Origin: Desulfobulbaceae bacterium
GTDB taxonomy: Bacteria; Desulfobacterota; Desulfobulbia; Desulfobulbales; Desulfocapsaceae
Direction: 5' to 3'
NCBI GenBank assembly: GCA_019163335.1
Contig: JAFLKM010000039.1
Span: 1-50,450, forward strand
Length of the DNA stretch: 50,450 nucleotides
Shown: positions 1-50,450 of the stretch, piece by piece
Layout: each line of letters starts with the position of its first letter
Numbering within the stretch: the stretch's first letter is position 1
The notes under the pieces: generated by a model
The model's input: only the letters and a program-made list of their open reading frames with translations
The model's database searches: none
What the model was told of the DNA's origin: nothing
Translations under genes and position numbers: made by a program

Positions 1-327
1 CGCTGATCAGGGCTTTTGCTTTTTCTAGCCCCCCCCTCTCTGCACACGACATCCACATACGCACATCCATTAAACCCTCACACAGACTGGAACACGAACA
101 CACAGCAACTAATCTGTACCTCGTTTCACTTCATCTTAGCTTTCCTCTGTAAAATGTTCTGCCAATTCCTTTCTCTCCTCATTGTGTTGTCACATATCTG
201 TCAATTTCCCAATATTTTAACCCAAACTGTCAGAGTGCTTGACATGCCGATAATTTCCAGCTAATTAGATTAATTTAGTTATATGATCAATCTTCTTGAT
301 AATGAATAGAAATATGCTTGGGAAAAA
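1..327. other. Non-coding stretch upstream of the GlmU-like gene
   Basis: I see no convincing gene here. The first 110 bases are unusually C-rich and purine-poor (a C run at 29-36, then CT/CA-rich sequence), and the one open frame (16-264) translates to low-complexity sequence without a ribosome binding site. A consensus -35 hexamer TTGACA lies at 239-244 with a poor -10 (TAATTA) 17 bases later; a better -10-like TATGAT at 282-287 lacks a -35. A promoter for the gene at 328 is therefore likely somewhere in 239-300 but its exact position is not clear. Confidence 0.4.
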
Positions 328-1368
328 ATGTCTGATTTACCAAAACTATCCTTAATAATTCTGGCAGCGGGCAAGGGTACCCGCATGAAATCTGATAAGG
401 CTAAGGTCTTGCATCAGACTTTTTACTCCCCTATGCTGAATCATGTGCTGACGGCAGTCAAGCCCTTGCATGCAGATTTGACAATTGCAATTATTGGGCA
501 TCAGCGTGATGAAGTGGAACGATGCCTTGCTGGGTTCGATGTGATTTCCTGTGTTCAGCACGAGCAACTAGGAACTGGCCATGCAGTTCTTTGCGCTGAG
601 CCGATATTAAAGGACCAAGTTGGCATTGTTATGATCCTGTGTGGGGACACGCCCCTCATTCAGTCGGAAACCCTGCTGAATATTTATCAGAAACATCTGT
701 CCCATGATGGCCCTGTGACGATTATGACCGCTATTCTTGATAATCCAGTTAATTATGGAAGAATTATCAGCGATGAAGCGGGAAAAGTATTGTCTATTGT
801 AGAAGAAAAAGATGCGACTCCTGAGCAGAAGAAAATCTGTGAGATTAATGCGGGGATTTATTGCGTAGATGCTGATTTTCTTTTTACAACCCTGAAGAAG
901 GTTGACAAGGATAATAGTCAAGGGGAGATCTATCTAACTGATATCGTCTCGATATCAGTGGGGATGAAATATTCTGTTGCAAAATATATGACTTCTCACC
1001 CTAAGGATGTGCTTGGAGTAAATTCACGAATTGAATTGGCTGAGGCCCATAAAGAACTGCAGATGCGTCGTAATCGTCAATTGATGCTGGCGGGTGTCAC
1101 CATGCTGGATCCGGCTTCAACGTCTGTTGCGCCAGAGGTTAAAATTGGTCAGGATGTTCTTCTTTATCCTGGGGTACATCTATCCGGGCATTCTGATGTT
1201 GATAAAAATTGTATTCTGGAAAATGGAGTCATTATAAAAGACTGTTTTCTTGGTAAAGACGTTCATGTAGGTGCTTATAGCTATCTCGATGGATGCACGA
1301 TTAAAGCTGGAAACACAATTGCACCGCATACTGTATTGTTTAATCTTAATAAAGACTATGGATTATAG
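328..1368 (+). CDS. GlmU-like sugar-1-phosphate nucleotidyltransferase, acetyltransferase domain mostly absent
   Basis: The 346-residue protein is homologous to the uridyltransferase half of GlmU, which makes UDP-GlcNAc from UTP and GlcNAc-1-phosphate in the cytoplasm. The nucleotide-binding signature LAAGKGTRM is at residues 12-20, GTGHAV at 82-87 and the metal-site CGDTPL at 105-110; EEKDATPEQ and EINAGIY follow as in GlmU. After about residue 250 a left-handed beta-helix begins, but the protein stops after only a few coils, where bifunctional GlmU (about 450 residues) carries its acetyltransferase active site. No continuation of the helix is visible in any frame after the stop. It is therefore either a monofunctional pyrophosphorylase-type paralog or a truncated GlmU. 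The signature also has SDKAK where GlmU usually has SxxPK. Substrate is inferred only at family level. Confidence 0.8.
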   Translation: MSDLPKLSLIILAAGKGTRMKSDKAKVLHQTFYSPMLNHVLTAVKPLHADLTIAIIGHQRDEVERCLAGFDVISCVQHEQLGTGHAVLCAEPILKDQVGIVMILCGDTPLIQSETLLNIYQKHLSHDGPVTIMTAILDNPVNYGRIISDEAGKVLSIVEEKDATPEQKKICEINAGIYCVDADFLFTTLKKVDKDNSQGEIYLTDIVSISVGMKYSVAKYMTSHPKDVLGVNSRIELAEAHKELQMRRNRQLMLAGVTMLDPASTSVAPEVKIGQDVLLYPGVHLSGHSDVDKNCILENGVIIKDCFLGKDVHVGAYSYLDGCTIKAGNTIAPHTVLFNLNKDYGL

Positions 1369-1464
1369 CAGTTATTGTAGCACTTCAGTTATTAAAACCT
1401 GTTGGAAAACAATAGAAGAAAATTACCAGCTGTTAGAGTTTTTGAGTTTTCTTTTTTACGGAAC

Positions 1465-1692
1465 TTATTTGGCTGGGCAGGAAGATCGTGTCTCAGGTAC
1501 ACCCAGAGCCTTGAGGATCATGGAGAGAGGACAAAATTTGGTGATACCGAATTGGAAGAGGTTGGCTCCAACAAAGGCTGTAAAAAAGAGCCAGTATGGA
1601 TGGTGAAATAGAGGGCTTGTCTCAACTCCCAGTGCTAAAGAGATCAGGATGAAAAAACCGGCGATTGAGTGGACCCAGTCAGTGATAATCAT
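1465..1692 (-). CDS. Small DUF2892 (YgaP-type) inner-membrane protein
   Basis: The 75-residue protein has two hydrophobic helices (about residues 7-22 and 33-50) and the DUF2892 pattern of a second helix containing [13 protein letters not shown] followed by [13 protein letters not shown]. In this family the Phe-Cys-Pro and the final Leu-Gly-Val are typical; the domain occurs alone or fused to rhodanese (YgaP). It is preceded by a good ribosome binding site (AGAGGAAAC on the minus strand, 1696-1704). It stands alone between two plus-strand genes, facing the GlmU-like gene. Its function is unknown; in YgaP-like proteins the domain anchors sulfur-handling domains in the membrane, but nothing here shows that role. 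Confidence 0.75.
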
Positions 1693-2118
1693 GTTGTTTC
1701 CTCTGTAGTTATAAAGTTGTCAGTGAAAGTATTTTGTCCTGTATTGGTTCGCTGTTGTTGATGTCGTTTTGTATTTTTGTAAAGTATTACTAATATTTAA
1801 AATTGTCTAGATGGTAGTTAGAGCAAAGATTTGATTCCGCAAGCTTATTGCATTGTCCATTTTTTAGGGCAGCGTGTAGCAGCATATATCATATATAATT
1901 TTTTTTTTTGTAGACGAGCCATTTGATCAGAGAAGAAATGGCTCTCATTGTTGTAAATCGCGCTTGATTGCAGAGAATGAATTTTGGATTCGGTGATGCG
2001 GCTGGATTTCTTCAAACGTCCACAATTTGAGTATGATAATTTAAAGTATCCTGAAAAAGTATCGTTCTTTTTTAGGTTTTTGATACATCTTTAAAATACG
2101 AATAGAAAGGAGAATGTA
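1693..2118. other. Intergenic region between the DUF2892 gene and acs
   Basis: No gene is supported. The stretch is AT-rich with a run of eleven T at about 1899-1909. A 9-bp inverted repeat (GAGCCATTT at 1916-1924, AAATGGCTC at 1936-1944) follows the T run rather than preceding one, so it is not a classical terminator for either strand. The divergent promoters of the DUF2892 gene and acs must lie here, but no -35/-10 pair with good spacing stands out. Confidence 0.4.
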
Positions 2119-4110
2119 ATGAGTGTCGATGAGGATAAAATTACCAGTCTATTGAGTGAAGGACGGATTTTTGAGCCACCCCTAGAGGGTCGCGATACTG
2201 CCCATGTAGGAAGTATGGAAGCCTACAAGGCTGCATATAAACGATCTATGGAAGATCCGGAAGGATTCTGGGCAGATCGGGCCACTGAGTTGGTGACTTG
2301 GGACAAGAAGTGGGACAAGGTCTTGGAGTATGATTATAACAAGCCTGAGATAAAATGGTTTCAAGGCGGCAAGTTGAATATGGCTTACAACTGCCTTGAT
2401 CGGCATCTCTTAAATGGGCGACGTAACAAGGCGGCTATAATCTGGCAGGGTGAACCTGAAGAAGATGTGCGGGTTTACACCTACCAGATGCTTTATACAG
2501 AGGTCTGCCGGATGGCCAATGTATTGAAGAAAAAAGGGGTAAAAAAGGGTGATCGGGTTGCCATTTATCTGCCCATGATTCCAGAGCTTGCCATATCGCT
2601 TTTGGCTTGTGCCCGCATAGGGGCTATGCATTCGGTGGTTTTTGCCGGTTTCTCTGCTATTGCTCTTAAGAGTCGTGTGCAAGACTGTGAGGCCAAGGTG
2701 TTAATCACCGCCGATGCGGTTTTGCGTGCAGGTAAGACTATTCCCCTGAAGCCAAACGCGGACACAGCTCTTGAGGAGTGTGAAAGCGTGAAGAACGTGA
2801 TTGTCGTTCAACGTGCCGGCAATGCCATCGAGATGTTGGCCGGGCGCGATAGCTGGTGGCATGAAGAGGTCACCGCTGCTGATATCTCCTGTACCTGTGA
2901 GCCTGAATCGATGGATGCCGAGGATATTCTCTTTATCCTCTATACTTCTGGTTCCACGGGTAAACCCAAGGGCGTGGTACATACCACAGGCGGATATCTT
3001 ACTTACGCCATGCATACCTGTCAGTGGGTCTTTGATCTGAAGGATAATGATGTCTACTGGTGTACCGCTGATATTGGCTGGGTAACCGGACATTCTTATA
3101 TCCTTTATGGCCCACTGGGATTAGGTGCCACATCCCTGATGTTTGAAGGAGTTCCTTCCTATCCGGGGCCGGATCGTTTCTGGAAGATTGTTGAAAAATT
3201 CCAGGTGAACATTTTTTACACCGCACCCACTGTCATCAGGGCGTTGATGCGAGATGGTGAAGAGCCTACCCTGCGTTATGACTTGTCCAGTCTGCGTATT
3301 CTTGGATCGGTGGGTGAACCGATCAACCCTGAGGCCTGGATGTGGTACCATGTTAATATCGGTAAGAATAAGCTACCCATCGTTGACACCTGGTGGCAGA
3401 CTGAGACCGGTGGGATTATGATTTCTCCGCTACCATATGCCACCCCTTTGAAGCCGGGTTCTGCCACTCTGCCGTTGCCGGGCATTGATGCGGCAATCTA
3501 CACAGAAGAGGGACATGAGGCCGGCCCGAATGAAGGAGGGCATCTGGTAATCCGCAAGCCTTGGCCCGGTATGCTGCGTGGCGTATTTGGTGATCCAGAG
3601 CGGTTTAAGAAGGCCTACTTCAGTCGGTATGAAAATATTTATGACCCGGAAGACGGAGCTCGTCGAGATGAAGACGGGTACTTCTGGATTATGGGACGTC
3701 TTGATGATGTTATTAATGTTTCAGGGCATCGGCTTGGTACTGCTGAGATAGAGTCTGCGCTTGTGGCCCATCACTCCGTTGCTGAGGCAGCGGTGGTCGG
3801 TATGCCACATCCGATTAAGGGGCAGGCTATTTATGCCTTTGTCACGGTGAAGTCTCATGTGGATCCAACCCCGGAGTTGTTGGTAGAACTTCGGGCCCAT
3901 GTGCGAACGGAGATTGGCCCGATTGCCTCCCCCGATGCTATTCAGTATGCGCCGGGACTGCCCAAGACTCGGAGTGGCAAGATCATGCGTCGGGTCTTGA
4001 GAAAGATTGCGGCCAATGATTTTGAAAATTTTGGCGACACTTCGACTTTGGCTGATCCGTCAGTTGTTGATGATCTGATCATCGGCAAGAAGGCCTTGGC
4101 AAAAAAATAA
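2119..4110 (+). CDS. acs: Acetyl-CoA synthetase (AMP-forming)
   Basis: This 663-residue enzyme joins acetate and CoA at the expense of ATP to AMP, through acetyl-adenylate. It matches the usual length of about 650. The phosphate-binding loop [11 protein letters not shown] begins at residue 275, WWQTETGG lies near 425-432, and the C-terminal swinging domain ends in [10 protein letters not shown]. The catalytic lysine K621 in that motif is the one acetylated in other Acs enzymes, so lysine-acetylation control is plausible by family knowledge. The start is fixed by AAAGGAGAATGTA before the ATG. It sits within 6 kb of the ActP acetate permease, the DUF294 regulator and the exonuclease, so it likely serves acetate assimilation or oxidation. 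A strong terminator follows, so it is transcribed alone. Confidence 0.97.
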
Positions 4111-4138
4111 GTCTCCCCCTGAGAGATGTTTGGTCAAG

Positions 4139-4180
4139 ACAAGGCGGAGTCGGTGGATTGAAAGCTCCGCCTTGTTGTTT
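4139..4180 (+). terminator. Rho-independent terminator of acs
   Basis: ACAAGGCGGAG (4139-4149) pairs perfectly with CTCCGCCTTGT (4165-4175), an 11-bp stem with a 15-nt loop, followed by TGTTT. It ends the acs transcript. Confidence 0.85.
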
Positions 4181-4364
4181 CTGGGTGGTTTAGATGAACA
4201 AGTTGCTGGTTAATGTTGCAGATCGCTTCCGACATACTGAATGAAAGACTGTATTGTTCAGTGAGGGCTTGAGACATCGCTTGTTTTTTCTGAACAATTT
4301 AATTGCGGCCGGATGATTTTATCATGCCGATCTGGTTGGTTGGCAAGGCCAGGGAGTTGAGGAA

Positions 4365-6296
4365 ATGGCAATTAAAGGGAATGATGTTCATGTGGTTGCC
4401 CCTGAGGTGGCGATCTCTTTTTTGAAAGGAATCATGCCCTTTGATACCCTTGATGAAAAAACACTGAGAAATCTGGCCCTTAATTGTCGCATTGATTTTT
4501 TTCCCAAAGGGACCAGAATCCTGACCGCTGGTACCACTGAGCTGACCCATCTTTATCTGATTCAGCGTGGCGGAGTTAAGGCTTTTATTGAAAACGACAA
4601 TGGGGTCATTACTCTTAAGGATTTCCGGGGAGAAGGAGCATATATAGGAGCGTTGGGCATTATACGCGGCACCCCTGCCAATCTCAATATTGAGACGGTG
4701 GAGGATACCTTTTGTTATCTGCTACCCCGTGAAATTTTTCTCGCTCTCATTGAGAAACAGGCCTCCTTTGCCCATTTTTATCTCAAAAGTTTCTCGGAAA
4801 AGGTTGTTACTACGGCCTATAAGGAGTTGCGTCATCATAAGGTGGCGCCGCGCAGCAGCGATGATCTCTATCTCTTTTCTATTCGGGTGGGTGATCTTGT
4901 AAAAACCATGCGCAAGGTTGCGGCCAGTTTGACCATACAACGGGCAGCCGCTTTTATGTCTGAGTATCAAGTAGGGTGCCTGCTGGTTCATGACGCCGTT
5001 GATGCGGAAAAGATTGTCGGCATTATTACGGACCGTGATCTGCGGAACAAGGTGGTTGCAGCCGGCCTGGATTTCAACCAGCCGGTTGTGACGATCATGA
5101 ACAGCCCGGTACTCACCGTACTGTCCCAGTCGCTCTGTTTTGATGTGTTGCTGAAGATGATGACGACCGGTATTCATCATCTGGCCGTTGAGCATGGTGG
5201 TCGAATCATCGGAGTCATTACTTCCCATGACATCATGTTGCTGCAAGGGCATTCTCCTTACTATCTGTTGAAGGAGATCCGCGTTGAACATCAGATCGTA
5301 GGGTTGTATCCCTTGGCCCAAAAGATCCCGGAAGTGATTCGCGGACTTATCGGTGAAGGGGCCAAGGCTGGGAACATTACCCAGATGATTGCCATTTTGA
5401 ATGACCATATTTTAGGCAGGATGCTGACTCTGCTTGAAAATGAGTTGGGTCCCCCGCCAGTCCCCTATTGCTGGTTGTTGATGGGAAGTGAAGGGCGGCG
5501 TGAACAGACCTTTAAAACCGATCAGGATAATGCCATTCTTTATGCCGATCCTGAGGATGAACCCCAGAGGCAGGCAGCAGAGTTGTATTTTAAGTCTTTT
5601 GCTGCGAAGGCCATCGATCATTTGGTTAATTGCGGCTACCCCCTCTGTCCGGGGGAGATTATGGCGATTAATCCGCGCTGGTGTCAGCCGTTATCGGTGT
5701 GGAAGCAGTATTTTGACCGTTGGGTGGCCGCACCGGAACCCCAGGAGTTGCTGAACGCGACGATTTTTTTTGATTTTCGCTGCGGCTTTGGTAAGGAGCA
5801 GTTGGCAGACAATCTTCGTGACCATCTGAACAGGAGTATGAAAGGGCAAGATTTATTTCTTTTTCATCTGGCCCGTCAGTGTACGGAGACTCGTGTTCCG
5901 CTTTCATTTTTTAAGAATTTTATTGTTGAAAGGGATGGGCAGCATAAAAATCGCTTGGATATCAAACGGCAGGGCTTAACTCCATTTGTGGATTTTGCCC
6001 GGGTGCTGGCCTTGAAGTCCGGACTGAAGGAGACGAATACCCTGGCCCGTTTAAAGGTTCTCATGGCAGCAGGAGAGATCCAGACCGATTTGTGGTCGGC
6101 GGCAAGTGAGGCTTATGAGTTGCAGATGCAGCAGCGTCTGGTGCATCAGCTGAAGCAGATTGAGGCAGGGATTCTTCCCGATAATTATATTGATCCAGCA
6201 GATCTTTCCGACCTGGAACGGAGAATGCTCAAGGATGCTTTTGCCGTTATTGAGCGATTGTACAGCGTGCTGAACAGGCTGTATCCAGGGGCGTGA
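4365..6296 (+). CDS. cNMP-binding/CBS-pair/DUF294 nucleotidyltransferase-like signalling protein
   Basis: The 643-residue cytoplasmic protein has a cyclic-nucleotide-binding (Crp-like) domain at about residues 20-140, a tandem CBS pair at about 165-300, a DUF294 GlnD-type nucleotidyltransferase domain beginning near 350, and a DUF294 C-terminal helical domain. The nucleotidyltransferase signature GSEGRREQT (374-382) and a following DQDNAIL are intact, so uridylyl- or adenylyl-transfer activity is possible. The 3' end overlaps the next gene by ATGA, which indicates translational coupling with the exonuclease. This pair is recurrently found next to acs and actP in proteobacteria, so a role in controlling acetate use is inferred from context; ligand and target are unknown. 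The start is the ATG after GAGTTGAGGAA. Confidence 0.88.
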   Translation: MAIKGNDVHVVAPEVAISFLKGIMPFDTLDEKTLRNLALNCRIDFFPKGTRILTAGTTELTHLYLIQRGGVKAFIENDNGVITLKDFRGEGAYIGALGIIRGTPANLNIETVEDTFCYLLPREIFLALIEKQASFAHFYLKSFSEKVVTTAYKELRHHKVAPRSSDDLYLFSIRVGDLVKTMRKVAASLTIQRAAAFMSEYQVGCLLVHDAVDAEKIVGIITDRDLRNKVVAAGLDFNQPVVTIMNSPVLTVLSQSLCFDVLLKMMTTGIHHLAVEHGGRIIGVITSHDIMLLQGHSPYYLLKEIRVEHQIVGLYPLAQKIPEVIRGLIGEGAKAGNITQMIAILNDHILGRMLTLLENELGPPPVPYCWLLMGSEGRREQTFKTDQDNAILYADPEDEPQRQAAELYFKSFAAKAIDHLVNCGYPLCPGEIMAINPRWCQPLSVWKQYFDRWVAAPEPQELLNATIFFDFRCGFGKEQLADNLRDHLNRSMKGQDLFLFHLARQCTETRVPLSFFKNFIVERDGQHKNRLDIKRQGLTPFVDFARVLALKSGLKETNTLARLKVLMAAGEIQTDLWSAASEAYELQMQQRLVHQLKQIEAGILPDNYIDPADLSDLERRMLKDAFAVIERLYSVLNRLYPGA

Positions 6297-7009
6297 TGTT
6301 CAATCTGCTGAAGCCGGGAACCTGGTTTGCTTCGCCTGATCCCCTTATTCTTCGCAACAGGGAGTTTTTTCGTGACTTTGATCAGTCCAAGCCCTTGTCA
6401 GAGTATACTTTTGTGGTTTGTGATACTGAGTTGACCGGTTTTGACCGGAAGCACGATGAGATAATCTCCATTGGTGCAGTAGTAATCCGGGATCTGCAAA
6501 TTGATCTTGGTTCTCTTTTTAGCCAGTACGTCAAGCCTCGAAATCTGAAGCATACAGAGGCGACTTTGATTCACCGCATTACCCCGGAGCAACTGGCTGA
6601 TGCGCCTTCCCTGGAGGAAGTATTGCCGGAATTTGTCGAGTTCATCGGCAACGGGCTCATGGTTGGCCATTTTGTGGAACTGGATTTGGGTTTCTTGAAC
6701 ACGGCATCCCGTAAGCTGCTTGGCGGAACCCTCGCTAATCCAGCAATTGATACGATTCGTATGGCGCGGCGATATCGACAGATGCTGCTGGGACCTTTTT
6801 GCGAAGAGGATGAGCATTCCGTGAGTTATGTTCTGGAAGATCTTGCCAGGGAGTATCATCTCCCCTCTTTCAAACCCCATGATGCCCTTGAGGATGCAAT
6901 CCAGACGGCTTATCTTTTTTTGTATTTTCTCAAGAAATTCAGAAAAGGAGGGCTGTTGACCTTGAAGGATATATATCAGGCTGGCAGGGTTGGAAGTTTA
7001 CGTTATTAG
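6293..7009 (+). CDS. DnaQ-family 3'-5' exonuclease (DEDDh)
   Basis: The 238-residue protein is a DEDDh exonuclease. The first motif CDTELTGFD places the metal ligands at D44 and E46; GHFVELDLGF supplies the second Asp; HDALED (H196, D201) is the final motif with the catalytic His. It resembles DNA polymerase III epsilon but has an extra N-terminal segment of about 35 residues. Its start codon overlaps the stop of the cNMP/CBS/DUF294 gene (ATGA), so the two are co-translated. What it degrades in this setting is unknown. A repair or RNA/nucleotide-turnover role is possible, and the linkage to the acetate genes suggests a regulatory partnership with the upstream protein. Confidence 0.88.
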   Translation: MMFNLLKPGTWFASPDPLILRNREFFRDFDQSKPLSEYTFVVCDTELTGFDRKHDEIISIGAVVIRDLQIDLGSLFSQYVKPRNLKHTEATLIHRITPEQLADAPSLEEVLPEFVEFIGNGLMVGHFVELDLGFLNTASRKLLGGTLANPAIDTIRMARRYRQMLLGPFCEEDEHSVSYVLEDLAREYHLPSFKPHDALEDAIQTAYLFLYFLKKFRKGGLLTLKDIYQAGRVGSLRY

Positions 7010-7049
7010 GTGGCTGTTGTTTTTTATGCAGGAGTTCCTGACAACTTTC

Positions 7050-7077
7050 TTGACGTCATGAAAAATAAGACTATGTT
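7050..7077 (+). promoter_or_regulatory. Possible promoter of ilvC
   Basis: TTGACG (7050-7055) and TATGTT (7072-7077) are 16 bases apart and lie about 80 bases before the ilvC start. The match is moderate. A 29-codon open frame starting at 7058 overlaps it but has no ribosome binding site. Confidence 0.35.
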
Positions 7078-7158
7078 GTCGAGTATTTTTTTCACACTTA
7101 TCTGTTTTTCCTGCTCGGCGGGAAAAATTAATTATTTAACAAATTGAAGGGGAAAATA

Positions 7159-8631
7159 ATGGGACAAAACTATTTTAACAGCCTGCCTTTACGTCTGCAA
7201 CTTCAGGAATTGGGACAGTGCCGCTTGATGGATTCTTCTGAATTCAATGGAGTAGAGGCGCTGCGAGGAAAAAAAATAGTAATTGTTGGCTGTGGCGCCC
7301 AGGGGCTGCATCAAGGGTTGAATCTCCGTGACAGTGGCCTTGATGTCTCCTATGCCTTGCGAGAAGCCGCCATCAACGAGAAGCGGCAGTCCTTTAAAAA
7401 TGCCAGTACCAACGGGTTTACCGTAGGTACCCCGGAAAAGCTCATTCCCAAGGCAGATCTGGTCATCAATCTGACGCCGGATAAGCAACATACCAAGGTG
7501 GTCAGCGCCATTATGCCGCTGATGAAGAAGAATGCCTGCCTCTCTTACTCCCATGGCTTTAATATCGTGGAGGAGGGAATGCAGATTCGCCCCGATCTCA
7601 CGGTTATTATGGTGGCCCCCAAGTCTCCTGGTACAGAAGTGCGGGAGGAGTATAAGCGAGGATTCGGGGTGCCGACTCTCATTGCCGTGCATCGTGAAAA
7701 TGATCCCCAGGAAAAAGGCTGGGAGTTGGCCAAGGCCTATGCCTGCGGCACCGGAGCCGATCGTGCCGGTGTCCTTCAGTCGTCATTTGTAGCCGAGGTT
7801 AAATCGGATCTCATGGGAGAACAAACAATCCTCTGCGGGATGCTTCAAGCTGGTTCTCTGCTCTGTTTTGATAAGATGATTGAAAAAGGGATTGAAGCCG
7901 GATATGCCTCCAGACTGATCCAGAACGGTTGGGAGACCATCACTGAGGCCTTAAAGCATGGCGGTATCACCAATATGATGGATCGGCTCACCAACCCGGC
8001 TAAGATTGCCGCTTTTATGTTGTCCGAGGAGTTGAAAGATATCCTTCAACCCCTTTTTGAAAAGCACATGGATGACATCATGTCGGGTTCTTTCTCCAAG
8101 ACAATGATGAAGGATTGGGCCAAGGATGACGTTAAACTCCTGAAATGGCGATCTGAAACAGCCAAGACTGCTTTTGAGAAGGCCGTTTCCACCACCGCTG
8201 TCATCCCTGAACAAGAATACTTTGATCATGGGATATTGATGATTGCCATGGTTAAGGCCGGAGTAGAACTGGCCTATGACACTATGGTTTCTGCCGGTAT
8301 TAAAGAAGAGTCCGCCTATTATGAGTCCCTGCACGAGGTGCCGCTTATTGCCAATACCATTGCCCGCAAGAAGCTCTATGAGATGAATGTAGTTATCTCT
8401 GATACCGCAGAGTATGGCTGTTATTTATTTGCGCATGCGGCTGTGCCCATGCTTGCAGGTTTCATGAAGAAGATCAATACCGATGTGATCGGTAAGGGGC
8501 TTTCACACAAAGATAATGGCGTTGATAATGTTAAGCTCATTGCAGTGAACGAGGCGATTCGTTACACCGGGGTTGAGATGATTGGGGAAGAACTTCGTTC
8601 ACATATGGGGGCAATGAAAGCAATTTTGTAG
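7159..8631 (+). CDS. ilvC: Ketol-acid reductoisomerase, class II
   Basis: This 490-residue enzyme isomerises and reduces acetolactate or acetohydroxybutyrate with NADPH in valine, leucine and isoleucine synthesis. It is the long class II form (the common class I is about 330 residues) and aligns along its whole length with the Escherichia coli enzyme. The Rossmann motif [34 protein letters not shown] and [14 protein letters not shown]-like stretches are present (here [14 protein letters not shown]), and the duplicated C-terminal knotted domain holds [11 protein letters not shown] chose ATG 7159 (MGQNYF), preceded by GAAGGGGA, over an in-frame TTG at 7144. It stands alone, apart from ilvBN, between the exonuclease and the acetate permease genes. 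Confidence 0.96.
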
Positions 8632-8932
8632 GTACTGAGAGGACGTGATCTTTTGCTCGATGAGTTATCGTGACGAATATTTAGTGACTCCGAACCCTCT
8701 CTTCGCTCAATGTAGAGGGCCTGCCAAGAATCTGAGCGTGCCGGTTTTGTTGTGGCCGGCCGTCTGATCCAGCCAGGCAGATTTTTGTTGATTTTTCTTT
8801 GGTTGTGCAAGGCAGGCCTTTGCTTCCTGGGGAGGGGGCAGAGGAAGAATTTGTTTAGTCCAGGGAGAACTCCCCGCTTAAGGTCGGTGAGGAGTTCATT
8901 GTCGATATTTCATTTTAATAGTGGAGGATTTA
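8632..8932. other. Intergenic region between ilvC and the DUF485 gene
   Basis: No gene or clear terminator is visible in these 301 bases. A short inverted repeat AACTCC/GGAGTT lies at about 8869-8897. The promoter for the DUF485-ActP pair must be here but no convincing hexamer pair was found. Confidence 0.35.
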
Positions 8933-9244
8933 ATGCAAAAAAACGTTCGTGATCTGCTTGAATCAACTGAGTTTAAGGGGCTTGTTACAAAACGGGCTAC
9001 CGTGTCCATTGTGTTGTTAGTGTTCCTTTTTGTCAGTTATTATGGGTTTATTCTGCTGATTGGTTTTGATAAATCATTTCTTGCTCAAAAATTAAGTGAA
9101 ACCGGGGTTACGACCTTGGGGATTCCCCTTGCGGTGGCAGTTATTCTTATGGCCTGGCTCCTCACCGTTATCTATGTCGTGTGGGCAAATATGGTTTACG
9201 ATCCTGAGGTCCGGCGTTTGCGGGCCTTGTTGCTCGGGAAATAA
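8933..9244 (+). CDS. yjcH: DUF485 (YjcH-like) membrane protein, partner of ActP
   Basis: The 103-residue protein has two membrane helices (about 23-45 and 62-82) and the DUF485 pattern: VSYYGFILLIGFDKSFL, then LGIPLAVAVILMAWLLTVIYV and a terminal WANMVYDPEV. In enterobacteria this protein is encoded with acs and actP and is thought to accompany the acetate permease. I chose ATG 8933 because TGGAGGA ends five bases before it; an in-frame GTG at 8921 lies within that ribosome binding site. The actP start follows 50 bases after the stop, so the two form an operon. Confidence 0.88.
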   Translation: MQKNVRDLLESTEFKGLVTKRATVSIVLLVFLFVSYYGFILLIGFDKSFLAQKLSETGVTTLGIPLAVAVILMAWLLTVIYVVWANMVYDPEVRRLRALLLGK

Positions 9245-9294
9245 TCCATCATTTCTATTTGACTCGAAGTCGATAAGTTTAAAGGAGAAAATAT

Positions 9295-10872
9295 ATGCCA
9301 CCAGTTACAGAACAAGCGGCGGGGGCCGTCCAAACATCACTGGGACACCCAACATTACCCTCTATTGCTTTTTTCCTGGTTATTGTAGCCATTACCCTGG
9401 TGATCACATACTGGGCAGCTAAACGGACCAAAACCACCAAGGAGTTTTATGCCGCCGGTCGCAGCGTCAGTGCCTTTCAAAACGGCCTGGCCCTTGCCGG
9501 GGATTATATGTCTGCAGCTTCCTTTCTTGGGATTGCCGGAATGGTTGCCCTGAAAGGATATGATGGAATGATTTATGCGGTTGGCTGGCTCGTTGGCTGG
9601 CCGGCCTTGATGTTTCTTGTTGCGGAACCCCTTAGAAATCTGGGTAAATTTACCTTTGCTGATGTTGTTGCCTTTCGTCTGAAACAGACCCCTGTTCGAA
9701 TCGCTGCTGCCATTGGCGGCATTCTGACCGTTCTTTTTTATACCATCGCTCAAATGGTTGGCTCCGGCAGTCTAATCAAGCTGATGTTCGGGTTGCCCTA
9801 TGAAGTGGCAGAGGTCCTCGTTGGGGTTATCATGCTGGCCTACGTCCTTTTTGGCGGAATGCTGGCTACGACCTGGGTGCAGATTATCAAGGCGGTCCTT
9901 TTGCTTTGCGGTGTGTCGGTGATGATGATCATCGTGCTTGCCAAGTTTAACTTTAGTCCCGGTGAGCTTTATTCTGCTGTGGTCACCCAGTATGGCCAGG
10001 GCGCCCTGGAGCCTGGCGGTTTGATCACCAGCCCCATCGATGCAATTTCCCTTGGCTTGGCCTTGATGTTTGGTTTGTTGGGCCTACCCCATATTTTGCA
10101 GCGTTTCTTTACTGTTCCTGATGCCAAGGCCGCCCGGACCTCGGTTCTTTATGCAACAGGTTTTATCGGATATTTCTACATTATTATTCCTATTGTTGGT
10201 TTTGGCGCAGCGGCCCTCGTTGGCCGGCAGGTCATCACCAGTATTGACAAGGGCGGAAATATGGCGGCTCCACTGCTGGCTGAGTTTTTAGGCGGGACGC
10301 CCTTCCTTGGTTTTATTGCAGCGGTTGCTTTTGCCACCATTCTCGCAGTGGTTGCCGGTCTGACCCTGGCCGCAGCCTCTTCTTTCTCCCACGATATTTA
10401 TGTGCACGTCATTAAAAATGGAAACTGTACCGAGCAGGAAGAAGTTCGGGCCAGCAAAATAGCGACACTCCTCTTTGGCATTGTTGCGGTCTGTCTTGGT
10501 ATTCTCTTTAAGGGGCAGAATGTTGCATTTATGGTGGGCTTAGCTTTTGCCATTGCCTGTAGTGCGAACTTCCCAGCGTTGATCCTGTCTATTTTCTGGA
10601 AGCGGTTTACCACGGCAGGAGCAGTGTGTTCCATCCTAACAGGGGCCTTCCTGGCTGTCGGTTTGATCATCATCAGTCCCACGGTATGGGTTGATGTCTT
10701 CAAAAATCCAAAAGGCTCAGAGTTGTTTGCCTTGAAGAACCCTGCCATTGTGTCCATGACTGCGTCTTTTATTGTGGGATGGATTGTTTCACTGGTAACG
10801 AAGGATGAAGTAGCCCAGCAGAAATTTGAAGATGAAAAGATTCGAACTTATCTTGGAGTCGGTGCTGAATAA
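9295..10872 (+). CDS. actP: Cation/acetate symporter (SSS family)
   Basis: The 525-residue protein is a sodium:solute symporter with about 13 hydrophobic helices. Typical SSS/ActP stretches are FYAAGRSVSAFQNGLALAGDYMSAASFLG near residues 51-79, the GLLGLPHILQRFFTVPDAKAAR block near 259-280, and the GLTLAAASSFSHDIYVH block near 357-373. ActP of Escherichia coli (549 residues) takes up acetate and glycolate with a cation. The ribosome binding site AAAGGAGAAAAT precedes the ATG. It is downstream of yjcH and, with acs 5 kb upstream, gives the cell high-affinity acetate uptake and activation. A strong hairpin terminator follows after a palindromic repeat. Confidence 0.93.
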   Translation: MPPVTEQAAGAVQTSLGHPTLPSIAFFLVIVAITLVITYWAAKRTKTTKEFYAAGRSVSAFQNGLALAGDYMSAASFLGIAGMVALKGYDGMIYAVGWLVGWPALMFLVAEPLRNLGKFTFADVVAFRLKQTPVRIAAAIGGILTVLFYTIAQMVGSGSLIKLMFGLPYEVAEVLVGVIMLAYVLFGGMLATTWVQIIKAVLLLCGVSVMMIIVLAKFNFSPGELYSAVVTQYGQGALEPGGLITSPIDAISLGLALMFGLLGLPHILQRFFTVPDAKAARTSVLYATGFIGYFYIIIPIVGFGAAALVGRQVITSIDKGGNMAAPLLAEFLGGTPFLGFIAAVAFATILAVVAGLTLAAASSFSHDIYVHVIKNGNCTEQEEVRASKIATLLFGIVAVCLGILFKGQNVAFMVGLAFAIACSANFPALILSIFWKRFTTAGAVCSILTGAFLAVGLIIISPTVWVDVFKNPKGSELFALKNPAIVSMTASFIVGWIVSLVTKDEVAQQKFEDEKIRTYLGVGAE

Positions 10873-10888
10873 AAACATCTAACCCCAA

Positions 10889-10960
10889 TGAACGGGATAA
10901 GTGTCTTTCGCAGAGTATTGCCTTGTAAATAAACAAGAAAATACTCTGCAAGGCACTTAT
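10889..10960. repeat. Palindromic intergenic repeat, copy 1
   Basis: This 72-bp sequence can fold into one long imperfect hairpin: the left arm (10897 onward, ATAAGTGTCTTTCGCAGAG) pairs with the right arm ending CTCTGCAAGGCACTTAT. The central part CCTTGTAAATAAACAAG is itself a small hairpin. A second copy at 42774-42846 has the same layout. It begins 17 bases after the actP stop and is not followed by a T run, so it is a repeat rather than a simple terminator. Confidence 0.75.
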
Positions 10961-10974
10961 AATCGTTTCTGTTT

Positions 10975-11022
10975 GAACGACAAAAGCGTGTCCGTATCTT
11001 AGGACGCGCTTTTGTCGTTCTT
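10975..11022 (+). terminator. Terminator of the yjcH-actP unit
   Basis: GAACGACAAAAGCG and CGCTTTTGTCGTTC pair perfectly, extended by TGTCC/GGACG around the loop GTATCTTA (10994-11001). The 19-bp arms end in CTT, and the stem could act in both directions. Confidence 0.8.
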
Positions 11023-11382
11023 CATAAGTCGTCCGTATCTAAAATTGTGCCATGCTGAAGGTGTTGACTCATATTGGTTTTCCCATCTGCTCTTATTGGC
11101 ACAACCATCCTGGCCTTATTTTGAGAACAGTCTCAATGCAGGTGAATGAATTTCATCAGATGTAGGTCTTTCATACTGGTGGTTTTTTTTATCCGAGGCT
11201 CTCATAGAGAGAGTCTGCATTTGGCATGGAAGACTCGAAAAAGTTGAGTACCGGATGAGAAAAAAGGGTGGCAGGAGTGGAGTAAAGTTTATAATATTCC
11301 CTATTTATTTTTAGTTGATATTTGAAATGTGGAGTTTTGATTTTCCATCATGGACTTGTTTTTGTATAGGGGGTGAAAGAGG
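11023..11382. other. Intergenic region before the isochorismatase-family gene
   Basis: No gene is supported in these 360 bases. A small hairpin CTCTC-ATA-GAGAG lies near 11198-11215. No promoter with good spacing is evident. Confidence 0.35.
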
Positions 11383-11940
11383 ATGGGGGTGAGTTTGTTA
11401 CGACCAGAACAGTGTTGCCTGCATGTGATCGATCCTCAGCAGAGTCTGATGGCCCATATTTATGAGGCGGATCGGGTGGTTACTAATATCTCCCGTTTAA
11501 TGCAATGCGCCAGGATTCTGAAGATGCCGATTCTCGCTAATACCCAGTACAAAAAAGGATTGGGCCCCTATGTTCCTGAACTGGAAGAGATGATGGAGGG
11601 AGTCCCGTGTCCTGATAAGACCGAGTTTAACGCTCTGGCGAACCAGGAGACCAGGACGTTGATCAATCGATTGCCGGAAACTGTCACCACGCTCATCCTT
11701 GTTGGCGTTGAGACCCATATCTGTATCTACCAGACGGCTATTGGAGCCTTGGAGCACGGGCTGATCCCTTGGGTGGTTGCGGATGCGGTTTCATCGCGTA
11801 CTAAAAATAATTATGATTTGGGACTCTCTCGTCTGGCAGCGGTGGGAGCTTCAGTCGGTCCGGCCGAGATGATTGTTTATGAGTTGCTGGGCCGGGCCGG
11901 AATCCCGGAGTTCAAGGCCGTGCTGCCCTATATTGTATAA
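11383..11940 (+). CDS. Isochorismatase-family cysteine hydrolase
   Basis: The 185-residue protein has the isochorismatase/nicotinamidase fold. The catalytic triad is visible: D17 in HVIDPQQS, K79 in CPDKTEFNA, and C114 in GVETHICIYQTA. The VETHICIYQT and VADAVSSR stretches are typical of the YcaC/nicotinamidase-related branch, which lacks a known universal substrate. The start ATG is preceded by GGGGGTGAAAGAGG. The gene is 39 bases upstream of alaS on the same strand and may be co-transcribed with it. It probably hydrolyses an amide, but the substrate cannot be told from sequence. Confidence 0.85.
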   Translation: MGVSLLRPEQCCLHVIDPQQSLMAHIYEADRVVTNISRLMQCARILKMPILANTQYKKGLGPYVPELEEMMEGVPCPDKTEFNALANQETRTLINRLPETVTTLILVGVETHICIYQTAIGALEHGLIPWVVADAVSSRTKNNYDLGLSRLAAVGASVGPAEMIVYELLGRAGIPEFKAVLPYIV

Positions 11941-11979
11941 GGCGGTTTCTTTTATATCTTAATCCAATGAGTTTTTATT

Positions 11980-14628
11980 ATGAACGGAAATATCATTCGC
12001 CAGAAATTTCTGGACTATTTTGCCAAACATGATCACACCGTGGTGGAGAGCTCGTCTCTTGTGCCCAAGGATGATCCTACCCTACTTTTTACCAATGCCG
12101 GTATGGTTCAGTTTAAAACAGTGTTTATGGGTGAAGAGTGCCGGGAGTATGTACGGGCCACCACTTCTCAGCGTTGTGTTCGAGCAGGTGGCAAGCATAA
12201 TGATCTAGAAAATGTCGGATATACGGCACGCCATCATACCTTTTTTGAGATGCTGGGGAATTTTTCTTTTGGCGATTATTTTAAGGAAGACGCCATCCGC
12301 TTTGCCTGGGAGTTTCTTGTAAGCGAGCTTGGGGTGCCTGCGGAGCAGCTTTGGGTCTCGGTCTATGAAGAGGATGATGAGGCCTTTGCGTTGTGGGAAA
12401 AGGTTGAAGGGTTGCCGCCTGGTCGTATAGTCCGTATGGGGGAGAAGGATAATTTCTGGGCCATGGGCGACACCGGCCCTTGTGGTCCCTGTTCTGAAAT
12501 TCATATTGACCAAGGAGTCGAGGCAGGATGCGGTCGTCCTGACTGCGCTCTGGGTTGTGACTGCGACCGCTTCCTGGAGTTGTGGAATCTGGTCTTCATG
12601 CAGTTTAATCGAGCTGCGGACGGAACCATGACCCGTCTACCTAAGCCTAGTATTGATACCGGGATGGGGCTCGAACGGGTGGCTGCAATCCTTCAGGGGA
12701 AAGTCAATAATTATGACTCAGATCTCTTTCAGCCGATTGTTCAACAGTTGGAAGGGCTCTCCGGACGTCTCTATGGTCAGGATCCGGCTGATTCCACAGC
12801 CATGCGGGTCATTGCCGATCATGCCCGTGCTACCGCATTTCTTGTGTCTGACGGTGTTCTGCCCTCCAATGAAGGTCGGGGGTATGTTTTGCGTCGGATC
12901 ATGCGTCGGGCCGTTCGTTTTGGTCGCAATCTTGGCCTTGTCAAGCCTTTTATGGATGAGGTGACAACGAGCGTGGTTGTCACCATGTCCCATGCCTACC
13001 CCCACCTTCTGGACGCGGTGGAGTTGCTGAAAAAGGTGGTCGTGAGTGAAGAAGAGCGTTTTCGAGAGACGCTGGAAAATGGTCTTGCCCTTCTCGATGA
13101 TGAGATCGAGCGCATTCGTCAGGACAGTGATCCGGTAATCGCCGGAGATTTTATCTTTAAATTATATGATACCTATGGTTTTCCCATGGATATTGTCCGT
13201 GATATCTCCCTTGAAAAAAAGATAGGTTTTGATGAGTTGGGATTTCATGCGGCCATGGACCAGCAGCGTGCCCAGTCTCGAGCCTCCTGGAAGGGAGATG
13301 CTATAAAGCTTCGTGAGCAGGGGGTTAAGGATCTTGCGGAGTGCGGTCTCCGCGCTGAATTTATTGGGTATGAACAGCTTACTGTCAAGACTCGGGTTAA
13401 TACCTTGCTCAGTCCCGCAGGGATAGAGGTTCCCGAGATACCCTTTGGCTCAGAAGGCCGCCTGTTTGTTCTGAAAACGCCTTTTTATGCAGAATCCGGT
13501 GGTCAGGCAGGGGATGTGGGGATGGTGCGGTGGGGAGATGGGCATGCCCGGGTATTAGGGACATGCATCGGAGCAGATGGTATTATCCTCCATCAATTGC
13601 TGGTGGAAGAGGGGCGCTTGCATCTCGGTCAAGAGATTGAAATGTCTGTATCAGAGGAGCAAAGAGGCGATACTGCAGCGAATCATACAGCAACCCACCT
13701 GTTGCAGGCGGCAATGCGTGAGATTCTGGGAGAACATGTTAAGCAGGCAGGCTCTCTTGTGACTGCTGAGAGGTTACGTTTTGATTTCACTCATTTCAGT
13801 CCCCTCAGCCAGGAAGAAATCAATGAGATTGAGCGACGGGTCAACGAAAAGATTCGAAGCAATATGACTGTGGATACCCAGCTTCTGGCTCGCGATGCAG
13901 CCATCGAAATGGGAGCCACGGCTCTTTTTGGTGAGAGGTATGGTGATCAGGTACGAGTTGTTTCGGCAGGTGATTTCAGTAAGGAGCTTTGTGGTGGTAC
14001 ACATGTTTCGGCCACCGGGGCAATAGGCTTGTTCAAGATCGTCTCGGAAAGCGGGATTGCCGCAGGAGTCAGGCGGATTGAGGCCTTAACCGGAAGGATG
14101 GCCATTTTTCAACTGCAGGCAATGGGTGAGCGTGAGCAGGAGCTATGTCACGCCTTGAATGTCAAACCGGAGGGGATTTCTGATAAATTCAAATCGATGG
14201 CCAGCATACAGAAACAACTTGAAAAACAGGTGGCTGAGCTTGCAACCAAGCTTGCTGTCACTGATCTAGGTCATGTATTGCAAACAGCTGTGGAGGTGCA
14301 GGGTGTTAAAGTCGTATCGGCCAGGGTTGAGCTTGATAGTCCCCAGACCCTGCGTGAGCTAGGTGATCGAATGCGCGATAGTATGGGGTCAGGAGTGGCT
14401 GTGCTTGGAGGGGTAATTGCCGACAAAGTGGTGCTGCTGGCAATAGTCTCCAAGGATCTTACAGAAAAAATTTCTGCTGGGGTTCTGGTAGGAAAGGTAG
14501 CCGCTATGGTTGGCGGAAAGGGTGGGGGAAGATCAGATATGGCCCAGGCTGGTGGGCCCATGACCGATAAATTAAATGAAGCCATAGCTTTTGTGCATAA
14601 AATTGTGCAGAATATGCTGGCTAGATAG
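11980..14628 (+). CDS. alaS: Alanyl-tRNA synthetase
   Basis: The 882-residue enzyme charges tRNA-Ala. Class II motif 1 lies in HHTFFEMLGNFSFGDYF, motif 2 nearby, and the motif 3 region is GMGLERVAAILQG. The editing domain carries NHTATHLL and the zinc-site CGGTHV motif, and the C-terminal domain (about 735-882) ends with GGKGGGRSDMAQAGG, typical of AlaS. Length is normal. No strong Shine-Dalgarno sequence precedes ATG 11980; an ATG at 11967 is out of frame. A hairpin overlaps the stop codon. Confidence 0.97.
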   Translation: MNGNIIRQKFLDYFAKHDHTVVESSSLVPKDDPTLLFTNAGMVQFKTVFMGEECREYVRATTSQRCVRAGGKHNDLENVGYTARHHTFFEMLGNFSFGDYFKEDAIRFAWEFLVSELGVPAEQLWVSVYEEDDEAFALWEKVEGLPPGRIVRMGEKDNFWAMGDTGPCGPCSEIHIDQGVEAGCGRPDCALGCDCDRFLELWNLVFMQFNRAADGTMTRLPKPSIDTGMGLERVAAILQGKVNNYDSDLFQPIVQQLEGLSGRLYGQDPADSTAMRVIADHARATAFLVSDGVLPSNEGRGYVLRRIMRRAVRFGRNLGLVKPFMDEVTTSVVVTMSHAYPHLLDAVELLKKVVVSEEERFRETLENGLALLDDEIERIRQDSDPVIAGDFIFKLYDTYGFPMDIVRDISLEKKIGFDELGFHAAMDQQRAQSRASWKGDAIKLREQGVKDLAECGLRAEFIGYEQLTVKTRVNTLLSPAGIEVPEIPFGSEGRLFVLKTPFYAESGGQAGDVGMVRWGDGHARVLGTCIGADGIILHQLLVEEGRLHLGQEIEMSVSEEQRGDTAANHTATHLLQAAMREILGEHVKQAGSLVTAERLRFDFTHFSPLSQEEINEIERRVNEKIRSNMTVDTQLLARDAAIEMGATALFGERYGDQVRVVSAGDFSKELCGGTHVSATGAIGLFKIVSESGIAAGVRRIEALTGRMAIFQLQAMGEREQELCHALNVKPEGISDKFKSMASIQKQLEKQVAELATKLAVTDLGHVLQTAVEVQGVKVVSARVELDSPQTLRELGDRMRDSMGSGVAVLGGVIADKVVLLAIVSKDLTEKISAGVLVGKVAAMVGGKGGGRSDMAQAGGPMTDKLNEAIAFVHKIVQNMLAR

Positions 14629-14685
14629 ATGACTTTTGCATGTCAATTTTGTGAAATTAGGTCAGAAAAACGACATAAGTCATCT
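14627..14685 (+). repeat. Inverted repeat at the end of alaS
   Basis: AGATGACTT (14627-14635) pairs with AAGTCATCT (14677-14685) and ATGTC (14640-14644) with GACAT (14672-14676), enclosing a 27-nt loop. It begins inside the alaS stop codon. The following GTTATTGTT is only weakly U-rich, so termination is possible but not certain. Confidence 0.5.
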
Positions 14686-14729
14686 GTTATTGTTCAGAAA
14701 ACTCCCCCAAATAATCACCACAAAAAAAG

Positions 14730-14758
14730 TTGACACGCTTCATTATATGATGTAGAAC
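14730..14758 (+). promoter_or_regulatory. Promoter of the ATP synthase operon
   Basis: A perfect -35 TTGACA (14730-14735) is followed after 17 bases by TAGAAC (14753-14758), matching four of six consensus -10 positions. It lies about 75 bases before the first atp gene. Confidence 0.6.
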
Positions 14759-14834
14759 CCTCTCACATATTGTGAATCGTCATTCATTTTGAATGAAATT
14801 TCTGTGTATCTTAGTTGAACAGGAGCGTATAAAA

Positions 14835-15260
14835 ATGATTACAATGGACATCACCCTAGTCATTCAGATAGTAAACATGTTTGTTTTGATGTTTCTGCTG
14901 AATGCAATTATTTACAAGCCCGTGCGTAAGATATTACGGGATCGTGCAACTAAGTTCCAGGAGATGCAGGATGATGTTGCGAAGCTTCAGGACAATGCTC
15001 GTCGTCGGCAGGAAGAAGTTGATAAAAAAATGATGTTGGCTTCTGGAAAGGCAAAAGAAGCACTGGATTCAGCCAGGGCAGGGGCGCAAGCTGCCGGGGA
15101 TGAAAAATTGTCAGCCATTAAAGCTGAGGCTGATGCGGAAAAAAATAAGCAGTTGGCAGAAGTGAAAATACAGATTGTTACTGCTGGAAAAGATTTGCAG
15201 GCCAATCTGGATGGTTTTGCCACTGCCATGGCAAGTAAAATTCTGGGAAGGAGCTTCTAA
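14835..15260 (+). CDS. ATP synthase Fo subunit b' (AtpF-type)
   Basis: The 141-residue protein has one N-terminal membrane helix (about residues 6-24) followed by a long charged coiled coil rich in Ala, Lys, Glu and Gln, the form of the peripheral-stalk b subunit. The stretch IIYKPVRKILRDR after the helix is typical. I chose ATG 14835 because AGGAG (14821-14825) is nine bases upstream. It is immediately followed by a second b-type gene, so the pair forms a b/b' heterodimeric stalk, as in other Desulfobacterota, cyanobacteria and alphaproteobacteria. First gene of the operon; the a and c subunits are not in this window. Confidence 0.9.
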   Translation: MITMDITLVIQIVNMFVLMFLLNAIIYKPVRKILRDRATKFQEMQDDVAKLQDNARRRQEEVDKKMMLASGKAKEALDSARAGAQAAGDEKLSAIKAEADAEKNKQLAEVKIQIVTAGKDLQANLDGFATAMASKILGRSF

Positions 15261-15261
15261 G

Positions 15262-15927
15262 ATGAAAAGGGTGCAACGAATGGCCAAAAATTGCGTGCTG
15301 TTTGCCGCAGTCTTGTGGTTCTCTTTGGCTTTGGGTTCTGTTGTCTGGGCATCTGATGCAAGTTCCGTTGCAAAGGATAGTGGGCATGCAGTAGCAGCTG
15401 GGCATGCAAGTGATGCAGGTCATGCTGTGCAAAACAGTCTTTCGCCAGCTAAATTAAAGGATTTAGGTCTCAGGGTTATGAACTTTGCTGCCCTGATGAT
15501 TATTCTTGTCAAGTTTGGTGCCAAGCCCATTGGATCTGCTCTTTCAGGCCGTCGTAAGCAGGTTAAAGATGATCTGGAATCCTTGGAGGCTAAAAAAGCA
15601 GCGGCTGAGCGTTCATATAAAGAATTTTCTGCGAAGCTGGCTTCAGTTGAAAAGGATGTGGATCAGATTGTCGAAAAGGCGATTGCCCAGGCTGAAATTG
15701 AGAAGGCCAAGATTATTGAGCGTGCCGAAAAAATGGCAGAAGATATAAAACGTCAAGCGCAGATGGCAGTTGCCAATGAAGTCACTGCTGCCCGTCGGAT
15801 GTTGAAGAATGAGATTGCGGATCAAGCGGCAGTCATGGCTGAGGCGTTAATCATTAAGAATCTGACCGGCGATGATCAGGTCAAGATTGTGGAAGATTAC
15901 TTAGACAAGGTAGGGGCCATCCAGTGA
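15262..15927 (+). CDS. atpF: ATP synthase Fo subunit b with N-terminal signal-like extension
   Basis: The 221-residue subunit has an N-terminal hydrophobic segment resembling a signal peptide (residues 11-30, ending VVWASDA), then a His/Ala/Gly-rich linker with three GHA motifs (about 41-55), a second membrane helix (about 70-85) and a long charged coiled coil. Such N-terminally extended b subunits occur in Desulfobacterota. The start ATG 15262 has GGAAGGAG 8 bases upstream, inside the end of the preceding gene. It overlaps atpH by four bases (GTGA). It forms the stator stalk with the b' protein and delta. Confidence 0.9.
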   Translation: MKRVQRMAKNCVLFAAVLWFSLALGSVVWASDASSVAKDSGHAVAAGHASDAGHAVQNSLSPAKLKDLGLRVMNFAALMIILVKFGAKPIGSALSGRRKQVKDDLESLEAKKAAAERSYKEFSAKLASVEKDVDQIVEKAIAQAEIEKAKIIERAEKMAEDIKRQAQMAVANEVTAARRMLKNEIADQAAVMAEALIIKNLTGDDQVKIVEDYLDKVGAIQ

Positions 15928-16469
15928 AACAGACAATCTTAGCACGAAGATATGCCAAAGCGCTATTTGCCGTTGGCAAGGAAGAAGGTAAGTTTGAGGA
16001 GTATAATGAAACCCTGCAAGGAGTCGCTGGCTTATATACTTCCCATCCTCAGGTGGTTGACGCCTTAACCAATCCCCTTTACCCCATGGATATTCGACAG
16101 AAGGTAATGGCCGGCATGATTGTGTCAATGGGAGTCGAAAAGATTATGGCCAACTTTCTCAACCTGTTGGTTGAAAAGAAACGGGCAGTGATTCTTCCTG
16201 AGGTAGCAGAAGAATTTCAGGCCATGGTTGATAATGAAAAGAATGTCAGCCACGGCTCTGTCGTGTCTGCCATAGCGTTAAGTGAAGCATTGCAAGACAA
16301 GGTTCGGGCAGCATTAGAAAAGCTTACCGGTAAGAAAGTGGCACTGACCACCAGTGTCGATCCTTCAATTATTGGCGGCATTATTGCCAAGGTTGGAGAT
16401 TTGGAGCTCGATGGCAGTATCAGGACACAACTTGCTGGTTTAAAAGATTCCATTAAGGGGAGAGATTAG
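15924..16469 (+). CDS. atpH: ATP synthase F1 subunit delta
   Basis: The 181-residue protein joins F1 to the peripheral stalk. The N-terminal [11 protein letters not shown] is the family signature, and the C-terminal part ends with the conserved [15 protein letters not shown] and [10 protein letters not shown]. The start is GTG overlapping the atpF stop (GTGA), which points to translational coupling. Two bases separate it from atpA. Confidence 0.95.
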
Positions 16470-16471
16470 AA

Positions 16472-17995
16472 ATGCAAATCAGAGCAGAGGAAATCAGTCA
16501 GATTATTAAAGATCAGATTGGCGGGTACGAGACCAGTATTGACCTGAATGAAACCGGTACTGTTATATCGGTTGGTGATGGTATTGCTCGTGTTTATGGC
16601 GTTCAGAACTGTATGGCCATGGAGCTCCTCGAGTTTCCCGGTGGAATTATGGGTCTTGCATTGAACCTTGAGGAAGACAATGTCGGCTGTGCAGTTCTTG
16701 GCAGTGTCCGTGGAATCAAGGAAGGTGATATTGTCAAGCGGACCGGCAAGATTGCTGAAGTTCCCGTTGGTCCGGCTATGGAAGGCCGGGTTGTTGATGG
16801 TATCGGATTTCCCATTGACGGACAGGGGCCGATCAAAACAACTGAAACTGCCAAGATTGAAGTTTTGGCCCCTGGTGTTATTGCCCGTAAAGGCGTACAT
16901 CAGCCCTGTTATACAGGAGCAAAAGCTGTTGACGCGATGACTCCTGTTGGCAAAGGACAACGAGAGCTTATCATTGGTGATCGTCAGATTGGCAAGACTG
17001 CACTCTGTGTCGATGCAATCATTGCCCAGAAAGAAACGGATGTGCATTGTATTTATGTTGCTGTTGGCCAGAAAAAATCAACAGTAGCCCTGGTTGTTGA
17101 GGCTTTGCGTAAACATGGCGCCATGGCCTATACCACAGTGGTTGCTGCCTGTGCTTCAGATCCTGCTCCTATGCAGTACATCGCTCCGTTTGCCGGTACC
17201 TCTATGGGCGAATATTATCGTGATCGTGGTCAGCATGCCCTTATTATCTATGATGATCTTTCTAAGCAGGCTGTTGCCTATCGCGAGCTTTCTCTTCTGC
17301 TCAGGCGTCCACCAGGACGTGAAGCCTATCCTGGCGACATCTTCTTCAACCATTCTCGATTGCTTGAACGCTCTGCCAAGGTGAATGATGAGCTTGGCGC
17401 TGGATCACTCACAGCCCTGCCGATTATTGAAACCCAGGCTGGTGACGTTTCTGCATTTATTCCTACAAATGTTATCTCCATTACAGACGGTCAGGTATAT
17501 CTTGAGCCGAACCTCTTCTTCTCAGGCGTACGGCCAGCAATCAATGTTGGTTTGTCTGTATCCCGCGTTGGTGGATCTGCGCAGGTAAAAGCCATGAAGC
17601 AGGTAGCTGGTACTCTGCGGCTTGATCTTGCTCAGTATCGTGAACTCGCTGCCTTTGCCGCTTTTGGTTCCGATCTTGATGCCGCCACTCAGGCTCAGCT
17701 GACCCGTGGTGAACGTCTGGTTGAAATTCTCAAACAGCCCCAGTATCAGCCACTTCCAATGCAGAAGCAAGTAACCATTCTGTATGCCGGTGCCAATGGC
17801 TATCTCGACAGTCTCCCGGTTAATACCCTTAAGGACTATGAAGCTGAACTTTTTAACTACATTGAGACCAATGATCCTTCCATTTTTGCAGATCTTAAGG
17901 CTCAAGAAGTTTTCACCGATGACATTAAGGCCAAGCTCAATAAAGCGTTGACCAGCTTCGGTCAAACCTTCAAGGCAACCAGGGGTATCAACTAA
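16472..17995 (+). CDS. atpA: ATP synthase F1 subunit alpha
   Basis: The 507-residue subunit carries the non-catalytic nucleotide site. [11 protein letters not shown] is the P-loop, with Ile where Thr is usual; the signature [17 protein letters not shown] is intact near residue 353. [12 protein letters not shown] at the N terminus is the normal stalk-binding segment. It lies in the b'-b-delta-alpha-gamma-beta-epsilon operon. Confidence 0.97.
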
Positions 17996-18040
17996 AGGTA
18001 TCAATTTCAGGTCTCAACCAAAAGAGGATAATGGTTTGCC

Positions 18041-18916
18041 ATGGCGAGCTTAAAAGACGTTAAGACTAAGATTAGTGGGGTTAAGAAAACCGCGCAGATT
18101 ACCAAGGCCATGAATATGGTCGCGTCTGCGCGCCTTCGAGGAGCCCAGATGAAGATGGAGGCTTTTCGTCCCTATTCATCTAAATTTGAAGAAGCGATGT
18201 CTAATCTCTCCGGGGGAGCGAATACGGCTTCATTTCCCTTGATGGAAGTTAGAAAAGTTACTTCTGTGGAAATTGTGATTGTCACCTCTGATCGTGGGCT
18301 TTGTGGTTCATTTAATGCAAACATTAACAAGCTTGCTGAAAAAAAGATGAAGGCCTACGAAGCAGAAGGGATAAAAGTCAGCATTGTATGTGTTGGAAAG
18401 AAAGGTCATCAATATTTTAAGAAGACGGGGAAGGTCAGAAAGTCTTATACTGATATAATGGCCGGTTTTCAGATGTTCCATGCACGAGAAATTGCCCAGG
18501 ATGTCGCGGATAACTTTGTGAAAGGTGGTTCTGATAAAGTTGAGGTGTTGTATGGTCATTTTAAATCAGTAGCGGTACAACGACCTGCTGCTCAGGATTT
18601 GCTTCCGGTACAACCACTTGCAAGCACCACTGAGGTCAAGAAGAAAGCAATTAGTGGAGATTATATTTACGAGCCTTCCACTGAAGAGATTATGAACGTT
18701 ATGCAGCCGCTTTATCTGAATGTAATTTTGTACCATGCCATGCTTGAGGTCGGTGCAAGTGAGCATGCTGCCAGAATGACAGCTATGGATAATGCGACTT
18801 CTGCCTGTCGTGACATTGTAAATAGCCTGACTCTGGTATATAACAAGGCTCGTCAGGCCGCCGTAACCGGCGAGCTGATGGATATCGTTGGTGGAGCTGA
18901 AGCCCTTAAGGGATAA
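18041..18916 (+). CDS. atpG: ATP synthase F1 subunit gamma
   Basis: The 291-residue protein is the rotating central shaft. The N-terminal LKDVKTKISGVKKTAQITKAMNMVA helix, SDRGLCGSFN, and the C-terminal EHAARMTAMDNAT followed by NKARQAAVTGEL are family signatures. It starts 45 bases after atpA, preceded by AAAGAGGATAATGGTTTGCC. Confidence 0.96.
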   Translation: MASLKDVKTKISGVKKTAQITKAMNMVASARLRGAQMKMEAFRPYSSKFEEAMSNLSGGANTASFPLMEVRKVTSVEIVIVTSDRGLCGSFNANINKLAEKKMKAYEAEGIKVSIVCVGKKGHQYFKKTGKVRKSYTDIMAGFQMFHAREIAQDVADNFVKGGSDKVEVLYGHFKSVAVQRPAAQDLLPVQPLASTTEVKKKAISGDYIYEPSTEEIMNVMQPLYLNVILYHAMLEVGASEHAARMTAMDNATSACRDIVNSLTLVYNKARQAAVTGELMDIVGGAEALKG

Positions 18917-18954
18917 TAGACCATTACCAATTTAAAGACTTTGAGGAGGGGTGA

Positions 18955-20376
<1,422 letters not shown>

Positions 20377-20403
20377 TCTCAGACTTTCGAAGAGGTCAAT
20401 TCA

Positions 20404-20817
20404 ATGGCTCAACAAATACGACTTGAAGTAGTTACCCCTAATGGTGCTGTCGTCAGTGAAGATGTCGACATCGTTAATGCTCCAGGATATGGCGGTGATT
20501 TCGGTGTACTTGCTAATCATGCTCCTTTTCTTTCCACAATAAGAATCGGCTTACTTACCTACGAACAGGGAAAGAAGCGTGAGAATCTTATGATTAGTGG
20601 TGGCTTTTGTGAAGTTTCTAATAATCAGATTACTTTTCTCGTTGAAAGTGCTGAGTTAGGTCGTCAGATTGATGTTGATCGTGCCATGCGTGCTAAGGAG
20701 CGTGCAGAACAACGACTTGCAAAAAGTGTACAGCATGATGATTTGATTAATAGGACTAGGGCTGAAGCTGCTTTGCAAAGAGCTCTTGCCCGTATGAAGG
20801 TTTCTAAAATGTCCTGA
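20404..20817 (+). CDS. atpC: ATP synthase F1 subunit epsilon
   Basis: The 137-residue protein has the N-terminal beta sandwich ([38 protein letters not shown]) and the C-terminal helical hairpin rich in Arg, Ala and Glu (about residues 90-132) that can inhibit ATP hydrolysis. It is the last gene of the operon; a strong terminator follows. Confidence 0.95.
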
Positions 20818-20841
20818 TTTTTTCTGATTATGATTTTTTTT

Positions 20842-20880
20842 AAAAAAGGTCGTTCCTCTTAGGGAGCGACCTTTTTTTTT
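20842..20880 (+). terminator. Terminator of the ATP synthase operon
   Basis: AAAAAAGGTCGTTCC pairs with GGAGCGACCTTTTTT around the loop TCTTAG, with one G-T pair and a run of at least nine T. It is a textbook rho-independent terminator. Confidence 0.92.
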
Positions 20881-21013
20881 ACTTTTTTGCAATATTTTTT
20901 AAATTATGGCTTTATCTTTTGAGTTTCTGTCTATTCGTTATTGTACATGATATAAAAAGCTATCTTTTTAATTTCTATCATCTTCTTTAAAAAAGATGAC
21001 TGTAGGATCAAAT

Positions 21014-22429
21014 ATGAAAATTCAAGAGCGAATGGCTATCCCCAGGCAACTGACAGTTGAATTGCCCGTCACTGAACGTATCGCAAATTTTAACGAAATA
21101 GCTGCCGGCTATCCTGTTGAGACAGCTCTTCTTGAAGCTAATCGCTGCCTTCAGTGCAAAAAACCATCTTGCCGTAGTGGTTGTCCTATTAATAATGACA
21201 TCCCTGGGTTTATAGCGCTTCTACGTGAACGAGAGTTTGAGAAGGCGTATTGGAAGATTAGAGAGACTTCTTCTATGCCTGCAGTTTGTTCGAGGATATG
21301 CCCCCATGAAATCCAGTGTGAAGGCGCCTGTGTTCGTGGCAAAGGCAAGGGTAAAGCTGTTGCTATCGGAATGCTTGAACGATTTATTGTGGACTGGATG
21401 GTTGCTCATAAAAAAAATATCTTATCGCCCTGTGCACTGCCGCAAGCCAAGAAAGTTGCCATTGTAGGGTCAGGCCCTGCTGGGATGTCTGTAGCCTACT
21501 ACTTATCACATAAAGGTTTCTTATGTACTGTGTTTGAGAGTCTTGCAGAATTTGGTGGAATGTTAACTTTTGGAATACCTCCTTTTCGTCTGCCCCGCAG
21601 TATCGTTCATGCAGAGTTTGATGTCCTTAAGAGTTGTGGTGTCACTATTTGTAAAGGAGTGACTATTGGCAAAGATAAAACGCTGCTAGATTTAAAAAAT
21701 GAAGGTTTCGAGGCAGTTTTTCTTGGAGTTGGAGCGCATGCCAGTCGAAAATTGGGCCTTGATCATGAGGAGAATACAATAGGAGTATTGCATGGCGTGG
21801 ACTATTTACGTCGGGTTAATCTTGGTGAAGAGATCGATCTTGGCAAGAAAGTTGTTGTAGTTGGTGGCGGTAATGTGGCAATTGATGTGGCGCGGACTGC
21901 CCTTCGTTTAGGGTCGACAGATGTTTTTATCCTGTATCGCCGGACAAAGGATGAAATGCCTGCGTCGCGAGCCGAGATTCATCATCTTGAAGAGGAAGGG
22001 GTACGTATTGAAACGTTAGCAGCTCCAGTTAGAATTCTCATTGAGAATAATAAGCTCGTTGGCGTTGAGTGTGTACGTATGGAGCTTGGTGAGCCGGACT
22101 CTTCTGGAAGAAGGCGGCCAATGGCCTTGGACTCATCCAATTTTGTCATCACAGCCGATTCGGTTATCCCTGCTATTAGTCAAAAGGTGGATCATACAGC
22201 TGATCATGGACTTGGATTCTCTTTGACTAAAAAAGGCACCTATGAAACAGATCCGTTGACTTTACAGACCTCTGTTGATTGGATTTTCGCCGGTGGAGAT
22301 GATGTTTTGGGTCCCCAGACTGCAGCAAAGGCAGTATATCAGGGAAAAGTTGCCGCAGAATCAATTGAACGTTTTCTGAATAGTCAGGATCTAATGAGTG
22401 ACAGACAGTTTCTCTGTAAGTTACCTTGA
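21014..22429 (+). CDS. GltD/NfnB-like FAD-NAD(P)H oxidoreductase (glutamate synthase small subunit family)
   Basis: The 471-residue protein has an N-terminal Fe-S domain with the motifs CLQCKKPSCRSGCPI (about residue 46) and CSRICPHEIQCEGAC (about 92), a FAD Rossmann motif VAIVGSGPAGMSVAYY, and a nested NAD(P)H site VVVVGGGNVAIDVARTALRLG. This is the GltD fold, which passes electrons between NAD(P)H and a partner. The family includes glutamate synthase small subunit, homotetrameric GltA and NfnB. No glutamate synthase large subunit or NfnA is adjacent, so the exact reaction is open. I prefer ATG 21014 (AGGATCA upstream) over ATG 20996. The gene lies after the atp terminator and is convergent with the next one. 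Confidence 0.85.
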   Translation: MKIQERMAIPRQLTVELPVTERIANFNEIAAGYPVETALLEANRCLQCKKPSCRSGCPINNDIPGFIALLREREFEKAYWKIRETSSMPAVCSRICPHEIQCEGACVRGKGKGKAVAIGMLERFIVDWMVAHKKNILSPCALPQAKKVAIVGSGPAGMSVAYYLSHKGFLCTVFESLAEFGGMLTFGIPPFRLPRSIVHAEFDVLKSCGVTICKGVTIGKDKTLLDLKNEGFEAVFLGVGAHASRKLGLDHEENTIGVLHGVDYLRRVNLGEEIDLGKKVVVVGGGNVAIDVARTALRLGSTDVFILYRRTKDEMPASRAEIHHLEEEGVRIETLAAPVRILIENNKLVGVECVRMELGEPDSSGRRRPMALDSSNFVITADSVIPAISQKVDHTADHGLGFSLTKKGTYETDPLTLQTSVDWIFAGGDDVLGPQTAAKAVYQGKVAAESIERFLNSQDLMSDRQFLCKLP

Positions 22430-22578
22430 AAATTGAGATAAAACTCTACTGCGTTGAATGCTGTTCACCAACTCTGCGATCCTGCTTTACGATGGGATTG
22501 CATTTGTTTCCTTTCCATTGACAGGTGCCAAGTTGAGACGGCGTGGTGTTTAATTTTCTAAAATTGTAAATTCTATAC

Positions 22579-23829
22579 TCAGTGACTTTGATATAGTTTT
22601 TTGATAGTCTCCGGAATCTTTCCCTTTGGTATCAACTGATCTCCCTTGCCGATTTCATAGATGCCAAACCACTCTTCTGGATCTTCCAGGTCGTGCCGGG
22701 AAGAGTCCGCCGAGTCTTCTCCACTTTTCCACCACTCATCGTTAAGCTCAAAGAAAGACACCCCGCAAATTTTTTCACTCCCTTTAGCGGTTTTGATATC
22801 TTTCCAGATAGCAGCGAAGGCAACCGGTACGTCTTCAACCTTGTGTCCGCCAAAGCCTGGAACCCATGATTTCGGTTCAAAGGGGGAGGTCGAAAGACCG
22901 ACCTGGGTAATAAATATTGGTTTAATGCTTTTGGCGCTCAGTTCTTCCAGGTAGCCCTGATAACTAGTATTTGTGACCGATCCAGGTGGTGAGGTGCGTA
23001 CCCCCCGGGCATAGGTATATACGTTGAGACAGATGAGATCTCCAAGATCTGGGGTGATCACATTTTCCTTTGGTACCTCAATGTCTGATCGGTCTGCAAG
23101 AGGACCAATATGAGTAAAGCTCGTGTGACAATACAGATGCCGCTGACCGTAGCGGGTCAGTTCATAGTCCATTGCCATGTCTATGAGACGGGCAATTGCG
23201 ATTTCTGAAGGGGTCCGGCTGCTGACACTTAGGTGTTTTCCCTGATAACTGCGAACCTCTGGATGACGGGAATCAGTGCGAATCACTGCGGCCGGTTGCA
23301 GTTCATCACCGATGGAAAACAGAACCAGCCGGTCTGGCCGACCAACGCGATAGACATGATCAATGGCGGTCTTAATAGCTTCCATGGTCTTCAACAGGAA
23401 GGGTTCGGCCAGGAAGTCGTCTTCATAGGGACATACCCAGATATCCTGTCCATAAAGGATCTCTGTCTTGTCCAGGGCCTCAAAGAATTTTGGTGGCATC
23501 TGCATGGGAAAGACATGGAGATAATTGACATTCATTTCTTTTAATAGCCGAAGATGCTCTTCGTAACGGCCATCATTTCCAGGAGGGGCTCCCTGCATGG
23601 GTGTTTCATTGACCAGATAAGGAGAGTAGCCGATTCCCTTAAAAAAAAGTTGCTTACGGTGAGCAGTGTCAATAATCTTGCTTCCTTCAACAAAATACCT
23701 GAGGGGTGCTGGGGTGCCCGTCAGAATTCCCGTTACAGGTGTCTGAGATTCTTCAGTAGAGGCGGAAAAAACAAGGCCTGGCAGAAGGAGCAGCCAGGCC
23801 GTTATAAAAATAGATGGAATAATGTGCAC
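22579..23829 (-). CDS. Secreted glycoside-hydrolase-like (TIM barrel, GH-A clan type) protein
   Basis: The 416-residue protein has a signal peptide (residues 1-22, cleavage probably after VFS-A) and a body resembling clan GH-A glycosidases or glucanosyltransferases: LFFKGIGYSPY (61-71), FSIGDEL with E176 as candidate acid/base, FITQVGLSTSPF (307-317) and FFELNDEWWK (359-368). At the position where the nucleophile Glu normally sits (usually TExG) there is Q309. It starts with GTG behind AAAGGAG and lies 14 bases downstream of the LtaS-like gene, in one operon. The function is inferred: processing or modifying a periplasmic or surface glucan. If Q309 is truly the nucleophile position, it may be a transglycosidase-like relic or a binding protein. 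Confidence 0.7.
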   Translation of the reverse strand: MHIIPSIFITAWLLLLPGLVFSASTEESQTPVTGILTGTPAPLRYFVEGSKIIDTAHRKQLFFKGIGYSPYLVNETPMQGAPPGNDGRYEEHLRLLKEMNVNYLHVFPMQMPPKFFEALDKTEILYGQDIWVCPYEDDFLAEPFLLKTMEAIKTAIDHVYRVGRPDRLVLFSIGDELQPAAVIRTDSRHPEVRSYQGKHLSVSSRTPSEIAIARLIDMAMDYELTRYGQRHLYCHTSFTHIGPLADRSDIEVPKENVITPDLGDLICLNVYTYARGVRTSPPGSVTNTSYQGYLEELSAKSIKPIFITQVGLSTSPFEPKSWVPGFGGHKVEDVPVAFAAIWKDIKTAKGSEKICGVSFFELNDEWWKSGEDSADSSRHDLEDPEEWFGIYEIGKGDQLIPKGKIPETIKKLYQSH

Positions 23830-23843
23830 ACGTATCTCCTTTG

Positions 23844-25628
23844 TTATTTCATGGCATTGGCAAGAATAGTCATATACGCTTCATCATAGCCTTCACCCGA
23901 AACATCTTTTGCCGGTGTTTTAAATTTGCAGTCTTGGGTATTGCAGTAGCTTCCGTTTGAAAGATAGTTCAGAATGATGTCCGGAATGTCGTAATGGTGG
24001 AGGGTATCATAATGGATGGCCTTGCCGTTTTCAAAGAAAAAAACCCGGTTCATGTGTAGCTGATCTTTATTCCCATCCGCATAATTTAGTTTTTCGTAGG
24101 TATTGGGGCCGTAAAGTCCTGGCAAATGATCGCTGATGAGTATGACAACGCTTTCCGGATCGACCTTCTTGATTCCTAGCACAAATTGAGCCAGGGCCTG
24201 GGTGCGATAATAATACTGATTGACGCTATGCTCCAGAAAACCATCCTTGATGGCGCCCTTCACATCAATAATGAGCGGCCGCTTTTTGGTGTTCATCTGG
24301 TAGGGATAGTGACCGTAAATGCTCATGATATAATTAAAAAGCGGAACCTCCGGATTGTTCTTCTTCCATTGGGTAATGTAATCAAGGTTCTGCTGCAAAA
24401 GTTCCCCGTCAAACATATATCTTTCATCCGTCACATCACCAGTTGAAATATAGGTCTCGCGCCCTTTTGCGTACTCCTTGGGATAGTAGCTGTTTTGGAA
24501 TCCGGCCCCTTTGTAGGCATTGATGGAATTAAAAAAGTCGGGTTTAAAGGCATTGCTGGCCATGGTATTGTAACCAGCTCTGTTTAGAATGGCCGGAAGG
24601 CAAAAGGTGTTAGCCCCTGTAAATACATCAAACTCCATCCCGGAGAATTTTCCAAAAGCAGGTACACCGGAAAGAATCTCGAATTCCGCCTGGGCTGTCC
24701 CGCCGCCAAAGACCGGAGAAATAGAAATAGATCCCTTATTTTTAAATATTTTGTCAAAGTCAGGATGGACGGGACTCTTGGACAGAGAAATTCCTTTAAA
24801 CAGTGTCGGATCAATAAAGCTTTCCAGGACGACAAGATGGACATTTCTTTTCTTTTTAAGTGAATTGATCATGGACACTTTTTCGTCCATTTTTTTTAAA
24901 AAAGCTGGATCAGCTTTAAAGTCCACCATTTTGAGGGCATTGGATTTTCGTTTTGCTTCACTATACATCATCGTCCAAATCCTTCCGTTGTCCTCTGCAC
25001 TTTGAATGTCAGACCACATCGTGACCGAGCGTTGAACCTTCTCAAAGGCATACAGAAAAGAATCCGGTTTCAGCTCAACTGTCAGGATCAAACCTAGAAT
25101 CAATGAGGCTCCAATAATGGTGGGCCTGTCCATTTTGAATCGCATGGATCTTAAAAAGACAGTGCAGGCACTTCCAGCGAAAATAATGACAGCTACGATT
25201 GCCCAGAAGGGAAGGACTCCCATGAGTTCCGGAAGTTCTTTGATCTCTATGACTCTCAGGAGCCTGCCGAACTGTAAGAAAACCATGTCAAAAACCGCAT
25301 AGATAAGGATAATGGGAATGGCGGTAATCAGGGCCTGCCATTTAGAAGGCCGTGTTAAATGGTTTAAATAGTAATAAACACCGAGCAGTAGAGGGATCTC
25401 AAGGCGGCAGAAATGCCTGAGCGGCGGCATCCCTCCAAGCAAACTCATAATCCATGTGTAGGCGAAAAGGAAAGCGGACAGCGCAACATAGCGGCTCCTC
25501 ACCACTTTCATTGTCAACAAACCATATGGTTTCATTTGAGACAGCAGAGTATTCACAGTTGATGGCTTCCCAGGGGTTATAATCAAAATGCAGATATCGT
25601 TGAAGGCCGCAGCAGCTGCCCACATCAT
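23844..25628 (-). CDS. LtaS-like membrane phosphoglycerol transferase / sulfatase-fold protein
   Basis: The 594-residue protein has about five N-terminal membrane helices (roughly residues 45-215) and a C-terminal alkaline-phosphatase-superfamily domain outside the membrane. VVLESFIDP, the GGGTAQAEFEILSG block (with the Thr that serves as nucleophile in LtaS) and ILISDHLPGLYG are the family motifs. Such proteins move phosphoglycerol from phosphatidylglycerol to lipoteichoic acid or, in Gram-negatives, to periplasmic glucans (OpgB). The second option fits the downstream secreted glycosidase-like gene. The start is uncertain: no ribosome binding site precedes ATG 25628, and ATG codons at residues 32 and 40 also precede the first helix. 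Confidence 0.8.
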   Translation of the reverse strand: MMWAAAAAFNDICILIITPGKPSTVNTLLSQMKPYGLLTMKVVRSRYVALSAFLFAYTWIMSLLGGMPPLRHFCRLEIPLLLGVYYYLNHLTRPSKWQALITAIPIILIYAVFDMVFLQFGRLLRVIEIKELPELMGVLPFWAIVAVIIFAGSACTVFLRSMRFKMDRPTIIGASLILGLILTVELKPDSFLYAFEKVQRSVTMWSDIQSAEDNGRIWTMMYSEAKRKSNALKMVDFKADPAFLKKMDEKVSMINSLKKKRNVHLVVLESFIDPTLFKGISLSKSPVHPDFDKIFKNKGSISISPVFGGGTAQAEFEILSGVPAFGKFSGMEFDVFTGANTFCLPAILNRAGYNTMASNAFKPDFFNSINAYKGAGFQNSYYPKEYAKGRETYISTGDVTDERYMFDGELLQQNLDYITQWKKNNPEVPLFNYIMSIYGHYPYQMNTKKRPLIIDVKGAIKDGFLEHSVNQYYYRTQALAQFVLGIKKVDPESVVILISDHLPGLYGPNTYEKLNYADGNKDQLHMNRVFFFENGKAIHYDTLHHYDIPDIILNYLSNGSYCNTQDCKFKTPAKDVSGEGYDEAYMTILANAMK

Positions 25629-26100
25629 TGTGGCCTAAAAAGAGATGGAGCCGGCTCAATCATCAAAAGAAAGAGCGACCTTTGCACAAATCATCTCCAA
25701 TATAAAAATGATAGTGCTTGGCGTAAAAGGAGGGGCTTGTTGGGCTTATCAGAATCGATTGGCCTTCAGGGTGATTCCAAGGCTTTTTCGATTTTTCAAG
25801 TCATTGGCTTCTTGCCACTCGCATCATTCATATATTCTTTATTAGGATTGAATTAAATTTCTGTCAAGAGTTGATTAGAGTGTTTATTGAAAGACAACCA
25901 TTGTTGACCTGAGAATTGTTTGGGCCAAGTCGGTTTTTCATGGCCATCTTAGAAATACTTGAAAAAACTTAGTATTTCGCAAACAGAGGCCGATGCTTTG
26001 AGAAAGACAAATCCCAGTTTGCAATGGCCTGATTTTAGATTTACTTTGGGGAGTAATTTGGTTTCTGGAAGGAATGTTCGGAAAAATAGAACCTGCATAG
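25629..26100. other. Intergenic region between the LtaS-like gene and the integrated element
   Basis: No gene is supported. Short open frames here lack ribosome binding sites and family resemblance. The segment is host chromosome that was downstream of tRNA-Lys before the element inserted; its right end (26083-26100) still resembles the sequence at 34203-34220 (14 of 18 matches). Confidence 0.5.
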
Positions 26101-26107
26101 AACTAAA

Positions 26108-26143
26108 CAAAAAAGCACCTAACTCAAAGTGAGCTAAGTGCTT
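26108..26143 (-). terminator. Original host terminator of tRNA-Lys, displaced by the insertion
   Basis: On the minus strand a 31-base hairpin (26113-26143) is followed by a T-rich run. Its stem is identical to the terminator after tRNA-Phe at 50410-50440; the two differ at one loop-side base. It therefore looks like the resident host terminator. It is now 8.1 kb from the tRNA it once served. Confidence 0.75.
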
Positions 26144-26151
26144 GATTTTAT

Positions 26152-26200
26152 TGGTGGGCCGTCCCGGACTCGAACCGGGAACCTGCTGATTAAGAGTCAG
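26152..26200 (-). repeat. Left att core: 3' part of tRNA-Lys
   Basis: These 49 bases are identical to 34272-34320 and cover tRNA-Lys from the anticodon loop through CCA. After 26200 the match to the tRNA ends. This is the tRNA fragment left behind by integration. Confidence 0.93.
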
Positions 26201-26210
26201 TGTCTTTCCT

Positions 26211-26230
26211 AAATATCTAAAAATATCTAA
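26211..26230 (+). repeat. Tandem 10-bp repeat next to the att core
   Basis: AAATATCTAA occurs twice head to tail, 10 bases inside the element from the att core. Such short repeats next to a crossover site can be integrase or excisionase sites; this role is inferred. Confidence 0.45.
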
Positions 26231-26317
26231 AAGCATTTATCCATATTTCCTTGCACTTACGCTTGACTTTAAATTCTCAAGGTGTATCATTTAGTCTTAA
26301 ATAGGCCCTGTTTTCCC

Positions 26318-26400
26318 GTTCAAAATATAACTGGCATATAACGGGAAGCCCACTGAATAAGCAGAAGTAGCTTTTTTTTTGAGCGCCAAAATATAACTGG
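26318..26400 (+). promoter_or_regulatory. Candidate integrase arm-type sites, left side
   Basis: CAAAATATAACTGG occurs at 26321-26334 and again at 26387-26400. The first copy belongs to a 25-base block (26318-26342) that is identical to 34199-34223 at the other end of the element. It is also framed by the inverted repeat TTCCCGTT (26313-26320) / AACGGGAA (26340-26347). In the excised circle these copies would flank attP, as arm sites do for lambda- and P4-type integrases. The copy at 26387 directly precedes the integrase ribosome binding site, which would allow autoregulation. Confidence 0.6.
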
Positions 26401-26418
26401 GAGAGGAAAAAGGACATT

Positions 26419-27618
26419 ATGAGCAAAGAAAATACCTTCAATTTTACCGATGAGCGATTAAGGAATATCCCAACACCTGACCCCGGCAAGCGAGATTATT
26501 ACAACGACACCACCGAAAAAGGGCTACGCTTGTCGGTGTCCGGAACCGGCGTGAAGTCCTTCCAGTTTCAAAGATGGAGTTCTGAAAAGCAACGGCCCGT
26601 TATTGTCACCCTGGGTAAGTGGCCGGACTTTCCGCTGCATGCAGCAAGGGAGAAGGCGAACGCGTTAAAGCAGGAAGTCAACGTCGGGAAAGATCCTCAA
26701 ACTGAGAAACGGGAAAAACGCGAAACCATGACCGTGGCGGCAATCCTTGATCTGTATATCACCGAACATGCCATTCCTCATAAGCGATCCGCAAAGGATG
26801 ACCAGGCGGCAATCCGCCTGCACCTAAAGCCAACATTCGGCACCAGGCGCACCAACGAGCTGGCCCCTGAATCTGTACGATCCTGGCATAACGGCCTGAC
26901 CAAGATCATGAAAGAGGCATCCGCTAACCGTTACCTGGCATTGTTGCGATCCGTTTATAACGTTATGCTTCCCGACCTGCCGAATCCATGCCGTGGCGTC
27001 AAGATGTTTAAGGAATATTCCAGGGACAGGTTCTTGCAGCCAGAAGAGCTTGAAAGATTCTTTCAGGCCATAGAGCATGAACGCACCACCGGGAATCCTG
27101 ATATTGCCGACTACCTGCTGTTGAGTATCTTCTCTGGCGCAAGGAGAGCCAACGTGCTGGCCATGCAATGGAATGATGTTGATTTTAATCGGGAACAGTG
27201 GCGCATTGCTGGCGAGGACTCGAAAAATAAGAGCATCATGCTTGTTCCTCTGGTTGGTGAAGTCCTGGAGATTTTGACCAGGCGGCGGCTGACTGCCTCC
27301 AGTGTCTTTGTCTTTCCGAGTTATGGGAAGACCGGGCACATGGTAGAACCAAAAGCGGGATGGGACAGGATAAAAAAGACCGCTGGTCTTGTTGATGTCC
27401 GCCTGCACGATCTGCGTAGAACCATGGGCAGTTATCAGACCATCAGCGGGGCGTCAACGGCCATTGTCGGTAAAACCCTGGGACACAAGAGCCCGGCATC
27501 AACGGCGGTTTACGCAAGGATGACCCTTGACCCTGTCCGTGAATCAATGGAAAAGGCAGTGGCCTTGATGAAGACACCAGTGGAAAAGAAAGTTGTGAAT
27601 ATTTCCGGCAAGCAATAG
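26419..27618 (+). CDS. int: Tyrosine integrase, P4/DUF4102 type
   Basis: The 399-residue recombinase integrates and excises the element at tRNA-Lys. Residues 1-90 form the DUF4102 arm-binding domain (GLRLSVSGTGVKSFQF, ITVTLGKWP-like VTLGKWPDFPL), 100-190 the core-binding domain, and the rest the catalytic domain. Catalytic residues are visible: R243 in SGARRANVL, H330 and R333 in LHDLRR, H356 in LGHKSPAST, and the nucleophile Y365 in VYARM. The ATG has AAAAAGGAC upstream. It starts 219 bases from the att core and reads into the element. Family members of this type nearly always use tRNA 3' ends, in keeping with the att structure. Confidence 0.95.
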   Translation: MSKENTFNFTDERLRNIPTPDPGKRDYYNDTTEKGLRLSVSGTGVKSFQFQRWSSEKQRPVIVTLGKWPDFPLHAAREKANALKQEVNVGKDPQTEKREKRETMTVAAILDLYITEHAIPHKRSAKDDQAAIRLHLKPTFGTRRTNELAPESVRSWHNGLTKIMKEASANRYLALLRSVYNVMLPDLPNPCRGVKMFKEYSRDRFLQPEELERFFQAIEHERTTGNPDIADYLLLSIFSGARRANVLAMQWNDVDFNREQWRIAGEDSKNKSIMLVPLVGEVLEILTRRRLTASSVFVFPSYGKTGHMVEPKAGWDRIKKTAGLVDVRLHDLRRTMGSYQTISGASTAIVGKTLGHKSPASTAVYARMTLDPVRESMEKAVALMKTPVEKKVVNISGKQ

Positions 27619-27636
27619 ACAGGAGGCCGTGGAGCC

Positions 27637-27726
27637 ATGGAACGAAATATCGGGCAGGTGGTACCGATGCAGAAAACGGCAGATGGCCGGAAGGTTGAGG
27701 AGGTTATAAAGGGCAATGGAAATTGA
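27637..27726 (+). CDS. Possible 29-residue coupled small ORF
   Basis: A 29-codon frame begins at ATG 27637, behind AGGAGG (27621-27626) and GGAG (27631-27634), and its stop overlaps the next gene's start region by 11 bases. The peptide begins MERNIGQVVPMQK and resembles nothing known to me. It may be a translational coupling leader rather than a functional peptide. Confidence 0.35.
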   Translation: MERNIGQVVPMQKTADGRKVEEVIKGNGN

Positions 27727-28066
27727 GAAAGAGATTAAACGAATTATCGAAGGTGGGGCTGAGTTTTGTTTTGGTGTCAATGGTTGTGAGCTTATAGGGT
27801 TCGGGGAGATTTATAGGCCGAATGTTTTCCTTTATGCTGTGGCCTTTTTTTATAATGACTTTCATCTTCACGAAATCCGTTTTGACCGGGTTGAGCTTGA
27901 AAACGAGAGGTGCGTTCTCTTCGTTACTGATGGCAAAGATTTTCGGCTGGTTGGTACAGACCCACAGGAGCGAGATTGCTCTGACGTTGAGGAGTGGATG
28001 ACCGCTCGGGATAAATATCTTCAAAGCTGGCTTGAGGAAAAAGAACGGCGGTTGAGTTATGACTGA
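27716..28066 (+). CDS. Hypothetical 116-residue protein of the element
   Basis: I do not recognise this family. The protein is acidic and compact, with predicted beta-rich character in the middle (FLYAVAFFYNDFHLHEIRFDRVEL) and a charged C-terminal helix (about 90-116). It has two cysteines near the N terminus and two later, without a clear metal motif. It lies 97 bases after int, is preceded by GAGGAGG (27696-27702), and may be coupled to the 29-codon frame. Its 5' end contains ATTAAACGAATTA (27734-27746), the same 13 bases as in the iteron array at 31657-31669. Confidence 0.65.
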   Translation: MEIEKEIKRIIEGGAEFCFGVNGCELIGFGEIYRPNVFLYAVAFFYNDFHLHEIRFDRVELENERCVLFVTDGKDFRLVGTDPQERDCSDVEEWMTARDKYLQSWLEEKERRLSYD

Positions 28067-28108
28067 AGGAAAGAAATAACGATGAAGGTAAACTTGCTAT
28101 AACCTTTT

Positions 28109-28170
28109 TCAAACTGGATAGGATGGCCCCCGAAAAGCCGTTACCTTGACGGCCTGCCAGTTTGATTTTT
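28109..28170 (+). terminator. Hairpin with T run, possible terminator within the element
   Basis: TCAAACTGG (28109-28117) pairs with CCAGTTTGA (28157-28165), enclosing a second stem GCCGT/ACGGC (28137-28141 and 28149-28153), followed by TTTTT. It would separate the int unit from the next gene. Confidence 0.5.
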
Positions 28171-28201
28171 ATCAAGGTTCAATCATAAGGAGATTGTAAC
28201 G

Positions 28202-28948
28202 ATGATTTACCCTGAAAGAATGACCCCGTATGATGCGGCTGTATTGATTTACTCGCAGTGCTATCATAAGGGGGACACACCATTGAAAAAATCTTGCCAC
28301 ATCACTTCTTACCCCCATGAGTGTTCTACTATCCGGGACGCAATCTGCGAAGCCATAGACAATGAGGCCTTGGAATGGAAGCCACCTAAGAACTGCAATT
28401 CGGGTTTTTATGGCCACATGAAAGACGGGGCAAGACGTGACTGTCAACAGATCACAATTTCAAGGACTGATTTAAAAGCATGGCTGGAAGAATTTCACCC
28501 AGAGATGAAACCGGCCTTTTTATTTGGCGACGTGGGAGAGGTTGAACGCTTCGAGAAGGTAACCGATGCGCCCGCCCCCCGTGAAGTCGAATCCAAGACC
28601 CCCTTCACCCAAGCGATTGAAAGGTTATACCGGGATCTGTATGACCAAAACAAATACGACGCGCTAAAACGTAATTGTGTCGATGATTTTATAAAGGTTC
28701 TCGACTCGGTCATTAAACAGGATAAGCACAATGGCGTGGAGTTCGATAATGGATTGGTTAATTACATTGCCGAGCGAGTGGCAAAGGTGAAGTTTTCGAA
28801 GAATGGAACAGCAACTATCACTACAACAGATATGGAGATCGACGGCCCAAACGGTAGCAAAATCAACCACAAACCAAAGACTTGCGAAAAGCTCTTAGTG
28901 ACAAAAAAACTCTGCCAGCTAAGAAAAAAATATCCCATAACCCTGTAA
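28202..28948 (+). CDS. Hypothetical 248-residue protein of the element
   Basis: I do not recognise this protein. The first 105 residues have several Cys and His (SQCYH, KKSCHITSYPHEC, RRDCQQ) and end in a tract ISRTDLKAWLEEFHPEMKP. That tract resembles the end of small DNA-binding or helix-turn-helix modules in which a residue pair DLxAW precedes the last helix. The second half (120-248) is charged and mostly helical, ending in a Lys-rich tail. The ribosome binding site AAGGAGATTG is good. It lies just upstream of the four-half-site operator and may be part of the element's control module; that is inference from position only. Confidence 0.65.
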   Translation: MIYPERMTPYDAAVLIYSQCYHKGDTPLKKSCHITSYPHECSTIRDAICEAIDNEALEWKPPKNCNSGFYGHMKDGARRDCQQITISRTDLKAWLEEFHPEMKPAFLFGDVGEVERFEKVTDAPAPREVESKTPFTQAIERLYRDLYDQNKYDALKRNCVDDFIKVLDSVIKQDKHNGVEFDNGLVNYIAERVAKVKFSKNGTATITTTDMEIDGPNGSKINHKPKTCEKLLVTKKLCQLRKKYPITL

Positions 28949-28955
28949 ATTCCTA

Positions 28956-28999
28956 TTCCACATCCATAGAAGTGGAATTCCACTTCCCCCGATGTGGAA
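28956..28999. promoter_or_regulatory. Four-half-site operator array (nested dyads)
   Basis: Four copies of TTCCACWTC alternate in orientation: TTCCACATC (28956-28964), GAAGTGGAA (28969-28977), TTCCACTTC (28978-28986) and GATGTGGAA (28991-28999). The inner pair is a perfect 18-base palindrome and the outer pair is a perfect 9-base dyad around it. It lies 95 bases before the AlpA-like gene. The layout is that of an operator for a dimeric or tetrameric repressor or activator. Confidence 0.7.
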
Positions 29000-29035
29000 C
29001 AACCCATGCTTTACCTTGCGAATCAATCAGGGCGA

Positions 29036-29067
29036 CATACAAGGTTGAAATGGTTTCACCTTGTATG
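29036..29067 (+). promoter_or_regulatory. Hairpin in the leader of the AlpA-like gene
   Basis: CATACAAGGT (29036-29045) pairs perfectly with ACCTTGTATG (29058-29067), and GAAA/TTTC continues the stem around TGG. It ends 17 bases before the ribosome binding site at 29083-29088. No T run follows, so it is more likely a leader structure or a protein-binding dyad than a terminator. Confidence 0.55.
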
Positions 29068-29093
29068 CTGCCACCGATTCAAAAGGAGTCAGT

Positions 29094-29318
29094 ATGGAAC
29101 ATTTCAACGGCACCACATCTGCACCACAAGCACCTATCATTCCGTTGGTCATGAATGACGTTCAAGCGGCGGAATACCTGGGCATCTCCCCCCACACTCT
29201 CAGAAAATGGCGTTCTACCGGCAGCACCGGCCCGGCCTATGTATGCGTTGGCAGGTTGAAGAAATACCGCCTGTCCGACCTGGTAGCTTACGCACAATCT
29301 CAGACAGTCGCTCGGTAA
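29094..29318 (+). CDS. AlpA/excisionase-like helix-turn-helix protein
   Basis: The 74-residue protein is one winged HTH_17 domain: MNDVQAAEYLGISPHTLRKWRSTGSTGPAYVCVGRLKKYRLSDLVAY spans residues 20-66, with the YLGIS turn, the recognition helix HTLRKWRS and the wing that ends KKYRLSDL. This form is found in AlpA of P4-like satellites and in Xis proteins, which activate integrase or late genes and assist excision. I start it at ATG 29094, behind AAAAGGAGTC. The array at 28956-28999 and the hairpin at 29036-29067 lie directly upstream, so it may regulate itself. Confidence 0.82.
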   Translation: MEHFNGTTSAPQAPIIPLVMNDVQAAEYLGISPHTLRKWRSTGSTGPAYVCVGRLKKYRLSDLVAYAQSQTVAR

Positions 29319-29333
29319 TGACTGCCAATAAAA

Positions 29334-29375
29334 AAGGGGCTCCCCTTGAATCGGCTGGCAGCCTGGGAACCCCTT
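29334..29375 (+). repeat. Inverted repeat between the HTH and replication genes
   Basis: AAGGGGCTCCC (29334-29344) pairs with GGGAACCCCTT (29365-29375) with one mismatch, and GGCTGGCAGCC forms the inner loop stem. It lies in the 178-base gap upstream of the replication gene and could attenuate its transcription. No T run follows. Confidence 0.5.
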
Positions 29376-29496
29376 CAAACTTCGAACAGAATAATACTTT
29401 GTTTGTTCGTAAGATTCAAGCATGGGCACTTCTTTTTGCATGCCTGGTTGGTTCAGTCGCGTATTGTGCCGGAATGGTTTTGGGGGGGCTTTTTTT

Positions 29497-31794
29497 ATGA
29501 ACCTTGCCAATGCAGCAATCACCCTTCTGAACTGTCGTTTATCGGTAATCCCATGCGGGCCCGATAAAAAATGCACCCTTAATTCCTGGAAGCCCTACCA
29601 GTCCGAACTGATGACCGAGGCAGAGGCACGAAAGTTTTTCGCCAATGCTGAACGTTTAGCTATTATCGGAGGCGCGGTCTCTGGAAATCTTGAGTGCCTG
29701 GACTTTGATGATCCTACCACCTACGAGCCATTTCTTGACCTTCTGGAAATGTGCGCCCCTGGACTACCTGCAAAGCTGCTGAAGCGATCTACACCGTCCG
29801 GCGGCTTCCATGTCGTTTACCGATGCACTGAGCCCGTGGCGGGTAATCTGAAGCTTGCTGTTGATGCTGCCGGTCAAGTCAGAATCGAGACCAGGGGAGA
29901 GGGCGGTTATTTTCTTTCGCCACCATCACCAGGCTATAAAGTCCTTCAGGGTTCAATGACAGACTGCCCGACGATCACACCCCAAGAGCGGCAGGCGATC
30001 CATCAGACGGCCAAAGCTTTTGATTTGAGAGAGGCAAAAGTCAGACCATCAAAACCAACGGCAAGCCTCTGCAAGATGAGCGAAGGCGATACACCGGGGA
30101 GCCGGTTCAACGAGGCGCATCCTGTTGCCGACATACTGGGGGCTCATGGCTGGAGGGAAGACCGGAAGACCACGGCAGGTATGGGCTGGATTCGACCGGG
30201 GAAGGATAGTGGCACCAGTGGCGTACTGCTGAATAATGGAAATTTCTATGTCTTCAGCTCAAACGCGGCACCTCTGGAACCATGGCGGTCTTATGACGCT
30301 TTCGGCCTCTTCACAATGTACAATCATGCAGGCGATTTTGCAGCGGCGGCGCGGGAACTAGCAGGGTCAGCACCAAAGGCCAGCACTGTTATGGAATGGG
30401 AGCCGACGACACCGGAATGGCCGGTCATGGATCAAAGGGCTTATCGGGGGATAGCCAAAGATTTTATTGAGCTTGCCACCAGGGACAGCGAGGCAGACCC
30501 GGCGGCTATACTTGCAACATTTATTGTTCGTTTTGGCGTGGAGGTTGGCCCTGACATCTTCATGAATGTAGGTGATACAAAGCACCGGTCTAGGTTGGCG
30601 ACGGTTGTTGTTGGTGCCTCTGGCAAATCTCGCAAGGGCACCAGTGGGAAACCTGTCTCAAAGCTGTATGAACTTATCAATGTAGATAAGAATACTCCAT
30701 ATTTCCCGGCACGATCCAGCAAAGGCCCTTTTTCAAGTGGTGAGGGAATTATTCACGCTATTCGTGATGCCGTAAGCAAATGGGATTCTAATGGCCAGTG
30801 CGAGGTTGTTGTCGATCCAGGCGTTGAGGACAAACGGCTATTTGTTCTTGATGAGGAATTCGGTGGAGTCCTGGCAAACACCAAAAGAGAGGGCAACACC
30901 CTTTCAATGATTATCCGGCAGGCATGGGACAGCGGGAACTTTGACCCCCTGACCAAGAACAATAAGACCACTGCCACCGGTGGACATGTTGGATGGGTTT
31001 CCCATATCACCATTCAAGAGCTACACGCAAAACTTAACGAGTCTGAAGGGTTCAATGGTTTTGCAAACCGGATTCTCTGGATATGCGCCAAACGCTCAAA
31101 GCTGATACCAGACCCACAACCAATGCCGGAGCCAGAGCTTCTTGAAATTAAAGAAAAGCTGATACGGATTCTGAGGCAGGTAAGAGGTGCTACCGTGGTC
31201 AAGATGAGCCTTGCAGCAAGACAGGCATGGCGAGAAAACTACTATGCAGACCTGACCAAAGACCGACCTGGGCTTATGGGATGTGTGACAAATCGCGGGG
31301 AGGCTCAAGCTCTGAGGTTGGCAATGATCTACTGCTTGCTTGATGGGGAAACAGAGATCACACTTGACCACCTGGAAGCAGGAATAGCCTTCTGGGATTA
31401 TTGCAGGCAATCAGCGGCATATATTTTTCATGGCAGGCAAACCGACACCACCGCACAGACCATCCTTGAAGCATTAAAAAATGGTCCACTTTCTGGGACA
31501 GAAATACATGGTCTATTCCAGAACAACGTCACCAAGGGCAGGTTAGAATCTGCACTTTCTGAACTCATCGCATCGAACCAGGTAATTTTTGAGAAGCAGA
31601 GAAACCACAGGGGAGCCCCGACAAAGATATACCGTTTTTCTCAAGACACCCTACGAATTAAACGAATTAACGAATTAAATACCCCGGATGTTGACCCTGA
31701 CCCGATTAAATTAGTTAATTCGTTTAATTCGTTAAGCGATTCAAAAATTGACGATCAGGTTAACGACGACGAAATGGAGGTAACTGACCTATGA
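29497..31794 (+). CDS. Prim-pol / DUF3987 replication protein (primase-helicase-like)
   Basis: The 765-residue protein is the element's likely replication initiator. Residues 1-170 are a bifunctional primase-polymerase (archaeo-eukaryotic primase fold) with D69 and D71 in ECLDFDD, and H105 in STPSGGFHVVYR, then ETRGEGGYFLSPPS. Residues about 300-660 are a DUF3987 ATPase-like domain with a Walker A-like GASGKSRKGTSGK (from 373) and VLDEEFGGVL. The C-terminal part holds a winged-helix-like segment (EIHGLFQNNVTKGRLESALSELI). I start it at ATG 29497, preceded by GGGGGGG, rather than the upstream ATG 29422. The 3' end encodes the repeat array at 31654-31731. The stop overlaps the next start by four bases (ATGA). 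Confidence 0.87.
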   Translation: MNLANAAITLLNCRLSVIPCGPDKKCTLNSWKPYQSELMTEAEARKFFANAERLAIIGGAVSGNLECLDFDDPTTYEPFLDLLEMCAPGLPAKLLKRSTPSGGFHVVYRCTEPVAGNLKLAVDAAGQVRIETRGEGGYFLSPPSPGYKVLQGSMTDCPTITPQERQAIHQTAKAFDLREAKVRPSKPTASLCKMSEGDTPGSRFNEAHPVADILGAHGWREDRKTTAGMGWIRPGKDSGTSGVLLNNGNFYVFSSNAAPLEPWRSYDAFGLFTMYNHAGDFAAAARELAGSAPKASTVMEWEPTTPEWPVMDQRAYRGIAKDFIELATRDSEADPAAILATFIVRFGVEVGPDIFMNVGDTKHRSRLATVVVGASGKSRKGTSGKPVSKLYELINVDKNTPYFPARSSKGPFSSGEGIIHAIRDAVSKWDSNGQCEVVVDPGVEDKRLFVLDEEFGGVLANTKREGNTLSMIIRQAWDSGNFDPLTKNNKTTATGGHVGWVSHITIQELHAKLNESEGFNGFANRILWICAKRSKLIPDPQPMPEPELLEIKEKLIRILRQVRGATVVKMSLAARQAWRENYYADLTKDRPGLMGCVTNRGEAQALRLAMIYCLLDGETEITLDHLEAGIAFWDYCRQSAAYIFHGRQTDTTAQTILEALKNGPLSGTEIHGLFQNNVTKGRLESALSELIASNQVIFEKQRNHRGAPTKIYRFSQDTLRIKRINELNTPDVDPDPIKLVNSFNSLSDSKIDDQVNDDEMEVTDL
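31654..31731. repeat. Iteron-like inverted array in the 3' end of the replication gene
   Basis: CGAATTAA occurs three times as direct repeats (31654-31661, 31663-31670, 31671-31678) and twice in inverse form TTAATTCG (31715-31722, 31724-31731). The 17-base arm 31654-31670 is the exact reverse complement of 31715-31731. It is AT-rich and close to the initiator-type gene, which suits an origin of replication or an autoregulatory site. Function is inferred. Confidence 0.7.
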
Positions 31795-32276
31795 ACGCAC
31801 TCCAAATCATCAGAGATGTTGAATCACATGGCGGCAAGATTTATCTCCTCGACGGTAACCTGAAGATGGCCAGCAAGAAGGGGATAATACCACCCCCATT
31901 GTTGGCAGAGGTGAAGAACCATAAACCTGAGATCATCCACTTTCTATCATTGGCGATGAATCCTGAGCCTTCAAAATTGAATGCACCTATCAAGGAGCCC
32001 CGACTTTTAGGTTCTGTTGTATCACCGGCAGCAGTGGCATGGTTGCAAGATCACCGGCAAGACCTGAAGGAGGCAGGCTGGCCAGCTTCCCAGTTATGGA
32101 GACGGAACAAGTCAAAGGGTATCGCCTGGAGTCCGATGTGGACAAAGAGCTTTCTAAAAGTGACCCTGCTTGATTCTGGCGCTATCGAATTTGAGTTTGT
32201 CGACGGCGGAAAAGACTGCATCAATAAGGCATATCCAATGCCACAGAGACCAACGAAAAAGGAGTCCGGAAAATGA
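31791..32276 (+). CDS. TubC-N-like domain protein of the element
   Basis: The 161-residue protein begins with a domain of about 55 residues (ALQIIRDVESHGGKIYLLDG, then ASKKGIIPPPLLAEVKNHKPEIIHFL). It looks like the TubC N-terminal docking domain known from polyketide and peptide synthetases and also seen next to primases in mobile elements. The second half (80-161) is basic with several Trp (VAWLQDHRQDLKEAGWPASQLWRRN) and is unknown to me. Its start overlaps the replication gene stop and its own stop overlaps the SSB start, so the three are translationally coupled. A role as a docking or adaptor protein of the replication module is inferred. Confidence 0.65.
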   Translation: MNALQIIRDVESHGGKIYLLDGNLKMASKKGIIPPPLLAEVKNHKPEIIHFLSLAMNPEPSKLNAPIKEPRLLGSVVSPAAVAWLQDHRQDLKEAGWPASQLWRRNKSKGIAWSPMWTKSFLKVTLLDSGAIEFEFVDGGKDCINKAYPMPQRPTKKESGK

Positions 32277-32635
32277 CAGATAAAAACGAATGTAACATAT
32301 CCGGCAAGGTTGAAGGCTTCCAGATCATCGCCACCAAAACTGGAACTTCGATGATAAAATTCCGCGTGCTCTGCAATAAGGAGAAAATTTCCATTGTCGC
32401 TTTTAGGGAGCTGGCTGACGCAACACGGCTTAATGATGGCGAAGAGGTCTTTATCACTGGAGCGATTCAGACAACGAGCTGGCAGGACAAAAACGGCGTT
32501 CAGCGATATGGTTTTCAGATCATCGCAAACAAGATAAACGACAACGGAGAGGAAACCTTTACCCCGGCAGCTGATAAAGCAACACCTGCACCCAAAAGGG
32601 CGCCGGTACAACCATATGCTGGAGGGCCTTTCTGA
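32273..32635 (+). CDS. ssb: Single-stranded DNA-binding protein of the element
   Basis: The 120-residue protein is an OB-fold SSB-like protein: NISGKVEGFQIIATKTGTSMIKFRVLC, then ISIVAFRELADATRLNDGEEVFITGAI and the RYGFQIIANKI strand. The usual acidic tail (DDDIPF type) is reduced to a Pro/Lys/Ala tail that ends YAGGPF: the final Pro-Phe is kept but the acidic residues are not. Genes before and after overlap it (ATGA at its start; its TGA shares one base with the next ATG). It likely coats DNA during element replication with the prim-pol protein. Confidence 0.78.
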   Translation: MTDKNECNISGKVEGFQIIATKTGTSMIKFRVLCNKEKISIVAFRELADATRLNDGEEVFITGAIQTTSWQDKNGVQRYGFQIIANKINDNGEETFTPAADKATPAPKRAPVQPYAGGPF

Positions 32636-33030
32636 TGGTATTATTCGGCAGCGAAACCAAGTTCATCAGCCTGTTGGGTGTTTGCCCTGTCTGCGAGGCT
32701 GAGCGAGGCCAGCACCACCATTATGGATGCTTTGCTGAAGAGTGCCCACAGTGCCATGAAATACTTATGACATGCCATTGTCGGGCAATATCAGTGGATG
32801 AATCACAGCGGCATATTCAGGCAATCAGGGAGTCTTTCACTTCACCCGAAGAAGTCCAGGCTATTATGACAGCGCCCATTATTCATGACGTGCCATCGAT
32901 GCTTTTTGTTGCGGCCTGGCTTGATATTATGGAGTTCATGGGCTTCATACCGGAAAAGTATGATGACCTGGGCGATCCGATGTATTCGGCCAAAGCAGTG
33001 CGATTGTTTTTAGAATATGCCGGACAGTAG
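32635..33030 (+). CDS. Cys-rich putative zinc-binding protein
   Basis: The 131-residue protein has an N-terminal Cys/His-rich module: CPVC, then HHHYGC, CPQCHE and CHCR within residues 17-50, which suits one or two zinc sites. The rest is helical (about 60-131). It starts within the SSB stop codon (TGATG), so the two are coupled. Similar short CPVC...CPQC...CHC proteins occur in phages and islands, but I know no function for them. Confidence 0.65.
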   Translation: MVLFGSETKFISLLGVCPVCEAERGQHHHYGCFAEECPQCHEILMTCHCRAISVDESQRHIQAIRESFTSPEEVQAIMTAPIIHDVPSMLFVAAWLDIMEFMGFIPEKYDDLGDPMYSAKAVRLFLEYAGQ

Positions 33031-33053
33031 AATTTTTAAAAAGGAATTCGAGT

Positions 33054-33125
33054 ATGGCGAATTTATATGAGTTGCTCCAGGTGAACAGGGCACATCTTCA
33101 GAAATACACTGGCGGCCCCTTCTGA
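33054..33125 (+). CDS. 23-residue micro-ORF ending in the SSB tail sequence
   Basis: The frame MANLYELLQ...QKYTGGPF starts at ATG 33054 behind a good ribosome binding site (AAAAAGGAA at 33039-33047, seven-base spacing). Its last six residues, YTGGPF, repeat the SSB end YAGGPF, and the DNA around both stops is similar (CTGGMGGSCCYTTCTGATGG). A second tiny frame (33125-33157, ten codons) overlaps its stop, just as the Cys-rich gene overlaps the SSB stop. It is either a functional SSB-tail peptide or the remnant of a duplicated SSB end. Confidence 0.45.
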   Translation: MANLYELLQVNRAHLQKYTGGPF

Positions 33126-33169
33126 TGGCCGAAAATATAAAAATTCAGGTGAAGTAAGGAGAGTTCGAA

Positions 33170-33646
33170 ATGACACAAACACGAAACACGACAAGCCCGG
33201 CCTTAATACAATCAGCAGAGTTTCGGCGTGCTGCCCTGGAGCTTCGGAGGGAGGGGAACACATACGCTCGGATTGCTGAGTTGCTTCAAGAGCAGGGCAT
33301 CACGAAAACACCCAGAGCAGTTGAGAAGGGCATTAAAAAAGCTATTTCCGAAATTACCAAAGAGCTGTCCGAAGAGGTCATTGCTTTAGAGCTGGATAGG
33401 CTGGACATGATGCTTGTCCCTGCACTCGCAATGGCCATAGATGGGAACCTTGGAGCCGTTGACCGGGTTTTGAAAATTATGGATAGACGGGCTCGTTATC
33501 TGGGGTTGGATGTTACCCCTGCAAAGGACGAATCCGGCCCTGAAGAAATCAGGATGTTAATGGCTGGCTTCGCGGCCTATCTCCCCCCACCGCCTGGTTC
33601 ATGTGGTCATGGCGTGGTTGAAGAGGACAGTGGCCTTGAATCGTAG
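33170..33646 (+). CDS. Terminase-small-subunit-like HTH protein
   Basis: The 158-residue protein has a helix-turn-helix at about residues 17-50 (RRAALELRREGNTYARIAELLQEQG). A following segment ELDRLDMMLVPALAMAIDGNLGAVDRVLKIMDRRARYLGLD (about 74-114) closely follows the pattern of phage terminase small subunit-like proteins, which bind DNA and start packaging. The C terminus has a Pro-rich stretch and an acidic end. The ribosome binding site AAGGAGAG precedes the ATG. In a capsid-free element such a gene suggests redirection of a helper phage's packaging, as in SaPI-type satellites. It could also be a general regulator with the same fold. Confidence 0.55.
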   Translation: MTQTRNTTSPALIQSAEFRRAALELRREGNTYARIAELLQEQGITKTPRAVEKGIKKAISEITKELSEEVIALELDRLDMMLVPALAMAIDGNLGAVDRVLKIMDRRARYLGLDVTPAKDESGPEEIRMLMAGFAAYLPPPPGSCGHGVVEEDSGLES

Positions 33647-33774
33647 CCCTTATTATCCATGAATAATAGGTAACTATATGATATGAAAGATTTTATTGCT
33701 TTATTTCTTGTGCGGTGTATTCTGGTTGCTGATTGAAGGCAGTCAAATCTAAATCATTCACAGGAGGTAAAGCG

Positions 33775-33960
33775 ATGAACGAAACAAACGAGCAAAAATT
33801 GTGCATGGCGATAGGTACAATAAATCTAGTGGAGTGTTTTCTTGACAAGGAAGGGCTCACGAAAAAAGAAATCGAGTTTTTGCAGCAGGCTCTGGGAGGG
33901 GCGGCAAGCCTTCTGACCGGCGTGGTGAACTCATCACCACCGGCGCACATGACCACCTGA
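33775..33960 (+). CDS. Hypothetical 61-residue protein of the element
   Basis: I do not recognise this small acidic protein. It is mostly helical (MAIGTINLVECFLDKEGLTKKEIEFLQQALGGAASLL) and ends with SSPPAHMTT. A near-perfect ribosome binding site (AGGAGGT, 33762-33768) seven bases upstream supports ATG 33775 over an in-frame ATG at 33733. It is the last gene of the element, 129 bases after the TerS-like gene. Confidence 0.6.
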   Translation: MNETNEQKLCMAIGTINLVECFLDKEGLTKKEIEFLQQALGGAASLLTGVVNSSPPAHMTT

Positions 33961-34106
33961 CGTTAATCGAACTAACCTCAGGTTCACCGCCTGACTGTAA
34001 CTGAATTACAGTCAGCTTCGCCACCTGACCACCTGGCCTAAACTTTAGTGAGGTCAGGGTATAATCAAAGTTGACACCATTAAAATCAGGATCAGGCATT
34101 AACGAG

Positions 34107-34139
34107 ACCGCTTTTCTCTTCAGAGGGAGGCGGTTTTTT
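34107..34139 (+). terminator. Terminator at the end of the element's genes
   Basis: ACCGC (34107-34111) pairs with GCGGT (34130-34134) around an inner CTC/GAG stem, followed by six T. It would end rightward transcription before the tRNA, which is on the other strand. Confidence 0.75.
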
Positions 34140-34141
34140 CG

Positions 34142-34161
34142 TTTACTGAAAATTCAGTAAA
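34142..34161. promoter_or_regulatory. Dyad between terminator and right arm site
   Basis: TTTACTGAA (34142-34150) and TTCAGTAAA (34153-34161) are perfect inverted copies two bases apart. The position, 110 bases inside the right att core, suits an excisionase or integrase accessory site; this is inference. Confidence 0.45.
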
Positions 34162-34198
34162 AGGCCATGTCGTAATATTGACTTGTACCACCATATCA

Positions 34199-34223
34199 GT
34201 TCAAAATATAACTGGCATATAAC
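34199..34223 (+). promoter_or_regulatory. Candidate integrase arm-type site, right side
   Basis: These 25 bases are identical to 26318-26342 near the integrase; the core CAAAATATAACTGG is at 34202-34215. It sits just beyond the terminator copy on the element side of attR. Confidence 0.6.
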
Positions 34224-34225
34224 TG

Positions 34226-34263
34226 AACAAAAAAGCACCTAATCCGATGTGGACTAAGTGCTT
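34226..34263 (-). terminator. Terminator of tRNA-Lys supplied by the element
   Basis: A 31-base hairpin (34233-34263) followed on the minus strand by a T run. The outer stem matches the host copies at 26113 and 50410, but the inner stem differs at paired positions so that pairing is kept. It replaces the displaced host terminator. Confidence 0.8.
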
Positions 34264-34271
34264 GAATTTAC

Positions 34272-34347
34272 TGGTGGGCCGTCCCGGACTCGAACCGGGA
34301 ACCTGCTGATTAAGAGTCAGATGCTCTACCAATTGAGCTAACGGCCC
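34272..34347 (-). tRNA. tRNA-Lys (CTT)
   Basis: The 76-base gene on the minus strand has acceptor stem GGGCCGT/ACGGCCC, D-arm AGCTCAATTGGTAGAGC, anticodon stem-loop CTGACTCTTAATCAG with anticodon CTT, T-arm CCGGTTCGAGTCCGG and an encoded CCA. The 3' part (34272-34320) is the att core, so this gene is chimeric: 5' part host, 3' part brought by the element. Confidence 0.96.
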
Positions 34348-34461
34348 CCACATCATATGACAATTAAAAGTGAACACTTTCTATCATAGGGATGAGTTTA
34401 CGTCAAGACTCAGAACCGCTAAATGACAAGAATACGTGTTTAAATTAAGTATTTTAATTTG

Positions 34462-34677
34462 TTAGAGCTTTGCAAGTCTCTCTCCACTCATCCAGGTGAA
34501 GTTTTCACATTCCCGTTTGTTGATAAAGGGGCAGGCTTCCCTGGAGAACCATTTCTTTCGAGGGCACCAGTAACGATCTTTATATGGTTCATTACAGCCC
34601 TCATGGGTTAAGGGCTTGCGAGAGCGGGTTCCGTAAGAGACGTCCTTGTCGTTTATCACAAATTTCCAGATTGCCAT
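34462..34677 (-). CDS. Small four-cysteine protein, function unknown
   Basis: The 71-residue protein starts behind a strong ribosome binding site (GAGGAGGTACGT, minus strand). It has four Cys spread over residues 28-58 (CNEPYKDRYWC, ACPF, ECENF) and many aromatic and basic residues, which suits a small metal-binding or redox protein. I do not recognise the family. It lies between tRNA-Lys and the carboxylase genes with its own leader, and belongs to the host side of the element boundary. Confidence 0.65.
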   Translation of the reverse strand: MAIWKFVINDKDVSYGTRSRKPLTHEGCNEPYKDRYWCPRKKWFSREACPFINKRECENFTWMSGERLAKL

Positions 34678-34919
34678 AACGTACCTCCTCAGTCCATTGA
34701 GAATAATGCACGTTCAACTTTTGATACAATCTATTAGTCCATGATATTTTAATCGGTAAAAATATTAAAAAGTTAACTTATTAACACCTGCTGCCAAAGA
34801 AATCTTGTGCACCATTCAAGAATTAGGGAGAATAAATGGAGCGGCTCTGCAATACTTGCCATTGATTGCTGATGAATTGAACGGCTTTGTCTTTGAGGTG
34901 TTTTTTTGAAGAGAATCGC

Positions 34920-37190
34920 TTACCGATAATAAAGGTGGGGGCTCCCCATGGTCTTCAGGGATTTATAGAGGTTTCGTCGGAAATCACGCCTATCCCAAAT
35001 GCCTTGAATATGACCACGTTTGAGTGCATTCCGGGCTGAATGGTAATCAGGTGGGATGTCTATGCCTGTGGTCTCGCGGATGACCCGATGACCGGCAAAG
35101 CCTATTCGACTGGAGCGGATGGCGAATTGATAGGGGGAGCAACCGAGGAAGCTGGCCACAGGGCCGGCATAGGAGTTATTGTCATAGACGACAATATAGA
35201 GTCCTCCGGCATCAATATATTCCCGGACAGCCATGGTGCATCTCGGCATCTGGGTTACGCCCAAAGTTCCTTCCTGGATACGGATACCGCCTGTTGTATG
35301 GACATAGGAGATCAACGGACGTTTCTTTCGTTTGGCCACGGCACAGGCTTGGATGAATTTTTCTCCTTCAGCTGAGCCCACTGTTCCATTTCTGAAATCG
35401 GAGTAGAGCATACTGACGACTACCCGTATATCCATGATTTGCGCATGGAAGGTTAAATTGCCAGCATTGCGCCCGGTTTTCTTTTTTGATAATTGAAGGC
35501 GCTCGTCATATCCAGTGTATCCGAGCGGATTACCAGCGGTTATTTCAGAATTGAAGAGCCGGATGGAATCCGGATCAAAGATGTTTTTCAAGTACCACTT
35601 GTATTCCAGAGGGAAGTGATGGCCACAGGTTTCGCAAACCCCGGCAAATTCTCCAAACAAGTCCGGCACCCAGAGATCCTTGCAGCCGTATTTTTCGCTG
35701 TTAGGACAGGTGATTGTACGGTCCACATTTGCCAGCGGGCTGGTATAGGTGTCTGTCAGCTCGAGGGGATCTGCAATGGTCGCGGAGCCAGTCTGACCCT
35801 CAGGAGCGGCAAGCTGGGGACGAATGAATTTCTTCTCTTTTTGCTGGGAAAAGAAATCAAGGGCGGTGGTGATGGGAGAGGTAACACGTTTGAGAATAAC
35901 CGTTCCTTCACCAGAGACATCCTTGAAGACCTTCTGCACCTGTTTTTGGTGATTTTTCAGGATATCATAGCGCATGATATAATAAAATTTTTCAGCCCTT
36001 TCCTGCATTTTTCGGAGGAATTTTTCCGTAGGTGAGGGTTGGCCGGTAAACCCAAGCATGGCCATGTTTCGATATTTTCTGGAGCGTTGAACGAGGAGGC
36101 GTTTGATTTCGTCCGGATTAAGGTCCCAGGACACGTCGACCTGAATTTTTTTGGTCTCCGATTCAGCTTTCTTGCGTTTAATCTCGTAGGAGCGGAAAGC
36201 GCGGAAACTTTTAGTGCCCAGGATAACCTTGTCCGTGGCTTGCATTATCTCGGTTCGAAGCAGGGCAAAGAAGGCGAAATCGTCTCTTCTTGCCCCCAGG
36301 TGAGGCTCTTGAATGATATGGTCGATGGTTCCTAGTTCGAGATTGTCTTGCGCCGTCAGCTTGAGCCGTTCGGCGCAGACCTCAATGAGTTCTTTGGGAA
36401 CCTTGTTGCCTTCTCTCACTTTTCCTTCAATGGCTGCCGCACCTTCTGGGGAGATAACGGAATAGTAGCCATGGGAACACATCATTCGATAGTCGGAAAG
36501 GCCTATGGCCTCGGCGCCACCGGATCCGCCTTCGGAAATCAGAGAGATCATTGGAACACGCAGCTTGGCCATGGTGTAAATATTGCGGGCAATTTGCTGG
36601 GCTGCTCCGGGATATTCTTCCACTGGGAAGGAGCCAGGGGTAAAGACGTAGAAATGAATGGGAATCCCTTCGGTCTCTGCAACCTTCATATACCGTAGGG
36701 CTTTCTCGTTGCCCTCTGGCCGGCAGGAGCCACCATTCCGGAACTCCTCGCCATGCCCCGTCTCCTGGCCGATAACCATGACTGAGGCTGTAAAAGGTTT
36801 GTCCTTGATGCGTCTGACAAGGGTGGCCTTGGCGCAAACCATGGCCGGGTCAATGTTGGCATCGCCTTCACCGCCCAGTTCAGTGTAGTCCTCGTAGACG
36901 TTTTCGAGGATATCCTTAAGGCTGAAACGCTGAATGCTGCGGACAATTCGGACCCGCTCCATGGGAGTGAGCTGTTCTTCTGCCCGTTCTTCGAGAAAAC
37001 AGATGGATTCGTGAAGGTTGTTGATCTCACTTGCGAAATGCTCTTCGGTGTGATCATAAACCGTTTGTTTTAATTTTTGACAGGTTTCTTTGAAGCCATC
37101 GAGGTTCCCCCAGTTGGAGTAATCCTTGAGCTGAATCAGATAATTGATCCGTTCTTCGATTTTATGCAGCTGTTTGAGTAATACGTTCAT
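34920..37190 (-). CDS. Fused acetyl-CoA carboxylase carboxyltransferase, alpha-beta order (AccA-AccD)
   Basis: The 756-residue protein joins both carboxyltransferase halves, which move the carboxyl group from biotin to acetyl-CoA (or a related acyl-CoA). Residues 1-75 are a coiled coil; about 75-345 resemble AccA (TASVMVIGQETGHGEE, TPGSFP, ISEGGSGGAEAIGLSD, YSVISPEGAAAI). A variable linker follows, then from about 490 an AccD-like half with a four-Cys zinc ribbon (CPNSEKYGC...CETCGHHF), TTGGIRIQEGTLGVTQMPR and FAGHRVIRETTG. The order is alpha then beta in one chain, unlike the separate Escherichia coli genes. No Shine-Dalgarno sequence precedes the ATG. It follows the biotin-carboxylase-like gene by 96 bases. 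No BCCP gene is in the window. Confidence 0.88.
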   Translation of the reverse strand: MNVLLKQLHKIEERINYLIQLKDYSNWGNLDGFKETCQKLKQTVYDHTEEHFASEINNLHESICFLEERAEEQLTPMERVRIVRSIQRFSLKDILENVYEDYTELGGEGDANIDPAMVCAKATLVRRIKDKPFTASVMVIGQETGHGEEFRNGGSCRPEGNEKALRYMKVAETEGIPIHFYVFTPGSFPVEEYPGAAQQIARNIYTMAKLRVPMISLISEGGSGGAEAIGLSDYRMMCSHGYYSVISPEGAAAIEGKVREGNKVPKELIEVCAERLKLTAQDNLELGTIDHIIQEPHLGARRDDFAFFALLRTEIMQATDKVILGTKSFRAFRSYEIKRKKAESETKKIQVDVSWDLNPDEIKRLLVQRSRKYRNMAMLGFTGQPSPTEKFLRKMQERAEKFYYIMRYDILKNHQKQVQKVFKDVSGEGTVILKRVTSPITTALDFFSQQKEKKFIRPQLAAPEGQTGSATIADPLELTDTYTSPLANVDRTITCPNSEKYGCKDLWVPDLFGEFAGVCETCGHHFPLEYKWYLKNIFDPDSIRLFNSEITAGNPLGYTGYDERLQLSKKKTGRNAGNLTFHAQIMDIRVVVSMLYSDFRNGTVGSAEGEKFIQACAVAKRKKRPLISYVHTTGGIRIQEGTLGVTQMPRCTMAVREYIDAGGLYIVVYDNNSYAGPVASFLGCSPYQFAIRSSRIGFAGHRVIRETTGIDIPPDYHSARNALKRGHIQGIWDRRDFRRNLYKSLKTMGSPHLYYR

Positions 37191-37286
37191 AGGGAGGATG
37201 CTGTTGCAGGTTGCATGTGGTCAATGTGTTAACGTATTCTGGAAGGGGGTGAGCTTATGTATCCAGAAAAACACATCACTAGACTG

Positions 37287-38702
37287 TTAAAAGGTCAGCA
37301 GGCGGTTCAGGTTGAGTTTCAGATAGTCGAGGTTGGTGATTATCGGGCGGCCATGCGAATCCTTGCCTTGAATAACAATTTCATCAATAAACTGTTCGGC
37401 CCGCTTTTTAGCCTCGTCCATGGAGTCTCCCCACACCAGAGCCAATGCCAGATTGGGATCATATTCACTGGGGATCCGATATTCCCGGTCAGAAGGGACG
37501 TGCGAATACACGGTTGACCAGTCATATTGGGGGAAATGAAAGTTGGTAATAGTGCCAATCCATGGCGCAAAACCGCGCCGGGTGTCTTCTGCGACAATGC
37601 GCAGTTCAATGGAAGCCCCTTTAAACTCGATGGATTTCTGTTTGTAGCCGATTTTTTCACCGAGGCCCAGACGAATCTGTTCCCGAATCAGATTCGGATG
37701 TTGATTGTCTAGATAGCTGATACGGGCAGAGACGTCATTTTCTACCTGGATTCTGGTGTTGACCTCCAGCAGATAGGGCTGGCCCGACCTGCTGACAATC
37801 CATTCCCAGGTGCCGACGTTGTCGTAGCGGACATGGGCCGCAAGTTTCAGGGAGTAGTCAACGACCTGGTCCAGGACTTTTTGTTCATCAAAATCATAGT
37901 TGAAGCAGGAACGATGGAATCCCGGCGCTGCTTCCACCCGCTTTTGACGACCGGTCGACTGGATGGTACAGTTTCGGGAACCGAAGTGAATGCGCTCGCC
38001 ATGGCGGGAACAGACCAGTTGCACCTCAAGATGGTTATAATCCCGCAGACATTGTTCGATGAGTACACCGCCATCGCCGAACTGGCGTTTGGCATAGTTC
38101 TGTACTTGCCGGTAGATACGCCGGAACTGTTCGATCTCGGTGACCTCTTCGATGCCCATGCCGCCCCCGCCTGCGGCTGCCTTGACCAGAATGGAAGGGG
38201 CCTTGATGTCCCGGGCCAGTTGGTCATCCATGAGTCGCTGGGCTATCTCTTCGGCCTCCATCTCGTTGTAGATGGGGCTGTCGGTGCCGGGAATGGTGGG
38301 GATTTGCAGCTGATTAGCAACCCGCTTGGTGTTGATTTTGTCGCCCAGGCTCTTGATTACTTCCCAATTTGGCCCGATAAAGGTAAGGGGGCGGTCGCGA
38401 AGGCTTGCCCGTCTGGCAAAACGATAGTCTTCCGAGAAAAAACCATATCCGGGATGGATGGCCGTGCAATGGGTATGGTCAGCAACAGCAAAGATGTCGT
38501 TGGGTTCGCTATAACTGGTAATCCGCCAGGCGTTCTGGTCAATGCCGCTGGTGCGGTTGAGCCTGACGTGCTCTGAGTCCTGATCGGCCTCTGTATAGAC
38601 CACAATGTACTCGAGGCCCAGATCTTTGCAGGCATTCATGATGCGGATCGCAATCTCACCCCGGTTGGCGATGAGAACCTTTCCTTGCAAGCTGTTACTC
38701 AT
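37287..38702 (-). CDS. Divergent biotin carboxylase-like protein (AccC family)
   Basis: The 471-residue ATP-grasp protein aligns with AccC over its length: VLIANRGEIAIRI (9-21), HPGYGFFSED (83-92), KAAAGGGGMGIE (174-185), EVNTRIQVEN (313-322) and ELRIVAED (366-373). Biotin carboxylase makes carboxybiotin from bicarbonate and ATP. The key R317, E321 and R368 are present. The usual Arg of GGGGRG is M182, the RRHQK motif is replaced by STGRQK (249-254), and VEHP reads VEND. It is encoded just upstream of the fused carboxyltransferase and surely works with it, but the altered sites make the standard substrate uncertain. It has no biotinyl domain of its own. Confidence 0.82.
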   Translation of the reverse strand: MSNSLQGKVLIANRGEIAIRIMNACKDLGLEYIVVYTEADQDSEHVRLNRTSGIDQNAWRITSYSEPNDIFAVADHTHCTAIHPGYGFFSEDYRFARRASLRDRPLTFIGPNWEVIKSLGDKINTKRVANQLQIPTIPGTDSPIYNEMEAEEIAQRLMDDQLARDIKAPSILVKAAAGGGGMGIEEVTEIEQFRRIYRQVQNYAKRQFGDGGVLIEQCLRDYNHLEVQLVCSRHGERIHFGSRNCTIQSTGRQKRVEAAPGFHRSCFNYDFDEQKVLDQVVDYSLKLAAHVRYDNVGTWEWIVSRSGQPYLLEVNTRIQVENDVSARISYLDNQHPNLIREQIRLGLGEKIGYKQKSIEFKGASIELRIVAEDTRRGFAPWIGTITNFHFPQYDWSTVYSHVPSDREYRIPSEYDPNLALALVWGDSMDEAKKRAEQFIDEIVIQGKDSHGRPIITNLDYLKLNLNRLLTF

Positions 38703-38903
38703 ATTATTTTGATGGTTTTATTTGAAAGGCGAATGAATTGATGTCGATGGAGAAATGTCGACAATTCTTACATTTTTTATTTTTGCAAAAGAATAAACTC
38801 GGATTACTATAGTCATATCATAGCAATTAGAAAAGAAAAAATGTATTCTGTCTTGTCTCCTCTCCTGTTCTTCCTGTCATCTTTGACGACGTTGACGATT
38901 ACG

Positions 38904-38930
38904 GTGACAAGAGGGAGGTGCTGGTATAAT
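38904..38930 (+). promoter_or_regulatory. Extended -10 promoter of corC
   Basis: TATAAT (38925-38930) is preceded by TGG, forming an extended -10, with GTGACA (38904-38909) 15 bases upstream as a near-consensus -35. It lies 66 bases before corC in the divergent region 38703-38996, which holds no gene. Confidence 0.6.
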
Positions 38931-38996
38931 GCTTTTTCTTTCAAATTTCCATGAAATATTTCGAGGATGGCTTGATGTTGAAGTTAAAAGGATGAA

Positions 38997-39887
38997 ATGG
39001 CAGAAAAAACAATGAGTAAGGATAAACACTCGGAACAGTCGGAGCCTGCCGAGCATAAAGGAGTCTTCCAGCGTCTGGCAGCCCTGTTGCCCGGGCGGAC
39101 CCCTGACACCACCGAGGCCCTGGAACAGGAAATTCAGGAGTTGCTGGAGGAAGGAGAAGAGCAGGGCCTGATCAGCAGCATGGAAGAGAAAATGATCAAC
39201 TCGATCTTTGATTTTCGGGACACCCGGGTTGGCGAGATCATGACTCCGGCGGTGGAGATCGAGGCGGCAGAAGAGAATACCTCCCTTGCTGATCTGGTGG
39301 AGTTCTTTGTAGAAAAAGAGTTTGCCCGGGTTCCGGTGTACCGGGAGACCCTGGATCACATTGTAGGGATTCTCCATGTCAAGAATCTGTTAAAGATTTT
39401 TTCAGCGGCCTCACAGGAAACCCCCCTTTCAGAACTCTTGAATCCGCCCTATTTTATCGATGAAAAAAAACTGATTGTCGATTTACTGGTCGAGTTTCAA
39501 AAACGGAAAGTTCATATGGCCATGGTGATCGATGAGTTTGGCTCGGTTCGAGGGCTTGTTACCCTTGAGGACGTCCTGGAAGAGATTGTCGGTGAGATTG
39601 ACGATGAGCATGATGTTGATGATGGCGATGAGATTGAGGAGCTTGGGCTGGACGCCATTCTGGTGCATGCCAGGGTTGACATCGAAGAGGTGGAGGAGCG
39701 CTTTCAGATGGAGATGCCGCCCGGGCCATACGAATCCGTGGGCGGTCTGGTGGTTCATGCCCTGGGCCGGCTTGCCGTTCCTGGTGATCAGGTGGATGTG
39801 GGAGGGTTGCGTTTTTTGGTGCAGACGGCAAGCAGGCGTCATATCAAGATGGTGCGCATTGCCCGTCTGACTGATGATGCTGTGTAA
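38997..39887 (+). CDS. corC: CorC/HlyC-type CBS-pair protein
   Basis: The 296-residue cytoplasmic protein has an acidic N-terminal region, a CBS pair at about residues 65-205 (DTRVGEIMTPAVEI, FARVPVYRETLDHIVGILHVKNLL, MAMVIDEFGSVRGLVTLEDVLEEIVGEI) and the CorC_HlyC domain at about 215-290. In Escherichia coli CorC (YbeX) is linked to magnesium/cobalt efflux and ribosome maturation and is followed by lnt, as here. The ribosome binding site is AAAAGGATGAA. Its stop overlaps the lnt start. Confidence 0.9.
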   Translation: MAEKTMSKDKHSEQSEPAEHKGVFQRLAALLPGRTPDTTEALEQEIQELLEEGEEQGLISSMEEKMINSIFDFRDTRVGEIMTPAVEIEAAEENTSLADLVEFFVEKEFARVPVYRETLDHIVGILHVKNLLKIFSAASQETPLSELLNPPYFIDEKKLIVDLLVEFQKRKVHMAMVIDEFGSVRGLVTLEDVLEEIVGEIDDEHDVDDGDEIEELGLDAILVHARVDIEEVEERFQMEMPPGPYESVGGLVVHALGRLAVPGDQVDVGGLRFLVQTASRRHIKMVRIARLTDDAV

Positions 39888-41592
39888 TTTCAGCCGGACG
39901 GCTCGGCCCCCTGAGGCTGTTTTCTCTTCAGGGGGGCAATTAGTGGCGGTTTCCATGACTGCCGTGATGCTTTGGCTGGCGTTTCCCGGCGGTGGCGGAT
40001 TCTGGCCGCTGTTGTTTGTTGCCCTGGCCCCCTTTCTTTTGGTGGTCATGGGGGCAAAGACTGCGCGACAGGCTGGGATCCTTGGCATGCTGCTTGGGCT
40101 GGTTCATTTCGCCGCGCTGCTCTACTGGATTGTCATTGTCCTTGGGCATTACGGGGGGCTGCCGCTGTATCTGGCTGTCTTGGCCCTTCTGCTTCTTGCT
40201 TTGTACATGAGTTTGTATCTGGCCATTTTTGCGATGGTTGTGCGGTTGTTTTTTCTCCGGTGTCCAGCCTCGTGTGCCCTCTGGCTGATCCCCGCTACTT
40301 GGGTTGCCCTTGACTGGTGCCGTTCTTTTCTGTTCTCAGGTTTCCCCTGGATGGACCCGGGGTATGGTCTGGCCCAGGTTCCCTGGCTGCTTCAGTCGGC
40401 GGATCTCTGGGGCCATCATGGCCTGGGGTTTGTTTTGGTGCTGCTGAACACCCTGGCTGCTCTGCTGTGCAGGGAAGGTACTCAAAAAAGAGGACAGCTT
40501 GGCTTGATGATCCCTGTTTTTTGCCTCTGTGGCGGTGTTGCCCTGTACTCATTCCTGCGCTGGCAGGAAGTCGGCAAGCAGATCGAGCAGCAGGTCCAGA
40601 AGGGGGCGACCATGCGGGTTGGTGTGGTGCAGGGGAACATTGCCCAGGATTTGAAATGGTCTTCTGGATTGCAGGAGAAGACCCTGGCCAATTATGTCGG
40701 CCAAAGCCGTGGCCTTTTTGAGCGAGATCGGCCAGCCTTGTTGATCTGGCCGGAGACTGCCCTGCCATTTTATCCTTCCGGTCATCCTCTGATGCAATCG
40801 TTACGTGACTTTACCAGGCAGTGGAATATCTCCCTGCTCACCGGAGCGCCTTGGGTTGAAATGGGGAGCGAGGACAAAAGGCCGGGGGGAGAGACAATGC
40901 AAGGGAAAGAGGACAGTCGTAGATGGACTGGCGCTGCTTCCGGGGTGGATGAGGGAGGCGGGGCAGAGAACAGTGATCGGAAAAAGCCGCACTACTATAA
41001 CAGCGCGCTTCTGATGGATCCCCATGGCTCCATCGTCGATGGGTATTCAAAAAGCCACCTGGTGCCCTATGGCGAGTACGTTCCGCTGAAAAAAATGCTC
41101 CCCTTTCTTGCTCCGGTGGTGGAGGCGGCAGGTGATTTTAGCCCGGGAGTGATTTCCCATGCCCTTGATTGTCAGAAAGCCAGGATTGGGGTGTTAATCT
41201 GTTTTGAATCTATTTTTCCAGAGATTGCCCGGAAATGGGTGGGAGTCAAGGCCAATCTTCTTGTAAATCTGACCAATGATGCCTGGTACGGCCGCTCCAG
41301 TGCCCCGCATCACAGTCTTGCAATGACGGTGCTGCGGGCCGTGGAAACCAGGCGTTCTCTGGTCCGGGCAGCCAATACCGGGTTCTCCGGATTCATTGAT
41401 CCCTTGGGGCAGGTGCAGAGTGTGTCGCCTTTGTTTGAACCCTGGGCCGAGACTGCCGAGCTTGTCCTTATGGAGGAGGAGACCTGGTTTGTCCGCTGGG
41501 GCTATCTCTTTCCCCCCTGCTGTCTGGTGCTGGTGGTTGCTTTCCTGATCTGGATTGCCCTGCGTAATCCTTGCTCAAGACGTTTTTCCTGA
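39874..41592 (+). CDS. lnt: Apolipoprotein N-acyltransferase
   Basis: The 572-residue inner-membrane enzyme adds the third acyl chain to lipoproteins, after Lgt and Lsp. About six to eight helices cover residues 30-235; a nitrilase-like periplasmic domain follows and holds the triad Glu in LIWPETALPF, Lys in SKSHLVPYGEY and Cys in GVLICFESIFPE. A final helix lies near 545-565. It is longer than the Escherichia coli protein (512), mainly because of a hydrophilic insert of about 35 residues (about 333-370, Gly/Glu/Arg-rich) between the Glu and Lys motifs. The ATG at 39874 overlaps corC by 14 bases; later starts at 39942 (GTG) and 39957 are possible. Confidence 0.92.
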   Translation: MMLCNFSRTARPPEAVFSSGGQLVAVSMTAVMLWLAFPGGGGFWPLLFVALAPFLLVVMGAKTARQAGILGMLLGLVHFAALLYWIVIVLGHYGGLPLYLAVLALLLLALYMSLYLAIFAMVVRLFFLRCPASCALWLIPATWVALDWCRSFLFSGFPWMDPGYGLAQVPWLLQSADLWGHHGLGFVLVLLNTLAALLCREGTQKRGQLGLMIPVFCLCGGVALYSFLRWQEVGKQIEQQVQKGATMRVGVVQGNIAQDLKWSSGLQEKTLANYVGQSRGLFERDRPALLIWPETALPFYPSGHPLMQSLRDFTRQWNISLLTGAPWVEMGSEDKRPGGETMQGKEDSRRWTGAASGVDEGGGAENSDRKKPHYYNSALLMDPHGSIVDGYSKSHLVPYGEYVPLKKMLPFLAPVVEAAGDFSPGVISHALDCQKARIGVLICFESIFPEIARKWVGVKANLLVNLTNDAWYGRSSAPHHSLAMTVLRAVETRRSLVRAANTGFSGFIDPLGQVQSVSPLFEPWAETAELVLMEEETWFVRWGYLFPPCCLVLVVAFLIWIALRNPCSRRFS

Positions 41593-41641
41593 AATCAGAA
41601 TTTTTTGATTTTTTAATACATATTTTTTATGGGGAGTTTTT

Positions 41642-42752
41642 ATGTCAACAGAAACAGGTGCTGCAATATCCAAGCAAAGGCTTCAGGAAATGAAGGGAAG
41701 AATGCTTGCCTTGAAGGAGCATCTTTGACCTGGATCACAAAAAAGAGGAACTGGAGCGACTGGAGCAGCAGACCCTGGCCCCTAATTTCTGGAATGATAC
41801 CGAAGTGGCCACCAAGGTCCATAAAGAGCATGGTCAACTGCAGGAGATAGTGAAGAACTGGGAGACCAGATGGGAAGAGATCCAGGAACTGGAGCTGCTC
41901 CTTGATCTGGCCACGGAAGAGAATGATGCCGAGATGGAGCATGAGGTTGCAGGCAGTCTGGACGCGCTCCAGGATGGCATTGCCGTGGCGGAAGTGGAGT
42001 GTATGCTCAGCGGCGAACATGATGCCAATAATGCAATCATGGATATTCATGCCGGTGCCGGCGGTACCGAGGCCCAGGACTGGGTGAGCATTCTCATGCG
42101 GATGTACTTGCGCTGGGCTGAACAAAAGGGCTTTAAGTCTGATATCCTTGATTATCAACCCGGTGATGAGGCCGGCGTTAAAAGCGTGATCCTGATGATC
42201 ACTGGCCATAATGCCTATGGCTATCTGCGTTCGGAGGTGGGGATTCATCGTCTGGTGCGGATCTCGCCTTTTGATGCCACCGGTCGTCGCCACACCTCGT
42301 TTTCGTCGGTGATGGTCATGCCCGAGCTGGATGATACCATTGAGGTTGATATCATCGATAAAGATTTGCGCATTGACACCTATCGTGCCAGTGGGTCCGG
42401 CGGTCAGCATGTCAACAAAACCGATTCGGCCATCCGCATTACCCATCTGCCCAGCGGGATTGTCGTCCAGTGTCAGAATGAACGTTCCCAGCACCGCAAC
42501 AAGGATATGGCCATGAAGATGCTGACCTCTCGTCTCTATGAGCTTGGCCGGGAAAAACAGGCCGAGACCAAGGAGGATCTGCATGGTGATAAAAAGGGGA
42601 TTTCCTGGGGCAGTCAGATCCGTTCCTATGTCCTGCAGCCTTACCGTTTGATCAAGGATCATCGGACGGATGTGGAGGTTGGCAATGTGGATGCGGTGCT
42701 CGACGGCAACCTCGATCCTTTTATCAAGGCCTATCTGCTATGGGAAAAGTAA
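41642..42752 (+). CDS. prfB: Peptide chain release factor 2, made by programmed +1 frameshift
   Basis: RF2 ends translation at UGA and UAA. The first 28 codons (from ATG 41642) end at an in-frame TGA (41726-41728); shifting +1 on CTT continues with GAC at 41727 for 341 more codons, giving 369 residues. The joined protein has the RF2 specificity motif SPF in RISPFDATGRRHTSF and the catalytic GGQ at residues 253-255. Length and positions match Escherichia coli RF2 (365 residues). GGGGAG precedes the start. Confidence 0.95.
41714..41729 (+). promoter_or_regulatory. prfB autoregulatory frameshift site
   Basis: AAGGAGCATCTTTGAC holds the internal Shine-Dalgarno-like AAGGAG three bases before the slippery CTT and the UGA stop followed by C. 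This is the canonical element by which RF2 shortage raises its own synthesis. Confidence 0.95.
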
Positions 42753-42773
42753 GGGATGGATTGCCAGCCTCGA

Positions 42774-42846
42774 TGAGCGGAATAAGTACCTTTTGCAGAT
42801 TATTACCTTGTAAAAAAAACAAGAAAATAATTTGTAAGGCACTCAT
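42774..42846. repeat. Palindromic intergenic repeat, copy 2
   Basis: This repeat resembles 10889-10960 along its whole length: it starts TGAGCGGAATAAGT, has the centre CCTTGTAAAAAAAACAAG and ends GTAAGGCACTCAT. Arms that differ from copy 1 largely still pair (GCAGATTATT with AATAATTTGT). It lies just after prfB, as copy 1 lies just after actP. Confidence 0.75.
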
Positions 42847-42896
42847 TGTTCCATTTCGTTGCTGTGGCAGAGTGCAAGACCGCATTGCCTCCCGTG

Positions 42897-44168
42897 ATGA
42901 GTTCGATGAATTCCTGCGCTAAGTGCGGGGCCTGCACCGTTGTCTGTCCAGTCCATCGGGTGACCGGGCAGGAGGGGCATACGGCCCGGGGCAAACTCCA
43001 TCTGGCCTTGCTTGCTGACTTGCCCGGCAAGGGTGTAGTTTTTGAGGATATCTTTTCCAAGTGCCTGCTTTGCGGGGCCTGCGCCTCTGTCTGTCCACGG
43101 GACATCGATGTCTGCCGGCAGGTGGTGCAGTCCCGGGCGGCATTCCCAGCCATTTCCGGTGCCCATGGCTATGAAAAGTATCTGGCCCGCAAGGTGCTCA
43201 GCCATCCTGAAATTCTTGCCCCCATGCGGATACTGGGCCGGGTTGGAGCCCGACTGCTTCTGAAATATCTGCCTGAAGACAGCGGGCTGAGATTACGCCT
43301 GGCCCTGTTTCATCAAGACGCTGAAGCGGTTCCGGCGGATGAGAATTTTCCTGCGGCGCCGCACGTCCTGGACTCAAATGAAGGACTGATCTGTTTCCCC
43401 GGTTGTTCTGCCCGCTATCTTTACCCAGAAATTCTTTCATCCTGTGATTCCCTTGTGGCTGGTCTCGGTCAGGCCCTGTCCATCCCGGCGGGCTTGTCCT
43501 GTTGCGGTCTTGCGGCCTTTGCCGCTGGAGACCGGCAGGAGGCGGAAAGGTGTGCCCGCAATAACATTATTGTCCTTGAGCAGAGCAGTGGGCCGATTCT
43601 GGTCTCTTGTGCCTCCTGTTACGCCCATCTGTGCCGGTATGGGGATCTCTTTGCAGATGATCCGGTGTGGCGCAACAAGGCTGAAGGCGTCAAGGCGCGC
43701 CTGGTGGAAATCAGTTGTTTTCTTGATCGCCAACCGGCATCCGGTGTGATCCCGGCCTGCACTGCGTCCCCGGTAACTGGTGGGAAAAAGGTGCGGGTTT
43801 ACTACCATGATCCCTGCCATTTACGTCATGGCCTTATCGGTACAAAGATTATCGCAGAACCGCGCCGGGTCCTTGCCCGTAATCCCCAACTGGAGCTGCT
43901 TGAACTCCCCGATGGCCCTCAGTGCTGTGGCCAGGGCGGCCTTTTTCATATCAGCGCTCCCGAGATCTCGGCGGTGATTCGCGATACCCTGGCAGCAAAG
44001 GTGTTGGCCCTGGCCCCGGAGGTGATTACCAGTACCTGCTCCGGATGCCTGATGCAGTGGCGTGTTGCTGTGGAGGTGGCGGGCGCGGGAAGCCGGGTGC
44101 GGGTACTCCATCTTGCCGAACTTCTGGCGGAATCGGCGGTTGAGAGAGTCAATGGAACAGGACCTTGA
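42897..44168 (+). CDS. GlcF-like (Fe-S)-binding CCG-domain protein
   Basis: The 423-residue protein resembles the iron-sulfur subunit of glycolate/lactate oxidases. It has two 4Fe-4S motifs (CAKCGACTVVCP at about residue 8 and CLLCGACASVCP at about 57) and two CCG domains (CFPGCSARYLYP...SCCGL and HDPCHLRHG...QCCGQGG), then STCSGCLMQW. Such proteins pass electrons from 2-hydroxy acid oxidation to a quinone or another acceptor. No FAD subunit (GlcD/LldD) is adjacent, so its substrate is open. The start is uncertain: ATG 42897 lacks a Shine-Dalgarno sequence, and an in-frame TTG at 42846 lies at the edge of the palindromic repeat. Confidence 0.85.
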   Translation: MSSMNSCAKCGACTVVCPVHRVTGQEGHTARGKLHLALLADLPGKGVVFEDIFSKCLLCGACASVCPRDIDVCRQVVQSRAAFPAISGAHGYEKYLARKVLSHPEILAPMRILGRVGARLLLKYLPEDSGLRLRLALFHQDAEAVPADENFPAAPHVLDSNEGLICFPGCSARYLYPEILSSCDSLVAGLGQALSIPAGLSCCGLAAFAAGDRQEAERCARNNIIVLEQSSGPILVSCASCYAHLCRYGDLFADDPVWRNKAEGVKARLVEISCFLDRQPASGVIPACTASPVTGGKKVRVYYHDPCHLRHGLIGTKIIAEPRRVLARNPQLELLELPDGPQCCGQGGLFHISAPEISAVIRDTLAAKVLALAPEVITSTCSGCLMQWRVAVEVAGAGSRVRVLHLAELLAESAVERVNGTGP

Positions 44169-44459
44169 TACCCGCTGAGATGGACAGCCGGATCGGACGG
44201 TCTTGCCTTGGGCGGGTCTTACGCGTGACGAACTCTGTAAGGCACTAAATGGATTGGTTCGCAGCGAAAGGGCTTGGATTCCTTTCTCTTCTTGCAGGAA
44301 CAGAACGGGATGTGTAAAAAGAAGACTTAAAAAAATGTTCTCTGTCCATCCATGGTGGGGGCAAAATCCGGGGCGTCCATGCCCTGCCGACGTGCTTCCG
44401 TTTCGTCAGATTCTTAACTGAGAAATGGAATCCGTTGTTTTTTTTCAAAGAGATACTTC
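44169..44459. other. Intergenic region with a degraded palindromic repeat
   Basis: No gene is supported. At 44201-44247 TCTTGCCTTG and AACTCTGTAAGGCACTA resemble the middle and right arm of the palindromic repeat (compare 10889-10960), but the left arm and centre are lost. This looks like a third, decayed copy. Confidence 0.45.
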
Positions 44460-45554
44460 ATGGCATATGCACCCGTTGTAGGAACTTCGATTCGTCGTCA
44501 ACTGGAGGAGAGGGAGGAGGAGATTTTGTCTCCCTACGCTGCGCTCAATAAAAACTCGCTGGGGCGCAGGAGAGTGGAAGAGGACGAAGGATGTGATATC
44601 CGGATGCCCTTTCAGCGGGATCGGGACCGGATTATTCATGCCAAGACCTTTCGCCGCCTGAAACACAAGACGCAGGTGTTTCTTGCGCCCACCGGTGATC
44701 ATTACCGGACCCGCTTGACCCATGTCCTGGAGGTGTCGCAGATCGCTCGATCCATTGCCGCCGCTCTCTGCCTCAATGAGGCCTTGACGGAGGCCATTGC
44801 CCTTGGGCATGATCTAGGTCATACCCCCTTTGGCCATGCCGGCGAGGCAACCTTGAACGAGCTGCATCCCAGCGGATTTCGACATTATATCCACAGTCTG
44901 CGGGTGGTGGATTTCCTTGAAAACCGGGGCAAGGGGTTGAACCTGACCTTTGAGGTGAGAAACGGGATTGTCAAACATTCCAAGGGGCGCAATGAAATCC
45001 TCCCGGATGACAGCCGGGAGCTTCCGGCAACTCTGGAAGGGCAGGTGGTACGGGTGGCTGATATCATTGCCTACGTCAACCATGATATGGATGATGCCCT
45101 GCGCGCCGGAATTCTCCGTGAAGACGATCTCCCCCTGGACATTACGGCGGTGGTGGGAGACAGGCATTCGAAGCGAACCGGGGCGATGGTTCGCGATTTG
45201 ATTGTCGAGACCCTTACGGCGAGCGATGGCCGCCTCCATTTCAGTCCAAAAATGCTCAAGGCAATCATTGATCTACGGAGTTTTCTCTATGAGAATGTGT
45301 ATCGCTTTTATAAGGTGCATAATGAATTTGAGAAGGCCCAGCGGGTTATCCGTGATCTATACACCTATTTTTTTGAAAACGGTTTGATGGAACGGAATGA
45401 TGACAATACATGGGCCTCACAGCGTCGAAAATATGTCTGGGCCAGTGAAAAGATCGCCCATAGAACGGTGTGTGATTATATTGCCGGCATGACTGATCGT
45501 TATGCCCTGAATCTCTATGAACATATCTTTTTGCCCAAGCCCTGGACTGTTTGA
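44460..45554 (+). CDS. dgt: Deoxyguanosinetriphosphate triphosphohydrolase-like HD protein
   Basis: The 364-residue enzyme is an HD-domain dNTPase, which releases tripolyphosphate from dGTP or other dNTPs. The HD metal site is visible: His in YRTRLTHVLEV, His-Asp in ALGHDLGHTPFGHAGE, and Asp in VRVADIIAYVNHDMDD. FRRLKHKTQVF at the N-terminal side is the dGTPase signature. Length is that of the dgt-like type 2 subfamily (about 350-380) rather than the 505-residue Escherichia coli Dgt. It has AAAGAGAT before the ATG and is followed 59 bases later by valS. Confidence 0.92.
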   Translation: MAYAPVVGTSIRRQLEEREEEILSPYAALNKNSLGRRRVEEDEGCDIRMPFQRDRDRIIHAKTFRRLKHKTQVFLAPTGDHYRTRLTHVLEVSQIARSIAAALCLNEALTEAIALGHDLGHTPFGHAGEATLNELHPSGFRHYIHSLRVVDFLENRGKGLNLTFEVRNGIVKHSKGRNEILPDDSRELPATLEGQVVRVADIIAYVNHDMDDALRAGILREDDLPLDITAVVGDRHSKRTGAMVRDLIVETLTASDGRLHFSPKMLKAIIDLRSFLYENVYRFYKVHNEFEKAQRVIRDLYTYFFENGLMERNDDNTWASQRRKYVWASEKIAHRTVCDYIAGMTDRYALNLYEHIFLPKPWTV

Positions 45555-45613
45555 TTCATGCCGTGGCTTTTACTTTTAATATTTATTAAATCTATATAGT
45601 TGTAAGATAAAGA

Positions 45614-48271
45614 ATGAGCGAACTATTAAGCAAAGGCTACGAATTTGCCGGCATCGAGGAAAAATGGCTGAAACGGTGGAATGATGCCAAATGCTTTCAG
45701 GCCACCATGGAAGAGGGAAGGCCCTCTTTTTCCATTGTTATTCCGCCGCCCAATGTGACCGGCGTCCTCCATGTTGGGCATGCCTTGAACAATGCCATGC
45801 AGGATGTGCTGATTCGGTATCACCGGATGTGCGGGGACAATACGGTGTGGGTGCCGGGTACCGATCATGCCGGGATTGCCACCCAGAATGTGGTGGAGCG
45901 ACAGCTGGCGGCCGAGGGCAAGAGTCGCCATGATCTGGGCCGGGACGAGTTTGTCCGCAAGGTCTGGGAATGGCGGGCGGAGAAAGGGGGAACGATTATT
46001 CGCCAGCTCAAGCGCCTGGGCGCTTCTTGTGACTGGGATCGTGAGCGCTTCACCATGGATGAGGGCTTGTCTTCAGCGGTGCGGGAGGTCTTTGTCCGGC
46101 TTTACCACGAAGGGCTGATCTACAAGGGCGACTATATCGTCAACTGGTGTCCCCGTTGTCACACGGCCCTGGCCGATGATGAGGTGGAACACGAGGAGAA
46201 GAACGGCAAGCTCTATCATATCCGTTACCCCTTTGCCGACGGCAGCGGTTTTTTGGTGGTGGCAACTACCCGTCCCGAAACCATGCTCGGCGATACGGCG
46301 GTGGCGGTGCATCCTGAGGATGAGCGGTACGCCCATCTGGCTGGCATGGGGATCAGGCTGCCCTTGAGCGAGCGGATCATCCCCATTGTTTTTGATCATC
46401 ATGTGCAGAAGGACTTTGGCACCGGCGCCCTCAAGGTGACCCCGGCCCATGACCGGGACGATTATGAGATCGGCCGGCGGCATGACCTGGAGATCCTGAA
46501 GGTCATGGACAGCACCGGGCACATGAATGAACAGGCCGGGGTTTATGCCGGACTGGATCGTTTCGCCTGTCGGAAGAAGATTGTCGAGGACCTGGAGGCT
46601 CAGGGCTTTTTAGACCGCATCGAGGACTATGAGCATGCTGTCGGTCAGTGTTATCGCTGCAAGACTGTGGTGGAGGCCACCACCTCCCTGCAGTGGTTTG
46701 TCTCGGTCAAACCCCTGGCGGCTAAAGCCGTGGCGGCGGTGCGGGACGGGCGTATCAACATCTATCCGAAGACCTGGTACAACACCTTTTATAACTGGAT
46801 GGACAACATTCGTGACTGGTGCATCTCTCGCCAGATCTGGTGGGGTCACCGGGTGCCGGCCTGGAACTGTGCGGCCTGTGGAGAGATGGTCGTGGCCACG
46901 GTGGATCCAACCCATTGCCCGAAATGCGGTTCGGCAGAGCTCATCCAGGAGACGGACGTGCTCGACACCTGGTTTTCCTCGGCCCTGTGGCCTTTCTCCA
47001 CCCTGGGCTGGCCGGAGCAGACCCGTGAGCTTGCCATGTTTTATCCCACCTCGGTGTTGATCACCAGTTTTGATATCCTGTTTTTCTGGGTGGCGCGGAT
47101 GATGATGATGGGGCTGCACTTCATGGACGAGGTGCCCTTTCGCGATGTCTATCTCCATGCCCTGGTGCGGGACAAGCATGGCAAGAAGATGTCCAAGTCC
47201 ACCGGTAATGTCATTGATCCCCTTGAGGTAATCGACAAATACGGCACCGATGCCCTCCGTTTCACCCTGATCGCCTTTGCCGCCCAGGGCCGGGAGATTA
47301 AGCTGGATGAGGAACGCATTGACGGCTATCGATTTTTTATTAACAAGATCTGGAATGCGGCCCGTTTTGTCCTGATGCATGTGGAGGACATGGAGCATCC
47401 CGATAGCAAGGAGTTCGGCAGTCTTCAAGACCTTCCCCTGATCCACCAGTGGATCCTCAGCCGCCTGGCCGCAACTACTGCGGAAGTCCGGGCCGCCCTT
47501 GACGGCTATCGCTTCAATGATGCGGCGCAAGTGCTCTATCAGTTTATCTGGTATGAATTCTGTGACTGGTATGTGGAGTGGATTAAGCCGGATCTGTTCA
47601 GCAAGGATCTGGCCATCCGTGATCAGGCCCGGACGGTGCTCCTCCAGGTTCTGGAAACCATCCTGAAGCTGATCCACCCCATTATCCCCTTTGTCACCGA
47701 GGAGATCTGGAGCGTCCTGCCGGGGAAACGCGGCCTGCTGATGATCAGTGCTTATCCCGAGGCTGACGAGAGCCTGAGGAACAGTGCGGTCGAGGCACAG
47801 GTGGAGATGCTCATGGGGGTGATTACCGGAATCCGAAATATCCGGGCGGAGGCCGATGTCCATCCTTCTACACCCATTGAGGCCTTTATCCTTTGTCCGG
47901 TGCCGGAGCGGGTTGTCTTCCTCGAATCTTTTGCGCCCACCATCGCCGATATGACCCGGCTCAGCTCCCTGGTGGTTGCAGGGAGTGGCGAAAAACCAAC
48001 GGATGCCGCCACCTATCTTTACAAGGATATGGAGATCTATGTCCCCCTGAAAGGCTTGGTGGATGTGGAGAAAGAGTTGGCCAAGCTTACCAGGGAACGG
48101 CAGAAGGTGGAGGCCAAACTGGCTCAGGTGAGTGCAAAGCTTGCCAGTGAAAAGTTCCTGAGCAACGCCCCGGCTGAGGTGGTAATGAAGGAACAGGAAA
48201 AAAAGACCGAGATGGAGGCGACCATGGCTAAGTTTGCAGAAGCTGAGCAACGGTTGCATGATCTTGGATAG
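45614..48271 (+). CDS. valS: Valyl-tRNA synthetase
   Basis: The 885-residue class I enzyme charges tRNA-Val. The HIGH motif is HVGHA in PPPNVTGVLHVGHALN (near residue 54), and KMSKS lies in GKKMSKSTGNVIDP (near 530). The editing domain holds TTRPETMLGDTAVAVHPEDERY. The C-terminal coiled coil typical of ValS spans about 815-885. Length is normal. Only AAAG precedes the ATG as a weak ribosome binding site. The end overlaps nadC by 14 bases. Confidence 0.97.
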   Translation: MSELLSKGYEFAGIEEKWLKRWNDAKCFQATMEEGRPSFSIVIPPPNVTGVLHVGHALNNAMQDVLIRYHRMCGDNTVWVPGTDHAGIATQNVVERQLAAEGKSRHDLGRDEFVRKVWEWRAEKGGTIIRQLKRLGASCDWDRERFTMDEGLSSAVREVFVRLYHEGLIYKGDYIVNWCPRCHTALADDEVEHEEKNGKLYHIRYPFADGSGFLVVATTRPETMLGDTAVAVHPEDERYAHLAGMGIRLPLSERIIPIVFDHHVQKDFGTGALKVTPAHDRDDYEIGRRHDLEILKVMDSTGHMNEQAGVYAGLDRFACRKKIVEDLEAQGFLDRIEDYEHAVGQCYRCKTVVEATTSLQWFVSVKPLAAKAVAAVRDGRINIYPKTWYNTFYNWMDNIRDWCISRQIWWGHRVPAWNCAACGEMVVATVDPTHCPKCGSAELIQETDVLDTWFSSALWPFSTLGWPEQTRELAMFYPTSVLITSFDILFFWVARMMMMGLHFMDEVPFRDVYLHALVRDKHGKKMSKSTGNVIDPLEVIDKYGTDALRFTLIAFAAQGREIKLDEERIDGYRFFINKIWNAARFVLMHVEDMEHPDSKEFGSLQDLPLIHQWILSRLAATTAEVRAALDGYRFNDAAQVLYQFIWYEFCDWYVEWIKPDLFSKDLAIRDQARTVLLQVLETILKLIHPIIPFVTEEIWSVLPGKRGLLMISAYPEADESLRNSAVEAQVEMLMGVITGIRNIRAEADVHPSTPIEAFILCPVPERVVFLESFAPTIADMTRLSSLVVAGSGEKPTDAATYLYKDMEIYVPLKGLVDVEKELAKLTRERQKVEAKLAQVSAKLASEKFLSNAPAEVVMKEQEKKTEMEATMAKFAEAEQRLHDLG

Positions 48272-49100
48272 GGCGGCCCTACATACACTGATCCGGGCTT
48301 TTCTGGTCGAGGATGTCGGGCGCGGCGATTTGACCAGCGAGTCGATTTTTGAGAAAGATCAAATGGGCCGTGCCCGGCTGGTGGCCCGGGAACCCTTTGT
48401 CGCGGCGGGGTGCGAAGCAGTGGCAGCCGAGGTCTTCTGGGTGCAGAATCCGACGATTGTCCTTGAGGGGCTGGTTGCGGATGGGTCCAGGGTAGCGGCG
48501 GGAGATATCCTCTGTACCATCTCCGGCCCGGTTATCGATCTCTTGAAGGCGGAGCGGGTCGCTTTGAACCTGTTGCAGCGCCTCTGCGGGATTGCCACAT
48601 TCACGGCCCGCTTTGTCGAGCAGGTGCGCCCTTACCCGGTTCGGATCACCGATACCCGCAAGACCACGCCGGGGTTGCGGATGCTGGAGAAATACGCGGT
48701 GCAGGTGGGTGGCGGCTACAATCACCGCTTTAATCTGGCTGACGGGATTCTCGTGAAGGATAATCACATTGCTGCCTGCGGCTCCATTACCCAGGCCGTG
48801 GCCCTGCTGCGCCGGAAAATTCCCCATACCCTGCGCATTGAGGTGGAAACCGATACCCTGGAGCAGGTGCGTGAGTGTGTGGCCTGCGGAGTGGATATCA
48901 TTCTGCTCGACAACATGGCTCCTGCCATGTTGGAAGAGGCCGTGCGGATCATTGATCACCGGGCTCTGGCTGAGGCCTCCGGCGGGATAACCCTTGATTC
49001 GGTGCTGGATGCGGCTCGCAGCGGCGTGGATATTGTCTCCATCGGCGCTCTTACCCATTCCGCGCCTGCGTGTGATATCGGTATGGACTGGATTGCGTAA
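48258..49100 (+). CDS. nadC: Nicotinate-nucleotide pyrophosphorylase (carboxylating)
   Basis: The 280-residue enzyme makes nicotinate mononucleotide from quinolinate and PRPP in NAD synthesis. Signatures include VEDVGRGDLT, RVALNLLQRLCGIAT, TRKTTPGLR, KYAVQVGGGYNHRFNLADGIL with KDNH, then VETDTLEQV, ILLDNM, SGGITLD and SIGALTHS. I start it at ATG 48258, which overlaps the end of valS, so the two are probably translationally coupled; an upstream in-frame TTG at 48234 is less likely. nadA and nadB are not in the window. Confidence 0.95.
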   Translation: MILDRAALHTLIRAFLVEDVGRGDLTSESIFEKDQMGRARLVAREPFVAAGCEAVAAEVFWVQNPTIVLEGLVADGSRVAAGDILCTISGPVIDLLKAERVALNLLQRLCGIATFTARFVEQVRPYPVRITDTRKTTPGLRMLEKYAVQVGGGYNHRFNLADGILVKDNHIAACGSITQAVALLRRKIPHTLRIEVETDTLEQVRECVACGVDIILLDNMAPAMLEEAVRIIDHRALAEASGGITLDSVLDAARSGVDIVSIGALTHSAPACDIGMDWIA

Positions 49101-49319
49101 ATAATTGCTTGATTCCAGCCATGCAAATATGTGATAGTTAAGGGCTGGTAAAGAAATCAGTTGCCCGTTTATCCCCATTTCTTTCGTGGCCTTTTATGGC
49201 GTCCCTGCCTGTGTGATGGGTCGGTTTATTTTTTACAACGGTTTGTGATGGGCTGCTGGGTAAGGAAGTGTGTGGCGTGAGTTGGTCTGTTGTTGTCTCT
49301 TGCAAAAGGAAAAATGATT

Positions 49320-50201
49320 ATGCGTTGTGCTAAATGCGGATATATCTCGTTTGATCATCTCGATAGTTGTCCGAAGTGTCATAAAACAATGGATCATGGT
49401 CAGATCAAAGGGACGACCTATCCCGTTGCCCCCCCCCTGTTTTTTCAGCCTGTGCAAAGAGATGAGGTGGACGTTTCTGAAGATGAGATCGTGGATATCC
49501 TTGATCCTGATCTTGATCTGTTTGCTGATGACGGCACCGATGTGGTTGATTTTGATGAGAGCCAGGCCGTAGAACAGGATATTGTCATGAAGGCTGATGT
49601 GCAGGCAACCGGTGATGAGATATCTCCCGGGCTTGATTTTGAGAAGGCCTTTGCTGCTGAGGCCTACAAAGCTGATCTGGAACCGGGTGAAAAAGAGTTT
49701 ACGTTAGACACCAGCGGTTTTGAGGAGGAGCAATTGTCTGTTCAGCCGGAACAGGGGATGCGGTCGGTGTCCCTTGAAATCCCGGATGAACTGGCGGATA
49801 TCTCCGATCTCGCCCCTCCTGCGGTCGCTGGTTTGACCCAGGATCCTTGGGCAACGGCACCTGGTGGTGGCCTTGGCTCCATTGAAGATGCACTAAACCT
49901 GGATGATTTGAACCTTGATGACCTGGGGCTGGATGAGTTGAAGCTGTCGTTTGAGGACAAAAAAGATGAGGCTCTCCCTTCTTCTGGTAAACAGGAAGAT
50001 AAAGGGTATCTCTCCCTCGATGATATTGATCTTTCAGGTGTACTTGAGACACCTTCGCCGCAAACGCAAAACCGTTCCGCCCATGACGATAACCTGGAAT
50101 TCGATTTTGACCTGGGCGTGAGAGAGGAGACAAAAGGAAAAGGCGAAGAGCGGAAGAAGGCATCGGATGACTTTCCGGATTTCAACCTTTCCCTTGACTA
50201 G
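49320..50201 (+). CDS. Zinc-ribbon protein with long acidic low-complexity tail
   Basis: The 293-residue protein begins with a short zinc ribbon (C3, C6, C17, C20 in MRCAKCGYISFDHLDSCPKC). The rest is highly acidic and probably disordered, with repeats such as DILDPDLDLFADDGTD and LNLDDLNLDDLGLDELKLS (about 198-216), and a KGKGEERKKASDDF stretch near the end. I start it at ATG 49320, nine bases after AAAGGA; ATG 49314 is too close to the ribosome binding site. Function is unknown. N-terminal ribbons with acidic tails of this sort occur in Desulfobacterota and may mediate protein-protein contacts. Confidence 0.75.
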   Translation: MRCAKCGYISFDHLDSCPKCHKTMDHGQIKGTTYPVAPPLFFQPVQRDEVDVSEDEIVDILDPDLDLFADDGTDVVDFDESQAVEQDIVMKADVQATGDEISPGLDFEKAFAAEAYKADLEPGEKEFTLDTSGFEEEQLSVQPEQGMRSVSLEIPDELADISDLAPPAVAGLTQDPWATAPGGGLGSIEDALNLDDLNLDDLGLDELKLSFEDKKDEALPSSGKQEDKGYLSLDDIDLSGVLETPSPQTQNRSAHDDNLEFDFDLGVREETKGKGEERKKASDDFPDFNLSLD

Positions 50202-50277
50202 GGGCTTTGCGAAAAATGATGTCGCTGTTCATGTGGAGAGTGTTGGCGGGCTTGAAAGAAATAACGATAGAAAGTGA

Positions 50278-50306
50278 TTGACAAAAAAAAAGATGTTGTG
50301 TATTTA
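50278..50306 (+). promoter_or_regulatory. Promoter of tRNA-Phe
   Basis: A perfect TTGACA (50278-50283) is followed by 17 bases, mostly A, and TATTTA (50301-50306), ending 20 bases before the tRNA. Confidence 0.65.
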
Positions 50307-50325
50307 GACTTTCTTTCAACGATGT

Positions 50326-50401
<76 letters not shown>

Positions 50402-50409
50402 GTAAATTT

Positions 50410-50444
50410 AAGCACTTAGCTCTCTTTGAGTTAGGTGCTTTTTT
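50410..50444 (+). terminator. Terminator of tRNA-Phe
   Basis: The 31-base hairpin AAGCACTTAGCTC...GAGTTAGGTGCTT (50410-50440) is followed by TTTT. The stem is identical to the displaced tRNA-Lys terminator at 26113-26143. Confidence 0.9.
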
Positions 50445-50450
50445 CTTTGG

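Follow-up and report, generated by a model that had tools for sequence, protein, structure and literature searches.

Mirrored short repeats within a Prim-Pol/DUF3987 gene: a probable loading site for the helicase of an integrated element

A primase-helicase gene in the window (the whole 50,450-nt stretch of DNA analyzed) ends in a cluster of short direct and inverted repeats, and the question is whether this cluster is a by-product of the coding sequence, a regulatory or structural signal, or an origin carried by the gene for its own protein. An original prediction favored an internal origin. The locus was analyzed together with its relatives, and the readings of the array were weighed against these comparisons.

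The array, its element, and the encoded protein

Re-reading the sequence gave the copy number originally counted, three direct and two inverted copies of CGAATTAA. The 17-nt arms (CGAATTAAACGAATTAA; 31654–31670 and 31715–31731) are exact reverse complements separated by 44 nt, as had been described, and they were the sole matches with up to two mismatches when the 3.2-Mb assembly was searched. The full inverted repeat is larger than these arms, pairing 31653–31680 with 31705–31732 over 28 nt with 93% complementarity and a 24-nt spacer. The array was also said to be AT-rich, which holds for the arms (79% AT) but not for the spacer. Its parts are as follows.

31653–31680, plus strand: left half of the array, three direct copies of (A)CGAATTAA at 31654, 31663, and 31671 (pitch 9 and 8)
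31681–31704, no strand: spacer between the half arrays, 24 nt, GC-rich, 33% AT
31705–31732, minus strand: right half of the array, exact inverted copies (TTAATTCG) at 31715 and 31724 plus a degenerate inverted copy at about 31706–31714

The degenerate copy is intact in a homologue (L004/L030). When 120-nt stretches were stepped through the 50-kb window by 20 nt, only the array had an 8-mer with two or more copies on each of the two strands. None of 2000 dinucleotide shuffles of 31641–31745 reached the observed copy count. Single-strand folding of the array with DNA parameters gave z = −5.5, and 0 of 200 shuffles folded as well.

The array-bearing gene sits in an element of about 8.1 kb integrated at tRNA-Lys. 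The features of the element outside this gene are listed below.

26152–26200, plus strand: attL-like direct repeat covering 49 nt at the 3′ end of tRNA-Lys, with no mismatch to the other copy
26419–27618, plus strand: tyrosine integrase of the element (domain match)
29094–29318, plus strand: small HTH_17 regulator, AlpA/excisionase-like (domain match)
32273–32635, plus strand: SSB-like protein (domain match)
34272–34320, plus strand: attR-like repeat, within tRNA-Lys (34272–34347, minus strand)

No loader-like domain is among the hits for the element's genes, several of which gave no domain hit. Just inside the attR end, 34226–34272 is a near copy of the hairpin at 26105–26152 beside the other att copy (AACAAAAAAGCACCTAA...AAGTGCTTGA), as if the element brought its own terminator for the tRNA-Lys gene. 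Repeats of CAAAATATAACTGG lie near both element ends (26321, 26387, and 34202) and are possibly arm-type integrase sites. The small protein encoded by 33170–33646 matches phrog_645, which is labeled RNase E; by eye it resembles the small terminase subunits of phages, a likeness that would be in keeping with a phage satellite.

The gene and its predicted domains are arranged as follows.

29422–31794, plus strand: prim-pol/DUF3987 helicase gene, 790-aa ORF with the array near its 3′ end
29539–29958, plus strand: PF09250 Prim-Pol domain, residues 40–179, E 1.8e-10
30388–31446, plus strand: DUF3987 helicase core with a predicted MCM-like AAA+ fold (PF13148 match, structure model)
31447–31638, plus strand: predicted winged-helix domain, proposed reader of the repeats (PadR-type fold matches), ending 14 nt before the array
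31648–31791, plus strand: codons of the disordered tail, containing the array (model residues 421–468, pLDDT about 30–40)

Comparison with L004 suggests that the real start of the gene is the ATG at 29497 (residue 26). The PF13148 profile match (28.5 bits over residues 471–669, against a curated cut-off of 27) places the protein in DUF3987/YfjI as a divergent branch, canonical members scoring about 250–360 bits. A six-frame PF13148 search of 97 related genomes gave no match in the window's own genome. The Pfam entry describes DUF3987 as a protein of unknown function, and its helicase role is a prediction in the part of PMC5862659 covered here. An AlphaFold2 model built from 11 sequences (pLDDT 73) has an AAA+ core, a winged helix at 354–417, and a disordered tail from 421. 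All 50 of the Foldseek matches listed for this model were MCM or replisome/CMG entries. The predicted ATPase core has the MCM fold (VIA-align Z 18.1, 263 residues, rmsd 3.4), and its structural alignments with MCM are 10–15% identical. By sequence the protein falls outside MCM: the profile search, at E up to 0.05, matched no MCM family, and none of the 9 chains hit at E up to 1 belongs to MCM. Modeled alone, the winged helix (pLDDT 83) matched PadR-type winged helices and, at rank 28, replication terminator protein; its sequence gave weak matches to winged-helix regulators (best E 0.0018). The helicase is thus predicted to be MCM-like with a C-terminal winged helix, and the array to encode a disordered tail behind that domain.

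The original prediction placed the array within the 3′ end of this gene, in a stretch of low constraint. Both points agree with the model, in which the encoded tail is disordered, and with the relatives, among which the tail is poorly conserved. An array lying in such codons can be kept as DNA without harm to the protein. The direct copies occupy two codon phases (0, 0, 2) and those of the other half are inverted, so the array does not encode one peptide repeat.

The repeat DNA in relatives of the helicase

Relatives were collected by a protein search of 97 related genomes, 17 of which had a match. Peptide-pattern scans started from the single window protein found no relatives; searches with helicase alignments did, giving 6 loci, 5 loci, and 8 of 257 genomes. 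Relatives of the window helicase also account for two records in the phages collection and one in the plasmids collection. Two loci come from the genus of the window genome, L005 (on the contig of L029) and L004 (on the contig of L030), their genomes being recorded as Desulfocapsa sp. and Desulfocapsaceae (G005 and G011; L029, L030). Both keep the array. The L004/L030 protein is 65% identical to that of the window, and its direct copies are in codon phases 2, 2, 2 and encode EFNELNELN, compared with RIKRINELN in the window, while all three inverted copies are intact. L031 has a stop codon inside the array. Arrays of the window's unit in a 3 + 3 arrangement are found in coding sequence in L032 (62%; one copy degenerate) and L034 (46%). 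In L037 (34%) a 3 + 3 array of ACGAAGAAA lies entirely 3′ of the stop codon, and arrays after the stop are also present in L038 (AGAGTAAAA) and L036 (TGCGCC). The unit is of the GCGTAA type in L035 and L008/L021 and is GCGAATT in L006/L007/L022. In the clear cases both halves carry the unit of their own locus, so that the arms co-vary between relatives. No array was seen by eye in L039, the most distant member.

It had been set beforehand that the array should persist in homologues whose tail varies, and this is what was observed: frame, sequence, stop codon, and coding status all change while the repeats stay. The pattern that would have counted against an origin, repeats lost behind a conserved tail, is the opposite of what the homologues have. 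As far as sequence comparison goes, these data show that the conserved feature is the DNA of the repeats and not the peptide.

Two further features of these loci were noted. L006 has two inverted arrays about 430 bp apart (1063–1154 and 1517–1578). In front of the one further 3′ is a short ORF repeating the end of the gene; helicase tail and array are here partly duplicated together. The window's own genome has a second helicase relative (G000:C40; L022/L070), apparently frame-broken, with a GCGAATT-type array unlike the window's unit.

The module to which the array belongs was assigned using 15 loci that share with the window only the primase (4), only the helicase (8), or both (3). The primase-only loci (L052–L055, 57–70%) all carry short-repeat arrays with unrelated units. 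Three of them have canonical DUF3987 helicases and the units TGCGACA, TTTTGTCAG, and CTGCAAAAACTG; the fourth, L052, has another, non-matching C-terminal part and many CGCACATT repeats, mostly direct, after the stop of a 649-aa frame. The eight helicase-only loci (L066–L070, 56–63%; L032; L034; and L029, on a contig that begins within the helicase) all have an array in the corresponding place, and its unit contains CGAATT everywhere but in L068/L069 (GCGTAA type). The loci sharing both modules are L065 and L031 (CGAATT) and L035 (GCGTA). Helicase relatives joined to other primases (L006, Toprim; L008, NrS-1 type) likewise keep the array in place. By these comparisons the unit is tied to the protein's C-terminal part and not to the primase. 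The array of L052 stands behind a different C-terminal part, and such arrays are therefore not exclusive to DUF3987 helicases; this locus strengthens the case made from the modules and also extends the phenomenon past DUF3987.

Mantel tests were used to compare array similarity with protein similarity. Array similarity tracks that of the winged helix (r 0.64, n = 44, 0 of 2000 permutations), but the helicase core performs nearly equally (0.63), and the correlation between core and winged helix is 0.91. The winged helix is tracked by control DNA as well, more weakly (r 0.36, 0 of 2000 permutations). Part of the signal is thus shared descent, and the winged helix, statistically inseparable from the core at n = 44, is not proven to be the reader. 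L095 and L097 have very similar proteins and different arrays. Twenty-five loci were excluded from the set by hand (no array by eye, poorly caught array, or unusable frame) and two by a score below 9, and the exclusions by hand favor array-bearing loci.

Arrays in the DUF3987/YfjI family at large

PF13148 matches came from 12 of the 97 related genomes and, across the phylum, from 46 of 395, and a canonical DUF3987 query returned 2 records from the phages collection and 41 from the plasmids collection. Inverted repeats were scored from −350 to +250 around the stop codon, with upstream DNA, downstream DNA, and shuffles as controls. The family set held 57 loci, or 55 without L101 and L108, which have short downstream sequence. 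Near-identical loci were counted separately (L096/L099/L127 and L132/L134/L136). Left out by hand were L085–L088, L106, and L111 (pieces without the helicase C terminus, or members of the window clade), search rows ending before profile position 355, and a 120-nt piece on G471:C235. L144 is poorly placed because its frame runs 260 codons beyond the match. A score of at least 13 was reached by 26 of the 55 loci, compared with 0/55 upstream, 1/44 downstream, and 2/550 shuffles; inspection by eye showed three of these loci (L115, L130, and L135) to have other hairpins. In the 16-member window clade, scores of at least 12 were found at 13 loci (0/16 upstream, 1/13 downstream, 1/160 shuffles) and of at least 13 at 10 loci (0/16, 0/13, and 0/160).

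A 6-mer test over −150 to +250 gave T of at least 6 in 18/55 family loci versus 1/55 and 0/48 in controls, and in 5/15 clade loci (L032 has short downstream sequence) versus 0/15 and 0/13. In this stretch the arrays of L006, L007, L008, L021, and L022 are missed or contribute too few exact copies, and a T of 5 was reached in 1.3% and 3.2% of shuffles. Among 14 further records (L116–L126 and L149–L151), six had T of at least 5 (L117, L118, L120, L126, L149, and L151); the same threshold was reached by 0/14 upstream and 2/14 downstream controls (L119 and L150, both at T = 6). L125 has an inverted repeat scoring 14, yet T = 4, and by eye, directly oriented TGTCGCCAC repeats are seen on the Pseudomonas putida plasmid L119. 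Units in the clear arrays are mostly 8–10 nt apart with one switch of orientation, and some arrays are interleaved (L131 and L137).

Roughly half of the family loci have no clear array by the inverted-repeat and 6-mer tests. None was seen by eye at Escherichia coli K-12 yfjI or at L121–L124, of which L121 and L124 have single hairpins. The YfjI genes of L122 and L123, as well as those of L116 and K-12, have no array by eye and precede a gene with the annotation inovirus Gp2-like (in K-12, yfjJ); YfjI genes in this setting may rely on another initiator. At L075, L072, L073, and L149 an array after the helicase stop apparently continues into the opening codons of the following frame; such arrays would give repetitive N termini, and database peptide repeats of that kind may mark origin-like arrays.

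Single records with an array from a Streptomyces plasmid, a Streptococcus phage, a gut phage, and two Psychrobacter plasmids suggest that the spread reaches beyond the phylum. Both Psychrobacter plasmids also carry RepM, and the array therefore need not be their origin. GC skew, proposed originally as a check, was calculated for four circular plasmids with DUF3987 and placed no origin at the array. Over 37 loci the spacers have a mean AT fraction of 0.49, compared with 0.52 and 0.49 in the flanks and 0.64 in the arms; this set comprised loci scoring at least 12 with 5 excluded by eye, and it retained L145, which has no array by eye.

We lean, by somewhat better than even odds, toward a general statement: DUF3987/YfjI proteins are widespread self-loading MCM-fold helicases of mobile elements with their own portable origin, about 3 + 3 mirrored short repeats at a pitch of about 9 nt, placed directly behind the gene or inside its codons after the winged helix, with a unit that changes in concert across its copies as the helicase diverges. 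If this is true, sequence alone could be enough to locate the origin in many integrated elements, phages, and plasmids that have not been studied. A cognate origin-like array would give DUF3987 a concrete, testable role as an origin-reading helicase. In the open-access literature searched, with partial coverage of the papers that name DUF3987, no description of iterons at DUF3987 genes was found.

A probable loading site and its relation to known systems

The reading that best accounts for the window array, at a probability of roughly 0.7, is that the element's own helicase, predicted to be MCM-like with a winged helix, recognizes it and loads there, which would make it in effect the origin of replication, with two facing rings and a bidirectional start. 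Copies of the Prim-Pol/DUF3987 protein would bind the two oppositely oriented sets of 8–9-nt repeats through the C-terminal winged helix, two MCM-like rings would assemble face to face over the array and open the DNA there, and the attached primase would start synthesis in both directions, at both forks. Binding by the winged helix, the number of rings, melting, and bidirectional replication are inferred. There is no AT-rich center, and the AT-rich arms are a candidate place of opening. The internal origin originally proposed gains support from the retention of the array across homologues and from the like architecture behind many other DUF3987 helicases; for this particular array we infer it.

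An autoregulatory operator or a copy-control (incompatibility) site, bound by the helicase protein or by the AlpA-like regulator, is an unlikely alternative. The PadR/MarR-type winged helices matched by the model are known repressors, and the array occupies a gene junction in many relatives. Up to six copies at a pitch of about 9 nt are unusual for an operator, and the array is located not upstream of the initiator gene but at its 3′ end, 14 nt past the winged-helix codons. At a like position, the analogue described in the literature is an origin (PMC7581432, in the part covered).

There is a slight chance that the element uses the array for partition, termination, or recombination. Short repeated sites are known also from centromere-like and terminator sites, and the rank-28 match of the winged-helix model to replication terminator protein points the same way. 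Against this are the association of the array with the helicase module, the lack of a ParA/ParB domain among the hits for the element's genes (several of them without a hit), and the different sequence of the repeats at the element ends.

Selection for an RNA hairpin (attenuator, terminator, or mRNA stabilizer) rather than a DNA site is marginally less probable still. Its strong pairing potential (the z of −5.5, with DNA parameters) and the co-variation of the arms would be expected of a hairpin, but each arm is a tandem of like 8–9-nt units, and a hairpin needs no internal direct repeats. The interleaved orientations in L131 and L137 and the mostly direct copies in L052 also oppose this reading. 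With no U-tract after the array in 31653–31745 and direct repeats in both arms, it does not have the form of an intrinsic terminator, and the terminator-like hairpins of the family (L129, L130, and L133) look different and are without repeats. A low-complexity by-product of a repetitive AT-rich tail, or chance, is very improbable: the tail is indeed disordered and poorly conserved, but arrays persist as non-coding DNA in relatives and the shuffles never reached the count. A peptide repeat, an RNA hairpin, a terminator, and integrase arm sites were the identities considered and rejected for the array.

The proposed loading site was compared with known replication systems. MCM replicative helicases carry a C-terminal winged helix, and the window protein would share with them this domain and the AAA+ core fold, both as predicted by the model; unlike MCM, it is a mobile-element protein fused to a primase. 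Classical Rep_3-type iteron plasmids also have repeats beside or in the initiator gene, but their direct repeats are longer and their Rep is without a helicase. In the window, no Rep_3 domain is among the hits, the units are 8–9 nt and mirrored, and the proposed initiator is a helicase. The PICMI satellites of Vibrionaceae are similar small integrase-AlpA-primase satellites; PF13148 is among the primase profiles of the PICMI model, prim deletion lowers copy number, and the word iteron is absent from the main text as covered here (PMC10803314, in part). The SCCmec helicase Cch2 has its binding site, a set of short direct repeats, downstream of the gene that encodes it, a layout like that of the window, but it is a D5-family helicase with three 5-nt iterons, and deletion of the inverted repeats left its binding unaffected (PMC7581432, in the part covered). 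Work on MCM-like Cch (2016) and on the SaPI Rep structure (2022) was followed through portions of papers citing it (PMC10061031, PMC10516667, and PMC7581432).

The closest likeness is to SaPI and PICI elements, which have integrase, AlpA-like, and primase/helicase genes as the window does. In SaPIs, the initiator helicase Rep reads, through its C-terminal domain, iteron arrays that lie immediately 3′ of its own gene (PMC7581432, in part), and the rep-ori segment of the Gram-negative PICI EcCICFT073 was assayed for plasmid maintenance (PMC6092414, in part). The published EcCICFT073 origin region scores T = 11 in our 6-mer test. With these systems the window has in common short iterons placed where the initiator helicase gene ends, their division into two sets of opposite orientation, and a predicted C-terminal winged helix as the putative DNA-binding domain of the initiator. 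It differs in three respects. The array overlaps the gene's 3′ end and lies inside coding sequence, unlike the SaPI/PICI origin; the spacer between the sets is 33% AT, whereas SaPI/PICI origins have an AT-rich region there; and the initiator is Prim-Pol plus DUF3987 rather than D5/DUF5906 (or DUF927), the CFT073 PICI pri-rep being D5_N/DUF5906/Pox_D5. The element has the rep-ori layout of PICI/SaPI with a different initiator family and a different center, and it is not classed as a member of the PICIs.
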